Source: Myroides profundi
Lineage (GTDB): Bacteria; Bacteroidota; Bacteroidia; Flavobacteriales; Flavobacteriaceae
Assembly: GCF_000833025.1 (NCBI RefSeq)
Contig: NZ_CP010817.1
Coordinates: 1,984,001-2,048,000 of the forward strand
Direction of reading: 5' to 3'
DNA length: 64,000 bases
The position numbers were made by a program, and so were the translations under genes. The notes below the pieces were generated by a model. It saw only the letters and a list, made by a program, of their open reading frames with translations, was not told the origin of the DNA and ran no database searches. Shown here in pieces: positions 1-64,000 of this stretch (positions are counted from its first letter, which is position 1; each line of letters starts with the position of its first letter).

Positions 1-1
1 T

Positions 2-148
2 ATGATTTGGCCCGAAGAAGATACTCCGATGCAATGGGATGAAAACTTAGAGTTTAAATATCAAATAGGGCTACAATATGAGCCTTTTATAGATATTTAT
101 TTCAATAAGAAACAGAATAAATATATTTGTATTGAGCGTAATACCTAA
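2..148 (+). CDS. C-terminal end of an unidentified protein (partial)
   Basis: An open frame runs from the left edge to a TAA at 146-148 and gives about 48 residues rich in acidic and aromatic amino acids, ending in ..CIERNT. The ATG at position 2 may be internal, because the upstream part lies outside the window. I do not recognise the family. The frame overlaps a TTG codon at 132 that could extend the next gene, but that gene has a better start at 204, so the two genes probably do not overlap. Confidence 0.5.
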   Translation: MIWPEEDTPMQWDENLEFKYQIGLQYEPFIDIYFNKKQNKYICIERNT

Positions 149-203
149 TATCTTGTATTTTTTGAAGAAATCTTTATATACCTTATCGCATTTAAAGTTG
201 AGC

Positions 204-2426
204 ATGAAGAGAGTTTCTCTTTTGACACTTGTGTTATTGGCTACTGCCATAGAGCCCATGCTTGCTCAATCTTTAGAAAGTTGGGAACAAAAGTATAAAG
301 CAGAAGCAAGTACTGGTACAGTTCAGAATACTGTGGTAGTGTCTTATATTTCTGCTCTTTATGCGAATAAACAATATGATAAAGCTGAGCAGGTATTCAC
401 CCAGAATCTCAATACAGCCTTAAAAAAAGGAGATTATAATAGTGTAAGTATATTATATTGTATAGAAGCTGTAAATAGACGTATTAGAGAGAATAATTCG
501 GGTGCAGTAAAAAGCCTTGAATTAGCCAAACAGTATAGCCTAAAGCTAAACGATACCGAGACTAAGGGCTATGTTGCTTATTGTGAGGGATGGTTATACA
601 GTAGAGATGGCAAGCAGGATAAGGCTGTACACAGTATTATATCAGCTATTAAGCTTTATGAAGCTGCTAGTAGTTCGCCAACATTGAATAAGAGAAAAGC
701 ATTTGCTAATAGTGAGTTAGGTGTTATTTATGGACAGTTAGGAGAGAAAGAGTTACACGAGAAATATACTAAAACAGCACTTAAATATGCGTTATCACAG
801 TCAGATCCTCAAGTAAAGTTTACAACCTTTATGCAAATGGGGAATCTGTATAATCGTCTATATGAGAGTCATTCTTCAGATATTAATTATAGAGATTTAG
901 CGGAGCGATATTTTTTGCAATCGATAGACATCTTTAATCAGAATAAGGACGTGATGTATAACTTATCCGATTTATCTTTTGCCAATAATAATTTAGCGAG
1001 TTTATACCTATATTCTTTCCCAGATAGTTACCGTGCGAAAGCTTTAGAATACGCTAAAAAAGCTAATCAGATCGCTCTGAAAATAGACCAAGCAGATCAT
1101 ATAGCTTCCTCGTATGGTATTATTTCTACTATCCATTTGGCTAATGGTGATAGTGATGCGGCTATATTATACTTATTAGAAGCACAACAGGCTATCCAAA
1201 AGTCAAGTATTGTTGATCACAATATAGAATTGAATATTTACGAATCCTTAGTAGAGATTTATGTAGAACAAGGGAATTATAAAGAAGCTTTTTACTATCA
1301 ACAAGAGTATTTAGCTCTATTCAAAAAGCTTTATAACCAAGATAAACTACAAATTGTAAAGAAATTAGAAGCTGAGTTTGATAAAGAAAGACAACAACAG
1401 AAGCTGATCAAACTTCAGTTTCAATCGGATCAAAACACACAAAAGATTCAACTAATGAGCGCTTTAGCTCAGCAAAGAGAACAACTGTTGAGCAATCTAA
1501 AATTGACAGAAGAGAATCAACGTAGCAGATTAAAGTTCTCCGAGCTTGAAGCACAGAAGAATGCACAGCAATTACGTCTATCACAGTTAGAAACAGAACA
1601 GAAGAATAAGGACTTATTGACTTATAAGAGTATTGTGGCTTATAAGGATAAACTCAATACCTTCTACGTTGCTTCTATGATATTTTTTATCTTAGTCGTG
1701 TTCCTATTGTTATATGCCTATAGACAACGTTTAAAGACAATGAAACAGAGAGATACGCTACATAACTTAGCCATAGAACAAGAAAAACAAAACTCAAAAA
1801 TATCTACTTTAACAGCTCTGTTAGAAGGACAAGAACAGGAGAGAGGGCGTTTGGCTCGTGATTTACACGATGGTTTAGGTGGTCTGTTATCAGGTACCAA
1901 ATTACATCTTACACAGTTAAATGATAAAGTAGAAGGTCAGGCTAAGCAGGGATTAGATAAATCCATTAATCAGATAGATGCGGCAGTCACAGAACTTCGT
2001 AAGGTAGCACATAATTTAATGCCTGATTTATTGGTTAATTATGGTTTAAAAGAAGCTTTAGACGAGTTTGGAATTCGTATGTCTAATGATACTTTAGATA
2101 TTCATATCGAATTTTTGAGCTATACGAATTCTCTATCGCAAGATCAACAATTGTTAGTCTATCGCATTATACAGGAGTTAGTAAACAACGCTATAAAGCA
2201 CGCTGCTGCCTCTCAGATTATTATTCAGTTGGTAGAAGAAGAACACGAGATTATTGTCACAGTAGAAGATGATGGAAGAGGTTTTGATATTAATAAATTA
2301 GACTTAAAGAAGTCAGCAGGCTTTCACAATATACAATCGCGTATACAGTTTATGAAAGGGACACTAGCTGTACACTCTGAAGAAAATATAGGAACAAGTG
2401 TGGAATTTAAATTTCCTAAAAAGTAA
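204..2426 (+). CDS. TPR-containing sensor histidine kinase (HisKA_3 / NarX-DesK type)
   Basis: This is a two-component sensor kinase of 740 residues. The ATG at 204 is preferred over the upstream TTG at 132 because it starts a clean signal peptide ending in PMLAQ. The periplasmic half (about residues 25-400) is helical with TPR-like pairs, followed by a coiled coil rich in Gln and Lys. One membrane segment lies at about residues 487-508. The HisKA_3 motif RLARDLHDGLGG carries the phosphoacceptor His555. The ATPase domain has an N box (N661-N662) and a DDGRG box near residues 689-693. The response regulator starts 2 bases after the stop, so the two genes form one unit. The stimulus cannot be read from the sequence. 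Confidence 0.93.
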   Translation: MKRVSLLTLVLLATAIEPMLAQSLESWEQKYKAEASTGTVQNTVVVSYISALYANKQYDKAEQVFTQNLNTALKKGDYNSVSILYCIEAVNRRIRENNSGAVKSLELAKQYSLKLNDTETKGYVAYCEGWLYSRDGKQDKAVHSIISAIKLYEAASSSPTLNKRKAFANSELGVIYGQLGEKELHEKYTKTALKYALSQSDPQVKFTTFMQMGNLYNRLYESHSSDINYRDLAERYFLQSIDIFNQNKDVMYNLSDLSFANNNLASLYLYSFPDSYRAKALEYAKKANQIALKIDQADHIASSYGIISTIHLANGDSDAAILYLLEAQQAIQKSSIVDHNIELNIYESLVEIYVEQGNYKEAFYYQQEYLALFKKLYNQDKLQIVKKLEAEFDKERQQQKLIKLQFQSDQNTQKIQLMSALAQQREQLLSNLKLTEENQRSRLKFSELEAQKNAQQLRLSQLETEQKNKDLLTYKSIVAYKDKLNTFYVASMIFFILVVFLLLYAYRQRLKTMKQRDTLHNLAIEQEKQNSKISTLTALLEGQEQERGRLARDLHDGLGGLLSGTKLHLTQLNDKVEGQAKQGLDKSINQIDAAVTELRKVAHNLMPDLLVNYGLKEALDEFGIRMSNDTLDIHIEFLSYTNSLSQDQQLLVYRIIQELVNNAIKHAAASQIIIQLVEEEHEIIVTVEDDGRGFDINKLDLKKSAGFHNIQSRIQFMKGTLAVHSEENIGTSVEFKFPKK

Positions 2427-2428
2427 TT

Positions 2429-3058
2429 ATGATAAAAGTTGCCATTACAGACGATCATCCTTTGTTATTAGAAGGATTAAAAAATATATTAGGGTATCAA
2501 TCAGAAATAGAAGTAGTTGCTTGTTTTTCGGATAAAGAAAGCATGATGCAAGGGCTCTTAACTATAGACACGGATATTATACTATTAGATATCAATTTAG
2601 CAGATATCAATACCTTAGAATTAATTAAACCACTTAGACAGAAATTTCCACAGTTAGAGATTATCATGTTGAGTGTACACAATGAATATGCTGTTATCAA
2701 TAGTAGCTTAGCGGAAGGAGCGAAGGGGTATATTCAAAAGAATGCTTCAGTAGAAGAGATTATCTCAGGAATCAAGACTGTATTTGCAGGAGAAAAATAC
2801 CTTTGTTCACAGTCTAAAATAGTCTTGGACAAAAAAGAGGAAGTAGGCTTAAAGCAAATCCCAAAATTGACTCGTCGTGAGAAAGAGATCTTAATAGAGG
2901 CAGCTTCAGGTCTAACCACAAACCAGATAGCAGAGAAACTGTTTATCAGCCATCATACAGTAGAGAGTCACCGCAAAAACTTAATCGAGAAGTTCCAAAC
3001 TTCTAATCTGAGTACTGCTATTAAAATGGCAATAGAGTATAACCTGATACAGAAATAG
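2429..3058 (+). CDS. NarL/LuxR-family response regulator
   Basis: This 209-residue DNA-binding response regulator is the partner of the kinase immediately upstream. The receiver domain (about residues 1-120) has the acidic pair D8-D9, the phosphoacceptor Asp54 in ILLDINL, and a conserved Lys near residue 104 (YIQKN). A LuxR-type helix-turn-helix occupies residues 146-209 (LTRREKEIL, NQIAEKLFIS, HTVESHRKNL). Its targets are unknown. The kinase-regulator pairing follows from spacing and from the usual match of HisKA_3 kinases with NarL-type regulators. Confidence 0.94.
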   Translation: MIKVAITDDHPLLLEGLKNILGYQSEIEVVACFSDKESMMQGLLTIDTDIILLDINLADINTLELIKPLRQKFPQLEIIMLSVHNEYAVINSSLAEGAKGYIQKNASVEEIISGIKTVFAGEKYLCSQSKIVLDKKEEVGLKQIPKLTRREKEILIEAASGLTTNQIAEKLFISHHTVESHRKNLIEKFQTSNLSTAIKMAIEYNLIQK

Positions 3059-3099
3059 TGAAATATATATTCTAATCGATGTATGGTTAATACAATTCC

Positions 3100-3121
3100 G
3101 CTCAGTAGTTGAGCTTTTTTT
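3100..3121 (+). terminator. Intrinsic terminator after the two-component genes
   Basis: GCTCA and TGAGC form a 5-bp stem with a 5-base loop at 3100-3114, followed directly by a run of seven T. It lies about 40 bases after the response regulator stop. The stem is short, so efficiency is uncertain. Confidence 0.6.
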
Positions 3122-3157
3122 GTTTAGCTAAATTTATGCTGTTGAACTTATTATTTT

Positions 3158-3313
3158 AACCCACATTCCGCGATAGACATATAAACGAAAAGTAATTATA
3201 CAAAATAACTCTGAATTAGTGATAAAAGCATACTATAGTATGGTTTTAGAGCTAATGAAAGAGATATGAAGTAGAATTGCTTTGCAGTATTTGGCTAATG
3301 CGGAATGTGGGTT
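3158..3313. repeat. 156-bp repeat with 14-bp terminal inverted repeats, copy 1
   Basis: The ends are perfect inverted repeats: AACCCACATTCCGC at 3158-3171 and GCGGAATGTGGGTT at 3300-3313. The interior is AT-rich and non-coding. A second copy with the same orientation and roughly 90% identity by eye is at 7725-7874. The size, inverted ends and intergenic location fit a non-autonomous mobile element (MITE-like). No convincing target-site duplication is visible, and no matching transposase lies in the window. Confidence 0.75.
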
Positions 3314-3380
3314 TCAATACCTATTTATAATTGAATCGTTTGTGGTTCTTTTATATGTATTGATAGGATATGCTTGGGGA

Positions 3381-3476
3381 TTGCTAGAGGTATGCTTGCA
3401 CCTTTCTTCGACAAAACGGCCTTCTAGGCTAGAAAACTCGAAGAAAACCCCTAGCAAACTCCTAGAATCAGCAAGC
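3381..3476. other. Highly self-complementary intergenic segment (possible structured RNA)
   Basis: TTGCTAGAGGT (3381-3391) can pair with ACCCCTAGCAA (3447-3457) with one mismatch. TTTCTTCGA (3403-3411) pairs perfectly with TCGAAGAAA (3438-3446), stacking directly on the first helix. TTCTAG (3422-3427) pairs with CTAGAA (3429-3434). GCTTGC (3394-3399) could pair with GCAAGC (3471-3476), which would be a pseudoknot. No protein is credible here. The region is more GC-rich than the surrounding spacer. Function and strand are unknown. Confidence 0.45.
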
Positions 3477-3672
3477 GGAGCATGGAGTAAATATAAATTT
3501 ATTACCAAGAGTGGGATACTTTGAATAAATAAAGTATATTGTATTGTTGTACAAAGCAATGAATTATACTGTATTCATATCGCTATTTTTGGGAGTTATT
3601 TATTACTCTGTTATTCTTAAGTTAAGTATAAAAGGAGGGATTCACAGAAATAAAATGTTTTAATTTTTAGTT

Positions 3673-4704
3673 ATGAGATTAACAATTCTTTCTTTTTTCT
3701 CCATTTTTTCTACGATGACCTTTGGTCAGGATAAGATTGCTGAGTCCGTTCATAGAGAGTATGAAGCAGGGCATTTTAATGGTTCTATACTCTATATTGA
3801 TAAAAATGATTCTATTAAGATAAATAAAGGCTACGCGAATTTTCAGTTTCAGGTAAAAATAAATAATGATACACGCTTTCCTATAGCTTCAATGACGAAG
3901 TTGTTTACTACTGTATGTATATTACAATTACAGGAAAAAGGATTAATTCATTTAGAAGATAAAGTAGGAAAGTATATACAAGAACTTCCTGTGGGCTGTC
4001 AGGATATCTTAATTAAAGAATTGCTTCTTCACCAATCAGGTTTGAAAAATGAACCAATAAAAGCAGTAGTAAATCCTTATACGTTAGATGAATATATAAG
4101 TAACTTTGTAAAAATAGCAGATAAGGATAGGAGCGAATTTAATTATAATAATGTAGATTATGTACTCTTGTCTAAAGTTATCGAAAACAGTACAAAGAAA
4201 CCTTTTTCAGTAGCTATAGAAGATTTGATTTTAAAACCCTTAAGTTTAGTAAATTCTGGATTTGTAAAAGAAGAAGAAGTGATATCAGACCTTGCTTATG
4301 GTTATCATAATTACTCATTTGGAGAAGGGAAGAAAGAAATGCCTTTGTACAATGATAGGAGATTTATCTCCAACTACTATGGTGCAGGAGGTATGTATTC
4401 TACTATAGATGATTTGTATAAGTTTGTTATTGCATTAAGAGATAATAAACTCATTAATCAAGCATCTACATCAAAGTATTTACTCACTGCTCAAACGAAT
4501 GATAATATCGATTGGCTTCTAGGTAAACCTACTTATGGTTTCTTCTTTAATGAAGCCAAAGGGTTTTACAGAAGGGGAGGAAGTATTGATGGTTTTAACA
4601 CAGAAATGATTATTGATAAGAACTTTAATAAGGTCATGATTATTCTATGTAATACTGATACAGCAGATCTACCTCTATTAGCTACTAAGTTATTTACGTT
4701 ATAA
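3673..4704 (+). CDS. Secreted serine hydrolase, beta-lactamase/PBP class C family
   Basis: This 343-residue protein begins with a signal peptide ending near TMTFGQ. It has the penicilloyl serine transferase motifs: S73-M-T-K76 (SxxK), Y158-N-N160 (YxN) and a GGS segment near residue 304 in place of KTG. This family (Pfam Beta-lactamase, PF00144) includes esterases, D-amino-peptidases and penicillin-binding proteins, so antibiotic hydrolysis should not be assumed. It is probably periplasmic. A second member of the family, with a lipoprotein signal, is at 52149-53327. The HD-type gene follows 13 bases downstream. Confidence 0.88.
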   Translation: MRLTILSFFSIFSTMTFGQDKIAESVHREYEAGHFNGSILYIDKNDSIKINKGYANFQFQVKINNDTRFPIASMTKLFTTVCILQLQEKGLIHLEDKVGKYIQELPVGCQDILIKELLLHQSGLKNEPIKAVVNPYTLDEYISNFVKIADKDRSEFNYNNVDYVLLSKVIENSTKKPFSVAIEDLILKPLSLVNSGFVKEEEVISDLAYGYHNYSFGEGKKEMPLYNDRRFISNYYGAGGMYSTIDDLYKFVIALRDNKLINQASTSKYLLTAQTNDNIDWLLGKPTYGFFFNEAKGFYRRGGSIDGFNTEMIIDKNFNKVMIILCNTDTADLPLLATKLFTL

Positions 4705-4717
4705 TTAAGATTTATCT

Positions 4718-5344
4718 ATGTCAACAACTTTAAAACAGACTTATCTATCTCTATTGAGTAAATATTCTTCTAACCAAATACTTATCCAAGAATTATGGGA
4801 AGAAGTAGAGAGTAGTTACTCAAGTATAGAAAGATGCTATCATACACTAATACATTTAGAGAATATTTTAGAACAATTAATAGAAGTTAAAGACCAGATT
4901 AATAATTGGGACGCTGTGTTATTTACTCTTTTTTATCACGATATAGTATATGATGCTTTAAAAGGAGATAATGAAGAACGAAGTGCTAATATAGCATTAA
5001 AGCAAATGAGTAGAGTAGGGATAAAAGAAGAAATATGTGAAATAGTTACAAAGCAAATTATTGCAACAAAGTCACATGTATTGACAGAAGATAGGGATAC
5101 AAACTATTTCTTGGATGCAGACTTATCTATACTAGGACAGTCTTTTGACCTATATATAGCCTATTTTAAAGAGGTAAGAAAGGAGTACTCTATTTATCCT
5201 GATGATGTTTATAATCCTGGTAGATTGAAGGTTTTAAAACATATTATTTTGATGGATAAAATATTTAAGACAGAATACTTCTATAATAAGCTTGAGGTGC
5301 AAGCTAGAGCTAATATTATTAAAGAGCTAGAGTTATTATCATAA
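4718..5344 (+). CDS. Predicted HD-superfamily metal-dependent hydrolase (COG4339 type)
   Basis: This 208-residue cytoplasmic protein carries the signature of the HD-like family often misnamed after an NMDA receptor subunit: RCYHTLIHLE near residue 40, the FYHDIVYD metal-binding His-Asp pair near residues 71-78, and DADLSILG near residue 130. Family members are predicted phosphohydrolases without an established substrate. It follows the serine hydrolase closely and may be cotranscribed with it, sharing the terminator at 5342-5383. Confidence 0.82.
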   Translation: MSTTLKQTYLSLLSKYSSNQILIQELWEEVESSYSSIERCYHTLIHLENILEQLIEVKDQINNWDAVLFTLFYHDIVYDALKGDNEERSANIALKQMSRVGIKEEICEIVTKQIIATKSHVLTEDRDTNYFLDADLSILGQSFDLYIAYFKEVRKEYSIYPDDVYNPGRLKVLKHIILMDKIFKTEYFYNKLEVQARANIIKELELLS

Positions 5345-5383
5345 ACAGTAAAGCCGAGAACTATGTCTCGGCTTTACTGTTTA
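5342..5383. terminator. Bidirectional terminator, 18-bp perfect stem
   Basis: Perfect 18-bp inverted repeat (5342-5359 and 5366-5383) around the loop actatg, with a GC-rich core GCCGAGA/TCTCGGC. It sits between convergent genes: the HD hydrolase (plus) and the S9 peptidase (minus). T-rich stretches on the outer stem on both strands suit termination in both directions. Confidence 0.85.
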
Positions 5384-5391
5384 TGATAATA

Positions 5392-7584
5392 CTATTTTGT
5401 ATTTGGTTTCTCTAGGTAATCGAAGAAATACTGTGCTATCTTGTCATTTAAGTGAACTCTATCTACTCCCATAACATTGTGTTCATGAGAAGGGTATAAG
5501 AAGTAATCTACTTGTTTTTTTGCTTTAATAGCAGCTTCTATAAACTCCATAGAATGCTGCTGAACCACTACAGGGTCTTGAGCTCCATGAATAATTAAAA
5601 GCTTGTTGTTTATTTTATCTGCTTTGTTAAGTAAGCTTGTTTTTTCGTATCCATCAGGATTTTCGCTAGGCATATCCATATAGCGTTCTCCATACATGAT
5701 TTCGTACATTTTCCAATCCATTACAGGGCCGCCTGCTACACCTACTTTAAATACTTCTGGGTGGTTAACAGATAAAGTTGTAGTCATAAACCCTCCAAAA
5801 CTCCATCCATATACACCTATTTTATCTTGGTTTACATAAGGAAGTGATTTTAAATAATCTACCCCTTTCATTTGATCTGCCATCTCAGCTTGACCTAATT
5901 GTCTGTGGATTACTTGTTCGAAGTCACGTCCTCTATTAAAACTACCTCTACTATCTACTGTAAATACGATGTATCCATGCTGTGCCATATAGTTAAAGAA
6001 TAGGTTCGCTCCACCTAACCATGTGTTCGTTACTAACTGTGCATGAGGACCTCCATATACGTATACCATCACTGGGTATTGTTTGTTCGCATCAAAGTTA
6101 GTAGGGTAGATGATACGTGCATTTAAAGGAGTTTTTCCATCTGCAGCTGTAATTGTCTTAATCTCTGTCTTAGGCATTGTCACAACACCATCAAAAGGAT
6201 TTTTAGACTCTAATACTTGTTGCTCTTTTTTAGAATCAGCATTGACAATAGTAACCTTATTAGGAGTCTCTAAGTTGTTAAACTGATCTAAGAACAATGA
6301 CTTACTCTTATTTAATACAACACTATGCGTTCCTGATAACGTAGTAATCTGTTCTGTTTTACCTTTTTTAAGGTTTGTTTTGAATAACTGTCTATCTAAT
6401 CCTTGATTTGTAACTCCTATATAGTAAAGATTTTTAGCGTCTTCATCGAAACCTAAGAATTCATTTACTATCACATTTTCATGCCCTAATTTCTTGATTA
6501 ACTTGCCATTTGTATCATATAAGAATAATTGTCTATACCCATCTGCTTCAGAGAAGTATAAGAATTGATCCGGCGCACCAGGTACAAATACTAGGCTATT
6601 AGAAGGCTCTGTATACGTTTTAGATTTCTCTTCGAATAACGTTTTTTCAAAGGCACCTGTAGCAGCGTTGTATTGATTTACTTTTAAGTGATTTTGTTCT
6701 CTATTAAGAACTCCTACATAAACATAGTTTCCAGACGGATCCCAAGTAACCATGGTTAAGAATTGGTCAGCGTCACCTGTTTGTAGAGTTACCTTTTTAC
6801 CAGTATATACGTCATAGATTACTAATGATACTTGTTCATTAGCCATACCAGCCATAGGATATTTGATGTTTTTTACTTCAGCTACACGCTCACTCCATTG
6901 AATGATAGGGTATGAAGTCACCATACTTTGATCTTTTCTATAGTATAAAAGTTGGTCTTGTTTTGGACTCCACCACATTCCTTTATTAATACCAAACTCA
7001 TTACGGTGAGTATCACTACTTCCGTTAATGATATCTAGAGCAGGATCATTAGTCACTTTAATATCACCACCTTTATTAGTAGTTACCACAATATTATTAT
7101 CTTGTAACCAAGCGATATGATCTCCATTTCGGGAGATGATTTGTTGGCTACCATTAAGATCAAATTTAAATGAATTCACTACCTTTTTATCAGCGAGATT
7201 AACCTTAAAGTAATACTTTAATTTATTAGCTGAGTCGTTTGTATAAAACTCTATTTCATTGTCATTTAACCAAGTTAAGTTAGTCGGGATAATTCTAAGG
7301 TTAAATGTAATCCCTTTAACTGTATTATTGATTATTTCTTCTAATTGTTTAGCAGTAAGAGCTGTTTGAGATTCCCATTTGTTAGCTTGACTCTTTATTA
7401 AAAGACTATCTCTATTTTTAGTTACAAAACTCAGGGTATTGTCATTCTTCCAAGATGGTTGAAGGATTCTTTCTGTAGCAAACTGTCTACCTTGTCCTAG
7501 TGTAGCCTCTGTCATATCAAAGTTGCGTTGTGCAAACATGATGTTTCCAGCTAGCAAAAAGAATAATACTGATTTGTTCTTCAT
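5392..7584 (-). CDS. S9 family peptidase (dipeptidyl peptidase IV-like), exported
   Basis: This 730-residue serine peptidase starts with a signal peptide ending in NIMFAQ. The N-terminal two thirds is a DPPIV_N-type beta-propeller and the C-terminal part is the alpha/beta-hydrolase domain. The catalytic triad is visible: Ser595 in GWSFGG, Asp670 in HGAQDPVV and His702 in PSHEHNVMG. This gene family removes N-terminal dipeptides in the periplasm of Bacteroidota and supports peptide use. The gene stands alone and is convergent with the gene at 4718-5344. Confidence 0.95.
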   Translation of the reverse strand: MKNKSVLFFLLAGNIMFAQRNFDMTEATLGQGRQFATERILQPSWKNDNTLSFVTKNRDSLLIKSQANKWESQTALTAKQLEEIINNTVKGITFNLRIIPTNLTWLNDNEIEFYTNDSANKLKYYFKVNLADKKVVNSFKFDLNGSQQIISRNGDHIAWLQDNNIVVTTNKGGDIKVTNDPALDIINGSSDTHRNEFGINKGMWWSPKQDQLLYYRKDQSMVTSYPIIQWSERVAEVKNIKYPMAGMANEQVSLVIYDVYTGKKVTLQTGDADQFLTMVTWDPSGNYVYVGVLNREQNHLKVNQYNAATGAFEKTLFEEKSKTYTEPSNSLVFVPGAPDQFLYFSEADGYRQLFLYDTNGKLIKKLGHENVIVNEFLGFDEDAKNLYYIGVTNQGLDRQLFKTNLKKGKTEQITTLSGTHSVVLNKSKSLFLDQFNNLETPNKVTIVNADSKKEQQVLESKNPFDGVVTMPKTEIKTITAADGKTPLNARIIYPTNFDANKQYPVMVYVYGGPHAQLVTNTWLGGANLFFNYMAQHGYIVFTVDSRGSFNRGRDFEQVIHRQLGQAEMADQMKGVDYLKSLPYVNQDKIGVYGWSFGGFMTTTLSVNHPEVFKVGVAGGPVMDWKMYEIMYGERYMDMPSENPDGYEKTSLLNKADKINNKLLIIHGAQDPVVVQQHSMEFIEAAIKAKKQVDYFLYPSHEHNVMGVDRVHLNDKIAQYFFDYLEKPNTK

Positions 7585-7724
7585 AATTACTATAGTTGTT
7601 TTTATCGTTGGCTAATTTAAATCCAAATATGTCACTAGCCAAATTAGAGTATAAAAAAAAACAATGTATCAGTCTTTATGACAAGATAGAATTGTTCTTT
7701 ATTTTATATCTTTATTTTTTTAAA

Positions 7725-7874
7725 AACCAGATTCCGAGATAGACATATAGACGAAAAGTAATTATACAAAATAGCTCTGAATTAGTGAGTAAAGCATACT
7801 ATAGTTTTAGAACTAATGAAAGAGATAGGAAGTAGAATTGCTTTGTAGTATATAGCTAATGCGGAATCTGGGTT
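7725..7874. repeat. 150-bp repeat with inverted ends, copy 2
   Basis: This copy aligns along its whole length with 3158-3313 and has the same orientation. Its ends are AACCAGATTCCG (from 7725) and CGGAATCTGGGTT (to 7874). Relative to copy 1, the left arm has AGATTCCG instead of ACATTCCG, and the right arm carries the matching change CGGAATCT instead of CGGAATGT, so pairing of the ends is preserved. The copy is shorter by a few bases inside. It lies just upstream of the SDR gene. Confidence 0.75.
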
Positions 7875-7898
7875 AAAATAACCCATAAAGAATAGTAT

Positions 7899-8594
7899 AT
7901 GCAAAAAGTAGTGTACATCACAGGAGGTACTAAAGGTATAGGAAAAGGAATAGCTCAAGCCCTTTTAGAACAAGGATATAAAGTAGCAATATCTGGTAGA
8001 AATATAGATACAGTAAATGAAGCCATCAGTGAGTTAGGCCATACAGATAATGTATTAGCGATTCAGTCTGATGTGAGAAAGTACGAAGATGAAGAAAAGG
8101 CTGTGGAACATATCGTTCAGAAATTCGGAAAATTAGATATTGTAATTGCCAATGCGGGAGTAGGTATCTTCTCATCTATAGAAGATATGAGTCTAGAGGA
8201 TTGGAATACGATGATAGATACGAATCTAACAGGGGTATTTCACACATTAAAAGCATCTGTAAAGCAATTAAAACAGAATAAGGGATACTATATCAGTATT
8301 GCGAGCTTAGCAGGGATCAACTTCTTCGCTAATGGAAGTGGTTATAATGCTAGTAAGTTTGGTGTAGTAGGTTTTACTCAAGCAGCCATGTTAGATCTTA
8401 GAAATGCAGATGTAAAGGTGACAACAATCTTACCTGGTTCTGTGACTTCTAATTTTAATAACCACCAGCCGTCTGATGCAGATCATTGGAAAATACAACC
8501 AGAAGATATGGGGCAGTTGGTAGTAGACATCTTAGCGATGAATCCTCGTGTACTTCCTAGTAAAATAGAAGTAAGACCTACTAAGACAAGTTAA
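7899..8594 (+). CDS. Short-chain dehydrogenase/reductase (SDR)
   Basis: This is a 231-residue classical SDR, a cytoplasmic NAD(P)-dependent oxidoreductase. The cofactor-binding motif TGGTKGIG is at residues 8-15, NAG at about 85-87, and the catalytic residues are Ser136, Tyr149 and Lys153 (YNASK). R34 after the second beta strand hints at NADP preference, which is inference. The substrate cannot be deduced. The start is 24 bases after the repeat copy at 7725-7874, so part of the upstream control region lies in or next to the repeat. Confidence 0.92.
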   Translation: MQKVVYITGGTKGIGKGIAQALLEQGYKVAISGRNIDTVNEAISELGHTDNVLAIQSDVRKYEDEEKAVEHIVQKFGKLDIVIANAGVGIFSSIEDMSLEDWNTMIDTNLTGVFHTLKASVKQLKQNKGYYISIASLAGINFFANGSGYNASKFGVVGFTQAAMLDLRNADVKVTTILPGSVTSNFNNHQPSDADHWKIQPEDMGQLVVDILAMNPRVLPSKIEVRPTKTS

Positions 8595-8607
8595 TATATA
8601 ATATACC

Positions 8608-8738
8608 ACAAAGTCAAGAGACTTTGTAGAGTCTTAGGAAAGATTAATTAATGTAAGGTATTATTTCGGCATTTTGTATTGCAAAATGCCGAAATACCGA
8701 AATAACAGAATCACGAAATAACAAAATCACAAAATCAC
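8608..8738 (+). other. Hairpins and short tandem repeats in the SDR-DoxX intergenic region
   Basis: ACAAAGTC/GACTTTGT with loop AAGA (8608-8627) is an 8-bp hairpin. A second hairpin of 15 perfect base pairs follows: TATTTCGGCATTTTG (8662-8676) and its complement at 8682-8696, with a 5-base loop and no T run, so it is not a classical terminator on the plus strand. After it come imperfect 16-bp tandem repeats of the type GAAATAACAnAATCAC (8699-8714, 8715-8730, partial to 8738). All of this lies upstream of the DoxX gene. Confidence 0.6.
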
Positions 8739-8756
8739 AAAAAAAACAATAAAAGT

Positions 8757-9161
8757 ATGAATGCAGATTTTGGAAAATTCCTATTGAGATTAGGTGTTGG
8801 AGGACTAATGATCTTCCACGGGATCCATAAATTAATACATGGACATGATTTTATTATAAACCAATTGAAAGCACATAATCTACCAGAGCTGCTATGGATA
8901 GGAGTTCCTATTGGAGAGATAGTGGCACCTATATTTTTACTTGTAGGGTTTGCTACACGTATTTCAGCTTCTATTGTTGCGTTTACGATGTTTATGTCTC
9001 TATTTCTAGTAAAGGGAATGGGAAGCTTTGGGTTAGATCCTAGTACTGGAGGGTTAAATGCTGAACTGAACTTATTATATCTATTAGCAGCTTTAGCTAT
9101 AGCCTTTATAGGTCCTGGAACTATTCGCTTTTATAAAGGGAAAAAAGGGATATGGGTATAG
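8757..9161 (+). CDS. DoxX family membrane protein
   Basis: This 134-residue integral inner-membrane protein has four hydrophobic segments and the DoxX family pattern: LRLGVGGLMIFHGIHKL at the N terminus, a PIGEIVAPIFLLVGF segment in the middle, and ALAIAFIGPG near the end. Family members are quinol-related or redox-associated membrane proteins without a single defined reaction. Its leader contains ATCACAAAAAAAACAATA (8734-8751), a sequence also found just before the next gene. Confidence 0.88.
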   Translation: MNADFGKFLLRLGVGGLMIFHGIHKLIHGHDFIINQLKAHNLPELLWIGVPIGEIVAPIFLLVGFATRISASIVAFTMFMSLFLVKGMGSFGLDPSTGGLNAELNLLYLLAALAIAFIGPGTIRFYKGKKGIWV

Positions 9162-9222
9162 TTATTTTATAAACCTAAATACAAAAAGAACAGAACATCG
9201 CATGAGATCACAATTCCACAAC

Positions 9223-9239
9223 ATCACAAAAAAACAATA
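9223..9239 (+). promoter_or_regulatory. Leader motif shared with the DoxX gene
   Basis: ATCACAAAAAAACAATA lies 2 bases before the ATG at 9242. The same string with one extra A is at 8734-8751, 5 bases before the DoxX start. Flavobacterial ribosomes initiate without a strong Shine-Dalgarno and favour A-rich leaders, so this may be a translation enhancer or simply duplicated sequence. Confidence 0.4.
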
Positions 9240-9241
9240 GA

Positions 9242-9625
9242 ATGAGAGTATCATTTGATTTTGATGGAACATTGACAGAAAAGGAAGTCGCCCAATATGC
9301 AGAAGAGTTAATTCATAAAGGAATAGATGTCTTTATCGTAACAGGGAGGTATAATGAATTGCTTTGTACTATGAATGGTGGGAAGAGTAATGAAGAATTA
9401 TTCTTACTAGCAGATAAAATAGGTATCGCGCTTAAGCATATTATATTTACCAATAGAGCAGATAAGAGCTACACTATAGGAGGTAGTGGTCTTATTTGGC
9501 ATTTAGACGATGATTTAAACGTTCTAAACGATATTAATAGGTATTCTGATATAAAGGGAATTTGGATAGGAGAGGACAACTGGAAAGAGCATTGTGATAA
9601 ATTAATAAAAGAGGCTAGTATCTAA
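9242..9625 (+). CDS. Small HAD-like phosphatase domain protein
   Basis: This 127-residue protein begins with the HAD signature D6-F-D8-G-T-L (nucleophile Asp6, acid/base Asp8) in VSFDFDGTLTEKE. IVTGRYNE supplies the motif II threonine near residue 34, and HLDDDLNV is an acidic motif like motif IV. It is short and has no obvious cap domain, as in phage- and plasmid-type HAD proteins acting on nucleotides or polynucleotide ends. The substrate is unknown. Confidence 0.75.
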   Translation: MRVSFDFDGTLTEKEVAQYAEELIHKGIDVFIVTGRYNELLCTMNGGKSNEELFLLADKIGIALKHIIFTNRADKSYTIGGSGLIWHLDDDLNVLNDINRYSDIKGIWIGEDNWKEHCDKLIKEASI

Positions 9626-9645
9626 TACATAGCCTCTTATTTTTT
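9610..9645. terminator. Terminator between convergent genes
   Basis: AGAGGCTA (9610-9617) and TAGCCTCT (9630-9637) form an 8-bp stem followed by TATTTTTTT on the plus strand. It overlaps the 3' end of the HAD-like gene and the first bases of the convergent methyltransferase stop region. Confidence 0.75.
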
Positions 9646-10257
9646 TCGCAAGACAACTAACTTCTCTGTAAGCGTCTCGATTTGATAATCAAACTGTTTT
9701 GCTATATATTCAATAGTTTTGAAGGTATAAATAAAAACATGGGTTTGATCTTTTCTATAATACCAATTTTTAAAATTAGCTTGTTCTGTAAACAAATGTG
9801 TTTTAATGATGAGCAAGCCTCCTTGTTTTAAAATCTTCGTTAGTTTATCAATTTCTTTATAAGGGGTATAAAAATGCTCAAATACTTCACAGCTAAAGAT
9901 ATAATCATATACTTTATCTAGATAAGTAAGGTCTGGATGAAAGAAAGGATCATAAAGATCGACAGTATAACCTTGTTCTACTAGTTGTTTTGTAATTACA
10001 GGGCCTTTTCCACATCCATAATCTAGACCTAGCATATCTGGTGTACAATGTGCTAATACAGTATTCGTTACAGGAGCTGTAAAATGTTGATAACCGATAT
10101 CATTCACATCATTATTATGACATTCATAGTGGCTTTTTTCTTTGTCTTGATCAAAGTAAAGCATCTCATCCTTTAGGTATGCATTACACGTATGGCAGAT
10201 ATAATACTCTTCATCTACCTTAGTGCTTAAAGGTGTATAACACAGCGTACAATTCAT
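9637..10257 (-). CDS. SAM-dependent methyltransferase with N-terminal zinc ribbon
   Basis: This protein has 206 residues. Cys3-x2-Cys6 and Cys21-x2-Cys24 form a zinc-ribbon-like element at the N terminus. A class I methyltransferase fold follows, with SAM motif I LDYGCGKG (about residues 78-85), an acidic residue at the end of the second strand (VDLYDPF) and SCEVFEHF. This layout resembles Methyltransf_23 proteins. The acceptor is not known. The gene is monocistronic and convergent with the HAD-like gene. Confidence 0.85.
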   Translation of the reverse strand: MNCTLCYTPLSTKVDEEYYICHTCNAYLKDEMLYFDQDKEKSHYECHNNDVNDIGYQHFTAPVTNTVLAHCTPDMLGLDYGCGKGPVITKQLVEQGYTVDLYDPFFHPDLTYLDKVYDYIFSCEVFEHFYTPYKEIDKLTKILKQGGLLIIKTHLFTEQANFKNWYYRKDQTHVFIYTFKTIEYIAKQFDYQIETLTEKLVVLRKK

Positions 10258-10493
10258 GATTAGGTTTTAATAAGAGTACAAAAGTAAGTATTTAAGTCCA
10301 TTGCCTCTCTAAATGATTTAAACGATATTAAGGCATCGTTTTTTGTAGTTTCATTCTATAAAACAGTAAGCTGGTGTATTGATTATGTTGCTTGGTGTCT
10401 TCTAATATTGATAAACCCAAAGAGAATACTCGTTTTTTATACATTTACTCCTTACTAATTATGCTCTTAAATAAAGGAGTTATATAAATAATT

Positions 10494-11108
10494 ATGGCTA
10501 AAAATAACAACACACACTGGATTCCATATCCAACAGTATTAGAAGGGACAACAGTAAATCTTATCCCTTTAGAGAAAGAGCATTTAGAAGAGCTATATCA
10601 GGCTAGTGCGGATAAAGAGCTTTGGAGATTAGTGCCTACAGATTGTTCTGATAGAGATACTTTTTATGATAACTATCAAAATGCTTTAGCTGCAAGAGAA
10701 AAAGGAATACAATATCCATTCGTTATTATTGATAAAAGAACACAGAAGATTATAGGTTCTACACGATTCTTTGAAATATATGAAGCAGACAAGAAATTAG
10801 AAATTGGATGGACTTGGATAACACAAGAATACTGGGGGAGTGTAGTGAATCTGGAATGTAAATTACTACTCTTGACTTATTGCTTTGAAGTACTAAAAAC
10901 AAATCGTGTACAACTGAAAACAAAAGACACTAATATTCGCTCTAGAAAAGCCATAGAGAAGATAGGAGGAGTCTTTGAAGGTATTCTAAGAAAGGATAAA
11001 ATACAGAATGATGGAACAACTAGGAGTGCTGCTTACTATAGTATATTAGACGACGAATGGGAAAAAGCTAAAGAAAAGATACAATTTTTAATTAATAACA
11101 GAATTTAG
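10494..11108 (+). CDS. GNAT N-acetyltransferase, RimJ/RimL type
   Basis: This 204-residue protein resembles the RimJ/RimL branch of GNAT enzymes: VNLIPLEKEHLEELY at the N terminus, IGSTRFFEIYEADKKLEIGWTWI in the middle, then NRVQLKTKDTNIRSRKAIEKIGG, where the acetyl-CoA site and the conserved Asn/Ser pair lie. The usual QxxGxG loop is degenerate here (YWGSVVNLECK), as in many proteins of this branch. It probably acetylates an amino group of a protein or small molecule. The target is unknown. Confidence 0.88.
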   Translation: MAKNNNTHWIPYPTVLEGTTVNLIPLEKEHLEELYQASADKELWRLVPTDCSDRDTFYDNYQNALAAREKGIQYPFVIIDKRTQKIIGSTRFFEIYEADKKLEIGWTWITQEYWGSVVNLECKLLLLTYCFEVLKTNRVQLKTKDTNIRSRKAIEKIGGVFEGILRKDKIQNDGTTRSAAYYSILDDEWEKAKEKIQFLINNRI

Positions 11109-11280
11109 ATCGTTTTATTCTAGTTAATAAGAGTGCTTTTTAACATAGAATTGAATTATATAGGTGATATTCATCATATATTATTGGCTATTGTGTTTTT
11201 TAGTTTAATTATTAACAGTTTAAGTTCTCATATTGGCATATAATGTGATATCTTTAGTATAGAATTAATATTTTATCCTT

Positions 11281-11886
11281 ATGATGAATATAAAATTATT
11301 GAAAAAATATGGCGCACAGACAGTTTTCTATGAGAAGGACGATATAATTTTTGAACAAGGAATGGCTCCTGACTATTTTTACTATATAGTAAAAGGGGAA
11401 ATAAAATTAAATACATATGATGATGAAGATGAAAGAAAAGAATTTATCTATAGTTTCTATTCTCAAGGGCAAAACTTTGGAGAAACAACAATCTTTCTAA
11501 AGACTACTTATATTTGTAATGCTATTGCTGTTGAACCAACAGAAATATTAAAATTAAAGCAGGAAATCTTTTTGTCTCTTATTAAAGAGAACCATGATTT
11601 CTCTTTATTAATTAGTTCTAACTTATCTAGGAAGTTATATTTTCAAGGAGTAATGGCACCTAAAATATCTGCTCAAGATGCAGAAAAAAGAGTACTAACT
11701 TTATTAAATTATGGCAAGGCAAATTGGCAACATCCTTTAATTAAACAAGATTTGTACATTGTTGATTTGACTAGAAAAGAAATAGCAGATATGACTGGTT
11801 TAAGAATAGAAACAGTGATACGAAGTATTAAAAGATTAAAGAATAGTAATAAATTAAGGATTATAAAAGGGAAAATAGTATTATAA
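11281..11886 (+). CDS. Crp/Fnr family transcriptional regulator
   Basis: This 201-residue regulator has an N-terminal cyclic-nucleotide-binding-type beta roll (about residues 10-115) and a C-terminal HTH_Crp domain (about 145-201) with the recognition region LTRKEIADMTGLRIETVIRSIKRLK. There is no Fnr-type cysteine cluster, so oxygen sensing through Fe-S is unlikely. It is monocistronic with its own strong terminator. The ligand and regulon are not deducible. Confidence 0.92.
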   Translation: MMNIKLLKKYGAQTVFYEKDDIIFEQGMAPDYFYYIVKGEIKLNTYDDEDERKEFIYSFYSQGQNFGETTIFLKTTYICNAIAVEPTEILKLKQEIFLSLIKENHDFSLLISSNLSRKLYFQGVMAPKISAQDAEKRVLTLLNYGKANWQHPLIKQDLYIVDLTRKEIADMTGLRIETVIRSIKRLKNSNKLRIIKGKIVL

Positions 11887-11920
11887 ATAAAAGCCTCTAA
11901 CTTTAGAGGCTTTTATTTAT
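11883..11920. terminator. Terminator, 18-bp perfect stem
   Basis: ATAAATAAAAGCCTCTAA (11883-11900) and its exact complement (11903-11920) form an almost loopless palindrome with core AGCCTCTAA/TTAGAGGCT, overlapping the stop codon of the Crp/Fnr gene. The T-rich right arm supports termination on the plus strand, and the symmetric left arm supports it on the minus strand. Confidence 0.85.
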
Positions 11921-11998
11921 AATACTTGTTCTAATCTTTTAGATAATATGTCTGTCTTCATTTTCTAAAGCTGTATAACCTCAAACTTTCGTAGTTAT

Positions 11999-12364
11999 TT
12001 ATTTTCTTAGTATTTTATCCATTGCTTTTCCTTTAGCTAGCTCATCAATGAGTTTATCTAGATAACGTATTTTTTGCATAAGTGGGTGTTCAATATCCTC
12101 TACACGATATCCACAGATAACTCCTTTTATTTGATTGATATTAGGATTAATCAGAGGAGCTTTAGCAAAGAAGGTCTCAAAGTCTACTTTAGTATCTATT
12201 ATTTGAACTAAAGAGCATTGATCATATCCTGTAAGCCACTCTATAATAGTATCTACCTCTTCTTTTGTTCTGCCTTTTTTCTCTGCTTTAGCAATATAAT
12301 GAGGATATACACTAGCAAAAGAGGTACTGTATATCTTATGATTCTCCATATCTTTATTTACCAT
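11999..12364 (-). CDS. DUF2200 family protein
   Basis: This protein has 121 residues if started at 12364, or 116 from the internal Met at 12349 ([19 protein letters not shown]), which matches the usual family start better. The sequence fits DUF2200 along its length: [22 protein letters not shown], then [30 protein letters not shown]. Function is unknown, and no membrane or signal segment is seen. The longer start overlaps the end of the upstream gene by 7 bases, so the pair is probably cotranscribed. Confidence 0.85.
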
Positions 12365-12726
12365 ATTTCAATTTCTTTCGTAAATGTCTGATCGTCGTCT
12401 ACTTCTATAATAACCTTAGAAGGGATAAAACTATTGCCTTTATACTCAGGAAAGGCCTTGTATTGCACTTTAGAACCTTGTTGAAGTAAGTCAACAATAT
12501 AATTATCTATTTCTCTTTTTTGAAGAGCAGCTTCTGGTGAAACATATAAAATATTAAAAGGGGAGTCATCTCCACCAAAAGCTAAACCAATAAGATGTAG
12601 CTTATCTAAATGACCTTTATTAAAATGTCTTTCTGCTTCCTTATGACTACATATTTGAGTGTAATCACAAGTATCTGTTGGTTCAACAGCAGGTGGTTTT
12701 CTTTTAAAAATATCAAAAATCCCCAT
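12358..12726 (-). CDS. Hypothetical protein
   Basis: This 122-residue soluble protein begins with [10 protein letters not shown], a start common in small cytoplasmic proteins of Bacteroidota. It is acidic near its end ([15 protein letters not shown]). The central part, [31 protein letters not shown], looks alpha/beta. It resembles no family that I can name with confidence. Its 3' end overlaps the start of the DUF2200 gene. Confidence 0.7.
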
Positions 12727-12822
12727 TGTATAATCGTTTAGTTAGTTAATAGTGAGTTCAATATAAACTATTTTTTTGATTCTACAATCTATAAATATAC
12801 TAGGAGTAGTCATTATATTAAA

Positions 12823-12870
12823 ATAGCACTCTAGAATTAAAAGTTACATCTTTTAACTCTAGAGTGCTAT
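12823..12870 (-). terminator. Terminator of the MFS gene
   Basis: A 21-bp stem with a single mismatch joins 12823-12843 to 12850-12870, with core GCACTCTAGA/TCTAGAGTGC and a 6-base loop. It lies just beyond the stop of the minus-strand MFS gene at 12894 and before the next minus-strand gene at 12726. The T run after it is weak, so its role is inferred from position and stem strength. Confidence 0.7.
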
Positions 12871-12893
12871 AGGTTAAACTAATAAAGTGGGGA

Positions 12894-14060
12894 CTATAAT
12901 TTTCCTTTCTTAGATAGAAAGACTATACCTAATGCTAAGAAACTCCACAACAACATTTGGGTCAAGGATCCTAGCCATCCATTGATACTCCAGCTAATCA
13001 GACCAAAGAAAGTTCCTATACCAGCTCCTATGAAATAAGCAGTCATATAGACTGTGTTTAATCTACTATGAGCTTCTTCACTAAGAGCGTAGATACGAGT
13101 GAAATTAGTAATTTGCGTTGCCTGAACTCCAATGTCTAATAAGAATATAGCAATAATTAAAATTAGAATAGAATTCGGGAAAATAAGCATTCCTACAAGG
13201 CTAATAATTATTAATGAAATCGTTAGGAATAAGTTTTGAAAGACTTGTCCTTTATCTGCTAATTTGCCAAAATAAGGAGCTACTAAGGCTCCTCCGATAG
13301 CGACTATCGCAAACATACCTATCATAGATGGTGTATAATTAAAGGGAGCTCCACTTAAGTGAAAAGTAAGTGTAGTCCAGAAAGAGCAGAATATCCCAAA
13401 GGTCAAGGAACCTAACAAAGCAGCTTGACGTAGTGTTTTGTGTTCTTTGACTAAGCGAAATGTAGATTGCAATAACTGTATATAACTACCCTTAAACTTA
13501 ATAGGCGCATTAGGTAGAAATTGCCACATCAGTATAATACTAATAAAGATCATGATCCCTGAAAAGGTAAAGACACTCTGCCATCCCCATAAATCTGTTA
13601 ACCATCCACTAACTAGACGTGAACCAAGAATACCACATAATATTCCACTAAAAACAATCCCTACGCTTTTCCCTCTATTCTCTTTGTTTAATAGAGCTGC
13701 CATGGGTAAAATAATTTGGGCAGGAGTAGAGCATACACCAGCTAAAAAGCTCAAGATCAATAAGAAGTTTAAATGAGTGGTATTAGCAATACACATTAAT
13801 ACAAATATCTGTACAATAGATATCGCAATGATTAATCGCTTTCTATTAATTTTATCTCCTAAAGGAAGTAGGAAAAACATACCTATACCATAACCTATTT
13901 GAGCTAGCATAGATACTTTGCCTACTGCAGCTTCAGGCTCTCCTAGTGTTTCAGCAATGTTTTTTAAAATGGGTTGGCTATAGTAGACATTGGCTACAAT
14001 AGTTCCTGCAGTAAATGCCATAATAGGGATGGCATATTTTTCTTTGTTTTTGATTGACAT
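12894..14060 (-). CDS. MFS transporter
   Basis: This 388-residue protein has twelve predicted membrane helices. The MFS loop signature between helices 2 and 3 is visible as LPLGDKINRKRLI. The layout and the ILGSRLVSGWLTDLWGW segment in helix 5 (motif C-like) indicate a drug:H+ antiporter type exporter (Bcr/NepI-like). The substrate is unknown. An AraC-type regulator is transcribed divergently 97 bases away, which suggests local control of this transporter. Confidence 0.9.
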   Translation of the reverse strand: MSIKNKEKYAIPIMAFTAGTIVANVYYSQPILKNIAETLGEPEAAVGKVSMLAQIGYGIGMFFLLPLGDKINRKRLIIAISIVQIFVLMCIANTTHLNFLLILSFLAGVCSTPAQIILPMAALLNKENRGKSVGIVFSGILCGILGSRLVSGWLTDLWGWQSVFTFSGIMIFISIILMWQFLPNAPIKFKGSYIQLLQSTFRLVKEHKTLRQAALLGSLTFGIFCSFWTTLTFHLSGAPFNYTPSMIGMFAIVAIGGALVAPYFGKLADKGQVFQNLFLTISLIIISLVGMLIFPNSILILIIAIFLLDIGVQATQITNFTRIYALSEEAHSRLNTVYMTAYFIGAGIGTFFGLISWSINGWLGSLTQMLLWSFLALGIVFLSKKGKL

Positions 14061-14157
14061 ATTGTTTAGTTCGTTAAGCAGGCAAATGTAGTAGAGTTAT
14101 CAAATACACTTTTGTATATTATGTTATATTAATAGTATATTTCGCTATGTTTGTAAG

Positions 14158-14991
14158 ATGAAGTTAGTACAGTTCGAACCTTTGTTTTTAAGGCATTTTC
14201 GCACAGAAGAGTGGCCATTTACTTACCATAATCACAATCATTATGAATTAATGCTGATCAGTGAGGGGAGTGGTATACACGATTTAAATAAAGAGCAATC
14301 TACTTATCAAGGAAATACGATATTCTTTCTCTCACCAGAAGATAGTCATCATTTTTATATAGAAGAAAAAACAAGGTTTAGAGTCATCAAGTTTTTGCCT
14401 AGCGCAGTTAAAGATGGAGTCAATGCTAGTATAACAGATTATTGGGATAACCTACTGATTAACTTAGGTAGAAGATGGGAGGTTAGTAAAGGGAATGGTA
14501 TTGAAATAGAGCTGATTAATAAGATTATATCAATTATTGATTTAATGATTATAGAGTGGGAGGTTAATAATAAACAAGTGTCAGAATTACATACTAATCT
14601 ACTAAGAAGTGTATTGTTATTAATGGATAAATATACGGCTGATAATACGCATATAATAGATCAGTATGATACTTCTAAAATAGAGAGAATACAGAATTAT
14701 ATTCATGCTAATATTCATGCTCCAGAGAAGTTAGTACTCAAAAGGTTGAGTGATTATTTTGGACTATCAGAATCAGGATTTAGAAACTATTTTTCAACTA
14801 ATATGGGAATGAGTTTGACACAGTATACAAATGGCTTAAAAATAGAAATGATCAAGAAAAGAATTAAGCACAGTGATCATAATTTATCAGCAATAGCCTT
14901 AGAGTTTGGTTTTACAGATGCGAGTCATTTTACTAAATATTTTGTGAAACACACTGCGCTAACTCCTTTACAGTTTAAAAGAGAAAAATAA
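14158..14991 (+). CDS. AraC family transcriptional regulator
   Basis: This 277-residue protein has an N-terminal cupin-like ligand domain (HNHNHYELMLISEGSG, about residues 23-38) and a C-terminal double helix-turn-helix (about 175-275) with LKRLSDYFGLSESGFRNYFS and SAIALEFGFTDASHFTKYFVKH. It faces the MFS gene across a 97-base divergent promoter region and is a plausible regulator of it. The inducer is unknown. Confidence 0.92.
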   Translation: MKLVQFEPLFLRHFRTEEWPFTYHNHNHYELMLISEGSGIHDLNKEQSTYQGNTIFFLSPEDSHHFYIEEKTRFRVIKFLPSAVKDGVNASITDYWDNLLINLGRRWEVSKGNGIEIELINKIISIIDLMIIEWEVNNKQVSELHTNLLRSVLLLMDKYTADNTHIIDQYDTSKIERIQNYIHANIHAPEKLVLKRLSDYFGLSESGFRNYFSTNMGMSLTQYTNGLKIEMIKKRIKHSDHNLSAIALEFGFTDASHFTKYFVKHTALTPLQFKREK

Positions 14992-15002
14992 AGAAATAAA
15001 AA

Positions 15003-15034
15003 AGGGACACTTTATCTTTTGACAAAGTGTCCCT
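15003..15034. terminator. Bidirectional terminator
   Basis: AGGGACACTTT (15003-15013) pairs with AAAGTGTCCCT (15024-15034). Poly-A lies on the left and right of the stem. It separates the AraC gene (plus) from the end of the efflux operon (minus); the T tract on the minus strand is the AAAAAA before the stem. Confidence 0.8.
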
Positions 15035-15058
15035 CCAAAAAAAAATATATGAAAAAAT

Positions 15059-18000
15059 CTACTTCTTATTTCTATAAGCCCAATAGAATACTTGTGGTAA
15101 GATAGTAAAGGATAAAATCATACAGATGATTAGTCCTCCTACAATCATAATAGCTAATGGTTTCTGTATTTCTGATCCCATTCCATTTGATAAAGCTGCA
15201 GGAAGTAATCCCATAGACCCCATCAATGCAATCATTACTACCGGTCTTATTCGGCTTTTTACTCCTTCTTTTATTGCTTCTTTTAATGGCATGCGATGTT
15301 GTAAGTTTTCTCTCATAACTCCAATAAGTACAATACCATCAATAGTAGCTACTCCAAAAAGAATAATAAATCCTATCCCTGCTGATATTCCAAATATCGT
15401 GCCAGTTGCCCAAAGTGATACAAAACCACCGATAAAAGCAAAAGGAATAGTTAAGGCTGCAATAGCAGTATCTTTTACATTACCAAAGTTGAAGTAAAGT
15501 AATACAAGAATTAGAATCAAAGAAACAGGTACAACAAGCATTAATTGATTTGCAGCACGCTCTTTACTTTCAAATTCTCCTGCCCATTCCATTTTATTGA
15601 TAGCAGGCAATTTTACTTCTTTATCTACTTTAGCTCTTGCTTCAGCAATAGTACTTCCTAAGTCTCTTCCTTCAATACTAAATCCTATACCAATATATCT
15701 ACTACCACCTTCTCTATAAATAAAGGCAGGGCCAGTGTGATAATCTATCGTAGCAATCTCTTTTAATGGCACTTGTTTACCATCAAGTGAAGGAATTAAG
15801 ATATCACCAATTTTATCATCTGAATCTCTATATTCTTTGTTGAAACGAAGGACAACGTCAAACATTCTCTCATTCTCATACAGGGTAGTAGCTGCTTGTC
15901 CACCGATAGTCATAGCGATTACAGCCTGAGCATCTGCTGTTGTTACAGCATACTTAGCCATTTTATGATCGTGAAGCTTAATTCTGAGTTCAGGCTGACC
16001 AATATTTTTAAATACATTTAAGTCTGTAACCCCTTCGACATCTTTGATGCTTTTGGCTACTTGGTTAGCATATTTCTCTAATTCGAATAAATCATCTCCG
16101 AATATCTTGATTACAAGAGAACTCTTAACACCAGCTACATATTCTTCTACGTTATCTTGTATTGGTTGACTGAATCCAAAATTAACACCAGGGTAGTTCT
16201 CTAATTTCAGACGAATCTCTTCTAGAAGTTTGTCTTTTGTTATCTTACGCGTCCATTCACTTTCTGGTTTTAGTTCAGTGTGAAATTCGATATTAAAGAA
16301 TCCTGTAGGGTCAGTACCATCATTAGGACGACCTGTCTGTGTCAATACAAATTTAACTTCATCAAACTCTCTAATCTTAGCTTTCATTTCTTTAGCTAAT
16401 CTTACAGATTCATCTAAGTTAATACTACTAGGTAATGTAGCTCTAATATATAAAGCCCCCTCGTTTAACTTAGGCAAGAATTCTGAACCATAATAATGGA
16501 ATCTAACTCCACAGATAACAAGTAAACCTATAAACATCGAAAGAGTTAACTTCTTATGGGTAAAACTCCAATTAAACATCTTATAGATATTGTTCTTAAA
16601 GAAACGAGAAATAACATTCTCACGTTCTTTGATATCTTTAGTTAATAAGATTTTACACATAGCAGGTACATAAGTCAAACTCAATATTAGCGATCCTAAT
16701 AGAGCATAACCTAATGTAAAGGCTAGGGGAGAGAACATCTTACCTTCTACTTTTTGGAAAGAGAAGATAGGCATTAAAGCGACGATTAGAATTAATAATG
16801 CAAAGAAAATATAGCTGGCTACACTACTTGCACTTTTCTTAATAGTACCTAATTTAGACATTCTATTGAATCTCGCCATTCCTACCTGTTCAGCTCGTTT
16901 CTCTAGACCTACAAAGACATGTTCGACAATAACTAAAGTTCCTTCTAACAACAACCCAAAGTCTAATGCTCCCATTGAAATTAGGTTGGCAGGTAACCCT
17001 TGTATCTTCAGCATGATGATAGCAAATAAGAAAGCCAGTGGAATAACAGAAGCAACGATAAATGTAGTACGCCAATTATACAAGAAAATAAATACAATAA
17101 TGGATACTAAAATAACTCCTTCTACTAAGTTCTTAGATACGGTGTGTACTGTTGTATTTACAAGGTTAGTTCTATCTACGACTGTTTCTATTTGAACATT
17201 TTTAGGTAAAATACGCTCGTTTAAGTCTGCTATTTTATCTTTTAGCCCTTCGATAACTGCACTAGGGTTTTCACCTCTAAGCATTACTACGATTCCTTGT
17301 ACGACATCATCATCGTCTTGAAAAGCAACTTGTCCTAAGCGTGGTTTGGCTGATACCACGACATTAGCTACGTGTTTTACTAGAATTGGTGTACTTCCTT
17401 TTACCTCGATAAGGATGTTCTCGATATCTTCAACATTGTCTAGTAATCCTACACCTCTTACTACATAAGCTTGATCACCACGTTGGATAACATCTCCACC
17501 TACATTAATATTACTTTTTTCTACAGCTTCATATACATCTAAAGGAGATAAGTCGTAATTAATTAATTCAGTAGGGTTAATCTGTATTTCAAATATTTTT
17601 TCTTCACCTCCAAAGCTTACTACATCAGCCACTCCAGGTACAGATAATAATTCTCGTTCTATTACCCAATCTTGAATAGCAGTAACTTCTTTGATAGGAA
17701 GGTCACTCTTAATGATGTACCTAAAGATTTCTCCTGTTGCTCCAGAAGGTGGTTCTATTTCAAAATCAGCTCCTTCAGGCAGATTTACATTCCCCATTCT
17801 GTTAGAAGCATATTGTTGAGCGAAGAAGTCATCTACTTCATCATTAAACAATACTGTTACAACAGATAGTCCAAATAAAGAGATAGATCTTACCTCTGCT
17901 TTATTAGGAATGGTGTTAACCTCCTTTGAAATAGGAAGGGTAATAAATTTTTCTACTTCTTCTGCACTACGACCAGGCCACTGTGTGATAATACGTGCAC

Positions 18001-18145
18001 GGGTATTCGTCACATCAGGAAAGGCTTCAATAGGTGTGTGTATATAACTATAAATCCCTCCAAACAATAATAACAATACACCGAAGATGACGATGAATGT
18101 ATTTTTAAGTGAAAAGGATACTATATTTTTTACGAATTTTTGCAT
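15059..18145 (-). CDS. Heavy-metal-type RND efflux permease (CzcA/CusA family)
   Basis: This 1028-residue inner-membrane proton-driven pump has the twelve-helix RND plan with two large periplasmic loops. Similarity to the heavy-metal (HME) branch is clear from FPDVTNTRARIITQWPG and from the helix 4 segment ALDFGLLLEGTLVIVEH. In that segment Asp395, Glu401 and Glu408 correspond by spacing to D402, D408 and E415 of Cupriavidus CzcA. The middle residue is Glu instead of the usual Asp. The pump is the last gene of a tripartite operon (outer membrane factor, adaptor, permease). The metal cannot be assigned from sequence alone. Confidence 0.93.
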   Translation of the reverse strand: MQKFVKNIVSFSLKNTFIVIFGVLLLLFGGIYSYIHTPIEAFPDVTNTRARIITQWPGRSAEEVEKFITLPISKEVNTIPNKAEVRSISLFGLSVVTVLFNDEVDDFFAQQYASNRMGNVNLPEGADFEIEPPSGATGEIFRYIIKSDLPIKEVTAIQDWVIERELLSVPGVADVVSFGGEEKIFEIQINPTELINYDLSPLDVYEAVEKSNINVGGDVIQRGDQAYVVRGVGLLDNVEDIENILIEVKGSTPILVKHVANVVVSAKPRLGQVAFQDDDDVVQGIVVMLRGENPSAVIEGLKDKIADLNERILPKNVQIETVVDRTNLVNTTVHTVSKNLVEGVILVSIIVFIFLYNWRTTFIVASVIPLAFLFAIIMLKIQGLPANLISMGALDFGLLLEGTLVIVEHVFVGLEKRAEQVGMARFNRMSKLGTIKKSASSVASYIFFALLILIVALMPIFSFQKVEGKMFSPLAFTLGYALLGSLILSLTYVPAMCKILLTKDIKERENVISRFFKNNIYKMFNWSFTHKKLTLSMFIGLLVICGVRFHYYGSEFLPKLNEGALYIRATLPSSINLDESVRLAKEMKAKIREFDEVKFVLTQTGRPNDGTDPTGFFNIEFHTELKPESEWTRKITKDKLLEEIRLKLENYPGVNFGFSQPIQDNVEEYVAGVKSSLVIKIFGDDLFELEKYANQVAKSIKDVEGVTDLNVFKNIGQPELRIKLHDHKMAKYAVTTADAQAVIAMTIGGQAATTLYENERMFDVVLRFNKEYRDSDDKIGDILIPSLDGKQVPLKEIATIDYHTGPAFIYREGGSRYIGIGFSIEGRDLGSTIAEARAKVDKEVKLPAINKMEWAGEFESKERAANQLMLVVPVSLILILVLLYFNFGNVKDTAIAALTIPFAFIGGFVSLWATGTIFGISAGIGFIILFGVATIDGIVLIGVMRENLQHRMPLKEAIKEGVKSRIRPVVMIALMGSMGLLPAALSNGMGSEIQKPLAIMIVGGLIICMILSFTILPQVFYWAYRNKK

Positions 18146-18164
18146 AAATAAAGGCTTTTACGAA

Positions 18165-19271
18165 TTACAATTTATTAGTTAATTGCTCATAAATAAGTAA
18201 TTCATTAGTAGTTACGACCATTTCATTCTCTTTTACACCATCTGCTACATAGGTATAAATATTGTTTTTAGAGACAGGAGTGATCTTTCTAACTTCTTGT
18301 TCACAATCATTTTTATAAACTACTACATAGTTTTGGTTGTTATCAAATATGATAGCAGTATTAGGGATAGCAAGAGATTTACCTTCGTTTGTTTCTAACT
18401 GAATAATGATATCAGCAGACATTCCAGGCTTTAGTTTCATCTCTTTATTCTCCATTGAAATACGAGCTTTTAGGACTCTCTCTTCAGCATCAAATACTTG
18501 AGATACTTTAGTTACTTTTCCAGCAAAATATTCATCAGGATAAGCTAGGGTAGATACTTTTACTTCTTGATTTGGCTGTACATTGCGCATATTTGCAGCA
18601 TATACATTAGCCATGATCCATACATCAGATAAATCAGCTATCGTAAACAAAGGTTCATCACCAGCATTTACAGTCATTCCAGTACTAACGCTTTTAGTAA
18701 CGATATAACCCGACTGAGGAGCTACTACATTTACTACTCCAGATTCACCACGACTATTGAATATCGCTAGACTACTTCTCACAGCAACTACTTTACTATT
18801 CAGTGTTCTGACATCCTCTTGAGCTTCGATTAACTCTTTTTGAGAAGCAATACCATCTTTATACATTGATTCTACTGATTCTAACTCGCGCTTAGCTACT
18901 TTTAATTCTGCTTCACTAGCTTTTAATTCACTGTATATTTCATTCGTATCAGTACTTTTTATTTCAGCTAATAATTGCCCTTTCGTAACATAATCTCCTA
19001 GAGAGAAATAAGTATTAGTAACTAATCCATCTACTAGACTATTGTAAGGAACTGTTTTATCTTGGTTATAATCGATATAACCATTAAGTGTTAGACTTCG
19101 CTCTATAGGTCTCAGTGTGACTTTCTCCATATTGAGCGTGCTTTTCATCGCTTCAGATAGGCACTCTTGTTCTTTAGTTATCTCTTCATTATTTTGTTCT
19201 CCCTTATTACAGCTCATCAGAACCATGTTTAGTAAGGCTAATGTAAGTATAGAATATTTTGTCATTGTCAA
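18165..19271 (-). CDS. Periplasmic adaptor (membrane fusion) lipoprotein of the RND pump, CzcB/CusB-like
   Basis: This 368-residue protein has a lipoprotein signal with the lipobox LMSC (Cys21). The order of parts fits an HlyD/CzcB adaptor: N-terminal beta-barrel and lipoyl half (PYNSLVDGLVTNTYFSLGDYV), alpha-helical hairpin (about residues 115-165, LKASEAELKVAKREL...), second lipoyl half (VVAPQSGYIVTKSVSTG), then a C-terminal beta-barrel. There is no His-rich metal-binding N-terminal extension as found in some CzcB proteins. It is 19 bases upstream of the permease and 12 bases downstream of the outer membrane factor. Confidence 0.93.
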   Translation of the reverse strand: MTMTKYSILTLALLNMVLMSCNKGEQNNEEITKEQECLSEAMKSTLNMEKVTLRPIERSLTLNGYIDYNQDKTVPYNSLVDGLVTNTYFSLGDYVTKGQLLAEIKSTDTNEIYSELKASEAELKVAKRELESVESMYKDGIASQKELIEAQEDVRTLNSKVVAVRSSLAIFNSRGESGVVNVVAPQSGYIVTKSVSTGMTVNAGDEPLFTIADLSDVWIMANVYAANMRNVQPNQEVKVSTLAYPDEYFAGKVTKVSQVFDAEERVLKARISMENKEMKLKPGMSADIIIQLETNEGKSLAIPNTAIIFDNNQNYVVVYKNDCEQEVRKITPVSKNNIYTYVADGVKENEMVVTTNELLIYEQLTNKL

Positions 19272-19283
19272 TTAGTTTAGTTT

Positions 19284-20564
19284 TTATAAATCTTGTCCTA
19301 CTGCGTATTGTAGTTTTTCAAAATGATCATTTAGATCTTTCTTAGTTTCTAATAGAATTGTTTTATTCTCTATATAAGCTTCTACAAAGTCTAAATATTC
19401 GATTAAACTCACATTTCTCTTTTGAAAGTTCTTTAAATATGCGTCTAGTAGTTGATCTAATTGTTGCTCATATTCGCTATCTATATCTTTATAGAGTTGT
19501 TCAGCGTGATAATAATTTCTAAAGGCTTCAACTATATCATTAGCAATCTCGTTTAGCTTACTTTGTGTGTCGAGTTTGGCTAACTCTATATCTATTTTAG
19601 CCTCTTTAATTCCTCCTTTATTTCTATCAAAGATGGGTAAGTCAAAAGAGATTCCAAAACCAACAAAATCACGCATAATATTACCACCTCTATCATAATC
19701 AACTCCTAGTGTAATATCAGGAACTCGCTGTGCTTTCTCTATTTCTAATCGCTTTTCAGATTGCTTTTCTAATGTTCTGCTTTTTAATGCATCTGGGCGT
19801 TGTTCCTGAGCAGTGATAATCCAATTTTCTAATTCTAGTTCAGATATCTCTTTCTCAGGAGCTACTAGTTTATCAGTAATAACGACCAGGGTGTTACTCC
19901 CAATATTGATAAAGTTTTTAAAGTCTTTTACAGCTTCTTCAAGTTCTTTATTGATGTTGACCAATTCTTTTTTAAACTGAAGCTCTGCTGCTTTTAAGCG
20001 AATGTATTGTGCTTGACTAATATTCCCTTGATCTAATTGGTTCTTGTATGCACTAATTAGGGATTTAGTACTTTCTATTTGTTTTTCGTATATCTTTTGT
20101 TGTTCTTGAAGTATTTGTAAGTCAGACAGATTACCTCTTAGTTCTAACTTAAGCTCACGTATAATACTTTCGAACTCCTGTTGTTTTTCTTCTATTGTTA
20201 ATTTCTGTAGGTCGATGGTCTTTCTGCGTTTACCTCCAGTTTGAATCAATTGCTCTACTCTAAAAGCGTATTGTTGTGCTTCACCCCAATTGCCAATAAG
20301 TTTAGGCTGTTCTTCTATATCTGTAGTCTTCCAGAAGTTAATCTCTGAAACTTCAAAAGTAGGGTTAGGCCATAACTTTGCTTGTAATAATTGTGCTTCT
20401 GCTTGAGATATTTCTAAGTTCTTTGCGATAAGCTCTAAGTTCTGCTCTAAGAAGAGCGCTTCTGCTTCTTCTTTAGATAATTTCAGTGCTTTAACTGAGT
20501 TATCTTGTGCATAAGTACTTAGTACAAAAGCCGATAGAATGGTTAATAAAGTGTTTTTAAACAT
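19284..20564 (-). CDS. TolC-family outer membrane factor of the RND pump, CzcC/CusC-like
   Basis: This 426-residue protein has a signal peptide ending in LSTYAQ and two OEP repeats with long heptad-rich helices (for example residues 110-210 and 300-400). TolC-family proteins form the trimeric outer-membrane exit duct. Unlike CusC there is no lipobox cysteine. It is the first gene of the three-gene efflux operon, so the operon promoter should lie in the spacer after 20564. Confidence 0.92.
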   Translation of the reverse strand: MFKNTLLTILSAFVLSTYAQDNSVKALKLSKEEAEALFLEQNLELIAKNLEISQAEAQLLQAKLWPNPTFEVSEINFWKTTDIEEQPKLIGNWGEAQQYAFRVEQLIQTGGKRRKTIDLQKLTIEEKQQEFESIIRELKLELRGNLSDLQILQEQQKIYEKQIESTKSLISAYKNQLDQGNISQAQYIRLKAAELQFKKELVNINKELEEAVKDFKNFINIGSNTLVVITDKLVAPEKEISELELENWIITAQEQRPDALKSRTLEKQSEKRLEIEKAQRVPDITLGVDYDRGGNIMRDFVGFGISFDLPIFDRNKGGIKEAKIDIELAKLDTQSKLNEIANDIVEAFRNYYHAEQLYKDIDSEYEQQLDQLLDAYLKNFQKRNVSLIEYLDFVEAYIENKTILLETKKDLNDHFEKLQYAVGQDL

Positions 20565-21367
20565 TGTCTTTTATTTTAAGGTCAAAATTATTACTTAGGA
20601 CTTATAGAGAACTTTGAGTTGCATTAGAGAGAGATTAAAACAACATTAGAAAATGATTAGAACCACAGTGATAATTCTTTTTAAGAATCGCAATATTCAA
20701 TCTCTTTATTGATGTTAGGTTATTTTAATCCTCTATTTTTTCTACTTAGAATGCTTATTCTATTTAACTAAAAAGTTTAACAGATACTCTTTTTTCATCA
20801 AACCTAAATTCTTTACAAAACGAGTATTACAAAAAAGAAGCCAAAAACGACTTTTAACCAAAAAAATATACAATTAATCAGATTTACTTCAATGCCACAC
20901 TGCGTATTGTGATGTTGAAATATGTCAATCTACTTTGTAATCAGTGCTTTATTGTAAATAGTTGACCAAATGTAATTTCTTAAAAAAGAAAAATAATTGG
21001 CAAAATAATTGTAAAACACATTTATAGATATATTATTGCGAATTATTACACATCTAATAAGGTGTATTGTTTGAATATTATGATTTATTAGTATTTATAT
21101 TTTGTATTTTGTACTATATGAGTAATGATAGAATAAAGGTTTAATGATTTGTTTAAAAATCAATAATAGCCTCATATGGGCTTTATAACGTGGTTTTAGA
21201 TTGAATTCATAATGTGGCACTTTAGACTACTATACTAGAAGAACTGTACAAAAGGCCACTCGCTAAAATATTTGAATATTATCATTTAAGCCTTGCAAAG
21301 TGCCTTACTCATAAGAAAAAAGACAAAAAGTAAATAGAATTAAAACAAACACTAAAAATTAAAAGCT
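20565..21367. other. 800-bp non-coding spacer with a repeated 18-mer
   Basis: No credible gene is seen. The spacer separates the divergent efflux operon (minus) and the CI-like repressor gene (plus) and should contain both promoters. The 18-mer TTTGAATATTATnATTTA occurs at 21070-21087 and again at 21271-21288, with one difference. GGCACTTT near 21214 and AAAGTGCC near 21297 are complementary. These are possible operator sites, without further proof. Confidence 0.5.
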
Positions 21368-22006
21368 ATGCAAAATGCAACAGGAGTAATTAAGAAACTA
21401 AAGAGAATGCTAGGAATAAAGACAGATTTACAGCTAGCAGATATTCTTGATGTTAAACCCAATACTATTTCTTCGTGGAAAAAGAGAGATAGTTTACAAT
21501 ATGAAGGATTAATAGCTTTGTGTAAAGAACACAAAATAGATCTAAATGAATTATTCTTCTCAGATTCTACAGCTGTTTATAACAGTAGTTATCACAAGAG
21601 AAAGGTGAAAATGATTTCTATAGATCATCACTTCGAGTATTTCTTAGATCCAGAGAAGACTTTGGCAACAGCACCGAGCTATGTTTTTCCAACAGTAGAA
21701 GAGGTAGATACAGCTTTTCAGGTATCAGTAGATAATATGTATCCTACTATTAAAATGACTTCTTATGTGATTACTAAGCGTATTCAGATAGAAGAGTTAC
21801 AGTTATGGCATGTCTATCTATTTGTGCTTAAAGGAAAAGGGATTGTAATCTATCGATTCAAGAGAATGGTAGATGATAATACACTGTTATTGATTAGCGA
21901 TAATCCTACATTTGAGAATATACAAGTAAAAATAGATGATGTAAAAGAACTCTTCTGTATTAGAGGTGCTTTTTTACCACAAATGAAAGGAATATCTGAG
22001 ATATAA
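21368..22006 (+). CDS. CI/LexA-like repressor with degenerate S24 domain
   Basis: This 212-residue protein has an N-terminal phage-repressor helix-turn-helix (about residues 8-65: LQLADILDVKPNTISSWKKRD) and a C-terminal S24 (LexA/signal-peptidase-like) domain. In S24 proteins the nucleophile is Ser in GDSMxP. Here that position is Asn123 (VDNMYPTI), so self-cleavage is not expected. Such proteins are common in Flavobacteriaceae genomes outside prophages, and no other phage gene is present here. Regulated genes are unknown. The start ATG at 21368 lies after an A-rich leader. Confidence 0.85.
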   Translation: MQNATGVIKKLKRMLGIKTDLQLADILDVKPNTISSWKKRDSLQYEGLIALCKEHKIDLNELFFSDSTAVYNSSYHKRKVKMISIDHHFEYFLDPEKTLATAPSYVFPTVEEVDTAFQVSVDNMYPTIKMTSYVITKRIQIEELQLWHVYLFVLKGKGIVIYRFKRMVDDNTLLLISDNPTFENIQVKIDDVKELFCIRGAFLPQMKGISEI

Positions 22007-22025
22007 TCAATGAGAGATACTAAGC

Positions 22026-22070
22026 GAAAAGAGTAGTTAAATAATAGTAATTAACTACTCTTTTCTTTTA
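22026..22070 (+). terminator. Terminator after the repressor gene
   Basis: GAAAAGAGTAGTTAA (22026-22040) and TTAACTACTCTTTTC (22051-22065) make a 15-bp perfect stem with a 10-base loop, followed by TTTTA. It lies 20 bases after the stop of the CI-like gene. Confidence 0.75.
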
Positions 22071-22132
22071 GTTTTTCACTGTAAAACTAGTTTAATATTT
22101 TAGTTGAAAGCTTATATTTGAAGAAAAAAAGA

Positions 22133-22795
22133 ATGAAACTAAAAGCAAAAGGTTGGAATAAGCATTTAGCAGCAGAAATGACTTCTCCTTATTTTAAAAC
22201 ACTAATAGAGAATATTGATTGTTTATATGAAACTACTATGGTGTATCCTCCTAAAGAAGAGGTTTATACAGCATTCGAATTAGTAGACTTCGAGGATGTT
22301 AAAGTGGTTATCATAGGACAAGATCCTTATCACGGTGCCTTTCAGGCCAATGGTCTTTCTTTTAGTGTAAGTAAAGGTGTAAAGTTACCACCTAGTTTAC
22401 AGAATATTTATAAAGAGCTAGAAGATGATTTAGGAATTAGAAATATAAATGGTGATTTGACGAAGTGGGCAGAACAAGGAGTATTTCTATTAAATGCCAC
22501 ATTAACTGTAGAGGAGAAGAAAGCTGGCTCACATCAGAAGTTAGGTTGGGAGAAATTCACAGATGCTGTAATAGAACAACTAAGCAAACATAGAGAGAAT
22601 ATTGTATTTATTCTATGGGGGAGCTATGCTCAAAAGAAAGGAAAGAATATCGATCGTTCTAAACATTTTGTAATAGAAACAGTACATCCATCTCCTTTAT
22701 CTGTTTATAGAGGTTTTTATGGTAGTAAACCTTTTTCTCAAACCAATGCTTACTTGGAGTCTAAAGGAATCAAATCAATTGATTGGAAGATTTAA
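22133..22795 (+). CDS. ung: Uracil-DNA glycosylase, family 1
   Basis: This enzyme removes uracil from DNA in base excision repair. It has 220 residues from the ATG at 22133; a TTG at 22118 would add five residues but is less likely. The water-activating motif GQDPYH has Asp64 and His67, and the minor-groove loop HPSPLSVYRGF is near residue 188. NGLSFSV and LLNATLTVEE complete the family signature. The size matches Ung of Bacteroidota. It appears monocistronic. Confidence 0.96.
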   Translation: MKLKAKGWNKHLAAEMTSPYFKTLIENIDCLYETTMVYPPKEEVYTAFELVDFEDVKVVIIGQDPYHGAFQANGLSFSVSKGVKLPPSLQNIYKELEDDLGIRNINGDLTKWAEQGVFLLNATLTVEEKKAGSHQKLGWEKFTDAVIEQLSKHRENIVFILWGSYAQKKGKNIDRSKHFVIETVHPSPLSVYRGFYGSKPFSQTNAYLESKGIKSIDWKI

Positions 22796-22880
22796 TTAAG
22801 AATTTTTGTCTATAGCACTATTCTCTTGTGTGGGCGATTCTAAAGGAAGAATCCCTTCTTAATGGATAGATAATGTAGAC

Positions 22881-23032
22881 ACAGAACCTTGTGAAGGACT
22901 GTATACAAAGTAATATTATCTAATAACACGAAGTCGGGAGACTTCGCGCAGCGGTGACAGAGCCTTGTGCAGGACTGTATATAAGGTAATATTGTCTAAT
23001 AACACGAAGTCGGGAGACTTCGCGTAGCAGTA
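22881..23032. repeat. Two tandem 76-bp units with internal hairpins
   Basis: Unit 1 (22881-22956) and unit 2 (22957-23032) begin ACAGAnCCTTGTGnAGGACTG and differ at only a few positions. Each contains the hairpin CGAAGTC-GGGA-GACTTCG (22929-22946 and 23005-23022). The units are non-coding and more GC-rich than the surroundings. They lie between ung and the next hypothetical gene. Confidence 0.85.
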
Positions 23033-23080
23033 TCTTCCATCTTTTAAGTAAAAAATGTAATTAACTTAGTTTGTTTTGAT

Positions 23081-23671
23081 ATGTTTAAAATAAAAAACCA
23101 AGAGTTTGAGGTAAAGTATGCTTATTTAGATGCTTTTATGGATAGTTCAATAAAACAGTTAGTCTTTGGATTACAAATAAAGGCTGAAGACACTAAGGGT
23201 AGATTAAATAGAAGGGGCCTGTATTTTAATTCAGAGCTATTATTATTTATCAATCCTAATGAACTGAATCAATGGCAAGATATTGCAGGATATGATATAG
23301 AATGGGAAGATTATCAAGAAGAGGAGGGGAAGCCTAGAGCTCTTTTTTATGTTTATGAACATACAGGGGTGTATAATGCAAAAGTTAACTTTAGAAAAGT
23401 TGATAGCAAAATAATAGTGAAAATGTCTGCTACTATTGACATTTATGCAGATGAAGATTTTGATGAACAATTATCCCTTGAAGTAGAAACAGAGGTTCAA
23501 TTCTTTGGTATACTCTGCGGAAAGAGAAGTGCAAAAGAATGCACTGAATTAATTGGCAATTATTTAAATATTGACCATTTAAAATATGTTCAAAACCAAT
23601 ACAATGTATCACTACTAGTTCCTAAAGATACAGACATGGAAACAAACTTATTAGTACTAGGTGATTTTTAA
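23081..23671 (+). CDS. Hypothetical protein
   Basis: This 196-residue soluble acidic protein has no signal peptide. It has alternating beta-rich stretches (ALFYVYEHTGVYNAKVNF, KIIVKMSATIDIYADEDF) and a C-terminal part containing GILCGKRSAKECTELIGNYL. I do not recognise the family. The composition and size are like many immunity-type or hypothetical proteins of Bacteroidota, but nothing supports that role here. The downstream porin starts 31 bases after the stop. Confidence 0.7.
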   Translation: MFKIKNQEFEVKYAYLDAFMDSSIKQLVFGLQIKAEDTKGRLNRRGLYFNSELLLFINPNELNQWQDIAGYDIEWEDYQEEEGKPRALFYVYEHTGVYNAKVNFRKVDSKIIVKMSATIDIYADEDFDEQLSLEVETEVQFFGILCGKRSAKECTELIGNYLNIDHLKYVQNQYNVSLLVPKDTDMETNLLVLGDF

Positions 23672-23702
23672 AGAAAATATACAAACACTAAAATTATTAA
23701 AT

Positions 23703-24311
23703 ATGAAAAAATTACTACTTACTACATTAGCTTTTATGGCTATATCTACAGCTGCGGTAGCTCAGCATCATGAAGAAGGAAAGACCAAAGTAAGCTTTGG
23801 GGTTAAAGCTGGATTTAATCAAACTATGGTTACCAATATAGATGACATCGTTGGTAAATCAGGTTTTCATATTGGAGGTGTGGTAGAAGCTAAATTTTCT
23901 AAGCGATTTGCATTGCAAGGAGAGCTTTTATACACTACAATGGGAGGTAAGTTAGAGAGTCTTGATATTCCTTGGATATCTACTGCCTCTTATGATGGGA
24001 AAGTAAAATTAAACTATATCGCTGTGCCAGTAATGGCTAAGGTTTTTGTAACCAAAGGTTTCAATATTCAAGTCGGACCACAATTTAACTTTGCAGTTAA
24101 AACAGAAGCCGAAATGAATGGAAAGACAGGAGATATAGGAAGTGCTGTAAATAAGTTTGACTTAGGGCTTAATGCAGGTCTAGGTTATGATTTTGGAAAT
24201 GATCTGTTTATTGATATGAGAACTAGTTTTGGAGTAATCGATGTCTTTAAGGATGTTCCTGCTAGTAATAAAAACTTTGCATTTATGGTAGGAGTAGGCT
24301 ATAAGTTCTAG
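23703..24311 (+). CDS. Outer-membrane beta-barrel (porin-like) protein
   Basis: This 202-residue protein starts at the ATG at 23703, which begins a clean signal peptide (MKKLLLTTLAFMAISTAAVAQ-type, cleavage after AVAQ). A GTG 42 bases upstream would only add a poor leader. The mature part shows alternating amphipathic strands (KVSFGVKAGFNQTMV, FALQGELLYTTMGGKL, FNIQVGPQFNFAVK) and ends in GVGYKF, with the terminal aromatic residue of barrel proteins. It belongs to the OMP_b-brl_2 type and probably forms a small eight-stranded barrel. Ligand or pore role unknown. Confidence 0.9.
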   Translation: MKKLLLTTLAFMAISTAAVAQHHEEGKTKVSFGVKAGFNQTMVTNIDDIVGKSGFHIGGVVEAKFSKRFALQGELLYTTMGGKLESLDIPWISTASYDGKVKLNYIAVPVMAKVFVTKGFNIQVGPQFNFAVKTEAEMNGKTGDIGSAVNKFDLGLNAGLGYDFGNDLFIDMRTSFGVIDVFKDVPASNKNFAFMVGVGYKF

Positions 24312-24327
24312 CCTAATAAGAGTATAA

Positions 24328-24361
24328 AAAAAACGGAAGCCTTATCAGCTTCCGTTTTTTT
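24328..24361. terminator. Terminator between convergent genes
   Basis: AAAAAACGGAAGC (24328-24340), loop cttatca, GCTTCCGTTTTTT (24348-24360). Strong stem with T tract on the plus strand and the matching A tract serving the minus strand. It follows the porin and faces the end of the proline dehydrogenase gene. Confidence 0.88.
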
Positions 24362-24410
24362 ATGATGAATTACCTTAGACGGGTAACTATAATTCTAAAT
24401 CCGTAATTAA

Positions 24411-25583
24411 TTACAGTTTTCTTCTTTTTAGTTCAGTTTCGATAAGATCTAACTCTCTATTTGTTTGACCAGCAACAGAAGTATTTTCTTCTGCACGTCT
24501 GATTAAGTAAGGAATTACATCACGTACAGGTCCGAATGGTAAGTATTTAGCTACATTAAACTTCTCTTTCGCTAAGTTAAAGCTAATATTATCACTCATT
24601 CCGTACAGCTGTCCGAAGTATAATCTACGATCTGTATGAGAGATATTGTGTTTCTCCATTAAATCCATGATTAGGTAAGAACTCTTCTCGTTATGAGTAC
24701 CAGCGAAGATAGCCATAGAGTCTATGTTCTCTAACATATACGTTACCCCAGCATCATAGTTTACATCAGTAGCAGCTTTGTCTACACAGATAGGAGATTT
24801 ATATCCTCTCTCAGTAGCTCTTTCGCGTTCTACCTCCATATAAGCACCACGTACTACTTTCATCCCTACATGGAATCCTTCAGCTTTAGCGATAGCGTGT
24901 AGATCTTTTAAATACTGTAATCTATCCCAACGATACATCTGAGCAGTATTATAGATTAATGCTTTCTCTTTGTTATACTTTCTCATCATGTCTAATGCGA
25001 TATCATCAGCAGCATCTTGCATCCAGCTGTGTTCAGCATCGATTAATAAAAGTACACCATGATCATAAGCATACTTACAAGCCATGTTAAAACGGTAAAC
25101 GATACGTTCCCATTCTTTTTCTTCTTCAGCAGTGAAAGCTACTTTCTCTCCTTTTTTCACAAACATATCAAATCTACCAAATCCAGTAGGTTTAAATACA
25201 GCAAAAGGAATAGAGTCTGGACGTTGTTTAGCATACTCGATTGTCTTAATCGTCATGTTTAGAGCAGCGTCGAATTGCTTTTCAGTTTCTTTACCTTCTA
25301 CAGAATAATCTAAAACTGATGCCACACCACCTTTAGCGTACATATTATCTACTACAGTTAAGCAGTCATCTTCACTAATACCACCACAGAAGTGATCGAA
25401 TACAGTTGAACGGATTAAACCAGTAACAGGCAAATGAGTTTTAATTGCAAAATTTGCAAGGGAAGAACCAAGTTTTACTAAAGTTGGTTTGCTGATCATT
25501 TTGAATAAAAAATGTGCTCTTTTTAATTCTTTATTATTTTTAAGAGCAAAAGCTACTTCAGTATTATTAAATAAATTTTTCAT
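24411..25583 (-). CDS. Proline dehydrogenase (PRODH)
   Basis: This 390-residue monofunctional FAD enzyme oxidises proline to pyrroline-5-carboxylate. The (beta/alpha)8 PRODH domain is recognised by LLIDAEHSWMQ (about residues 180-190), VGMKVVRGAYMEVER near residue 240, FAGTHNEKSS, YFGQLYGMSDNISF and the substrate-binding end YLPFGPVRDVIPYLIRRAEEN. There is no P5C dehydrogenase or PutA DNA-binding domain, so the second step must be encoded elsewhere. It is monocistronic. Confidence 0.94.
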   Translation of the reverse strand: MKNLFNNTEVAFALKNNKELKRAHFLFKMISKPTLVKLGSSLANFAIKTHLPVTGLIRSTVFDHFCGGISEDDCLTVVDNMYAKGGVASVLDYSVEGKETEKQFDAALNMTIKTIEYAKQRPDSIPFAVFKPTGFGRFDMFVKKGEKVAFTAEEEKEWERIVYRFNMACKYAYDHGVLLLIDAEHSWMQDAADDIALDMMRKYNKEKALIYNTAQMYRWDRLQYLKDLHAIAKAEGFHVGMKVVRGAYMEVERERATERGYKSPICVDKAATDVNYDAGVTYMLENIDSMAIFAGTHNEKSSYLIMDLMEKHNISHTDRRLYFGQLYGMSDNISFNLAKEKFNVAKYLPFGPVRDVIPYLIRRAEENTSVAGQTNRELDLIETELKRRKL

Positions 25584-25955
25584 TATAAAAAGTAAATTCG
25601 TTAGGCAAATATAATTACTCTTTTAGTAATAATTTAATAGTTTTTGGTATTTATCTTCTTATTTAAAATATGTGATATTTTTTAATGGCTTAGTGATTAT
25701 AAAGTGTTAAATACTTTTAATCCTTACCAAACAAGAATTAATCTCTTAAATTCTTTGATACATCTTATTTTAGTTTCTTCTAAAAGTTATAAAATTGTAG
25801 AGACAACTAGCATTTTTTACTTGTATATAGTAGTATGAACTAATTTTATCATTAAAATTCTCAGAAAATATCATTGACTTTATAAAGAATCCTCTGATAA
25901 GAAGAAAAGACCTTTTTAGAACTAAAAAATAGTTGAATACATAAGAGTAGAACCG
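25584..25955. other. 372-bp AT-rich spacer without a visible gene
   Basis: No credible open frame or strong hairpin is seen. It holds the promoter region of the proline dehydrogenase gene and the 3' flank of the membrane LuxR gene. Confidence 0.6.
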
Positions 25956-26984
25956 TTATTCTAGTTTATCCTTAAAAGCATAAATCTGTGCTCTAGAATT
26001 AATATTTAGTTTAAAATAAATTTTACTGATATGATATTTACAGGTATTAATAGAGATAAATAACTCATCAGCTATCTCTTTATTCGTAGCGCCTTCCCAC
26101 AGTAGACTTAGCACTTCCAACTCTCGATCAGTAAGGTTGTACTTATTCTTTAGTTGATATAAAGGCTGATCTTGTATTATTGTTTTTTCTTGTTCTACTT
26201 TATTTGTTTTATCAGCATTTTGGCTCTTTTCATATTCTAGTTGTTTATGGTAGTCTTTTACCATATACATATATTGATATAAATACCTTTTATAAATAGA
26301 ATTTCGCTCGTGTATTTTCTTTACTTCTAATAGTGTTATACAACTAGAACAAATAAGAATAGGAATACCCATTAAGCGCAGTGTAGGCCATACGATGAAT
26401 AACTCATAAAGTGTATCATTAATAGAAGGGGCTAGAATAATGGTACTGGCTGTAATACAAATAATTACGAAAGAGATATAGTTTTTATAATTATACGTAT
26501 GGTTCAGAATGAAGAATAAGTACAATGCTAGGATGGTCAATATAGTAGTAATAGGGTGAATAAAACTATTGCCATGACTCGGCACGATAAATAAATTAGA
26601 TAATAACTCTATCGCTACCAAAGCAAAGAGTACGACAATCCCCGTTTTATAGAATTGTTGTTTGTGTTTAAATCTTAAAAAAGGGTAGGGCAGAAGTATT
26701 AAGAGCACTAGTGATGTACCGATATTCCAGGCTAATAAATAACCGATAGTAGCATGATGATCAGGCATATAGAAGTAAATAATATCCTTGACTAAGAAAC
26801 TAGAGAATATACTTAATTGTAAGAAAAAACTAAAGCTTAGTTTTTTGTACTTAAAAATAATATAAAGTGCAAGAAGTATAACTAGAGAGAGAAATGATAT
26901 CCCATAGTATAGCCCGATAATAATATATTTAGGTGTATCTGTTGCAAAAAAAGGAAATTGATTAAATAATGGTAATGAAATCAT
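25956..26984 (-). CDS. Membrane-anchored LuxR-type transcriptional regulator
   Basis: The N-terminal two thirds of this 342-residue protein contains about seven hydrophobic helices (residues 20-225), like the 7TM sensor modules of Bacteroidota. A linker with heptad character follows, then a LuxR/GerE helix-turn-helix at about residues 275-342 (LTDRELEVLSLLWEGATNKEIADELFIS, TCKYHISKIYFKL). It has no receiver domain, so the regulator is probably activated from the membrane. Signal and targets are unknown. The gene is divergent from the structured-RNA candidate at 27270-27486. Confidence 0.85.
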   Translation of the reverse strand: MISLPLFNQFPFFATDTPKYIIIGLYYGISFLSLVILLALYIIFKYKKLSFSFFLQLSIFSSFLVKDIIYFYMPDHHATIGYLLAWNIGTSLVLLILLPYPFLRFKHKQQFYKTGIVVLFALVAIELLSNLFIVPSHGNSFIHPITTILTILALYLFFILNHTYNYKNYISFVIICITASTIILAPSINDTLYELFIVWPTLRLMGIPILICSSCITLLEVKKIHERNSIYKRYLYQYMYMVKDYHKQLEYEKSQNADKTNKVEQEKTIIQDQPLYQLKNKYNLTDRELEVLSLLWEGATNKEIADELFISINTCKYHISKIYFKLNINSRAQIYAFKDKLE

Positions 26985-27269
26985 ATAAGGTTTATAATGC
27001 TCTATTTTAATTGTTAATATAGAGTGGTAATAAATGTTTAATTAGACCTATTTTTTAGAGAACCTCTCTGCTGATCAAGATGTAAAATTAACTAAAATAT
27101 CAGTGCAGTACTTTCTTAAATCTGTGTAGGTAAATGTTAAAAAAGTATAGCTTTAACTAGGGGTGTAGTTTATTTTACTGATAACCAATATGTTGTTTTG
27201 TGGTTAGGGTCGTTTTTTTATACGGATATATTTAAGAAATAGTAGTACTTTAGCTCTATAACTATTAAA

Positions 27270-27486
27270 AAGGATAGTTAAATTTCTAGTAAAAGATACT
27301 ATTTTTGAATTGTCTTTATTACTAAAAAACTATCCTTATGCACTTACTCCTTTATGTATTGACGAAAAGAGTAAGTGTCCAAAAGTCCCCACAGGTTATA
27401 AAGACCTTAGACAAAATTGACGCAAAAGATACATTTCGTTTGTCTATTCTGAAGCACTTAATCATTTTTTGATTGAGTGCTTTTTT
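27270..27486 (+). ncRNA. Candidate small structured RNA ending in a strong terminator
   Basis: The region is tiled with perfect helices. P1: AAGGATAGTT (27270-27279) with AACTATCCTT (27328-27337), continued inside by TAGTAA/AAGA (27287-27296) with TCTT/TTACTA (27313-27324). P2: CACTTACTC (27341-27349) with GAGTAAGTG (27369-27377). P3: AGGT (27393-27396) with ACCT (27404-27407). P4: TAGACAAA (27408-27415) with TTTGTCTA (27439-27446). Last comes an 11-bp terminator stem (27454-27464 with 27470-27480, one G-T pair) followed by TTTTTT. TACTTTAG near 27246 is a weak -7-like box. A 44-residue ORF (27338-27472) lies inside but runs into the terminator stem. No downstream plus-strand gene exists, so it looks free-standing. 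Confidence 0.55.
27454..27486 (+). terminator. Strong intrinsic terminator of the RNA candidate
   Basis: GCACTTAATCA (27454-27464), loop ttttt, TGATTGAGTGC (27470-27480) with one G-T pair, then TTTTTT. It follows no annotated protein gene on the plus strand. Confidence 0.8.
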
Positions 27487-27534
27487 GATTTCTGAGTAGT
27501 AATAATTTTTACAAGTATAAATAAAGGCAAAAAG

Positions 27535-27567
27535 AAAATCCAGCTTGTCTGTTGACAGCTGGATTTT
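27535..27567. terminator. Terminator beyond the TIM-barrel-like gene
   Basis: AAAATCCAGCT (27535-27545) and AGCTGGATTTT (27557-27567) form an 11-bp stem with an 11-base loop. On the minus strand it follows the stop at 27574 and ends in TTTTCTTTTT. It probably also insulates against transcription from the plus strand. Confidence 0.75.
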
Positions 27568-27573
27568 TCTTAT

Positions 27574-29358
27574 TTAGTTTAAGAGCTCTGTTTCTACTTG
27601 AAGTAAATCTTTAAGTATACTTTCTCGTTCTTGTATAAAGTAAGTATTGTCTTCCTTAAAGAGATTTTTATAGTAAGAGATTCCTTCTAGTAAGTTCTCT
27701 TTTGTCTTCATTAGCTTTTTCAGTTTTGGAGCTGATTGTTCTAATTCTAAAGCTAACTTTTCTTGTCTATAATGATCTAAGTACATTCTTAATTCTTTAA
27801 TAAAGAAATGAGGACGTTCCTTCGTATCGATTACATTATCTCGTCCATAGATATGATTGACCATTTTCTTAAGAGACACTTCCTTCGTGAAGTAAGCAAT
27901 ATTAGGCCCAGGACAGATCGCTACCCCTTGTGCTTCTCCTTTGATAGGCAAGTTAAGCTCCATATAAGACGCATTGGCTAATCCTATACATAGACATGCT
28001 TTCTCTGTTATCTGTTGATACTTCTTATTGTATTCTTCTTGGCTGATACTATTTTTCTCTTGCTCTAGCTTTTCTATTTCAATAGTTTGGTACTTTCTAG
28101 AAGCAGTACACAGACCTTCATTTGAGTAATTCTTATTCAAGGCTAGGTACTTTCTAGGACAAGAGCTACCTGCTTTGTTCTTATTGATTCTCTCTGACTT
28201 AAAGAAGTCGTTAGAAGTTCCTTTAATACTATTAAATGGCACTCCTAAAGGAGAGATATTACTCAAGTATAGATCCTCTTCTTTTGCCTTAGCTAATAAT
28301 TCTCTAGTGGACTGATCTACAGAAGTAGCTTCTGGCACTAATAAGAATGGTGAGCCCCAGCCTACAGAGTCTACCTCGTAATGCTCTAACAGGAACTGAT
28401 GTTCTGCGGCTGTACCTACGCCGCCCTGAGCTGTAACCTTTAAATCAAGAGGAGTAGAAGGAACAAATCTATTCTTTTGTTCTAGAGCTTTCACTAGTAA
28501 GTCATGGGTAGAACTTATTAACTCTGCTTTTCTAGCTTTAAACTCTTCTAATATTACCCCCATTAGATAACCATCTGTAGCGAAGGCATGCCCACCACAG
28601 TTAAGTCCTGACTCTATGCGATACTCAGATACCCATAATCCTTTTTTAGCTAGGAAATTCCCTTGTATCAAGGCAGATCTAAAATCACTTACTTTTAAGA
28701 TGATCTTTTTCTGTAAAGTACAATCAGCAGTTGGATAAAAAGCGTCAAACTCCTCAAAATAGCTAAACAATCTTGGATTCATACCCGCAGATAAGACTAC
28801 GGATGAGTTTAAAGTACTGTTCACAAAGCCTCTTAGGGCAGCATGTGCATCATTATACTCTACCGGTAAGGCTTCTTTTTTAGTAAAGTTCTCTCTATCT
28901 ACCTTAGTCATGATATTGACATCTATATCTCCAGGGGTAAGATAGTGCTCTAGAAGTCCCTTCAGATGGTCTATAGATAGCTTGTCATCTAAGTGTTGCT
29001 GTAGATTCTTTCTAATCTCTGATACAGATGGTAACATATCGATATAATCCTCAACCTCTTTTTTACTTTCTAAGAAAGATGCTTTTAGGTTTTCGAATTT
29101 CCCTTTTACGATGGTATCTAATGTATTTAGATAAGCTGTAATACGCTTGGCTCTAAAGTCCTCTATCTTCTTCGTTATCTCTTGATAAGGCAATTCGAAT
29201 TTCTCACAATAGAACTTGTTCATGCGTTCTATTAATTCATCATCCATCACAGAGATAGTAGAGGAGAAACCATACTGAGCCACTCTCACTGGACTATCAA
29301 TCGTATAGGCCAATCCCATCACGGGAATGTGAAATGAATGTATTGGTTTTAATTTCAT
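27574..29358 (-). CDS. Large cysteine-rich TIM-barrel-like protein of unknown function
   Basis: This 594-residue cytoplasmic protein starts with IPVMGLAYTIDSPVRVAQYG, which resembles the opening of FMN-dependent barrel enzymes. Mid-protein segments ESGLNCGGHAFATDG, TAQGGVGTAAEHQFL and VDSVGWGSPFLLVPEATSV resemble nitronate monooxygenase or glutamate-synthase barrels with phosphate-binding glycines. The C-terminal half has Cys400 (SSCPRKYL), Cys417, Cys455, Cys457 and Cys482 (CPGP), a pattern that could bind an Fe-S cluster. Long helices flank the barrel at residues 60-140 and 530-594. I know no assigned function. It stands alone. Confidence 0.8.
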   Translation of the reverse strand: MKLKPIHSFHIPVMGLAYTIDSPVRVAQYGFSSTISVMDDELIERMNKFYCEKFELPYQEITKKIEDFRAKRITAYLNTLDTIVKGKFENLKASFLESKKEVEDYIDMLPSVSEIRKNLQQHLDDKLSIDHLKGLLEHYLTPGDIDVNIMTKVDRENFTKKEALPVEYNDAHAALRGFVNSTLNSSVVLSAGMNPRLFSYFEEFDAFYPTADCTLQKKIILKVSDFRSALIQGNFLAKKGLWVSEYRIESGLNCGGHAFATDGYLMGVILEEFKARKAELISSTHDLLVKALEQKNRFVPSTPLDLKVTAQGGVGTAAEHQFLLEHYEVDSVGWGSPFLLVPEATSVDQSTRELLAKAKEEDLYLSNISPLGVPFNSIKGTSNDFFKSERINKNKAGSSCPRKYLALNKNYSNEGLCTASRKYQTIEIEKLEQEKNSISQEEYNKKYQQITEKACLCIGLANASYMELNLPIKGEAQGVAICPGPNIAYFTKEVSLKKMVNHIYGRDNVIDTKERPHFFIKELRMYLDHYRQEKLALELEQSAPKLKKLMKTKENLLEGISYYKNLFKEDNTYFIQERESILKDLLQVETELLN

Positions 29359-29595
29359 TTTGGTTTGTTTGTTATATTTTATAAGGGAGGGAAATTCTTC
29401 AAATATTCTGAGTAATTAAGTGATAAATATCATGTTAGGAGATTATCTCATATTAAATTTATGTAAAGCTCAAGGGAAGAAGGGCGAGATAAGAGCTAGA
29501 ATACTTAGAAGGAAGTAGGTATAAGTAATCAGTTATATTGTTTGTAATTATCTCACAATGAGAAAAATACAACTGCTGTAAATTCTAAAAACAGG

Positions 29596-29866
29596 ACAAA
29601 TCACAGCTGTTAAAAATATTAACACATAGGCGTTTTTAGTGATTTTACAGCACGCGATAAAGCCAGTGGTATCATGGCTTTGAGGAAGGTTGCTTTAGCG
29701 TTGTTCGGAAGTTCTTTGCAAAGTGTTCGGAAAAAGGGGGTGTTTTCCGAACACCTTCCGAACAAACCACAACGTATACCGCATGAATACTCGGTTTGTA
29801 GTGAATTTACAGCGTTAAAAAACTTGTTAAAATTTTAAAATTGAGATTTTGAAAGCTGTGATTTGT
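29596..29866. repeat. 271-bp element with 13-bp inverted ends and nested internal palindromes
   Basis: The ends are ACAAATCACAGCT (29596-29608) and AGCTGTGATTTGT (29854-29866). Inside, TTGTTCGGAAG (29701-29711) pairs with CTTCCGAACAA (29755-29765), and within it GTGTTCGGAAAA (29723-29734) pairs with TTTTCCGAACAC (29743-29754). AGTGATTTTACAGC near 29638 and AGTGAATTTACAGC near 29800 are direct repeats. No ORF is credible. The TTCGGAA core recurs at 49722-49817. It looks like a MITE or a structured regulatory element. Confidence 0.65.
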
Positions 29867-30046
29867 GCTTTCTTTTTGGTGAGATGTACCAGACTTTGAA
29901 AAGAAGAATATTCTCAATAATAGCCATTGAGTCAAAGCCTTTACTGTAGGCAAAGGTAGTAAAAAAATAGATAGGACAAAAGAGGGTGTAGGAGGTAGAA
30001 TTAGTATTATATTTATAGTTTATCCTTAAAATAATTTTGATTAAAA

Positions 30047-30942
30047 GTGAAGAGAAAGGTAATAATAGAATGTCCTACTAATTTAGGGCTTGCAAAGAGT
30101 ACTTATGCTAAAGAACCAGGTGTTAGGTTTTTGCCTACTTGGCTAGAGAAATACGGATTATATAGTATTATAAATCCAGATAAAATATATCGTATAGAAG
30201 CACCAGCGTATTCGATGAACCTTGATGAAAATACACAGGTTAGAAATGCTGATGAAATCATAGAGTATGCTATAAAGCAAGCGAATATTGTTGAAGAGGA
30301 GTTAAATAAAATTCTTTTTTGATTGTATTAGGTGGAGATTGTAGTATTCTTATCGGTAGTGCGCTTGCCTTAAAGAGAAAAGGGCGTTATGGGCTGTTCT
30401 TTCTAGATGGGCATACAGATTATGTATTACCAGGACAATTGGGGGTACATGGGGCAGCAGGTATGGATTTGGCTATAGTATGTGGTGCTGGTCATGAACG
30501 TCTTACTAATATTCAAAACAACAAGCCTTATATTGAAGAAGAATACGTGTTTTGTGTAGGGAATAGAGAGTATGATGAAGAATATGAGAGGCCTATAAAA
30601 GACTCTAAAGTTGTTTATTATCCTTTGTCTAAATTAAGAAATTATGGTATAAAGAGAGTTGTATCAGATTTTTTGATGCGCGTCGAAGAGTATGATTTAG
30701 AGGGGTACTTTATTCATTTAGATGTGGATGTACTAAATGATAAGATAATGCCTGCGGTAGACTGTAGGCAAGAAGATGGATTGAATTATAAGGAGTTAAA
30801 AGAAATACTTACACCTTTAGTTAAAGATAAGAGATGTGTGGGATTGGAGATCGCAATACTAGATCCAGACTTAGATCCTTTAGGTGTTTATACTAAAGAG
30901 TTTATTGAAAATGTAAAAGATATTATAGAAACGTCTCTTTAA
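30047..30942 (+). pseudogene. Arginase/agmatinase-family gene split by a frameshift
   Basis: Two overlapping frames encode one arginase-family protein. The first (GTG 30047 to TGA 30322, 91 residues) ends just before the region that should read into LGGD. The second (from TTG 30319 to 30942) carries the metal-binding motifs GGDCSILIG, FLDGHTDY, HLDVDVLND and LEIAILDPDLD. The break is at a six-T run (cttttttga): one added T would join the frames as ..NKILFLIVLGGD. It may be a true mutation, a sequencing homopolymer error, or slippage at TTT-TGA. If whole, it would be a ureohydrolase of about 298 residues, acting on arginine, agmatine or a related guanidino compound. It is 2.4 kb upstream of the speA coding region. 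Confidence 0.8.
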
Positions 30943-30956
30943 GAAAGGGGGGCTTG

Positions 30957-31283
30957 TTATTTTATTAGTTTAAGCAACTCTTTAATCTCACTATCACTTA
31001 TTGAGTCGTATTCACTTTTGTCATAAATAGAAAGCAAATAGATAGTATCATTTTCGATTACAAGATGTGTAATAACTCTAGCTCCGCCACTTTTACCTTT
31101 ACCTTTAGATTTTATAGCTATGCGTACTTTATAACAATTATTAGCTAATGCAGTTCCGAGCATGGGATTTTGTTGTAATTCTTCAATTAAAAGAGAAAGA
31201 TCTTCTTTCAATGAATGGTATTTCTTTCCAAGCTTTTTAGCTTCTTTTAGAAACTTAGGAGTTGCAATAATATTATAACTCAT
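30957..31283 (-). CDS. RelE/ParE-family toxin
   Basis: This 108-residue basic protein has the ParE/RelE toxin pattern: SYNIIATPKFLKEAKKLGKKYHSL at the N terminus, then NCYKVRIAIKSKGKGKSGGARVITHLV in the central sheet and LLSIYDKSEYDSISDSEIKELL at the end. RelE members cleave ribosome-bound mRNA, and ParE members inhibit gyrase; the sequence does not decide between them. It overlaps the antitoxin gene by 11 bases in the usual antitoxin-first order. Confidence 0.87.
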   Translation of the reverse strand: MSYNIIATPKFLKEAKKLGKKYHSLKEDLSLLIEELQQNPMLGTALANNCYKVRIAIKSKGKGKSGGARVITHLVIENDTIYLLSIYDKSEYDSISDSEIKELLKLIK

Positions 31284-31503
31284 CCAATAAATCTTTTGCA
31301 GAGATCCCTTTAAGTTTTCCCTCTTTTATTAAATTAAGTTCTGTTACAGCTTGTTTTAAATTTGTTTTAATATCTTCTTTTGAATCTGTGTCCTCAGTAT
31401 TTTGTTTTGTAATTTTTATTTTTAAAGCCTTAGCAAAAGCCTTAAGAGCTTTAGCTTCTTCAGGTGTAGAAGGCTCTACGATATATACATCATTAGTTAT
31501 CAT
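31273..31503 (-). CDS. Antitoxin partner of the RelE/ParE toxin (DUF2683-like)
   Basis: This 76-residue acidic protein precedes and overlaps the toxin gene. Its N-terminal part (VEPSTPEEAKALKAFAKALKI) and C-terminal helix (AVTELNLIKEGKLKGISAKDLLDEL) match the small antitoxins commonly paired with such toxins in Bacteroidota. The N terminus is expected to bind the operator and the C terminus the toxin. No operator is recognisable by eye. Confidence 0.82.
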   Translation of the reverse strand: MITNDVYIVEPSTPEEAKALKAFAKALKIKITKQNTEDTDSKEDIKTNLKQAVTELNLIKEGKLKGISAKDLLDEL

Positions 31504-31867
31504 GGCTTAATGTTTTAAAAATTGTACTATTAGTTATTTATGTGAATTCTTTTAAGAAGAAAAGTCACTAACGGATCTTTAATTTTAACTCAACTATTTT
31601 TATAGTAAAAAATCAAATTTATATTATTAAATATACAGACAAAATTACAAATTTGGCTGTAAAAAAGCTAATTTATCATTTGCCTCTATCCTTATTAATA
31701 TCTAGAAATAAATACTATACATTTTAAGTGATTTAAAATATTTGGTATTTAGAATAGCTTTAAAACACAAGCATTTTCTTGCTCTACTATTAAATCGTTA
31801 AAAAAACATATTAGCACGCATATTTCAAATATTTATACTTTATTTTGTATAGCATAAATAATATAAA
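31504..31867. other. 364-bp AT-rich spacer without a visible gene
   Basis: This is the divergent promoter region between the toxin-antitoxin pair (minus) and aroB (plus). No strong palindrome or coding frame is seen. Confidence 0.6.
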
Positions 31868-32935
31868 ATGGAAAACATAACAACAGAGCATTACGATATT
31901 TTATTCGGACAAGAAGCATACGAACATTTAGGTTCATATTTAAATAACAATGGCTATAGTAAGCTTTTTATCTTGACGGATTCTAATTGTTATGAACACT
32001 GTTTGCCTTATTTCTTAAGTAACTTGCCTACAGATGTACCTTTCGAAATCATAGAGGTAGAAGCAGGTGAGGAGAATAAAGTATTAGACACTTGTGCTGG
32101 TGTGATTCAGACTATGTTAGAACAAGGAGGAGATCGCAAGAGTATCATTATCACTGTAGGAGGTGGGGTGATTACAGATATGGGAGGTTTTATCGCTTCT
32201 ATATTTATGCGTGGAATAGACTTTATCAATATTCCTACTTCATTATTAGCCATGGTAGATGCTTCTGTGGGAGGAAAGACAGGAGTTGATTTAAATGGTA
32301 TCAAGAACTGTATAGGTGCATTCGCTATGCCTAAGATGCTAATCATCGATGTAAATTACTTAGAAACTTTAGAGGCTAGACAAATTAAGGCTGGATATGC
32401 AGAAATGTTAAAACACGGCTTGATATTTGACGCCAAATATTATGCGTATCTTAAGGATATCGCGAATGTTGATTTTAATGATTTAGAAACGCTTATTCAT
32501 CATTCAGTAACCATTAAGAATACTGTGGTAACACAGGATCCAAAAGAACATGGTGTTCGCAAGATTTTAAACTTTGGACATACGGTAGGTCATGCTGTAG
32601 AGAGTTACTATCTAATGAATGAGTCTAAAGAAACTTTGCTACATGGAGAAGCTGTTGCATTAGGTATGGTCGCGGAGGCTTATATTTCCAAAGAATTAGG
32701 ATATTTAACTCAGGAAGAATATTTAGATATAAAAGAAACAATACATACTATATATGGCGTTGTAGAACTATCAAATGAAGACATCGAAAACTCGTTAGAG
32801 TGGTTGAAGTTTGATAAAAAGAACTACGGTGGTAATATACGTTGTGTATTATTAGATAAAATAGGCTCTGCTATCTATGATATAGAAGTAAGCAAAGAGT
32901 TAGTAGTAAAGGGGTTAGAGGCTTATTTGAATTAA
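31868..32935 (+). CDS. aroB: 3-dehydroquinate synthase
   Basis: AroB catalyses the second step of the shikimate pathway, converting DAHP to 3-dehydroquinate with NAD and a divalent metal. It has 355 residues. The NAD/substrate region GGGVITDMGGFIASIFMRG is near residue 98, followed by PTSLLAMVDASVGGKTGVD. The zinc ligands lie in AGYAEMLKHGLI (Glu), NFGHTVGHAVE (His) and LLHGEAVALGM (His). It is monocistronic and has the normal length for Bacteroidota. Confidence 0.96.
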   Translation: MENITTEHYDILFGQEAYEHLGSYLNNNGYSKLFILTDSNCYEHCLPYFLSNLPTDVPFEIIEVEAGEENKVLDTCAGVIQTMLEQGGDRKSIIITVGGGVITDMGGFIASIFMRGIDFINIPTSLLAMVDASVGGKTGVDLNGIKNCIGAFAMPKMLIIDVNYLETLEARQIKAGYAEMLKHGLIFDAKYYAYLKDIANVDFNDLETLIHHSVTIKNTVVTQDPKEHGVRKILNFGHTVGHAVESYYLMNESKETLLHGEAVALGMVAEAYISKELGYLTQEEYLDIKETIHTIYGVVELSNEDIENSLEWLKFDKKNYGGNIRCVLLDKIGSAIYDIEVSKELVVKGLEAYLN

Positions 32936-32980
32936 GGTTCAAAAACAATTAGTTTTTCCTTTTTCATTCCAATATTTTGT

Positions 32981-32988
32981 TACATTTG
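32981..32988 (+). promoter_or_regulatory. Putative -7 box of the speA promoter
   Basis: TACATTTG matches the flavobacterial -7 consensus TAnnTTTG. The expected -33 TTG is not clear; only T-rich sequence is present 17-23 bases upstream. If used, transcription would begin near 32995 and leave a leader of about 310 bases before speA. Confidence 0.5.
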
Positions 32989-32993
32989 CGGTC

Positions 32994-33309
32994 GTGAAAA
33001 TAGATGTTTTATATATTAGATTCTGTGTGTCTGCAAGGCACAAAGTAAGGCGTTTTGTCATCAGACAAAAGGCTAATTATGTATATGGCATTATCAAGTA
33101 TTCTAAGGAGGCTCTTAATTCGTTTAGATTCAGAGATAAGTTGCCAATAGTATTTGCCAATATTCGAGTTTGAAAATCAATATAGTTAAATCTTGATTGT
33201 TTTTATGAAGACATAACTATCTAGTCCGATAATAATTGACTAATTTAGTTGCAATACAATCAAGTTAATTGAGAAAGAATTTTTTTAACCATTATTAAAA
33301 GAAAAAGAC
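32994..33309 (+). promoter_or_regulatory. Long 5' leader of speA with nested helices and short ORFs
   Basis: Complementary segments: CTTGATTGT (33192-33200) with ACAATCAAG (33256-33264), inside it AACTA (33215-33219) with TAGTT (33246-33250), and innermost TAGTC (33222-33226) with GACTA (33238-33242). A separate hairpin TTTTGTC-ATCA-GACAAAA lies at 33053-33070. Short ORFs include a 59-codon GTG frame (32994-33173, 8 Arg), a 14-codon ATG frame (33004-33048) and a 23-codon ATG frame (33079-33150) with three arginines. These features fit an attenuator, leader-peptide or riboswitch-like control, but this is inference. Confidence 0.45.
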
Positions 33310-34707
33310 ATGAACACAAAATATGTTGACTTAATCAACCAAACTTTTTATTTTCCTCAAGAAGAATTCAAATTAAACAAAGATAATCTTCAATTTCACA
33401 ATATTGATTTAATGGGGTTAGTTGAAAAATACGGAACACCATTAAAATTCACTTACTTACCTAAAATCTCTGAGAACATTAGCAATGTAAAGACTATCTT
33501 TAGAAAAGCTATGGAAAAGAATAAGTACAAAGCAAACTATTACTACTGCTACTGTACTAAAAGTTCTCACTTCTCTTATGTACTGAATGAGGCATTCAAG
33601 AATGATATCCATGTAGAGACATCTTCTGCTTTTGACGTAAACATTGTAGAGAATTTATTAGAGACTGGTAAGATCAACAAAGATACATTCGTATTATGTA
33701 ACGGATTTAAACGTGCGCAATACATTGATAATATCGCAAATCTAATCAATAATAAACACGAGAATACTATTCCTATTATTGATAACTATGAGGAGCTTGA
33801 TCTATTACAAGAACAAATCAACAAGAAGTTTAAAATCGGTATTCGTATAGCTTCTGAAGAATCTCCAAAGTTTGAATTCTATACTTCACGTTTAGGAATA
33901 GGATACAAGAGTATCTTGCCTTTCTACAGAAAGCAAATCGCTGAGAATCCTAATGTAGAGCTTAAGATGCTTCACTTCTTCATCAATACAGGTATTAGAG
34001 ATACTGCGTATTACTGGAATGAATTAGTAAAATGTTTGAAAGTTTATATCACTTTAAAGAAAGAATGTCCTACATTAGATAGTTTAAATATCGGAGGAGG
34101 ATTTCCTATTAAAGATTCATTAGCTTTTGAATTTGATTACCAATATATGGTAGACGAAATCATCAATCAAATCAAGATAGTATGTGAGGAAGCTGAAGTG
34201 GATGTGCCTAATATCTTTACAGAATTTGGTTCCTATACTGTAGGTGAGAGTGGAGGAGCTATCTATGAAATCTTATACCAAAAGCAACAAAATGATAGAG
34301 AGAAATGGAATATGATCGATTCATCATTCATTACTACTTTACCAGACTCATGGGCTATCAATAAACGTTTTATCATGTTGCCTATCAATAGATGGAATGA
34401 TACTTATGAGCGTATATTGTTAGGAGGATTGACTTGTGATAGTGATGATTACTATAACTCAGAGCAAAACTTAAACGCAATCTATTTGCCTAAGTTTAAT
34501 AAAGAAAAACCTTTGTATATTGGGTTCTTTAATACAGGTGCTTATCAAGATCAGATCGGAGGATTTGGAGGTATTCACCACTGCTTAATTCCACAACCAA
34601 AACATATCTTAATAGATAAGGATGAGAATGGAATTATTGCTACAGAGTTATTCTCTGAACAACAGACTGCAGAGCAAGTATTAGATATCTTAGGATATAA
34701 CAAATAA
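33310..34707 (+). CDS. speA: Arginine decarboxylase, fold III PLP enzyme
   Basis: This 465-residue enzyme is expected to convert arginine to agmatine, the first step of polyamine synthesis by this route. It belongs to the alanine racemase/ornithine decarboxylase fold. The PLP lysine is probably Lys84 in CYCTKSSHFSY. VETSSAFDVNI, FINTGIRDTAYYW, SLNIGGGFPIKD (glycine loop for PLP phosphate) and LGGLTCDSDDY (active-site Cys-Asp from the partner subunit) follow. It is shorter than E. coli SpeA (658 residues), as in many Bacteroidota. The DHS-like gene follows 39 bases downstream. Confidence 0.9.
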   Translation: MNTKYVDLINQTFYFPQEEFKLNKDNLQFHNIDLMGLVEKYGTPLKFTYLPKISENISNVKTIFRKAMEKNKYKANYYYCYCTKSSHFSYVLNEAFKNDIHVETSSAFDVNIVENLLETGKINKDTFVLCNGFKRAQYIDNIANLINNKHENTIPIIDNYEELDLLQEQINKKFKIGIRIASEESPKFEFYTSRLGIGYKSILPFYRKQIAENPNVELKMLHFFINTGIRDTAYYWNELVKCLKVYITLKKECPTLDSLNIGGGFPIKDSLAFEFDYQYMVDEIINQIKIVCEEAEVDVPNIFTEFGSYTVGESGGAIYEILYQKQQNDREKWNMIDSSFITTLPDSWAINKRFIMLPINRWNDTYERILLGGLTCDSDDYYNSEQNLNAIYLPKFNKEKPLYIGFFNTGAYQDQIGGFGGIHHCLIPQPKHILIDKDENGIIATELFSEQQTAEQVLDILGYNK

Positions 34708-34746
34708 GAATTAAAAGAAATTATTAATATAAAAAGTAAAAATAAA

Positions 34747-35721
34747 ATGAGTAAAGGACCAATTAGTCAGTTTATTGAGCATAACTATAGACACTTTAAC
34801 GCTGCTGCGTTAGTGGATGCTGCAAAAGGATATGAAGCACACTTAGACGCTGGAGGAAAAATGTTAATTTCTATGGGTGGTGCGATGAGTACTGCTGAGT
34901 TAGGAATTTCTTTAGCAGAGATGATTCGTCAAGATAAAGTACAAATCATTTCTTGTACAGGAGCTAACTTAGAAGAGGACGTGATGAACTTGGTTGCTCA
35001 CTCTCACTACAAAAGAGTACCAAATTATAGAGATTTGACTCCAGAGCAAGAGAGAGAGTTATTAGATAACCACTATAACCGTGTAACTGACACTTGTATT
35101 CCAGAAGAGGAAGCATTCCGTCGTTTACAAAAACACTTAGAAGACGTATGGCATGCAGCTGAAGCTGAAGGAAAACGTTATTTCCCACACGAATTCTTAT
35201 ACCAAATCGTTAACTCAGGTGTATTAGAGCAATACTACGAAATCGATCCTAAAGATTCTTGGATTGTTGCTGCAGCAGAGAAGAATATTCCAATCGTATG
35301 TCCAGGATGGGAAGATTCAACTTGTGGTAATATCTTTACTTCAAACGTAATCAAAGGAAAATTAAATGTACACACTGTAAAAACAGGTATCGAGTACATG
35401 ATCTACTTAACAGAGTGGTATAGAGCTAACTCAGGAGGACACGGAGTAGGATTCTTCCAAATCGGAGGAGGTATCTCTGGAGATTTCCCTATCTGTGTGG
35501 TTCCAATGATGTACCAAGACTTAGAGTGGGAAGATGTACCTTTCTGGTCATACTTCTGCCAAATCTCTGATTCTACTACATCTTACGGATCATATTCAGG
35601 AGCAGTTCCTAACGAAAAAATTACATGGGGTAAATTAGATATCGACACACCTAAGTTCATTGTTGAGTCAGATGCTACGATTGTTGCTCCATTAATTTTT
35701 GCATATATTCTTGGTAATTAA
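34747..35721 (+). CDS. Deoxyhypusine synthase-like enzyme (polyamine aminobutyl/propyl transferase)
   Basis: This 324-residue protein clearly resembles deoxyhypusine synthase: MLISMGGAMSTAELG near residue 40, IISCTGANLEEDV (NAD-binding), VNSGVLEQYYEIDPKDSW, CPGWEDSTCGNIF, and the active-site lysine Lys296 in ITWGKLDI. Bacteria lack the eIF5A substrate in the eukaryotic sense, and bacterial homologues include homospermidine synthases and other polyamine-making enzymes. Its position directly after arginine decarboxylase supports a role in polyamine synthesis from agmatine or putrescine. The exact product cannot be decided here. Confidence 0.88.
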   Translation: MSKGPISQFIEHNYRHFNAAALVDAAKGYEAHLDAGGKMLISMGGAMSTAELGISLAEMIRQDKVQIISCTGANLEEDVMNLVAHSHYKRVPNYRDLTPEQERELLDNHYNRVTDTCIPEEEAFRRLQKHLEDVWHAAEAEGKRYFPHEFLYQIVNSGVLEQYYEIDPKDSWIVAAAEKNIPIVCPGWEDSTCGNIFTSNVIKGKLNVHTVKTGIEYMIYLTEWYRANSGGHGVGFFQIGGGISGDFPICVVPMMYQDLEWEDVPFWSYFCQISDSTTSYGSYSGAVPNEKITWGKLDIDTPKFIVESDATIVAPLIFAYILGN

Positions 35722-35815
35722 TTTTTAATTTTTCACAGTAAATAAATGTGATATTTTATTTGTAGTTTACAATTTAGCTATTACATTTGAAACTGAAATA
35801 AAGCAAGAACAAAGA

Positions 35816-36112
35816 ATGAAAAGAGTAATTGTTGATTACGCAAAGTTAACGAACGAAATTTTGACATTATTGGTTGAAAAATTTCCTGACGGGTATGATG
35901 ATGCAGACATTATACGTTTTAAAAACGTAAAGAACGAAACTGTAGAAGCAGTGGAAGTTAGAACTGAGGATACTATATACCTGGTAAAAGTAAGTACTAA
36001 GTTAGCAGATAGAATTGAAAACTTCGATGAGGATGAAGAGGATTTCGTAGAAGCTCCAGAAGATTCATTAGATGCACTAAAAGACTTAGAAATTGCTGAC
36101 GATGAAGATTAA
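35816..36112 (+). CDS. Small acidic hypothetical protein
   Basis: This 98-residue protein has the N-terminal part MKRVIVDYAKLTNEILTLLVEKF and a strongly acidic C terminus (NFDEDEEDFVEAPEDSLDALKDLEIADDED-type run). I recognise a conserved flavobacterial hypothetical protein without known function. The acidic tail resembles small proteins that bind basic partners. It starts 94 bases after the DHS-like gene and has its own terminator downstream, so it may be cotranscribed with the polyamine genes. Confidence 0.75.
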   Translation: MKRVIVDYAKLTNEILTLLVEKFPDGYDDADIIRFKNVKNETVEAVEVRTEDTIYLVKVSTKLADRIENFDEDEEDFVEAPEDSLDALKDLEIADDED

Positions 36113-36131
36113 CAAAATAATCTAAATATAG

Positions 36132-36160
36132 AAAAGCCACTCCTAGCGAGTGGCTTTTTT
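36132..36160 (+). terminator. Intrinsic terminator
   Basis: AAAAGCCACTC (36132-36142), loop ctagc, GAGTGGCTTTT (36148-36158) followed by more T. Strong GC core; ends the polyamine/acidic-protein region. Confidence 0.9.
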
Positions 36161-36346
36161 ATTGTAGCATATCGACTTTTCAATCTAGCTTAATAAACAT
36201 AAAAAATAGATGATCTAAAAGGTGTTTTTGTTTATGATTATCTAAAGCTTTCTATTCTTATAACTTTTATTATTCTAGATATACTGTATTTGGCTTTTAA
36301 TTTTATGTAAACTTCCTTAAAGACTATGAACTTCTATAATTTTCAA

Positions 36347-36354
36347 TATATTTG
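36347..36354 (+). promoter_or_regulatory. Putative -7 box of the ychF promoter
   Basis: TATATTTG fits TAnnTTTG and lies 34 bases before the ychF ATG. The -33 element is not obvious. Confidence 0.5.
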
Positions 36355-36388
36355 CAAACGATTAAAAATTCACAATATATTTTAAAAT

Positions 36389-37483
36389 ATGAAAGCAGGT
36401 ATAGTAGGATTGCCAAATGTAGGTAAATCAACATTATTCAATTGTTTATCTAATGCAAAGGCGCAGAGTGCTAACTTCCCATTTTGTACAATAGAACCGA
36501 ATATTGGGGTTGTGAATGTACCAGATCCAAGATTGTCTAAATTAGAAGAGTTAGTAGTACCAGAGCGTGTATTACCTGCTACTGTTGAGATTGTAGATAT
36601 TGCTGGGTTAGTAAAAGGAGCAAGTAAAGGAGAAGGTTTAGGAAACCAATTCTTAGGAAATATTAGAGAGTGTAATGCTATTATTCACGTTTTACGTTGT
36701 TTTGACAATGATAATATCATTCACGTAGATGGGAATGTAAATCCTATCAGAGATAAAGAAACTATCGATATCGAATTACAGTTAAAAGATCTTGAAACTG
36801 TAGAAAAGAGATTAGAGAAAGTAAAAAAAGCTGCTAAGACTGGAAATAAAGAAGCTCAAGTAGAAGCTGATTTATTAGAAAGAATTAGAGTAACGCTATT
36901 AGAGGGTAAATCTGCTCGTGTAGTAGAGCCTAAAAATGCAGATGAGGAAGAGTTATTAGAAGACTTCCAATTAATCACTACAAAACCTGTATTATACGTA
37001 TGTAACGTAGATGAGGGAGCTGCTGTATCAGGAAATGATTATGTAGTTAAAGTAAAAGAGCTAGTAAAAGACGAAAACGCAGAAGTAATCGTATTAGCTG
37101 TAGGAACTGAGGCTGACATTATGGAACTAGAGACTTTCGAAGAAAGACAAATGTTCTTAGAAGACTTAGGATTAGACGAGCCAGGTGTGTCTAAATTAAT
37201 TCGTTCAGCTTATAAATTATTAAACTTACAAACGTACTTCACAGCTGGAGTAAAAGAAGTAAGAGCTTGGACTATTAAAGTTGGAGATACTGCTCCTAAA
37301 GCAGCTGGAGTAATTCACAGTGACTTCGAAAAAGGATTTATCCGTGCAGAAGTAATAGGATATGATGATTATGTAACTTTTGGTTCTGAAGCTAAAGTAA
37401 AAGAAGCTGGAAAGCTAAGAGTAGAAGGGAAAGAATATATCGTAAAAGATGGAGATGTAATGCACTTCCGTTTTAACGTGTAA
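36389..37483 (+). CDS. ychF: Redox-regulated ATPase YchF
   Basis: This 364-residue TRAFAC P-loop NTPase of the Obg family prefers ATP. Walker A GLPNVGKS is at residues 7-14, switch II DIAGLVKGASKGEGLG near 68-83, and NVDE replaces the GTP-specific NKxD motif, as expected for YchF. A coiled-coil insertion (about residues 130-190) and a C-terminal TGS-like domain (TFTAGVKEVRAW... DYVTFGSEAKVKEAGK) are present. Family members bind ribosomes and respond to oxidative stress. It is monocistronic, with a strong terminator. Confidence 0.96.
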   Translation: MKAGIVGLPNVGKSTLFNCLSNAKAQSANFPFCTIEPNIGVVNVPDPRLSKLEELVVPERVLPATVEIVDIAGLVKGASKGEGLGNQFLGNIRECNAIIHVLRCFDNDNIIHVDGNVNPIRDKETIDIELQLKDLETVEKRLEKVKKAAKTGNKEAQVEADLLERIRVTLLEGKSARVVEPKNADEEELLEDFQLITTKPVLYVCNVDEGAAVSGNDYVVKVKELVKDENAEVIVLAVGTEADIMELETFEERQMFLEDLGLDEPGVSKLIRSAYKLLNLQTYFTAGVKEVRAWTIKVGDTAPKAAGVIHSDFEKGFIRAEVIGYDDYVTFGSEAKVKEAGKLRVEGKEYIVKDGDVMHFRFNV

Positions 37484-37502
37484 TCTATCAAATAGAAAAG
37501 AC

Positions 37503-37535
37503 AAAAGAGAAGCTAATTAGCTTCTCTTTTTTTTT
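37503..37535 (+). terminator. Intrinsic terminator after ychF
   Basis: AAAAGAGAAGCTAA (37503-37516) joined directly to TTAGCTTCTCTTTT (37517-37530), a 28-bp palindrome, then TTTTT. Effective loop is the central taatta. Confidence 0.88.
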
Positions 37536-37712
37536 GCTAATATTTTTAGTAAAAGTAAATTAGGAATTGTTAAAATTTTATAGAATTTTGTAGTAGTGAT
37601 TAGGCAATTTGTCTTATTATTATATTTGACTTTAAAATCAATGGTTTAGGGGTTAAATAATCTTTAAGTTTAAAAATATTAGTATCTTAATTCTTTTAAT
37701 TATAGTCTGACT

Positions 37713-38633
37713 ATGCAGAATAGTGGTTTTAAAAAAATAATCTTATTATTTAAGCAATCTGTGTTTGATTTCTTAGATGACAATGCAATGAAGTTTAGCG
37801 CAGCATTGTCCTATTATACCATTTTTGCTTTACCTCCCTTAATGTTATTAATTATATCTGCAAGTGGATTTATTTTTGAGGAACAAGAAGTAGCTAATTT
37901 CTTCTACGATCAACTAAAAGATATGGTAGGGCCAAATACAACTACTGAGATACAAAACGCCATGAGCAATGTCCAGTTAAATAGAAAAAGTGGCTATATC
38001 ACTACTATTATTGGGGTAGGTATTTTACTATTTAGTGCTTCAGGGGTTTTTGCAGAGATACAGAGCTCTATAAACTATATTTGGGGCCTAGCAGCTAAAC
38101 CTGATAAAAGTATTGCTAGATTGGTTAAAAACAGGCTGCTTTCTTTCGCTATGATAGGTTCAGTAGGATTTGTCTTATTAGTGAGTCTAATGATTAATTC
38201 AATTGTGAGCCTTTTATATAGTTATTTAGGGAATTTCTTTGGAGAAGAAACACTTAGTTTAGTAAAATTACTTAACAATGCGGTGGTCTTTTTAATCATA
38301 ACTATTCTATTTGTTCTAATCTTCATGACTTTACCTAATGGTAAGTTGAGATGGAAAGATGCCTTTATAGGAGCAGGTTTTACAGCTGTATTATTTATGA
38401 TAGGGAAGTTCGGAATAGGTTGGTATTTAGGTAATACGGCTTCATCATCACTTTATGGAGCAGCTGGTTCTGTGACAGTTATGTTGATATGGGTATACTA
38501 TTCGGCGATGATCCTCTATTTTGGTGCTGAGTTTACAAAAAATTATGCTATCTTATATGGCAGAAAAATAGTACCAGGGCCTTATTCCATTGAGATAGAG
38601 AAGAATGTTATCAAAAAGTCATCAGAGGATTAA
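37713..38633 (+). CDS. YihY/UPF0761 family inner-membrane protein
   Basis: This 306-residue protein has about six membrane helices and the family pattern: MKFSAALSYYTIFALPPLMLLII at the N terminus, SASGVFAEIQSSINYIWGL near residue 108, then FMTLPNGKLRWKDAFIGAGFTAVLF and the late GSVTVMLIWVYYSAMILYFGAEFTK. The family was once called ribonuclease BN or virulence factor BrkB; neither nuclease nor virulence activity should be assumed. It is likely transcribed alone, upstream of the topoisomerase cluster. Confidence 0.9.
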   Translation: MQNSGFKKIILLFKQSVFDFLDDNAMKFSAALSYYTIFALPPLMLLIISASGFIFEEQEVANFFYDQLKDMVGPNTTTEIQNAMSNVQLNRKSGYITTIIGVGILLFSASGVFAEIQSSINYIWGLAAKPDKSIARLVKNRLLSFAMIGSVGFVLLVSLMINSIVSLLYSYLGNFFGEETLSLVKLLNNAVVFLIITILFVLIFMTLPNGKLRWKDAFIGAGFTAVLFMIGKFGIGWYLGNTASSSLYGAAGSVTVMLIWVYYSAMILYFGAEFTKNYAILYGRKIVPGPYSIEIEKNVIKKSSED

Positions 38634-38709
38634 ATCCTAAAAAACTGTTATTTCACAATTTTTATTTTAAGCTAATTAGTAGTAAATTAGCGCAAATTCC
38701 TACGTTTTT

Positions 38710-40560
38710 ATGCAAGATCAAAATCAATATACCGAAGATAATATTCGTTCGTTAGACTGGAAGGAACATATTCGTATGCGTCCTGGTATGTATATCGGAA
38801 AATTAGGAGATGGTTCTTCTCCTGATGATGGTATCTACATTCTAATTAAAGAGGTTATAGACAACAGTATAGATGAATTCGTGATGGGGACAGGTAAGAC
38901 TATTGAGGTTACACTCAAAGATAAGCTTGTCACTGTACGTGATTACGGACGTGGTATTCCCTTAGGTAAAGTAGTAGACGTAGTGTCTAAAATGAACACT
39001 GGGGGTAAATACGATTCTAAGGCATTCAAGAAATCAGTAGGTCTAAACGGGGTGGGTACTAAAGCTGTAAATGCTTTATCTAACTACTTCCGCGTAGAGT
39101 CTGTACGTGATGGACAACTAAAAGGAGCTGAATTCTCTGCTGGAGATTTAGTAACAGAAGAAGAATTAGTAGAAACTACTAGACGTAAAGGAACTAAAGT
39201 TTCTTTCGTAGCTGATGAGGCAATCTTCAAAAACTATAAATACCGTAAGGAGTATATAGAGCGTATGCTAAAGAATTACTGTTATCTTAATAAAGGATTG
39301 ACAGTAATGTTTAATGGAGAAAAGTTCTTTTCTGAAAATGGGCTTAAGGATCTTCTTTTAGAGAATATTACAGAAGAAGATCAAGTGTATCCGATCATTC
39401 ACTTATCAGGTGATGATATCGAGGTAGCATTAACGCATAGTAAAAGTCAATATTCTGAGGAATATTACTCTTTTGTAAACGGGCAGAACACTACTCAAGG
39501 AGGAACTCACTTAGCTGCATTTAGAGAAGCTTTAGTAAGAACACTTAAAGAGTTCTATAATAAAAACTTCGATGCTTCAGATATTAGAAAGTCTATCGTA
39601 GCAGCTGTAGCTGTAAAAGTAGAAGAGCCTGTATTTGAATCTCAAACTAAGACAAAATTAGGATCTACTGATATGGGACCAGATCTGCCTACGGTACGTA
39701 CTTTTGTCAATGATTTTGTGAAGACACAGTTAGATAACTATTTACACAAGAATCCTGATATCGCTGATGCGCTATTAAAGAAGATATTACAAGCAGAAAA
39801 AGAACGCAAAGAGTTATCTGGAATTAGAAAGATAGCTAAAGAGCGTGCTAAAAAAGCTAGTTTACACAATAGAAAACTAAGAGATTGTAGAGTTCACTTA
39901 ACAGATATAAAGAATCCGTTGTATTTAGACAGTACTTTGTTTATTACAGAGGGAGACTCTGCTTCTGGTTCTATTACCAAATCAAGAAATGTTAATACAC
40001 AGGCTGTATTTAGTTTAAGAGGAAAGCCTCTGAACTCTTATGGAATGACGAAGAAAATCGTATATGAAAATGAAGAGTTTAACTTACTACAGGCAGCATT
40101 AGATATAGAAGATGACTTTGAGAACTTAAGATATAACAATATCGTTATTGCTACTGATGCCGATGTGGATGGTATGCATATTCGATTGTTATTAATTACA
40201 TTCTTTTTACAGTTCTTCCCAGAATTAATTAAAGAAGGGCATTTATACATCTTACAGACACCTTTATTTAGGGTGAGAAATAAGAAAGAAACTATTTACT
40301 GTTATAGTGAAGAAGAACGCATAAACGCTATTGAGAAATTAAAACCTAAACCAGAGATCACTCGATTCAAAGGGTTAGGAGAGATTTCTCCTGATGAATT
40401 CCAGTATTTTATAGGGGAAGATATACGATTAGATCCTGTAATGTTAGATAAGTCAATGTCTATCGATAAAATGTTAGAGTTCTATATGGGTAAGAATACT
40501 CCAGATAGACAAGAATTTATCATAGATAATCTTAAAGTAGAACTTGATGTTGTAGAATAA
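38710..40560 (+). CDS. parE: DNA topoisomerase IV subunit B
   Basis: This 616-residue ATPase subunit of a type IIA topoisomerase unlinks daughter chromosomes. The GHKL ATPase domain has IDNSIDEF (N box), DYGRGIP and [14 protein letters not shown] (ATP lid). The TOPRIM domain has [10 protein letters not shown] near residue 416, [12 protein letters not shown] and a C-terminal PTGLG-like [13 protein letters not shown]. Assignment to ParE rather than GyrB rests on its pairing with a ParC-like gene 4 bases downstream and on its length; GyrB is normally encoded elsewhere. Confidence 0.93.
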
Positions 40561-40564
40561 TATT

Positions 40565-43207
40565 ATGAGCCAAGAAGAGAATTTAGATCAAGAGTTAAAC
40601 AATATAAATAATGAGCATCCAATAGAAGATTTTTCTGATGTTCAAGAAGAAGTAACGGAGACTATTACTAAGGTGACAGGTATGTACAAGGATTGGTTCC
40701 TTGACTATGCTTCTTATGTTATCTTAGAGCGTGCTGTACCTGCTATAGAGGATGGTTTTAAACCTGTTCAGAGACGTATTATGCACTCTATGAAAGAGTT
40801 GGATGATGGTCGTTATAACAAGGTGGCTAATATTGTAGGGCATACTATGCAGTATCACCCTCATGGAGACGCGAGTATTGGTGATGCCTTGGTTCAAATA
40901 GGACAGAAGGATCTTCTTATTGATATGCAGGGGAACTGGGGTAATATCCTAACTGGGGATGGTGCGGCAGCTTCTCGTTATATCGAGGCTCGTCTAAGTA
41001 AATTTGCTTTAGAGGTATTATATTCTCCTAAAATAACAAACTGGCAGGCATCTTATGATGGTAGAAAGAATGAACCTATCAATCTACCTGTTAAATTCCC
41101 TTTATTATTGGCTCAAGGAGGTGAAGGTATTGCAGTAGGTCTATCTACCAAGATACTTCCACATAACTTTAATGAGTTAATTGATGCATCTATTAAAATC
41201 TTAAAAGGAAAACCTTTTACTATTTACCCAGACTTCCCAACAGAAGGGATAGCAGATGTGTCTAATTATAATGATGGGGCTCGTGGAGGGCGTGTTCGTG
41301 TACGTGCTAAAATTGCACCGCTAGATAAAAATACTTTAATTATCACAGAGATTCCTTTCTCTACTACTACTACCAGCTTAATAGATAGTATATTAAAAGC
41401 AAATGAGAAGGGTAAAATTAAGATTAAGAAAATAGAAGATAATACTGCGGCTCAAGTTGAAATATTAATTCACTTACCTGCAGGAACTTCTCCAGATAAA
41501 ACAATAGATGCATTATATGCTTTTACAGCATGTGAGACATCTATAGCACCATTAGGTTGTGTTATCCAAAATAATAAGCCTCTATTTACAGGAGTATCAG
41601 AGATGCTTAAGAATTCTACTCATCAGACAGTAGAGCTATTGAGAAGAGAATTAGAAATAGAGCTTAATGAATTAGAAGAGAAGTGGCACTTCCTTTCTCT
41701 TGAAAGAATCTTTATAGAGAATCGTATTTACCGTGCGATAGAAGAAGAAGAAACTTGGGAAGGAGTATTAACAGCTATTGATGAAGGATTAAAGCCTTTT
41801 GTTGTTAACCTTAAGCGTGCTATCACTCAAGAAGATATCATTAGGTTAACAGAGATACGTATTAAGCGTATTTCTCGTTTTGATATTGATAAAGCAAATC
41901 AAAATATCGAAGCTCTTGAAGGTGAAATAGAAGCTGTAAAATACAATTTAGAACACTTAATAGATTTCGCTATAAAATACTTTACTACTCTTAAAGAGAA
42001 ATATGGTAAAGGTAAAGAGCGTCTTACGGAATTAAGAAGCTTTGATACCATTGAGGCAACTAAGGTAGTTCTAAGAAATACTAAACTTTATGTCAATAGA
42101 GAAGAAGGTTTCTTTGGTACAGGACTTAGAAAAGATGAGTATGTATGTGACTGTTCTGATATAGATGACGTTATCGTCTTCTTACGCGATGGTTCTATGA
42201 TGGTATCTCGAGTAGACGAAAAGAAATTCGTCGGAAAGGATATTATTCATATTGCTGTATGGGATAAGAATGATAAGCGTACTATCTATAATTTGATATA
42301 TAGAGATGGTAAATCAGGTTCTTCATATATTAAACGTTTTAATGTTACAGGAGTAACTCGTGACAAGATATATCCTCTAACTCAGGATAAACCAGGATCA
42401 CAAATCTTATACTTCTCAGCAAATCCAAATGGTGAGGCAGAAGTAGTAACTATCTTATTGAGACAGTTGAGTAATGTTAAGAAACTGAAGTTTGATTTAG
42501 ACTTTGCTGAGTTACTGATAAAAGGTAGAGTTGCTAAAGGTAATGTAGTTACTAAATACGCAATCAAAAAGATAGAATTAAAAGAGAAAGGTATTTCTAC
42601 ATTACGTCCTCGCAAAATATGGTTTGATGAAACTGTTAAACGACTAAATGTAGATGGTAGAGGAGAGTTATTAGGAGAGTTTAAACCAGAAGATCGTTTA
42701 TTGATTGTAAGTCAAAGTGGTAAGGTTAAGACTATTATTCCTGAATTAACAACTCACTTTGAGGAAGATATGATCGTTCTTGAAAAATGGAAAGCGAATA
42801 AGCCTATTTCTGCATTGTACTTCGATGGAGAGAAAGCTCGTTACTATTTAAAACGCTTTATTATTGAAAACGAAAATAGAGAAGAAGTGTTTATTACAGA
42901 ACATCCTAATTCAAGATTAGAAATTATATCTACTGATTTTAGACCTTTGTTTGAAATTGTGTTCCCAAAGATAAAAGGAGTTCAAAAAGAAAATTTAACT
43001 ATTGATGTAGAGCAGTTTATCTCTGTTAAAGGAATAAAAGCTTTAGGTAATCAAGTGTCTATAGATAAGATAAAACAAGTTAATATCTTAGAATCTTTAC
43101 CTTATGTAGAAGAAGAGGAAGAAGAGGAGGAGGAAGAAGAAATTATATTAGGAGAAGCTCCTAATATTGAAATAGACGATGACGGTCAGCAAACTCTATT
43201 GTTTTAA
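40565..43207 (+). CDS. parC: DNA topoisomerase IV subunit A
   Basis: This 880-residue DNA-cleaving subunit has an N-terminal acidic extension (about 40 residues), then a winged-helix/tower core with the catalytic Tyr139 in AAASRYIEARLS. The quinolone-contact region reads HPHGDASIGDAL, so the E. coli ParC S80 and E84 positions are Ala103 and Asp107. The C-terminal domain forms degenerate beta-propeller blades (GTGLRKDEYVCDCSD, KSGSSYIKRFNVTG). The C terminus has a run of about ten glutamates and ends DDDGQQTLLF. It is translationally close to parE. Confidence 0.93.
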   Translation: MSQEENLDQELNNINNEHPIEDFSDVQEEVTETITKVTGMYKDWFLDYASYVILERAVPAIEDGFKPVQRRIMHSMKELDDGRYNKVANIVGHTMQYHPHGDASIGDALVQIGQKDLLIDMQGNWGNILTGDGAAASRYIEARLSKFALEVLYSPKITNWQASYDGRKNEPINLPVKFPLLLAQGGEGIAVGLSTKILPHNFNELIDASIKILKGKPFTIYPDFPTEGIADVSNYNDGARGGRVRVRAKIAPLDKNTLIITEIPFSTTTTSLIDSILKANEKGKIKIKKIEDNTAAQVEILIHLPAGTSPDKTIDALYAFTACETSIAPLGCVIQNNKPLFTGVSEMLKNSTHQTVELLRRELEIELNELEEKWHFLSLERIFIENRIYRAIEEEETWEGVLTAIDEGLKPFVVNLKRAITQEDIIRLTEIRIKRISRFDIDKANQNIEALEGEIEAVKYNLEHLIDFAIKYFTTLKEKYGKGKERLTELRSFDTIEATKVVLRNTKLYVNREEGFFGTGLRKDEYVCDCSDIDDVIVFLRDGSMMVSRVDEKKFVGKDIIHIAVWDKNDKRTIYNLIYRDGKSGSSYIKRFNVTGVTRDKIYPLTQDKPGSQILYFSANPNGEAEVVTILLRQLSNVKKLKFDLDFAELLIKGRVAKGNVVTKYAIKKIELKEKGISTLRPRKIWFDETVKRLNVDGRGELLGEFKPEDRLLIVSQSGKVKTIIPELTTHFEEDMIVLEKWKANKPISALYFDGEKARYYLKRFIIENENREEVFITEHPNSRLEIISTDFRPLFEIVFPKIKGVQKENLTIDVEQFISVKGIKALGNQVSIDKIKQVNILESLPYVEEEEEEEEEEEIILGEAPNIEIDDDGQQTLLF

Positions 43208-43216
43208 ATTAATTAG

Positions 43217-44125
43217 ATGAAATATAGATACTTATTAACTGCATTGCTATTAACTAGTTCTTTGTTTGCACAAGAGTTAGATGATAAGCTATTTGATAGT
43301 AATCGTGGCATTAAAAGTTTAAAAGATAGATGGGATCTTAATCCAGATAGCAAAGGAAAAACCTTTGCTATCACTCCATATAAACCAATATACTTACTTC
43401 CTGCACGCTGGTCTAGTAGACCTAATGAGATGCCTACTAGTCTACATGATGCTAACAGTGCTACTGAACCTATTGATTATAATAGAACTGAAATTAGATT
43501 TCAGATTAGTTTTAAAACAAAGGTTGCAACAGGATTGCTATGGGGAAAAGGAGATATTTGGTTAGCCTTTACGCAAACTGCTAATTGGCAAGCGTATAAT
43601 GAATCAGAATCTAGACCATTTAGAGAATTAAATTATGAGCCAGAAGTGATCTTTAATTATCCTTTAGATTATTCTATTAATGATTTTAAATTTACGATGG
43701 CAGGAATTGGCTTCAACCATCAATCTAATGGAAAGAGTTTGCCATATTCTAGAAGTTGGAATAGAATAACGATGCATTTAGGAATGGAATATCACAATTG
43801 GACTTTCTTAGTTAGACCATGGTTTAGACTTCAAGAAGAAGCTAAGGCAGACGATAACCCAAGGATAGAAGATTATGTTGGTAGAGGGGAGACAATTATA
43901 GGATATCAAACTAAAAAGGGGCAGTTATTTACTTTATTACTTAGAAATAATTTAAGATTTAATAAAAGTCATAGAGGATATGCAGAGTTTACTTGGACAT
44001 ATCCTATAAAGAATAACTTAAAAGCTTTCCTTGTTGTAAATCATGGATATGGTGAAAGTATGATTGATTATAATTGGAAACAAACAAATATAGGAGTAGG
44101 GATATCATTAATGGAGTGGTTATAA
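43217..44125 (+). CDS. pldA: Outer membrane phospholipase A
   Basis: This 302-residue protein has a signal peptide ending in SSLFAQ. It aligns with OMPLA, a calcium-dependent lipase in the outer membrane: His168 and Ser170 in GFNHQSNGKS, and Asn182 exactly 12 residues later (SWNR), correspond to the H142, S144, N156 triad of E. coli PldA. The barrel strands are followed by a terminal segment GVGISLMEWL. It begins 9 bases after parC, so it is probably the third gene of that cluster, an unexpected neighbour for a topoisomerase. Confidence 0.92.
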   Translation: MKYRYLLTALLLTSSLFAQELDDKLFDSNRGIKSLKDRWDLNPDSKGKTFAITPYKPIYLLPARWSSRPNEMPTSLHDANSATEPIDYNRTEIRFQISFKTKVATGLLWGKGDIWLAFTQTANWQAYNESESRPFRELNYEPEVIFNYPLDYSINDFKFTMAGIGFNHQSNGKSLPYSRSWNRITMHLGMEYHNWTFLVRPWFRLQEEAKADDNPRIEDYVGRGETIIGYQTKKGQLFTLLLRNNLRFNKSHRGYAEFTWTYPIKNNLKAFLVVNHGYGESMIDYNWKQTNIGVGISLMEWL

Positions 44126-44130
44126 AACTA

Positions 44131-44168
44131 AAAAAGGAGGAAAACATAAACTGTTTTCCTCCTTTTTT
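44131..44168. terminator. Bidirectional terminator, 16-bp perfect stem
   Basis: AAAAAGGAGGAAAACA (44131-44146), loop taaac, TGTTTTCCTCCTTTTT (44152-44167). It separates pldA (plus) from the EamA transporter (minus). Confidence 0.9.
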
Positions 44169-45033
44169 AATTAAGCTGACTATAGATGAGTAATGCTATT
44201 GACACAACAGCTAATGATAAACCAATAATATTTAGCTTAGATAGTTTTTCTTTAAAAGCAAAATATCCTATAAGCGTACCTAAAAGAATAACTCCATAAT
44301 TCATTCCTGCAAAGACTACAGTCGGATTATCCGAAAAAGCTTTATGTGCATTTAAGTAGAAGTATATATTCATAAAGTTTAGCAAACCTACTAAACCTCC
44401 AAATAGTAAAGTTCTTTTATTTACTCTAAAATTAATCCTTTTAATAATTAAGTAAGTGCTATAAGAAATTAAAGAAAGTATTAAAGAACAAGTAAATATG
44501 TAAAATAGAGTAGAAGTGTAGGGGATTGAACTATGTAACGCTACTTGCTTAAAACATACGTCAATTACTCCAAAACCAATAAAAACAAAAAGTAAGTATA
44601 AATAATTGTTTTTACTCTTCATTTCATTACTATCGTTTTTGTTTAAGATTAAACCTATAGAGACAAAACCTATCAATAAAGCAGTATATTTTAAATTAGA
44701 AATATTTTCTTTAAAAATAAACACAGATGCTAATATTGGAATAAACAAAGACATTCTTTGGGCAATATCAGTTTTTATAATTCCTGTATTTTTAATACTT
44801 AGATATTGAACTAAAAATATAGTAGGTAATAAAAGACCTAAACCAATAATTAGAAATAAAGGAAAGTCTGTAATAGATACAGCTGAAGGTTTAAAAATTA
44901 AGAATGATAAAAGTACTGTAGTAATATAGTTTAAGATAATAATCTGAAATATATTAGTTTTTTCTTTTTTTAAAAGCTTAAACAGAACTCCAACAGAAAT
45001 ACTACTTAAAATACTAAGTATAAGATAGAGCAT
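44167..45033 (-). CDS. EamA/DMT-family transporter
   Basis: This 288-residue protein has ten predicted membrane helices in two EamA-like halves. Each half ends in a segment of the SIGLSLAVVSIALLIYSQ type. Drug/metabolite superfamily exporters of this kind move amino acids, nucleobases or other metabolites; the substrate is unknown. The upstream region carries two 22-bp tandem repeats with -7-like boxes, and an AraC regulator is divergent. Confidence 0.88.
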   Translation of the reverse strand: MLYLILSILSSISVGVLFKLLKKEKTNIFQIIILNYITTVLLSFLIFKPSAVSITDFPLFLIIGLGLLLPTIFLVQYLSIKNTGIIKTDIAQRMSLFIPILASVFIFKENISNLKYTALLIGFVSIGLILNKNDSNEMKSKNNYLYLLFVFIGFGVIDVCFKQVALHSSIPYTSTLFYIFTCSLILSLISYSTYLIIKRINFRVNKRTLLFGGLVGLLNFMNIYFYLNAHKAFSDNPTVVFAGMNYGVILLGTLIGYFAFKEKLSKLNIIGLSLAVVSIALLIYSQLN

Positions 45034-45042
45034 TAGATTTAA

Positions 45043-45094
45043 TTTATAATTGATACAAATATACTTTATAATTGATACAAATATACTTTATAAT
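45043..45094 (-). promoter_or_regulatory. Two tandem 22-bp repeats carrying -7 boxes
   Basis: On the plus strand the unit is 22 bases beginning TTTATAATTGATACAAATAT (45043-45064 and 45065-45086), with a third partial unit TTTATAAT at 45087-45094. On the minus strand each unit contains TATATTTG, a perfect TAnnTTTG -7 box, about 20 and 42 bases before the EamA start. The 22-bp period equals about two helical turns, so it may also be an operator for the adjacent AraC protein. Confidence 0.6.
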
Positions 45095-45282
45095 AACTTA
45101 GAATAGGAAGTAGATTTAACAATAAAATAATCTATTTTACATAATATGTATTATAAATATACAGTATCTAATATAGATATAACTAATCACTAACTGAATT
45201 AACTAGTTCTTATATTAATAAAATTTACTAATTTTGTACAAAATATTATAGTATATTTAATATTTTAAGTTTTATAATTAAT

Positions 45283-46152
45283 ATGAAAAAGATACCTCGA
45301 TATAACAGTTGTGACTTATTGGATCAAAATAATGTTTTAAAGGATTGCGTCATTTTTGATTTGCATAGAATTATTCAAATGCGTAATAATGTTGTTTCAG
45401 TTGCACATCAACATTCTTTTTATCAAATATTACTTATAATTAATGGTACAGGGATTCATCATATAGATAATCGTATCTATTCAGTAACTAAAGGAGATAT
45501 TTTCTTTTTAGCTCCAGGTCAAGTTCATAGATGGGATTTTAATGAAACCACACAAGGTTTTATAATAAACTTTACTGCTGATTTTTTCTCTTCTTTTCTT
45601 TTAAATAAAGACTTCATTCAGTTACTCCCTTTTTTTGAGTATAATTCAGAATATACTAAGCTTAATATATTTAAACAGTATTCTACGATAGTTAATATAT
45701 TTGACAAAATAACTTTTGAATTTCAAATAAAAGAAACTACAGATCTTAATCTGATTCGTATATATATACTAGAATTATTACTTCTTATCAAAAAGCAAGT
45801 AAACGAAGAATACAATTTTTCATATACACAGTTACAGCCAACTAATCTTATCAAACAATTTGAACACTTAGTTGAGAAAAACTTCTATGAATTAAGGTTT
45901 CCAAAAGAATATGCTAAACTATTATATGTAACGCCAAATTACTTAAATGCTATATGTCAAAAGATTAAGGGACAGTCTGCAGGCGAAATTATAAGAAGTC
46001 GTATTTTATTAGAAAGTAAAAGACTACTAGTCAATACTAATCTATCAGCAGGTGAAATAGCTTATAAATTAAGCTTTAAGGACAACTCCTATTTCTCAAG
46101 ATTTTTTAAAAAATATGTAGGAGTATCACCTGATGAATATAGAAAATCATAA
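45283..46152 (+). CDS. AraC family transcriptional regulator
   Basis: This 289-residue protein has an N-terminal cupin-like domain (HQHSFYQILLIINGTGIHHIDN) and a C-terminal double HTH (about residues 185-289) with YAKLLYVTPNYLNAICQKI and AGEIAYKLSFKDNSYFSRFFKKYVGVSPDEYRKS. It is divergent from the DMT transporter, 249 bases apart, and is a likely regulator of it. Confidence 0.92.
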   Translation: MKKIPRYNSCDLLDQNNVLKDCVIFDLHRIIQMRNNVVSVAHQHSFYQILLIINGTGIHHIDNRIYSVTKGDIFFLAPGQVHRWDFNETTQGFIINFTADFFSSFLLNKDFIQLLPFFEYNSEYTKLNIFKQYSTIVNIFDKITFEFQIKETTDLNLIRIYILELLLLIKKQVNEEYNFSYTQLQPTNLIKQFEHLVEKNFYELRFPKEYAKLLYVTPNYLNAICQKIKGQSAGEIIRSRILLESKRLLVNTNLSAGEIAYKLSFKDNSYFSRFFKKYVGVSPDEYRKS

Positions 46153-46180
46153 TTGCTTTTAATAGCGTAAAAATGAACAA

Positions 46181-46216
46181 AAAAAATAGCAACAAATACA
46201 TTTGTTGCTATTTTTT
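46181..46216. terminator. Bidirectional terminator, 17-bp perfect stem
   Basis: AAAAAATAGCAACAAAT (46181-46197) and ATTTGTTGCTATTTTTT (46200-46216), with only two bases between. It lies between the AraC gene (plus) and menC (minus), with A and T tails on both sides. Confidence 0.85.
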
Positions 46217-46222
46217 TATTTC

Positions 46223-47266
46223 TTAATTATCTAAGATTGAATCATCCCATTGAAGTTGATCATCATACCATAATGCCCCATTCTTAACTACTAATGGAGC
46301 GTTTATATTATTGGTATAAAGTGCTCCTGTTCCTAATCCTTGTGGCATATTAGACTTAAGTGTATAAGTCCATTGCGCTATAGCATTAAGGCCAATATTA
46401 CTTTCTAATGCAGAAGTTATCCACCAACCAATATTTCTTTCTTTAGCTAATTTTATCCATTCAAGACTACCTTTAAATCCTCCTATTAGACTTGGCTTTA
46501 AGATAATGTATTGAGGCATAATGTTATCTAAAAGAGCTGCCTTATCAGTATAGCTAGTAACACCTATTAATTCTTCATCTAAAGCTATAGGAAGTGGAGT
46601 TATTTTACATAATTCCTCCATTTTAGCTTCTTGATGTTGTTTTATAGGTTGTTCTATACTATGTAAATTTAATAAACTTAAGAGCTCTAGTTTAAACATA
46701 GCCTCTTCAGGATGAAAGCCTCCATTAGCATCTACTCTAAGTTCTATTTGTTCTGCAGAAAAATGTTTTCTTATGTATTTAAGTAAACCAAGCTCTTTAT
46801 CGAAATCAATAGCGCCAATCTTTAACTTAACACAATTAAAGCCTTCTTTTAGCTTTTCATCTATCTGTTCTTTCATGAAGGCCTCCTCTCCCATCCATAC
46901 TAAACCATTAATGGCTATAGCATCCTTATTGTCAGTAAAGTTAGAAGGAAATAAGATAAAGGGATTCTCACTTTCTAAAGAAAGAAAAGCTTGTTCTAGA
47001 CCAAACTGTATAGACGGCCAATCTCTTAGTTCTTCCCAAAGTTTTTCTTGACCTAAATGAATATTCTCTACTGTCCACTGTAGTTTTTCTTCATAATCAG
47101 GTCTATCATCAAAACTAAGAGAGCGCAGTATACCGCACTCTCCTATTCCTATCTTATTATTTTCTTCTAATACAATATACCAAGTCTCTTTCTCTGTAAG
47201 AATTCCTCTAGAGGTACCAGAAGGTCTTTTGAATATTAAATTATATTTTTTATATCTAGCAGTCAT
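46223..47266 (-). CDS. menC: o-Succinylbenzoate synthase
   Basis: This 347-residue member of the enolase superfamily dehydrates SHCHC to o-succinylbenzoate in menaquinone synthesis. Visible motifs: CVKLKIGAID (KxK-type catalytic Lys), RVDANGGF (metal Asp), SIEQPIK (metal Glu), LPIALDEE (metal Asp) and ILKPSLIGG (second catalytic Lys). It is the last gene of a minus-strand cluster with menA and an UPF0173-type hydrolase, 2 bases after the hydrolase stop. Confidence 0.93.
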   Translation of the reverse strand: MTARYKKYNLIFKRPSGTSRGILTEKETWYIVLEENNKIGIGECGILRSLSFDDRPDYEEKLQWTVENIHLGQEKLWEELRDWPSIQFGLEQAFLSLESENPFILFPSNFTDNKDAIAINGLVWMGEEAFMKEQIDEKLKEGFNCVKLKIGAIDFDKELGLLKYIRKHFSAEQIELRVDANGGFHPEEAMFKLELLSLLNLHSIEQPIKQHQEAKMEELCKITPLPIALDEELIGVTSYTDKAALLDNIMPQYIILKPSLIGGFKGSLEWIKLAKERNIGWWITSALESNIGLNAIAQWTYTLKSNMPQGLGTGALYTNNINAPLVVKNGALWYDDQLQWDDSILDN

Positions 47267-47268
47267 AA

Positions 47269-47955
47269 CTATAAAGTTAAGCTTTCTCCAATATTTAGAA
47301 GCATAAGATCTTTTCCTTTCTCAAAGAACTTACGTTTAGCTTCTTCATGATCTATCTCTATATATCCAAATGTATCAAAGTGGTATCCTAAGACTTTATC
47401 ACATTTAACAAAGTCTGAAGCTACAACAGCCTCATCTATATCCATAGTGAAGTTACTTCCTATTGGCAAAATAGCTAAGTCTAGATTAGTAAACATAGGT
47501 ATTAACTTCATATCCATAGTAAGGGATGTATCACCAGCTATATAGATATTCTTATTTTTACTTTCTATTACGAACCCACCAGGTTGTCCTCCATAACTTC
47601 CATCAGGAAAAGAACTAGAGTGGATAGCTGGAGTATATTTTAATTTTCCAAAGTCAAACATCCATGATCCTCCGTGGTTCATAGGGTGAGCCTGAAAACC
47701 TTTTGCTTCATAATGTCCTGCTATTTCTGCATTAGATACTATAACTGCCTCTGGATTATTCTTAGCTATACGTTCTACATCAGCTATGTGATCTCCATGA
47801 GCATGAGTGATAAGAATATAGTCTACTTTTATAGCATCTACATCTATTCCTTTAGCAGCAGGTAGTGGGTTTCCTGATATAAAAGGATCCACTATAATAT
47901 TAATGTCTTCGATCTTAATACCTAAGCAGGCATGTCCATAATATGTAATATCCAT
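47269..47955 (-). CDS. UPF0173-type metal-dependent hydrolase
   Basis: This 228-residue metallo-beta-lactamase-fold protein has the metal site THAHGDHIAD (HxHxDH), followed by HGGSWMFDFG, AGDTSLTMDMKL and a late GYHFDTFG histidine. Members of the UPF0173 family are predicted hydrolases without assigned substrate. Its place between menA and menC suggests a link to menaquinone synthesis or an associated thioester, which is inference. Confidence 0.9.
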   Translation of the reverse strand: MDITYYGHACLGIKIEDINIIVDPFISGNPLPAAKGIDVDAIKVDYILITHAHGDHIADVERIAKNNPEAVIVSNAEIAGHYEAKGFQAHPMNHGGSWMFDFGKLKYTPAIHSSSFPDGSYGGQPGGFVIESKNKNIYIAGDTSLTMDMKLIPMFTNLDLAILPIGSNFTMDIDEAVVASDFVKCDKVLGYHFDTFGYIEIDHEEAKRKFFEKGKDLMLLNIGESLTL

Positions 47956-47966
47956 AATTCTAATTT

Positions 47967-48878
47967 TTAAAGTACTAAAGCTATTGAAAATAATACAGAA
48001 AGTAAAAAAGTACTTAATGCAACTATTTTCATTTGTGAATCTAATTCTCTAGGTTCTCTGTTTTTCTTTACAAAACTCAAGTGTTTTAATAAAGGAATAT
48101 AAGCGATTATAAAGAAATATTTTACTATTGAGAAATTAGCATGTATTCCATAAACGATGAAAGCTATTAAAGCAAATAGAACAATAAAATAATGATACTG
48201 TTTAGCGCCCTGTCTACCTAACTTTACAGCTAATGTGTTTTTACCAACTAATTTGTCAGATTCTAAATCTCGCATATTATTAATATTTAATACAGCTATA
48301 CTTAGATTTCCTACAGCTATAGCAGGTAAGATTACCCAATAATCAAATACTTGACCGTATAGATAGAAAGATCCCAACACACTCACTAAACCAAAGAAGA
48401 TAAATACAAATAAATCTCCTAATCCTTTATAGCCGTATGCTCCTGATCCTACCGTATATTTAATAGCTGCTGCAACACAAGCTACTCCTAAAACAAAGAA
48501 AAAGATAGAAGTGAAAAAATTATCCTTACCAAAGGAAATATAAATTAGAACTAAAGCAGAAATAAGCGATAACAATGAAGTAATGATTACTCCTTGCTTC
48601 ATTTCCTTAGGAGTGATTAAACCACTCTGTAAAGCTCTCTGTGGGCCTATACGAGTTTCATTATCTGTTCCTTTTACTCCATCTCCATAATCATTTGCAA
48701 AATTTGAAAGAATCTGAAGTAATAAAGTTGTCAATATTGCAAAGGAAAAGATACTTAGAAAAGAAGTATTTGTAGAAAAATAAGGATATGCACATGCACT
48801 ACCAACGATTATTCCAGAAACAGAAAGAGGTAAAGTACGCAATCTTGCAGCACCTACCCATGCTTTAATTTTTATCAT
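47967..48878 (-). CDS. menA: 1,4-dihydroxy-2-naphthoate polyprenyltransferase
   Basis: This 303-residue integral membrane prenyltransferase of the UbiA superfamily attaches the polyprenyl tail in menaquinone synthesis. The first aspartate-rich motif is NDYGDGVKGTD (about residues 64-74) and the second is NMRDLESDKLVGKNTLAV. About eight to nine helices are present. It starts the minus-strand cluster menA, hydrolase, menC; menB is transcribed separately 1.2 kb upstream. Confidence 0.94.
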   Translation of the reverse strand: MIKIKAWVGAARLRTLPLSVSGIIVGSACAYPYFSTNTSFLSIFSFAILTTLLLQILSNFANDYGDGVKGTDNETRIGPQRALQSGLITPKEMKQGVIITSLLSLISALVLIYISFGKDNFFTSIFFFVLGVACVAAAIKYTVGSGAYGYKGLGDLFVFIFFGLVSVLGSFYLYGQVFDYWVILPAIAVGNLSIAVLNINNMRDLESDKLVGKNTLAVKLGRQGAKQYHYFIVLFALIAFIVYGIHANFSIVKYFFIIAYIPLLKHLSFVKKNREPRELDSQMKIVALSTFLLSVLFSIALVL

Positions 48879-49003
48879 CTATATATTTAAGTAATACTAA
48901 AAGCTTATTGCATTTAGAAAGGTATTAGAAGCCAAAATTAAATAGAATTTATGAGATACGATAACGTTTGTACGAGTCTATCTACTAATATTTATACTAT
49001 CGC

Positions 49004-49306
49004 TTAGCCAATAAGTTTTAGCTTAAGATATTTATGTGGTTTGGCGAAGGTATAATATAAAGCATAAAGTGGATTCGCTCCTTTTACAGAGAAAGTCAAA
49101 GTTTGATCTTCTGCTATTTCAAAAATAATAGCATTAGAGGTGTTCCAATCTATTTTAGTACTAAGAATATGTTTACCTTCTGAAATATCAAAAGTCATTT
49201 CTGTTCCATTAGCTATAGACCCTATTTTCTCTCCATCTAAGAAAATAGTATAATTTCTAAATCGTTCTACAAATGCCTTTTTTCTTCTTAATATTAATTT
49301 TGCCAT
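49004..49306 (-). CDS. Hypothetical protein, small beta-rich
   Basis: This 100-residue protein has no signal peptide. Its beta-rich sequence (YTIFLDGEKIGSIANGTEMTFDISEGKHILSTKI) looks like a PEGA-type small sheet domain, where a Gly-Glu turn and HxL pattern recur. The rest (NPLYALYYTFAKPHKYLKLKLIG) is basic. Function unknown. It lies upstream of menA on the same strand, separated by 125 bases. Confidence 0.75.
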   Translation of the reverse strand: MAKLILRRKKAFVERFRNYTIFLDGEKIGSIANGTEMTFDISEGKHILSTKIDWNTSNAIIFEIAEDQTLTFSVKGANPLYALYYTFAKPHKYLKLKLIG

Positions 49307-49721
49307 TTTCTACTGTCTCCTGGTTTGTAGTAAAGTTAAAAAGTTATTCAAGAATTAAGGGTATAAAGTCAGAAGTTATTTAAAAACTTTTTAGAGTAGT
49401 ATTCTACTCTGTTTATTCTCTTTTAAATCCCTATATTTCATCCTATAATAATAAGTTATAATCACTTATTAATTATTATAACTTGTTTATTATCAGCATA
49501 TATTACATATTATGTAAAGTAATAATTTAAGTAAATAAGAAGCTTAAAATCTAATCTATAAGATTACCAATATAGAGGATTTGAACCAGATAAGGGAGTA
49601 GAATTAGCTAATAAACACTTCTTTTTTAAATTAAGAATAAGGTTATTTTGAAAAAAAAATTAGCTTTATTACAATTCAGTTAGATACTAATAGACACTGA
49701 TTTAATAACTATCTAAATAAA

Positions 49722-49817
49722 GTTTCTTCGGAGAGTCATTGGGCACTCTTTGGATGTTCTTCGGAAAAAGGGCCTCTGTTCCGAAGAAACACTGAACTTT
49801 ACCGAATACCTTCCGAA
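49722..49817. repeat. Second copy of the TTCGGAA palindromic core
   Basis: GTTTCTTCGGA (49722-49732) pairs with TCCGAAGAAAC (49780-49790), and TTCTTCGGAA (49757-49766) with TTCCGAAGAA (49779-49788). As in the element near 29701-29765 the order is TTCGGA, then TTCGGAAAAAGGG, then TTCCGAA, then CCTTCCGAACAAA. Spacing differs, and the flanks do not show the same inverted ends. Confidence 0.6.
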
Positions 49818-49989
49818 CAAAGAGGATATTGAAATATATTACATTACTAAAAACCAATGAGTTACATCTTTTAAATTGCCTTTTTTTGTAAAAAAGTGGA
49901 AGTTTTTGGACTTTTTAGGAAAATAATGCCAAAATATTCCATCTAGACTTCACCTATAATTAAATTTTAGTATACTTCCCTCCTTAGCT

Positions 49990-50023
49990 TATATAAAAAA
50001 GCCATCCAATTTTTGGATGGCTT
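49990..50023 (-). terminator. Terminator after menB
   Basis: AAGCCATCCAA (49999-50009) pairs with TTGGATGGCTT (50013-50023) with a 3-base loop. On the minus strand a T run (AAAAAA on plus, 49995-50000) follows the stem. Confidence 0.82.
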
Positions 50024-50055
50024 CTATATCTCTAGAGTTTATTAAATATAAACTA

Positions 50056-50895
50056 CTATGGAATCCATTTTTTAGGGAAGTTAGGCTTTCTCTTTTCTAA
50101 GAATGCATTTCTTCCTTCTATAGCTTCATCAGTCATATAAGCCAGACGAGTTGCCTCACCTGCGAATACCTGTTGACCTACCATTCCATCGTCTGTTAAG
50201 TTCATCGCGAACTTAAGCATCTTGATAGAAGTAGGTGATTTAGCTAATACCTCTTGTGCCCATTCATAAGCGGTATCTTCTAATTCTGTATGAGGAATAA
50301 CAGCATTTACCATTCCCATTTCGAAAGCTTCTTGAGCAGAATAGTTTCTACCTAAGAAGAAGATCTCTCTTGCTTTTTTCTGACCCACCATTTTAGCTAA
50401 ATATGCAGAACCATATCCACCATCAAAACTTGTTACATCAGCATCAGTTTGTTTAAAGATAGCGTGTTCTTTACTCGCTAGAGTCATATCACATACTACG
50501 TGTAAGCTATGCCCTCCTCCTACAGCCCATCCTGGAACTACAGCGATTACTACCTTAGGCATAAATCTGATAAGACGTTGTACTTCTAAGATATTTAGAC
50601 GATGCATACCATCATCTCCTACATATCCTTGATGTCCTCTAGCCTTTTGATCTCCTCCACTACAGAATGAATAAACTCCATCTTTAGGTGATGGCCCTTC
50701 TGCAGATAATAATACTACTCCGATAGATGTATCTTCTTGTGCATCATAGAATGCACGATATAGTTCACTAGTTGTTTTTGGTCTAAAAGCATTGCGAACC
50801 TCTGGTCTATTAAAAGCAATACGAGCTACTCCATCACACTTTTTGTATGTAATATCCTCAAACTCGATAGCTGTTTCCCATTGAATCTTACTCAT
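50056..50895 (-). CDS. menB: 1,4-dihydroxy-2-naphthoyl-CoA synthase
   Basis: This 279-residue crotonase-fold enzyme closes the ring of o-succinylbenzoyl-CoA in menaquinone synthesis. The start MSKIQWETAIEF at 50895 is chosen over upstream ATGs because it matches the family's usual start. RPEVRNAFRPKT, LSAEGPSPKDGVYSFCSGGDQKARG (oxyanion-hole loop) and WAVGGGHSLHVVCDMTLAS follow, and TDADVTSFDGGYGSAYLAK is typical. A 71-base spacer separates it from the divergent C1 peptidase. Confidence 0.95.
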   Translation of the reverse strand: MSKIQWETAIEFEDITYKKCDGVARIAFNRPEVRNAFRPKTTSELYRAFYDAQEDTSIGVVLLSAEGPSPKDGVYSFCSGGDQKARGHQGYVGDDGMHRLNILEVQRLIRFMPKVVIAVVPGWAVGGGHSLHVVCDMTLASKEHAIFKQTDADVTSFDGGYGSAYLAKMVGQKKAREIFFLGRNYSAQEAFEMGMVNAVIPHTELEDTAYEWAQEVLAKSPTSIKMLKFAMNLTDDGMVGQQVFAGEATRLAYMTDEAIEGRNAFLEKRKPNFPKKWIP

Positions 50896-50966
50896 AATGT
50901 TTTTTAATTTAGGGTAAAAATAACCTATTTTTTGCATTATATTGCCATTCCAAAACATTATAATCC

Positions 50967-52082
50967 ATGAAAAAAACACTATTATCCCTATCTGTCCTAT
51001 TTCTTGGACTAGGCGCATACGCTCAAAAGTATGATTTTCAAAACATTGTAGATATTCAAGGTACACCTGTTATCAGTCAAGGAAAAACAGGAACTTGCTG
51101 GAGCTTTAGTACTTCTTCATTCTTAGAATCTGAAATAATTAGAAAAACCAACAAGCATATTGACCTTTCTGAGATGTATAATGTCAGAAATACATACCCT
51201 AAAAAAATAGAAAACTATATTCTTAGACAAGGAAAGACTCAATTCGGTGAAGGTGGTTTAGCTCACGATGTGATTAACAGTATGAGAGATTATGGATTAG
51301 TTCCTGTAGAAGCATATTCTGGACTAGTAGGACAAGAAGCCTATGATCATAAAGAGTTGTTTAAAGTATTAAAGAGTCTAATAGATGCTTTTGCTAAGAG
51401 TGACGCTCCTATTTCTAGTAATTGGAAAGAACTAACTGAACACGTACTAGATATGTATATGGGAAGTAATATTAAAGAGTTTACTTATCAAGGCAAAAAA
51501 TATACTCCTGAGAGTTTCTTGAAAATGACTACCCTTAATCCTGATGATTATGTAACAATTTCTTCTTTCCAAAATAAAAAGAATTATTCTTCGTTTATTC
51601 TTAATATTCCAGATAATTTCTCTAATGGTAGTATGTATAATCTTCCACTAGAAGAGTATATTGCTAATATTGATTATGCTTTGGATAATGGCTATACGCT
51701 CTCTTTAGATTGTGATGTTTCAGAAAAAACGTTCTCTGGTAAATATGGAATTGCTTTTATTCCAAATGACAATGCTGATACAGAAAAAGGTTTAACAGAG
51801 ATTATTAAAGAGAAAGACATTACTGCTGATTACAGATTACAAGAGTTTTATAACTTTAATACCCAAGATGATCACCTAATGCATATCGTAGGAAAAGTAA
51901 AAGATCAAAAAGGAAATATTTACTATAAAGTTAAAAATTCATGGGGACCAAATAGTGATCGTGTAGGAAATGATGGTTATATTTACATGAGTATTCCATA
52001 CATGAAGTTAAAGTCTATTTCAGTGCTTTTACACAAAGATGGATTACTTAAAAAAACGAAAGAACAATTGAGAATACAGTAG
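50967..52082 (+). CDS. C1 family cysteine peptidase, aminopeptidase C/bleomycin hydrolase type
   Basis: This 371-residue papain-like enzyme has a signal peptide ending in GAYAQ. Catalytic residues are visible: Cys44 in GKTGTCWSFS, His306 in LMHIVGK and Asn324 in KNSWG. It is shorter than PepC/BLH (about 450) and exported, as in the Bacteroidota branch. It probably trims peptides in the periplasm. A terminator-like stem lies at 52100-52132. Confidence 0.9.
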   Translation: MKKTLLSLSVLFLGLGAYAQKYDFQNIVDIQGTPVISQGKTGTCWSFSTSSFLESEIIRKTNKHIDLSEMYNVRNTYPKKIENYILRQGKTQFGEGGLAHDVINSMRDYGLVPVEAYSGLVGQEAYDHKELFKVLKSLIDAFAKSDAPISSNWKELTEHVLDMYMGSNIKEFTYQGKKYTPESFLKMTTLNPDDYVTISSFQNKKNYSSFILNIPDNFSNGSMYNLPLEEYIANIDYALDNGYTLSLDCDVSEKTFSGKYGIAFIPNDNADTEKGLTEIIKEKDITADYRLQEFYNFNTQDDHLMHIVGKVKDQKGNIYYKVKNSWGPNSDRVGNDGYIYMSIPYMKLKSISVLLHKDGLLKKTKEQLRIQ

Positions 52083-52099
52083 TTATAAGATATTAAAAT

Positions 52100-52132
52100 A
52101 AGGCCAGTTATAAAATCACTCTAACTGGTCTT
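52100..52132 (+). terminator. Intrinsic terminator
   Basis: AAGGCCAGTTA (52100-52110) with TAACTGGTCTT (52122-52132), one G-T pair, followed by TTA. It ends the C1 peptidase gene 17 bases before the next start. Confidence 0.65.
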
Positions 52133-52148
52133 TTACTTAGAAGAACGA

Positions 52149-53327
52149 ATGATTAATAAAAGATATTTTGCAGTAACATTAATAGCAGCATTATCATTAT
52201 ATGCTTGCCAAGAGAATAAAGAATTAGCTACAAATATTCCTATCATAAAAGAACATAATGTACGTGTGGATAACCCTTATAAGGTGGAGTTTCCAGAAGT
52301 TACTACAGATTATATTTTAGAGAAGGCTCATATTATAGAGAATTTTTATAACGATAATATTAATAAAAACGGATATACAGGTAGTTTCTTAGTGGCTAAG
52401 AATGGTCAGATTATTTATGAGAACTATTCTGGAGTATCAGATAGAAGCGGAAACGACTCTATAGGAAGCGAGACCTCTATGCATGTTGCTTCTGTTGGTA
52501 AGGTTATCACAGCCGTTACTATTCTAAGATTAGTAGACAGTGGTAGATTAGACCTTAACCAGAGCGTATCTGAGATTATAGAAGGATTTCCTTATCCTGA
52601 GATAACGGTAAGAACCTTATTAAGTCACAGAAGTGGTTTGGGGTATTATGGATATTATAAGAATATCTGGGATAATAAAACCACTGTTACAAATGAAGAT
52701 GTAATAAAAGTCATTAATAAAAAAAGAGTATCACTAGACTTCACTCCTAATACTAAATTTACGTATAGTAATACTAACTATGTATTATTAGCGTCTATTG
52801 TAGAGAGAATCACTCAGAAGACATTTAGAGAAGCTGTAAGAGAGTTAATCTTTGATCCGTTAGAGATGAACCACAGTTTTGTTTTCGATGATTTAACCAA
52901 GAAGAATGAGGTAACACAATCTTTCTCTGGTGGGAAGAAACTAATGAGATGGGACTATATGGATGGAACTTATGGAGATAAAAACATCTATACCACTCCT
53001 AGAGATTTTCTGAAGTTTGATACTGCTTTATATTCTGATAATTTCCTAAGTGCTGATCTTAAACAAGAAATGTTTAAAGGATATAGCTTTGAGAAAAAAG
53101 GAAATAGAAATTATGGGTTAGGAATAAGATTATTAGAGATGGACAATGGCGATATGTATACGTATCACAATGGCTGGTGGAGAGGAAATACTTCTTCATA
53201 TATAAGACTAGCTAAAGATAATGTATGTATCATCTTGTTCTCTAATAAGTATTCTACATTGACTTATAAGACTATTCATTTATCTCATCATTTTGGAGAT
53301 TATCCCGTAGGAGATATGGAACTCTAA
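52149..53327 (+). CDS. Lipoprotein serine hydrolase, beta-lactamase/PBP class C family
   Basis: This 392-residue protein has a lipoprotein signal (ALSLYACQEN, lipobox Cys20). The active-site motifs are SVGKVIT (SxxK, near residue 116), YSNTNYV (YxN, near residue 211) and the HNGWWRGNTS segment in place of KTG. It is related in fold, not closely, to the gene at 3673-4704. It is likely anchored in the outer or inner membrane, facing the periplasm. Substrate unknown. It lies 11 bases before the flavin enzyme. Confidence 0.88.
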   Translation: MINKRYFAVTLIAALSLYACQENKELATNIPIIKEHNVRVDNPYKVEFPEVTTDYILEKAHIIENFYNDNINKNGYTGSFLVAKNGQIIYENYSGVSDRSGNDSIGSETSMHVASVGKVITAVTILRLVDSGRLDLNQSVSEIIEGFPYPEITVRTLLSHRSGLGYYGYYKNIWDNKTTVTNEDVIKVINKKRVSLDFTPNTKFTYSNTNYVLLASIVERITQKTFREAVRELIFDPLEMNHSFVFDDLTKKNEVTQSFSGGKKLMRWDYMDGTYGDKNIYTTPRDFLKFDTALYSDNFLSADLKQEMFKGYSFEKKGNRNYGLGIRLLEMDNGDMYTYHNGWWRGNTSSYIRLAKDNVCIILFSNKYSTLTYKTIHLSHHFGDYPVGDMEL

Positions 53328-53338
53328 AAATATAGATT

Positions 53339-54382
53339 ATGAAAAAAGCGAACATTATTTTCGGTACAGATTATGCTATTTGCCAAGCTCCTATGTTAGG
53401 AGTAGCTACACCAGAGATGGTAGCAGCAGTAAGTAACTCAGGTTGTATAGGTACACTTCCATTAGGTGGCTTCCCTCCTGGCTTAAGCAGAGAGTTAATC
53501 AGAAAGACGCAGTCTTTAACAGACAAGCCTTTTATCGTTAATATGTTCCTTAATCCTATAGTTGATATTGATCAAAGAGAGATTGATGATATGCAACATA
53601 CATTAAGTGAGATAGGCAAGGAAATAGGATATTCTCATACTACAATTACCGACTTTGATCAAGAGACATATCAGGGTAATCTAGAAGTAGTAAAAGAACT
53701 AGGCCTTCCCTATCTTGCTTTTACTTTTGGCTGTTTTACAGATCAAGAGATAAAAGAACTACACGACCTAGATATATATTTAATAGGTACAGCTACTACA
53801 GTAGAAGAAGCTATTTATTTAGACGACAAAGGCATCGATGCTATTATTCTTCAGGGGATCGAAGCAGGAGGTCATAGAGGCACTTTTCTGAAAGACTCTT
53901 TAGAAGATAACCTCCCATTAGAAGAATTGTTTAATAGCGTATTACCTATCGTACAGAAGCCTTTATTTGTAGCAGGTGGTTTATACGATGGGGTAATGGG
54001 TAGAGATTATTTAGATAAGGGAGCTGCTATGGTATGTTATGGCTCTCTATTTATTACAGCTGACGAAAGTACAGCTATGGACTACCAAAAAGACCTTTTA
54101 CACAAAGGAGAAGCTGTAGAAACTGTTTTAACGAAATCTTTTTCTGGTAAATTTGCTAGAGGTATTCTTAATAATTTTGTGAAAATGATAGATTATGATA
54201 ATAAAAACATACCTTTGTATCCTATTCAAAATATTTTAACACAAAAATTAAGAAGTTTTGCTAAACAAAAAAAAATTCATAATTTTAATTCTCTTTGGTG
54301 CGGAACTAATGCCCATTATGCCAAAAGAGATTCAACGTCAAAAATTATAAATAAATTGATTAAGGAAGTGTATGACTTATAG
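53339..54382 (+). CDS. Nitronate monooxygenase-like flavin oxidoreductase
   Basis: This 347-residue FMN-dependent (beta/alpha)8 enzyme of the NMO/2-nitropropane dioxygenase family starts IIFGTDYAICQAPMLGVATPEMV. It has GIEAGGHRGTF (catalytic His and FMN phosphate loop near residue 180) and PLFVAGGLYDGVMGRDYLDKGAAMV CYGSLF-type barrel strands 7 and 8. Such enzymes oxidise alkyl nitronates or act as enoyl reductases. It overlaps the next gene by 11 bases. Confidence 0.9.
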   Translation: MKKANIIFGTDYAICQAPMLGVATPEMVAAVSNSGCIGTLPLGGFPPGLSRELIRKTQSLTDKPFIVNMFLNPIVDIDQREIDDMQHTLSEIGKEIGYSHTTITDFDQETYQGNLEVVKELGLPYLAFTFGCFTDQEIKELHDLDIYLIGTATTVEEAIYLDDKGIDAIILQGIEAGGHRGTFLKDSLEDNLPLEELFNSVLPIVQKPLFVAGGLYDGVMGRDYLDKGAAMVCYGSLFITADESTAMDYQKDLLHKGEAVETVLTKSFSGKFARGILNNFVKMIDYDNKNIPLYPIQNILTQKLRSFAKQKKIHNFNSLWCGTNAHYAKRDSTSKIINKLIKEVYDL

Positions 54383-55226
54383 TTTTCAATATCGTTTTTT
54401 AAAGAATATAAACTTAGAGGAGCTTTTATCTGTTTTTAACAAGTCTTTTTCAGATTATACTGTTCCGATGAAATTAACATTGGAGCAATTAAAAGACAAA
54501 ATTAAAGCAGAGGGTATTGATTTAACAATTTCTGTAGGGGCTTTTTGTAATAAAGAATTAGTAGGATTTATTCTTCACGGTAAGAATAATGACTATCTAT
54601 ATAATGCTGGTACAGGAGTATTGCCTTCTTTTAGAGGTAATAATCTTACTACTAAGATGTATGATTATGCTATTCCTTTATTTAAGAGCTTTAATATGCG
54701 TAAAATCAACTTAGAAGTAATCAGTTCTAATGAGACCGCTTGTAAGTCATATCGCAAGATTGGTTTTAAAAAATGGAGAGTAGTTAATTCTATTAAGGGA
54801 ATCACTAATGTTAAGAGCTCTAAGTTTGAAGAAATAGAAGGTTTGCAAATCAATAATTTACCCTATTATGAGTATCTTATCTATTTTGCAGAGAAAGATA
54901 TTATTCCTACATGGGAGAATAACGAATTCTGTGTACACAACTTCGAGACTACCCTAATTATGCGCAAAGCAACTATTAATGGCACTACTACTGTAGGATA
55001 CTTAATCTATGACCAACGCATTAATAAGGTGCTTCAGGTATGGGTAAAAGAGGGATATAGACGTAAGGGAATAGCTTCTTATCTTATTAAAGAATTAATA
55101 GGTAATGATAGAAACTTCTATATTACAAATATAGATGGACAAAACTTCGGTATCCATTCTTTCTTTAAATCTATAGGTGGAGAACCTTATCTAGAACAGG
55201 TAGAAATGGAAATGTACTTATACTAA
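54372..55226 (+). CDS. Protein with two GNAT acetyltransferase domains
   Basis: This 284-residue protein appears to contain two GNAT folds in tandem. The first (about residues 1-140) has GVLPSFRGNNLTTKMYDYA and NLEVISSNETACKSYRKIGF. The second (about 170-284) has VGYLIYDQRINKVLQVWVKEGYRRKGIASYLIKEL, with the R/QxxGxG/A acetyl-CoA loop as RRKGIA. One domain may be inactive. Substrate unknown. It overlaps the flavin enzyme gene and is convergent with ygiD. Confidence 0.85.
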   Translation: MTYSFQYRFLKNINLEELLSVFNKSFSDYTVPMKLTLEQLKDKIKAEGIDLTISVGAFCNKELVGFILHGKNNDYLYNAGTGVLPSFRGNNLTTKMYDYAIPLFKSFNMRKINLEVISSNETACKSYRKIGFKKWRVVNSIKGITNVKSSKFEEIEGLQINNLPYYEYLIYFAEKDIIPTWENNEFCVHNFETTLIMRKATINGTTTVGYLIYDQRINKVLQVWVKEGYRRKGIASYLIKELIGNDRNFYITNIDGQNFGIHSFFKSIGGEPYLEQVEMEMYLY

Positions 55227-55228
55227 AA

Positions 55229-56056
55229 TTACCCAAACAAGTAAGAAGTCATACTTAAAGATCCACCTACATATTTATCATTAAAGATGTGGATGTTATC
55301 ACTACTATTTGTCAATCCTAGAATATATAATAACGGATAATAATGATCAGGTGTAGGTACTGCATATTGCATACTTACACCTTTATTTTTATAATCTAAT
55401 AGGTCTGTAAAAGACCTATTGAGTATTGCCTGCTTTACTAATTCATTACTCTCTATCGCCCAATCAAATGCATAATTGTCTTTATTCATATTATGCCAGT
55501 CTAGAGCAGATAGATTGTGTACGATATTACCACTTCCTATGATCAATACTCCTTTTTTTCTAAGGGCTTTTAATTGTTTTCCTATTTCTAGGTGATATTC
55601 AGGGCTTTTGTAATAATCTATGCTTAATTGCAATACAGGAATATTCGCTTCAGGAAATAAATGACACAGTATAGACCATGCCCCGTGATCTAATCCCCAA
55701 GTTAAATCTTCGTGTATATCTTGATGTTCGTTTAGAAGAGTGATCTCATTCGCTAGAATAGGATTACCTTTTACATTGTATTCAACATCAAATAACGCTT
55801 TTGGAAAACCTCTAAAATCGTGAATTGTTTCTAATGTAGAATTAGCAGTAACTAAAGTTCCTTTTGTTAGCCAATGGGCAGAGACTACTAAGATCGCTTC
55901 TGGCTTAGGTAATTGTCTTCCTAAGTTCTTCCAATATTGAGAGAACTCATTGTCCTCTATAGCGTTCATAGGAGAGCCATGCCCCACAAATAGTACAGGC
56001 ATCTCCTCTGCTCTATCTTTTAACCAAAACAGATCGTTTAAAACTTGCTCTCCCAT
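55229..56056 (-). CDS. ygiD: 4,5-DOPA dioxygenase extradiol-like protein
   Basis: This 275-residue protein belongs to the LigB-type family (YgiD/DODA). Zinc- or iron-binding histidines are visible in VGHGSPMNA, VSAHWLTKG and GNIVHNLSAL, and the later TPDHYYPLLYILG is typical. The E. coli homologue opens the catechol ring of DOPA in vitro; the physiological substrate is unclear. It is the last gene of the HipA-DUF3037-KtrB-KtrA-YgiD run, 17 bases after ktrA. Confidence 0.88.
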   Translation of the reverse strand: MGEQVLNDLFWLKDRAEEMPVLFVGHGSPMNAIEDNEFSQYWKNLGRQLPKPEAILVVSAHWLTKGTLVTANSTLETIHDFRGFPKALFDVEYNVKGNPILANEITLLNEHQDIHEDLTWGLDHGAWSILCHLFPEANIPVLQLSIDYYKSPEYHLEIGKQLKALRKKGVLIIGSGNIVHNLSALDWHNMNKDNYAFDWAIESNELVKQAILNRSFTDLLDYKNKGVSMQYAVPTPDHYYPLLYILGLTNSSDNIHIFNDKYVGGSLSMTSYLFG

Positions 56057-56073
56057 TTCTTTATGATTTTAGA

Positions 56074-56757
56074 TTATTCTGCTAATATTTTTTTAATATC
56101 TCTGTTATCACCATAGATAACCATGATATCACCTTTATTCAATACTGTTTCATAAGAGGCAATACCTTGTACTTCGTGTATTTTCTTATGCATCCCGATA
56201 AAGCTCTTTTCTTCTTTTATCTTCAGTGTTGTAAGAACAACTAAGTTATAATTAGTTCTAAAACCGATCTCTCCTAATGTTCTACCTGCAAAACGGTCAG
56301 ACACTGTGATTTCTACGATACTGTATCGTCCATTAATCTCATAAGAGTCTACTACACCTTTTATACATAATTTCTTAGCCCATCTCTCTGCTGTTTCTTC
56401 TTCAGGGTGTACGATTTCATCTACTCCTATGGCTTGTAAGACATTCTCATGTACAGGACTAATAGCTCTACTGATAAGCCTTTTTACATTTAGATTTTTT
56501 AGAACAGCAGTAGTCATAATATTAGCTCCTTGATCTTCACCTATTGCTACGATAACGATATCTGTATTCGCTAGAGGTAGTCCAGACATCATATATTGAT
56601 CAGTAGAGTCTAGACAGATAGTATGGGATATCATATCCTTATAAGCATCTACCCTAGCCATACTTTTGTCTACACCTATTACTTCGTTTCCTTGTTCTGT
56701 AAGTTTTTGTGCTAATGACGCACCAAAATTTCCTAAACCAATAATAATATATTTCAT
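56074..56757 (-). CDS. ktrA: Potassium uptake regulator KtrA (RCK domain)
   Basis: This 227-residue cytosolic ring-forming subunit controls KtrB. The RCK_N Rossmann fold begins YIIIGLGNFGASLAQ (GxGxxG) and continues with VIGVDKS (acidic residue for nucleotide ribose) and the Asp in DIVIVAIGEDQ. The C-terminal RCK_C part ends with NKGDIMVIYGDNRDIKK. Members sense ATP/ADP or NAD(H). It follows ktrB by 8 bases. Confidence 0.93.
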   Translation of the reverse strand: MKYIIIGLGNFGASLAQKLTEQGNEVIGVDKSMARVDAYKDMISHTICLDSTDQYMMSGLPLANTDIVIVAIGEDQGANIMTTAVLKNLNVKRLISRAISPVHENVLQAIGVDEIVHPEEETAERWAKKLCIKGVVDSYEINGRYSIVEITVSDRFAGRTLGEIGFRTNYNLVVLTTLKIKEEKSFIGMHKKIHEVQGIASYETVLNKGDIMVIYGDNRDIKKILAE

Positions 56758-56765
56758 GTCCTATA

Positions 56766-58547
56766 CTAGTTAATCAGAATCTCTTCTGTTGGATATCTAT
56801 AATTCGTTAATTTTTCTTTTTTGCTTATTGCTATTAGAATGGTAAGCATACTCACTCGTCCAATAAACATAAGCATAATCAGAGTTACTTTACTAGGATC
56901 TGTCAGCTGAGCTGTAATCCCTGTACTTAATCCTGATGTACTATAAGCAGAGAATGCCTCATATGCTAATCTTAATAAATCTGTCTTGGGCTCAAAAAAC
57001 GAGAGCGCAAAAATAGCTATTCCTATCACAAATAAAGATAAGAATATAATCGCAAAAGCACGTTGTACAGACAGTTGATCCACCTCTCTTCTGTATACTT
57101 CTATTCTAGATCTACCTTTCATTAAGGCCCAGATATTTAAGACAGCGATAGCAAAAGTACTTGTTTTAATACCTCCTCCTGTTGATACTGGTGATGCCCC
57201 GATCCACATTAAGAGAATCACGACTAAGAATGTAGAAGTAGTAAATAGATTATTATCTACTGTCGCAAAACCTGCAGTACGTGGTGAAGTAGCTGTAAAG
57301 AATGCTGTGACTAACTTTCCGAAACCACTGTGTTCTGCTAGCGTATTATTATATTCTGAGATATAGACTACTGCAGTACCTCCTACGATTAATACAGCTG
57401 TAGTGATTAAGATAATTCGAGTACTTAGATTAATAACACGAGGAATATGAATCTTCGCTTCCTTCATGCTAAAAGGAAGAAGCTTATTGATAATCAAGTG
57501 CTTTACATACTTATATACATTGAATACAATCGGGAACCCTAATCCTCCCATAATGAATAACCCTGCTATAATTAAATGCAATGGATAATTAAAGCGGTAT
57601 TCAAAAGTGTATAGGTTCTCAGGTAAAGTAGAGAATCCAGCATTACAGAAGGCTGATACAGCATGAAAAATAGAGAAAAACACTCTGTCAAACAAAGATT
57701 CAAAATGCTGATGACGTATACTGATAAATATCGCGATCATCCCTATAAACTGTATAATACCAGATATAATAATGATTCGTTTTAGCGTAGCGAATACGTC
57801 TCCTAGTTTATCGATATAAGACATATCCTTAAGTACTAATTGATTTCCATAAGAGGCTTTTCCTCTAAAGAAAAAACTAAAGTAGCTAGCTAAGGTCATG
57901 ATCCCAAGTCCCCCACATTCCATTAAGAAGATCATCACAGTCTTTCCAAATATAGTGAACTGCGCACCGATATCTACTGTAGATAAACCCGTTACACACA
58001 CAGCGCTCGTAGCTGTAAATAGAGCATCTATATAACGCATACTACCTGGTGTATTCGTCGCTTTAGGGAAAGAAAGCATGAATGCTCCTATAAAAATGAT
58101 TAATAGAAAACTGACAACAAATAACTGAGCAGGGTTCATTCTAGTCTGTTTTAAGTTTAACTGTAAGACAGAAAACTCCCTTACTAACATTAGGAATAGA
58201 CCAAACGAAATAACAGCATTGCTGTCAAAGAACCTTATAGTATGCTCAGGCTGCCATCTGGCTATAATCAAGATTAAAAACAATACAATACTAAAACAGT
58301 CAAATATCTTCACTCCTAAAGTCTCGTGGTTATCTTTATTAAAATAACGTCTAACGATAGCAAGCATCCCGATACTCAAACAAATATTGTAAAAAACATT
58401 TAAGTGGTAATGATAATCGTTAAGTGTATTAAAACCTAAATCGTATATCATTAAAAACAGCGCTATGAAACTAACCCAAAAAGGCAATCTTTTAAGGATG
58501 AACGTAGTTTGCTTTATTATTTTATCTTTAAGGTAGTACAGTGGCAT
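56766..58547 (-). CDS. ktrB: Potassium channel-like transporter KtrB/TrkH
   Basis: This 593-residue protein has a longer N terminus than Bacillus KtrB, with several extra helices. Pore-loop repeats with selectivity-filter glycines are seen in AVCVTGLST, AFCNAGFSTLP, TSPRTAGF and SAYSTSGLSTG. MEC GGLGIMT and MWIGASPVSTGGGIKTST lie between. It forms the membrane part of a K+ (or Na+-coupled) uptake system with KtrA encoded next. Regulation by the HipA-like neighbour is not known. Confidence 0.93.
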   Translation of the reverse strand: MPLYYLKDKIIKQTTFILKRLPFWVSFIALFLMIYDLGFNTLNDYHYHLNVFYNICLSIGMLAIVRRYFNKDNHETLGVKIFDCFSIVLFLILIIARWQPEHTIRFFDSNAVISFGLFLMLVREFSVLQLNLKQTRMNPAQLFVVSFLLIIFIGAFMLSFPKATNTPGSMRYIDALFTATSAVCVTGLSTVDIGAQFTIFGKTVMIFLMECGGLGIMTLASYFSFFFRGKASYGNQLVLKDMSYIDKLGDVFATLKRIIIISGIIQFIGMIAIFISIRHQHFESLFDRVFFSIFHAVSAFCNAGFSTLPENLYTFEYRFNYPLHLIIAGLFIMGGLGFPIVFNVYKYVKHLIINKLLPFSMKEAKIHIPRVINLSTRIILITTAVLIVGGTAVVYISEYNNTLAEHSGFGKLVTAFFTATSPRTAGFATVDNNLFTTSTFLVVILLMWIGASPVSTGGGIKTSTFAIAVLNIWALMKGRSRIEVYRREVDQLSVQRAFAIIFLSLFVIGIAIFALSFFEPKTDLLRLAYEAFSAYSTSGLSTGITAQLTDPSKVTLIMLMFIGRVSMLTILIAISKKEKLTNYRYPTEEILIN

Positions 58548-58548
58548 C

Positions 58549-58950
58549 TTATAATACTAATTCTTTAAAAAGCGTGGTTAATACTTCTTCTATATCCTCT
58601 GACATACCAGGATGTGGACGAGAAGATTGTATACAAGAGCTCTTTACGGCGGTTAGCCATCTAAAGCGTTCTGCTGCATCTAAAGCTCCTATAGGTGATA
58701 TTTTGCACTGTCCCTTTGCGATGCGCTCAAAAGCATCTACATGGTCTTTTAAAGTATCAAAGTCTAACTCGCTCTCAAAACAATCTATCTTGCGCTTATC
58801 TAAGTAAAATGAAGATACTAACGTACGCTTAGCCTTACAGAATACTAATACCCCAATATTGATAAACTCTTCTCGTTCTACTTTAGGAGTGTATCTTATT
58901 ATTGCATACTCATATACCTGCATCTTGATGTTTTTTTGCTTCGTTAACAA
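58549..58950 (-). CDS. DUF3037 family protein
   Basis: This 133-residue protein has the family features YEYAIIRYTPKVEREEFINIGVLVFC at the N terminus and SPIGALDAAERFRWLTAVKSSCIQSSRPHPG in the second half. DUF3037 genes usually sit directly after HipA-like kinase genes; here the two overlap by 41 bases. Its role is unknown. The start may be later (MQVYEYAII at 58920), which would shrink the overlap. Confidence 0.88.
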   Translation of the reverse strand: MLTKQKNIKMQVYEYAIIRYTPKVEREEFINIGVLVFCKAKRTLVSSFYLDKRKIDCFESELDFDTLKDHVDAFERIAKGQCKISPIGALDAAERFRWLTAVKSSCIQSSRPHPGMSEDIEEVLTTLFKELVL

Positions 58951-59704
58951 ATAGATCAGAATTCGCTAATCTGTTCTTTAAAAAAGAGAAATAAATACTT
59001 CTTATCTCTTCAGGAGTCAAGTCGCTTTCCTCCCATTCTAACCAATCAGTAGGTATCTGATTTGTAATATATTTAAGGTCTTCTTCTTGAAGTAATGCTT
59101 TAAACTCTTTATCCACTATATCTAGCTCTTTTGCCACAGGTAGTAATACGTGATCCTTTATAAATGAGAAAGGAGTCAACGCACTTTTTTCCCAATTTGT
59201 AAAAGAATGATGGAAATAAAAAGAAGCGCCATGATCTATTAACCATAACTCTTTATGCCAGATTAGCATATTCGTATTTCTAAAAGTACGATCTACATTG
59301 GTGATAAAAGCATCTAGCCACACGATTTGAGAAGCTAATTTACTTTCTATTTCTAAAGCAGAAGGGTCATACGTTAAAGCTCCAGATAAGAAGTGAAGAC
59401 CTAGATTTAAACCTTTACTAAACTGTAATAGGTCTTGTATTTCTTCATCTGCTTCTGTTCTACCAAAAGCCTCATCTAGCTCAGCAAAGACTAATTCAGG
59501 CACATTCAATCCTAATTTCTTAGCGATTAAACCACCTAATAATTCAGCAATTAATGCTTTGATACCATGACCAGCTCCTCTAAATTTTAATACATATTTA
59601 AAGTCGTCATCAGCATCCGCAAGTGCAGGAAGTGAACCTCCTTCTCGCAGTGGCATAATATACCTAGTAACAGTAACTGTTCTTAACCCCAATTGATTCT
59701 CCAT
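58910..59704 (-). CDS. HipA-like kinase domain protein
   Basis: This 264-residue protein has a HipA/PI3K-like kinase fold: the ATP-binding Lys40 in YVLKFRG, Glu54 in IKALIAELLGG, the catalytic segment DAFITNVDRTFRNTNML (Asp131, Asn136, Asp138) and the metal-binding Asp157 in LIDHGASF. HipA toxins phosphorylate glutamyl-tRNA synthetase; this single-domain form lacks the N-terminal HipA extension and a HipB antitoxin, and is paired with DUF3037 instead. Whether it is a toxin or regulatory kinase is unknown. Confidence 0.85.
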   Translation of the reverse strand: MENQLGLRTVTVTRYIMPLREGGSLPALADADDDFKYVLKFRGAGHGIKALIAELLGGLIAKKLGLNVPELVFAELDEAFGRTEADEEIQDLLQFSKGLNLGLHFLSGALTYDPSALEIESKLASQIVWLDAFITNVDRTFRNTNMLIWHKELWLIDHGASFYFHHSFTNWEKSALTPFSFIKDHVLLPVAKELDIVDKEFKALLQEEDLKYITNQIPTDWLEWEESDLTPEEIRSIYFSFLKNRLANSDLFVNEAKKHQDAGI

Positions 59705-59816
59705 TTGGCTATTTTATAATGAAATGATCATGCAATATTAACCAAAAAACCCCCAAAGTAACTTACTTTGAGAGTTAAATTTTAAACTACTGCATTCCAG
59801 TGATTGTTTATCTATT

Positions 59817-60368
59817 TTACTTGTCTAAATAAAATCTTGTATTTTTATGGATAGGACAGTCTACTCGATGTGACCCAGGTAAATAAGCTGTACTCATTAA
59901 AAACTCATTTACGATCTCTCCTCCTACGAACTTAAAGTGTTTTTTAAACAACTTTACCCATTCTTCTAGTGTATACTCTTTATGTAGGTCTAGCCAACTT
60001 TTAAAGCTTCCAAATTCTTTTTGTAACACGATGATTTGATTAGCGTTATATATCGCAGCATTAACCTTTAGTTTATTGCGAATAATCCCGCTGTCTTGTA
60101 ATAATCGATCAATATCAGCCTGCGTAAAATTAGCGACCTTGTCTATATCAAACCCTACATAAGCTTTTTGGAAGTTTTTTCTTTTTTGAAGAATAGTATT
60201 CCAGCTCAGTCCTGCTTGGTTTATTTCTAAAACAAATCGTTCGAACAACGCATTGTCATCCGTTAATTCGAATCCATATTCATAATCGTGATAGTACTTA
60301 TTAGGATTATCAGAATCTAAAGGTAGCTCATTACAGAAATCACAGTAATGCTTTTTAACAACAGCCAT
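59817..60368 (-). CDS. tag: DNA-3-methyladenine glycosylase I
   Basis: This 183-residue enzyme excises N3-methyladenine. Features of the Tag family: the N-terminal Zn Cys in HYCDFC, YHDYEYGFELTDDNALFERFVLEINQAGLSWNTIL (substrate pocket with Glu and Trp), FDIDKVANFTQADIDRLL and the C-terminal Cys/His pair HRVDCPIH. Its start codon shares one base with the stop of the upstream gene (TAATG). It is probably cotranscribed with that gene. Confidence 0.94.
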   Translation of the reverse strand: MAVVKKHYCDFCNELPLDSDNPNKYYHDYEYGFELTDDNALFERFVLEINQAGLSWNTILQKRKNFQKAYVGFDIDKVANFTQADIDRLLQDSGIIRNKLKVNAAIYNANQIIVLQKEFGSFKSWLDLHKEYTLEEWVKLFKKHFKFVGGEIVNEFLMSTAYLPGSHRVDCPIHKNTRFYLDK

Positions 60369-60769
60369 TAATTAATCACTTTTATTTTAGCATCGTTTAA
60401 GACCTTTCTGAATGCATTCTTAGCATCAGGAGTTTTAAGTCCAAACACATCTCTAGTCTTTCTATTATTCAGTTTTATCACAGCTTTAGTACCTAATGCT
60501 TTGGGCATTTTCACATACTTAATATCATATTTATCGATAGAGTCAACAGCAGTCTGCATTAAGAAGTTCTTTACTGTAATATATAAGAAGGTAGCTACAA
60601 TAATACAAAACACATAGTCCATCTCTTTAGGCTGTTGCCAATTAGCAGTATATAGCCTAGCCACTCCTAAGATTAGGATAGCAGAAGACATAATCCTAGA
60701 AGATGTTAAACGTCCTTTTTGATTATCTGTTATTTCAAGCTTTTTAGTTTCTTTATTGAATTTGATCAT
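60368..60769 (-). CDS. Hypothetical two-helix membrane protein
   Basis: This 133-residue protein has two hydrophobic helices, about residues 24-40 (SSRIMSSAILILGVARLY) and 50-72 (DYVFCIIVATFLYITVKNFLM), followed by a basic soluble tail (KMPKALGTKAVIKLNNRKTRDVFGLKTPDAKNAFRKVL). I do not recognise the family. The reading frame ends in TAATG with tag. Confidence 0.75.
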   Translation of the reverse strand: MIKFNKETKKLEITDNQKGRLTSSRIMSSAILILGVARLYTANWQQPKEMDYVFCIIVATFLYITVKNFLMQTAVDSIDKYDIKYVKMPKALGTKAVIKLNNRKTRDVFGLKTPDAKNAFRKVLNDAKIKVIN

Positions 60770-60898
60770 TTATTTCAAGTATTTATAGTAACAAATCTAC
60801 TAATAAAAAATAAATCTAAAAGCCAATATAATGTTAGTATTATGAGGTCGTCTTGACTTTTGTAGAATAAAAAAGAGTATAAAATTTTATAACGCTAA

Positions 60899-61204
60899 AC
60901 AAACAAAATCCCAACTGTTGGATTATTTATTAATGTTGATGCAGGATTTGATTCACAAAAACTTAGAAAAATATTGAGTGATAAAGAAATAATAGCTAAC
61001 ATCTGTCCTAATAAACGAAATGGCCAAGGTAATGAAGAAAGCTACTTGGATGAACAACTATAGAAAGAAAGTTATGCTATTGAAAGAACGAATGTTTGGT
61101 TAGATAGCGTTAGTTCTTTAATCACTAAATTTGATACCACATTTTCTAGTTAGATATCGTAGAGCTTCATTGCTTTTATTGTCATAGAATTAAAGAAATT
61201 TTAG
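60899..61204 (+). pseudogene. Remnant of an IS5-like transposase (C-terminal part)
   Basis: One frame reads NKIPTVGLFINVDAGFDSQK...ICPNKRNGQGNEESYLDEQL, a stop (TAG 61061-61063), then KESYAIERTNVWLDSVSS...KFDTTF, two further stops, and FIAFIVIELKKF. This matches the C-terminal DDE transposase pattern of IS5-like elements in Bacteroidota, with the catalytic Glu in YAIERTN and Asp in NVDAGFD. Only about 100 codons remain. No inverted ends were found. Confidence 0.8.
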
Positions 61205-61287
61205 AATACTAAAAAGTCAAGATACGTTCAGAATAAAACCTGTGAGCCATAAAATTCTCATAGGTTATTTTTATAATTATATATGAC

Positions 61288-61677
61288 TTATTTTTCTGTT
61301 ATATCTAATCCCATACCATCAGTACCTCTCATTTTACTCACTACTTTTGAATTTTTTAACGTAATAAATATAACTGCTCGAGGGGATTCTTTAACATATC
61401 TATAGTACTTAACAGCAATCATCCTATCTCCTTCACTACATTGTTGAAGTGGATGGAGAGATAGGTATTCTTTTGTAACATTGAAAAAATCAATATATAC
61501 AGGTGTATTATTGTCAACTCTATTATTAGTGAAAAAAGAATCTGTATTAATATAATTAAAAACAATTTCTTTGCTTTTTTTAATTATTTCTTCATCAGTC
61601 ATTTTAGTCATATCTTGACTAAATCCTTGTATACTTCCTAGAAGTATTAGAATTAATAGATAAATGTGTTTTTTCAT
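61288..61677 (-). CDS. Small secreted hypothetical protein (paralogue A)
   Basis: This 129-residue protein has a signal peptide cleaved after SIQGFSQ. The mature part has DMTKMTDEEIIKKSKEIVFNYINTDSFF, a divergent middle, and the end SKMRGTDGMGLDI. Its N- and C-terminal parts are nearly the same as those of 62140-62523, with a divergent centre. No family is recognised; probably periplasmic. Confidence 0.75.
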   Translation of the reverse strand: MKKHIYLLILILLGSIQGFSQDMTKMTDEEIIKKSKEIVFNYINTDSFFTNNRVDNNTPVYIDFFNVTKEYLSLHPLQQCSEGDRMIAVKYYRYVKESPRAVIFITLKNSKVVSKMRGTDGMGLDITEK

Positions 61678-61686
61678 TTTTTCATT

Positions 61687-62032
61687 TTAATTTATTGTGT
61701 AATATACATATATTTTAGAAGGTGCATCTAAGTTATGACCTTTTCTAATTGTTGATTGATCAATGTTGCTAAAAGGTTTATTCCCAACATAATCATATAC
61801 CATGTTAGGGCTACTTTTGAACACCTCCACTTTGATTTGAAATATTAGTAATACAGAAGCTAAATTAATTTCGGAACTTTTACTACCAACTAATTATAAT
61901 CAAGAAGATGATTACGATGTTGTTGCAATTGGAAGTAAAGTAGAATACGTTAAATCTGGAGATAAGATCCGAAAGTTTAAACACGCAGAAGGAACTGATA
62001 TTATTTATAAAAAATGGATTTTTTACTTCTAA
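61687..62032. pseudogene. Two gene fragments between the paralogues
   Basis: On the minus strand, frame ..VEVFKSSPNMVYDYVGNKPFSNID..KIYVYYTIN ends at a TAA (61687-61689). On the plus strand, a frame of 63 codons (61841-62032) ends ..NYNQEDDYDVVAIGSKVEYVKSGD..YKKWIFYF and a TAA. Neither has a good start. They look like 3' ends of unrelated genes left after rearrangement. I cannot name either. Confidence 0.45.
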
Positions 62033-62139
62033 GTGAGAGTTATTATATTGAATATTTAGTCTACTTTAGATAAAATAAAAAAAACTATGAGCTATGCAAT
62101 TCCCTAAGTTTTTTATAATTATATAGGACTTTATTTTCT

Positions 62140-62523
62140 TTATAAATCTAATCCCATACCATCAGTACCTCTCATTTTACTGACTAATTTTGAGTCTTTT
62201 AATCTAATATATATAACTGCTTGAGGAATCTGCGTAATATCTATTCTATAGTAAGCAATATAAATGAGTTTATCTCCCTCCTTATAATTGGAGTTTCCTT
62301 TTAAGATCTCATCCTCTTTTTTTATTAAAAAAACTTTAGTCTTAACAATCATATCATTGTCAACTCTACTATTATTGAAAAAAGAATCTGTGTTAATATA
62401 ATTAAAAGCAATTTCTTTACTTTTTTTAATTATTTCTTCATCAGACATTTTAGTCATGTCTTGACTAAATCCTTGTATACTTCCTAGAAGTATTAGAATT
62501 AATAGGTAAATGTTTTTTTTCAT
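62140..62523 (-). CDS. Small secreted hypothetical protein (paralogue B)
   Basis: This 127-residue protein has the same signal peptide and N-terminal half as paralogue A at 61288-61677 (one or two substitutions over about 50 residues), a different central part (MIVKTKVFLIKKEDEILKGNSNYKEGDKLI), and the same C-terminal SKMRGTDGMGLDL. It is likely the product of tandem duplication with replacement or rapid change in the middle. Function unknown. Confidence 0.75.
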   Translation of the reverse strand: MKKNIYLLILILLGSIQGFSQDMTKMSDEEIIKKSKEIAFNYINTDSFFNNSRVDNDMIVKTKVFLIKKEDEILKGNSNYKEGDKLIYIAYYRIDITQIPQAVIYIRLKDSKLVSKMRGTDGMGLDL

Positions 62524-62855
62524 TTTTTCATTTTTTCATTTTTTGTTAAATCAAACATAGTACAATAAAATAATATTTTGTTATATTTTTTTATGTCAAT
62601 TAAACATAATAGACAAAGTAGTAATTGTTGATGCTTGTGTACAAGCTAGAAGTGTTATATGGATTTTATGTTATTAGCAAAAACTTTTAAGACACAAAAG
62701 AATGTTTTAAAATCTAAAAATAGAACATTAGAGGAACAGCAATAGATAACAGAAGTAGCTAATAAGGCTTTTTTTAAATTCAAATATACCATCACTTACT
62801 ATAAAAAATGTAAATAAACTACAATCCAATTTTTTCATTTATAATGAGAAATAAA
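62524..62855. other. Spacer with degenerate coding relics
   Basis: No intact gene. A short frame near 62710-62820 reads KNRTLEEQQ-stop-ITEVANKAFFKFKYTITYYKKCK, resembling a relic. Low-complexity ATTTTTTC repeats lie just before the paralogue start. Confidence 0.45.
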
Positions 62856-62882
62856 AAAAGCCTAGAATATATCTAGGCTTTT
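62856..62882. terminator. Terminator after the lpd gene
   Basis: AAAAGCCTAGA (62856-62866) and TCTAGGCTTTT (62872-62882) form an 11-bp stem. On the minus strand it lies 24 bases beyond the lpd stop and is followed by a T run. Confidence 0.85.
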
Positions 62883-62905
62883 CTATGTATTTCAGTATAA
62901 TTAGA

Positions 62906-64000
62906 TTATACGTGTAATGCTCTGTTATCAGTTGCAGCTAACGCAGCTTCTTTAATAGCTTCTGCGAAAGTAGGGTGAGCGTGAGACATTCTAGAGATAT
63001 CCTCTGCAGATGCTCTGTACTCCATAGCTACTACTGCTTCAGCGATTAAGTCTGCAGCACGAGCTCCTACCATGTGTATTCCTAATACTTCGTCAGTATT
63101 TTTATCAGCTAAGATTTTAACTAATCCATCTGTTTCAGCACTTGCTCTTGCACGTCCTAAAGCTTTGAATGGGAAGCTACCAGCTTTGTAATCAATTCCT
63201 TCAGCTTTTAATTGCTCTTCTGTTTTTCCAACAGCTGCAACTTCTGGCCAAGTGTAAACTACACCAGGAATTAAGTTATAGTCAATATGAGGTCTTTGTC
63301 CTGCTAAGAACTCAGCTACCATTACTCCTTCTTCTTCAGCTTTATGAGCTAACATAGCACCACGTACTACGTCACCGATAGCGTAGATATTAGAAGCAGA
63401 AGTTTGTAAATGATCATTTACCTCTACTTGTCCTCTATCTGTTAATTTAACTCCAGCTTTGTCAGCGTTTAATCCATCAGTATATGGACGACGACCTACA
63501 GCTACTAAAGTGTAATCTCCTTCTAGAGTCACTAATTCTCCTTTTTTATCTTCTGCAGTTACTGTTACTACATCTCCTTCACGCACTACTCCTTGTACTT
63601 TGTGAGAAGTATAGAACTTCATACCTGCTTTTTTAAGCACTTTAGTTAATTCTTTAGATACAGCGCTATCCATTGTAGGTAATACTCTATCAGCATACTC
63701 TACTACAGATACTTTAGATCCTAATCTCATGTATACTTGACCTAATTCAAGACCGATAACACCACCACCGATTACGATTAAGTGTTTAGGTACCTCAGGA
63801 AGTTTTAAAGCTTCTGTTGAAGTAATTACTCTTTCTTTATCTAAAGTAATGAATGGTAAAGTAGATGGTTTAGATCCTGTAGCAATAATACTATGTTTAG
63901 CTTCGAATGTTTCTACACTTCCGTCTGCTTTAGTTACATTGATAGTAGTTGCGTTCTCAAATGATCCAACTCCTTCAAAAACAGTAATCTTGTTCTTGTC
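62906..64000 (-). CDS. lpdA: Dihydrolipoyl dehydrogenase (5' part outside the window)
   Basis: The C-terminal 364 residues of the E3 flavoprotein are present; the frame is open to the right edge. The part seen starts in the FAD domain (DKNKITVFEGVGSF), then IIATGSKPSTLPFI, IVIGGGVIGLELGQVYMRLGSKVSVVEY (NAD-binding GxGxxG), ASNIYAIGDVVRGAMLAHKAEEEG (FAD-binding Asp) and the active-site base region HAHPTFAEAIKEAAL (His-Pro-Thr, Glu). It recycles lipoamide in 2-oxoacid dehydrogenase complexes. The redox disulphide (CxxxxC) lies outside the window. Confidence 0.94.
   Translation of the reverse strand, partial: DKNKITVFEGVGSFENATTINVTKADGSVETFEAKHSIIATGSKPSTLPFITLDKERVITSTEALKLPEVPKHLIVIGGGVIGLELGQVYMRLGSKVSVVEYADRVLPTMDSAVSKELTKVLKKAGMKFYTSHKVQGVVREGDVVTVTAEDKKGELVTLEGDYTLVAVGRRPYTDGLNADKAGVKLTDRGQVEVNDHLQTSASNIYAIGDVVRGAMLAHKAEEEGVMVAEFLAGQRPHIDYNLIPGVVYTWPEVAAVGKTEEQLKAEGIDYKAGSFPFKALGRARASAETDGLVKILADKNTDEVLGIHMVGARAADLIAEAVVAMEYRASAEDISRMSHAHPTFAEAIKEAALAATDNRALHV

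Follow-up and report, generated by a model that had tools for sequence, protein, structure and literature searches.

Positions 27260–27490 on the plus strand of the window (the whole 64,000-nucleotide stretch of Myroides profundi contig NZ_CP010817.1 that was analyzed) encode what is, judging from its predicted folds, a real structured RNA, for which the evolutionary support is good, though it comes from two sequences. We consider it probable that this is an independently transcribed, terminator-ended and Hfq-independent small RNA (sRNA), known to date from the Myroides odoratimimus group alone, with three stable hairpins, which would pair with mRNAs and might be controlled by a LuxR-type protein. 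The original prediction, an undescribed free-standing structured RNA, was supported by the absence of an Rfam match, by compensatory changes in P2 and the terminator and by the lack of conservation of the only open reading frame (ORF) that overlaps it. Our verdict is that the RNA represents a new family of an ordinary kind.

The RNA lies in an intergenic region with a gene of the minus strand on either side. The features of the locus, in window coordinates, are as follows.

25956–26984, minus strand: divergent 5′ neighbor, gene for a 342-residue protein, hydrophobic in its N-terminal half, with a LuxR (GerE) DNA-binding domain at its C terminus
27246–27253, plus strand: candidate −7 box TACTTTAG, differing from TAnnTTTG at one position; M. 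odoratimimus has TAATTTAG
27258–27487, plus strand: proposed small RNA of about 225–230 nt; fold z −6.66, conservation above the flanks
27270–27337, plus strand: predicted P1 hairpin; outer helix 27270–27279/27328–27337, 10 bp, with a large apical loop
27287–27291/27320–27324, plus strand: predicted P1 inner helix, UAGUA/UACUA
27312–27319, plus strand: GUCUUUAU of the P1 loop region, which would form the 5′ side of a candidate pseudoknot
27340–27378, plus strand: predicted P2 hairpin; 27340–27349/27369–27378, 10 bp including an outer G-U
27382–27392, plus strand: stretch AAAGUCCCCAC, unpaired in both predicted folds and identical in both copies
27393–27397/27403–27407, plus strand: P3, a possible helix of 5 bp including one G-U
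27398–27405, plus strand: 3′ side of the candidate pseudoknot, AUAAAGAC, in the linker before P4
27408–27446, plus strand: predicted P4 hairpin; UAGACAAA/UUUGUCUA at 27408–27415/27439–27446, 8 bp
27453–27487, plus strand: predicted intrinsic terminator; stem 27453–27464/27470–27481, followed by a T run
27574–29358, minus strand: convergent 3′ neighbor, gene for a conserved 594-residue protein of no family

The minimum free energy (MFE) of 27260–27490 on the plus strand was −61.3 kcal/mol, compared with a mean of −34.8 for shuffled sequences (z −6.66), and none of 200 shuffles was as good. Without the terminator, the RNA still reached −41.1 (z −4.17, 0 of 200 shuffles as good). When 150-base windows of the plus strand were scanned over the intergenic region, with 60 shuffles each, in both the window genome and M. 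odoratimimus, only those overlapping the RNA fell strongly below their shuffles in either genome. The letters agreed with the helix positions originally given for P1, P2, P3, P4 and the terminator. The inner P1 helix proved weaker than it had been described, and it carries a one-sided change in the relative.

The perfect helices fold equally well on the reverse strand (z −6.75, 0 of 200 shuffles as good), so that folding by itself leaves the strand undecided. The region 26950–27600 contains a single terminator-like site, where 0.2 would be expected on both strands together; this site is on the plus strand, to which the RNA was therefore assigned. At the other end, the flavobacterial −7 consensus is TAnnTTTG, at −12 to −5, according to the available text of PMC9723704. 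If the candidate box TACTTTAG were used, the 5′ end of the RNA would fall near 27258–27262. The box is a weak candidate because one-mismatch sites are common nearby, with five in all, TACTTTAG and four others, in 27101–27275, and no TTG for a −33 element was seen by eye at a fitting distance from it.

The original prediction had no protein gene downstream on the same strand, which was confirmed: the following gene is on the minus strand, and a cis-regulatory leader or riboswitch was rejected on this ground. No plus-strand ORF of 40 codons or more starts between the RNA and 27808, and the RNA is thus hardly a leader; the next plus-strand ORF of at least 40 codons (27808–27981) lies inside the antisense gene for the 594-residue protein. 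The RNA has its own terminator, and its only same-strand overlap is with an unconserved ORF of 44 codons.

M. odoratimimus CCUG 39352 has one copy of the RNA, at the same place. Identity between the two genomes is 61% upstream of the RNA (27146–27250, 64 of 105 columns) versus 85% over 27251–27487 (203 of 239), and 63% downstream (27488–27535, 31 of 49); the conserved block thus starts near 27250 and ends at the terminator, with the drop after 27487. The second copy is nearly as stable as the first (MFE −59.8). When the window RNA was randomly mutated with the same numbers of changes, 2 of 1000 variants reached the stability of the M. odoratimimus copy, and with random bases at only the 27 substituted columns, 13 of 1000 did.

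The individual helices differ in how they have changed. The outer 10 bp of P1 and the P4 stem are without changes in M. odoratimimus, and the apical part of P4 is altered. P2, the part least conserved in sequence (27 of 45 columns), has gone from CACUUACUC/GAGUAAGUG in the window to UGUUU(U)ACUC/GAGUAAACA, with three double changes (C-G to U-A, A-U to G-C and C-G to U-A), one bulged U and the loss of the outer G-U. These changes were taken from the folds and a pairwise alignment, as MAFFT alignments misplace P2 by about one column. The reading with three double changes depends on the bulged U, which is also placed by RNAfold; counted by strict columns with the bulge disallowed, one pair of P2 is changed on both sides and three are broken. 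The terminator shows one double change, U-A to C-G, and the inner P1 stem a one-sided G to C change opposite a C. Taken alone, the terminator was matched in stability by 7 of 5000 mutated versions, and P2 by 228 of 5000, the latter being only modestly better than chance. Covariation in P1, P2 and P4 had been proposed as a check; compensatory changes were found in P2, and also in the terminator, with P1 and P4 being invariant. Together with the conservation above the immediate flanks, the compensatory changes point to selection on the folded form, in a comparison of two sequences from close relatives.

P3 has its pairing letters at the predicted place, but two of its five pairs are lost in the relative, and it is therefore probably not a real helix. 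The P1 loop may instead form a pseudoknot with 27398–27405: GUCUUUAU and AUAAAGAC could form 8 bp; when both stretches were shuffled, 110 of 5000 trials gave as many. Both strands are invariant in the two genomes, and since neither varies, the pseudoknot is put forward as a hypothesis only. Such an alternative pairing could explain both the break in P3 and the one-sided change in the inner P1 stem. Two direct repeats were noted within the RNA (33 nt, 76%; ATTGACGAAAA/ATTGACGCAAA). The 5′ side of P2 (27330–27362) and that of the terminator (27444–27476) are 76% identical over 33 bases, as if one had been derived from the other. By eye, this likeness is weaker in M. odoratimimus.

The RNA is single-copy in its own genome (E 0.001). 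In seven Myroides genomes, a DNA search gave E 5e-76 in M. odoratimimus and 0.009 or weaker in the other six, and a covariance model gave 4.7e-57 and 0.04 or weaker, respectively. Elsewhere in the Myroides genomes, apart from the two copies, the model produced weak matches at E 0.03 or weaker, and the four that were inspected (G000, G421 and two in G427) were hairpins at the ends of other genes. A DNA search of 60 relatives at E 0.001 yielded two matches, one in the own genome and one of 33 bases, resembling a terminator, in G035. A further 30 genomes drawn around M. odoratimimus added none, the one positive of 31 being M. odoratimimus itself.

Sampling by GTDB genus gave the own genome alone, both with the covariance model at E 1e-5 (1 of 398 genomes) and with a DNA search of a second, overlapping sampling at E 1e-8 (1 of 396). 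Only 2 to 5 candidates were scored per genome in these samplings, as in the more lenient DNA search below, and weak homologues could therefore be missed. A DNA search of 398 genus genomes, apparently the same sampling as that used with the model, produced matches of some kind in 394 at E values of up to 1; among the matches listed, all except that in the own genome were partial, covering up to about 85 of 241 bases at E 7e-7 or weaker. Five of these partial matches (L084, L085, L087, L089 and L090) were inspected at their 3′ ends: in four, the match was a terminator-like hairpin next to an unrelated gene, and the remaining one did not resemble the RNA. The scores of 30–35 bits that L084, L085, L089 and L090 obtained with the RNA model (E 7e-6 to 1e-4, in a small search) were put down to the terminator-like hairpin. 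No direct homologue was found in plasmids and phages at E 0.01. In viral contigs, two stretches contained an 18-base core pattern, but the RNA model recognized neither of them at E 10 or better, and a longer pattern occurred in none.

Both flanking genes, for the LuxR protein and for the 594-residue protein, occupy the same places in M. marinus and Myroides N17-2, and the interval between them holds no sequence similar to the RNA. Nor did this interval show a comparable fold on the plus strand, apart from one low window in N17-2 (z −4.64) at the end of the 594-residue gene, where a terminator-like hairpin sits. On the best reading, the RNA is lineage-restricted and known so far only in the M. 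odoratimimus group.

The GerE domain of the 342-residue protein was matched in Pfam at E 2.3e-18; its membrane part was judged from the sequence. The RNA starts about 275 bp from the start of this gene and is directed away from it, a divergent arrangement that suggests LuxR control. By analogy with known pairs of sRNA and regulator, it is plausible that the LuxR-type protein controls the RNA. Upstream of the LuxR gene, 150 of the 158 columns of 26988–27145 (95%) are identical in M. odoratimimus, and 27070–27129 is fully so, making this block more conserved than the RNA itself. No unusual folding was detected on either strand of 26985–27150 (z −0.75 and −1.78). The block may serve as promoter or operator for the LuxR gene and perhaps for the RNA as well.

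On the other side, the 594-residue protein matched nothing in Pfam and nothing significantly in NCBIfam. It matched 95 loci, of which the best 80 are mostly in Bacteroidota, and the best among the matches listed was in M. odoratimimus CCUG 39352, at 98% identity, which places the window in the M. odoratimimus group. Hairpin arms at 27535–27545/27557–27567, directly 3′ of this gene, look like its own terminator. Beyond it, an arginase-family protein is encoded in two overlapping plus-strand frames, 30047–30322 (91 residues) and 30319–30942 (207 residues). The 207-residue frame matches Arginase (E 2.1e-21) from profile position 87 onward and the 91-residue frame has no Pfam match; the gene thus looks split by a frameshift. 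Two small overlapping genes on the minus strand at 30957–31503, for a 76-residue protein (DUF2683, below cut-off) ahead of a RelE-type protein (Pfam RelE, E 1.2e-07), look like a toxin–antitoxin pair.

From the sequence, we infer transcription of the RNA, its control by the LuxR protein and its action by base-pairing. The three stable hairpins (P1, P2 and P4) and the terminator, perhaps with a pseudoknot joining the P1 loop to the linker before P4, would shield the RNA and display the conserved C-rich linker GUCCCCAC and the adjoining single-stranded bases. These bases would pair with messenger RNAs without Hfq, and the membrane LuxR regulator would turn the RNA on or off. A search for Hfq (PF17209, E up to 0.01) was positive in 5 of 14 control genomes and negative in both Myroides genomes to which it was applied.

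The unpaired C-rich stretch at 27382–27392 is the natural candidate for a seed. With up to two mismatches, its complement showed no enrichment over a control consisting of the reversed pattern, in either the own genome (174 versus 174 places; 86+88 versus 89+85) or M. odoratimimus (195 versus 193; 99+96 versus 101+92). Thirteen one-mismatch sites lie outside the RNA, four in the own genome and nine in M. odoratimimus. One site is common to both genomes (L151 and L160); it is in the sense orientation, 390 bases inside a coding sequence that, by eye, looks like that of a sensor histidine kinase. For three sites, a possible gene start is close by in a single genome (L149 from the own genome; L144 and L154 from M. 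odoratimimus), and none of the 13 is a site near a gene start that both genomes share. A bolder version of the proposal is that the RNA represents a new family with a pseudoknotted core, born recently in one Myroides lineage as the effector of a membrane-bound LuxR regulator, linking a membrane signal in one step to a chaperone-free sRNA; we regard this as decidedly doubtful.

Several other explanations were weighed against the sRNA. The 44-codon ORF (27338–27472, plus strand) could be a short protein gene, or the RNA the mRNA of a small peptide with a hairpin leader. The frame is open in the window, and 23 codons that are in register are open in M. odoratimimus too. Against this, M. odoratimimus lacks a start codon at the corresponding position and the frame shifts there, four of the five differences in the in-register codons are nonsynonymous and one synonymous, the ORF reaches into the terminator stem, and it has no Pfam match. 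With no conserved start, a shifted frame and mostly nonsynonymous changes, the ORF does not encode a conserved peptide, in agreement with the original preference for an RNA over a peptide, and we see hardly any chance of a short gene. Equally improbable is a known class, such as 6S RNA, tracrRNA, SRP RNA or tmRNA, that has drifted past recognition, even if the length and the hairpin-rich shape fit loosely. The absence of membership in any known family, as first proposed, was borne out in that Rfam gave no match at gathering score in the whole 64-kb window; a lenient scan of 27000–27600 returned 14 matches with best E of 0.09–0.11, each at least 20 bits under its family cut-off, and the 3232 bases around the second copy gave nothing at E 1 or better. 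The idea that the RNA is 6S-like did not survive: the window has no 6S-Flavo match at gathering score, and 6S-Flavo (RF01685) was excluded because the genome's own copy is elsewhere, at C1:939119-939226 (90.5 bits). A tracrRNA of a type II CRISPR system was rejected since no Cas9 (TIGR01865, E 0.001) was found in the own genome, in a search whose sensitivity was limited, with matches in 4 of 14 control genomes and none over the cut-off. ARAGORN found no tRNA or tmRNA in the window.

The occurrence of the RNA in only two close genomes, with nothing similar in the M. marinus and N17-2 interval, would also suit a non-functional relic whose fold comes from inverted repeats, such as a DNA hairpin or a mobile element in decay. 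This is very unlikely, as the RNA is single-copy in its own genome (E 0.001), has compensatory changes and is more conserved than its immediate flanks. Another view is that the RNA is structured in order to bind a protein, as a sponge or an enzyme co-factor, and does not pair with mRNAs. It is very stable and mostly paired, P1 is invariant with a possible pseudoknot, the C-rich stretch lacks an enriched complement, and the mRNA-pairing sRNA GibS of Bacteroides is described as largely unstructured in the available text of PMC7366714, all of which would be consistent with protein binding. However, there is no conserved repeated binding motif, because the two direct repeats are not kept in M. odoratimimus, and both neighboring proteins persist without the RNA in two other Myroides. 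We therefore hold protein binding to be unlikely and retain the mRNA-pairing sRNA as the preferred reading.

In E. coli, OxyR controls OxyS and GcvA controls GcvB, with the sRNA gene divergent from that of its regulator. The Myroides RNA shares the divergent orientation, but the putative regulator is of another family, and M. marinus and N17-2 keep the LuxR gene without having the RNA. Like 6S-Flavo, it is a free-standing structured RNA of Bacteroidota, but 6S-Flavo has a separate copy in the genome and the Myroides RNA had no match at gathering score; 6S-Flavo and Flavo-1 are described in PMC2864571. GibS of Bacteroides thetaiotaomicron is likewise an intergenic sRNA in a group without obvious Hfq, but differs, as it is described, in being largely unstructured with an extended 5′ seed of 30–50 nt, whereas the Myroides RNA is mostly paired (PMC7366714).

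Another close parallel comes from Flavobacterium psychrophilum, for which the available text of PMC9723704 reports 85 newly described independent RNAs, including Rfp18. These independent transcribed regions have a median length of 176 bp, are typically noncoding and in several cases have strong predicted folds; without Rfp18, the levels of two metalloprotease mRNAs drop in stationary phase. Rfp18 and its kin are, like the Myroides RNA, flavobacterial intergenic RNAs, but wide conservation within the genus is reported for Rfp18, whereas the Myroides RNA was found in the own genome only among the 398 and 396 sampled; the two were compared by description. For Myroides itself, the titles and abstract beginnings of the literature on small or noncoding RNAs and RNA-seq contained no description of this RNA, and the genome report of Myroides A21 gives six predicted noncoding RNAs, unnamed in the text available (PMC4358391).

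Less is known about the sRNAs of Bacteroidota than about those of model bacteria, and well-supported cases help show how sRNAs act without that chaperone, since no Hfq was found in Myroides here. The Myroides RNA comes with probable boundaries, compensatory changes in its fold and a candidate for its regulator. A lineage-specific sRNA is unsurprising as such, given the 85 newly described independent RNAs of F. psychrophilum alone (PMC9723704). An sRNA that is present in one lineage and unseen at the same place in near relatives nevertheless bears on the origin of sRNAs.
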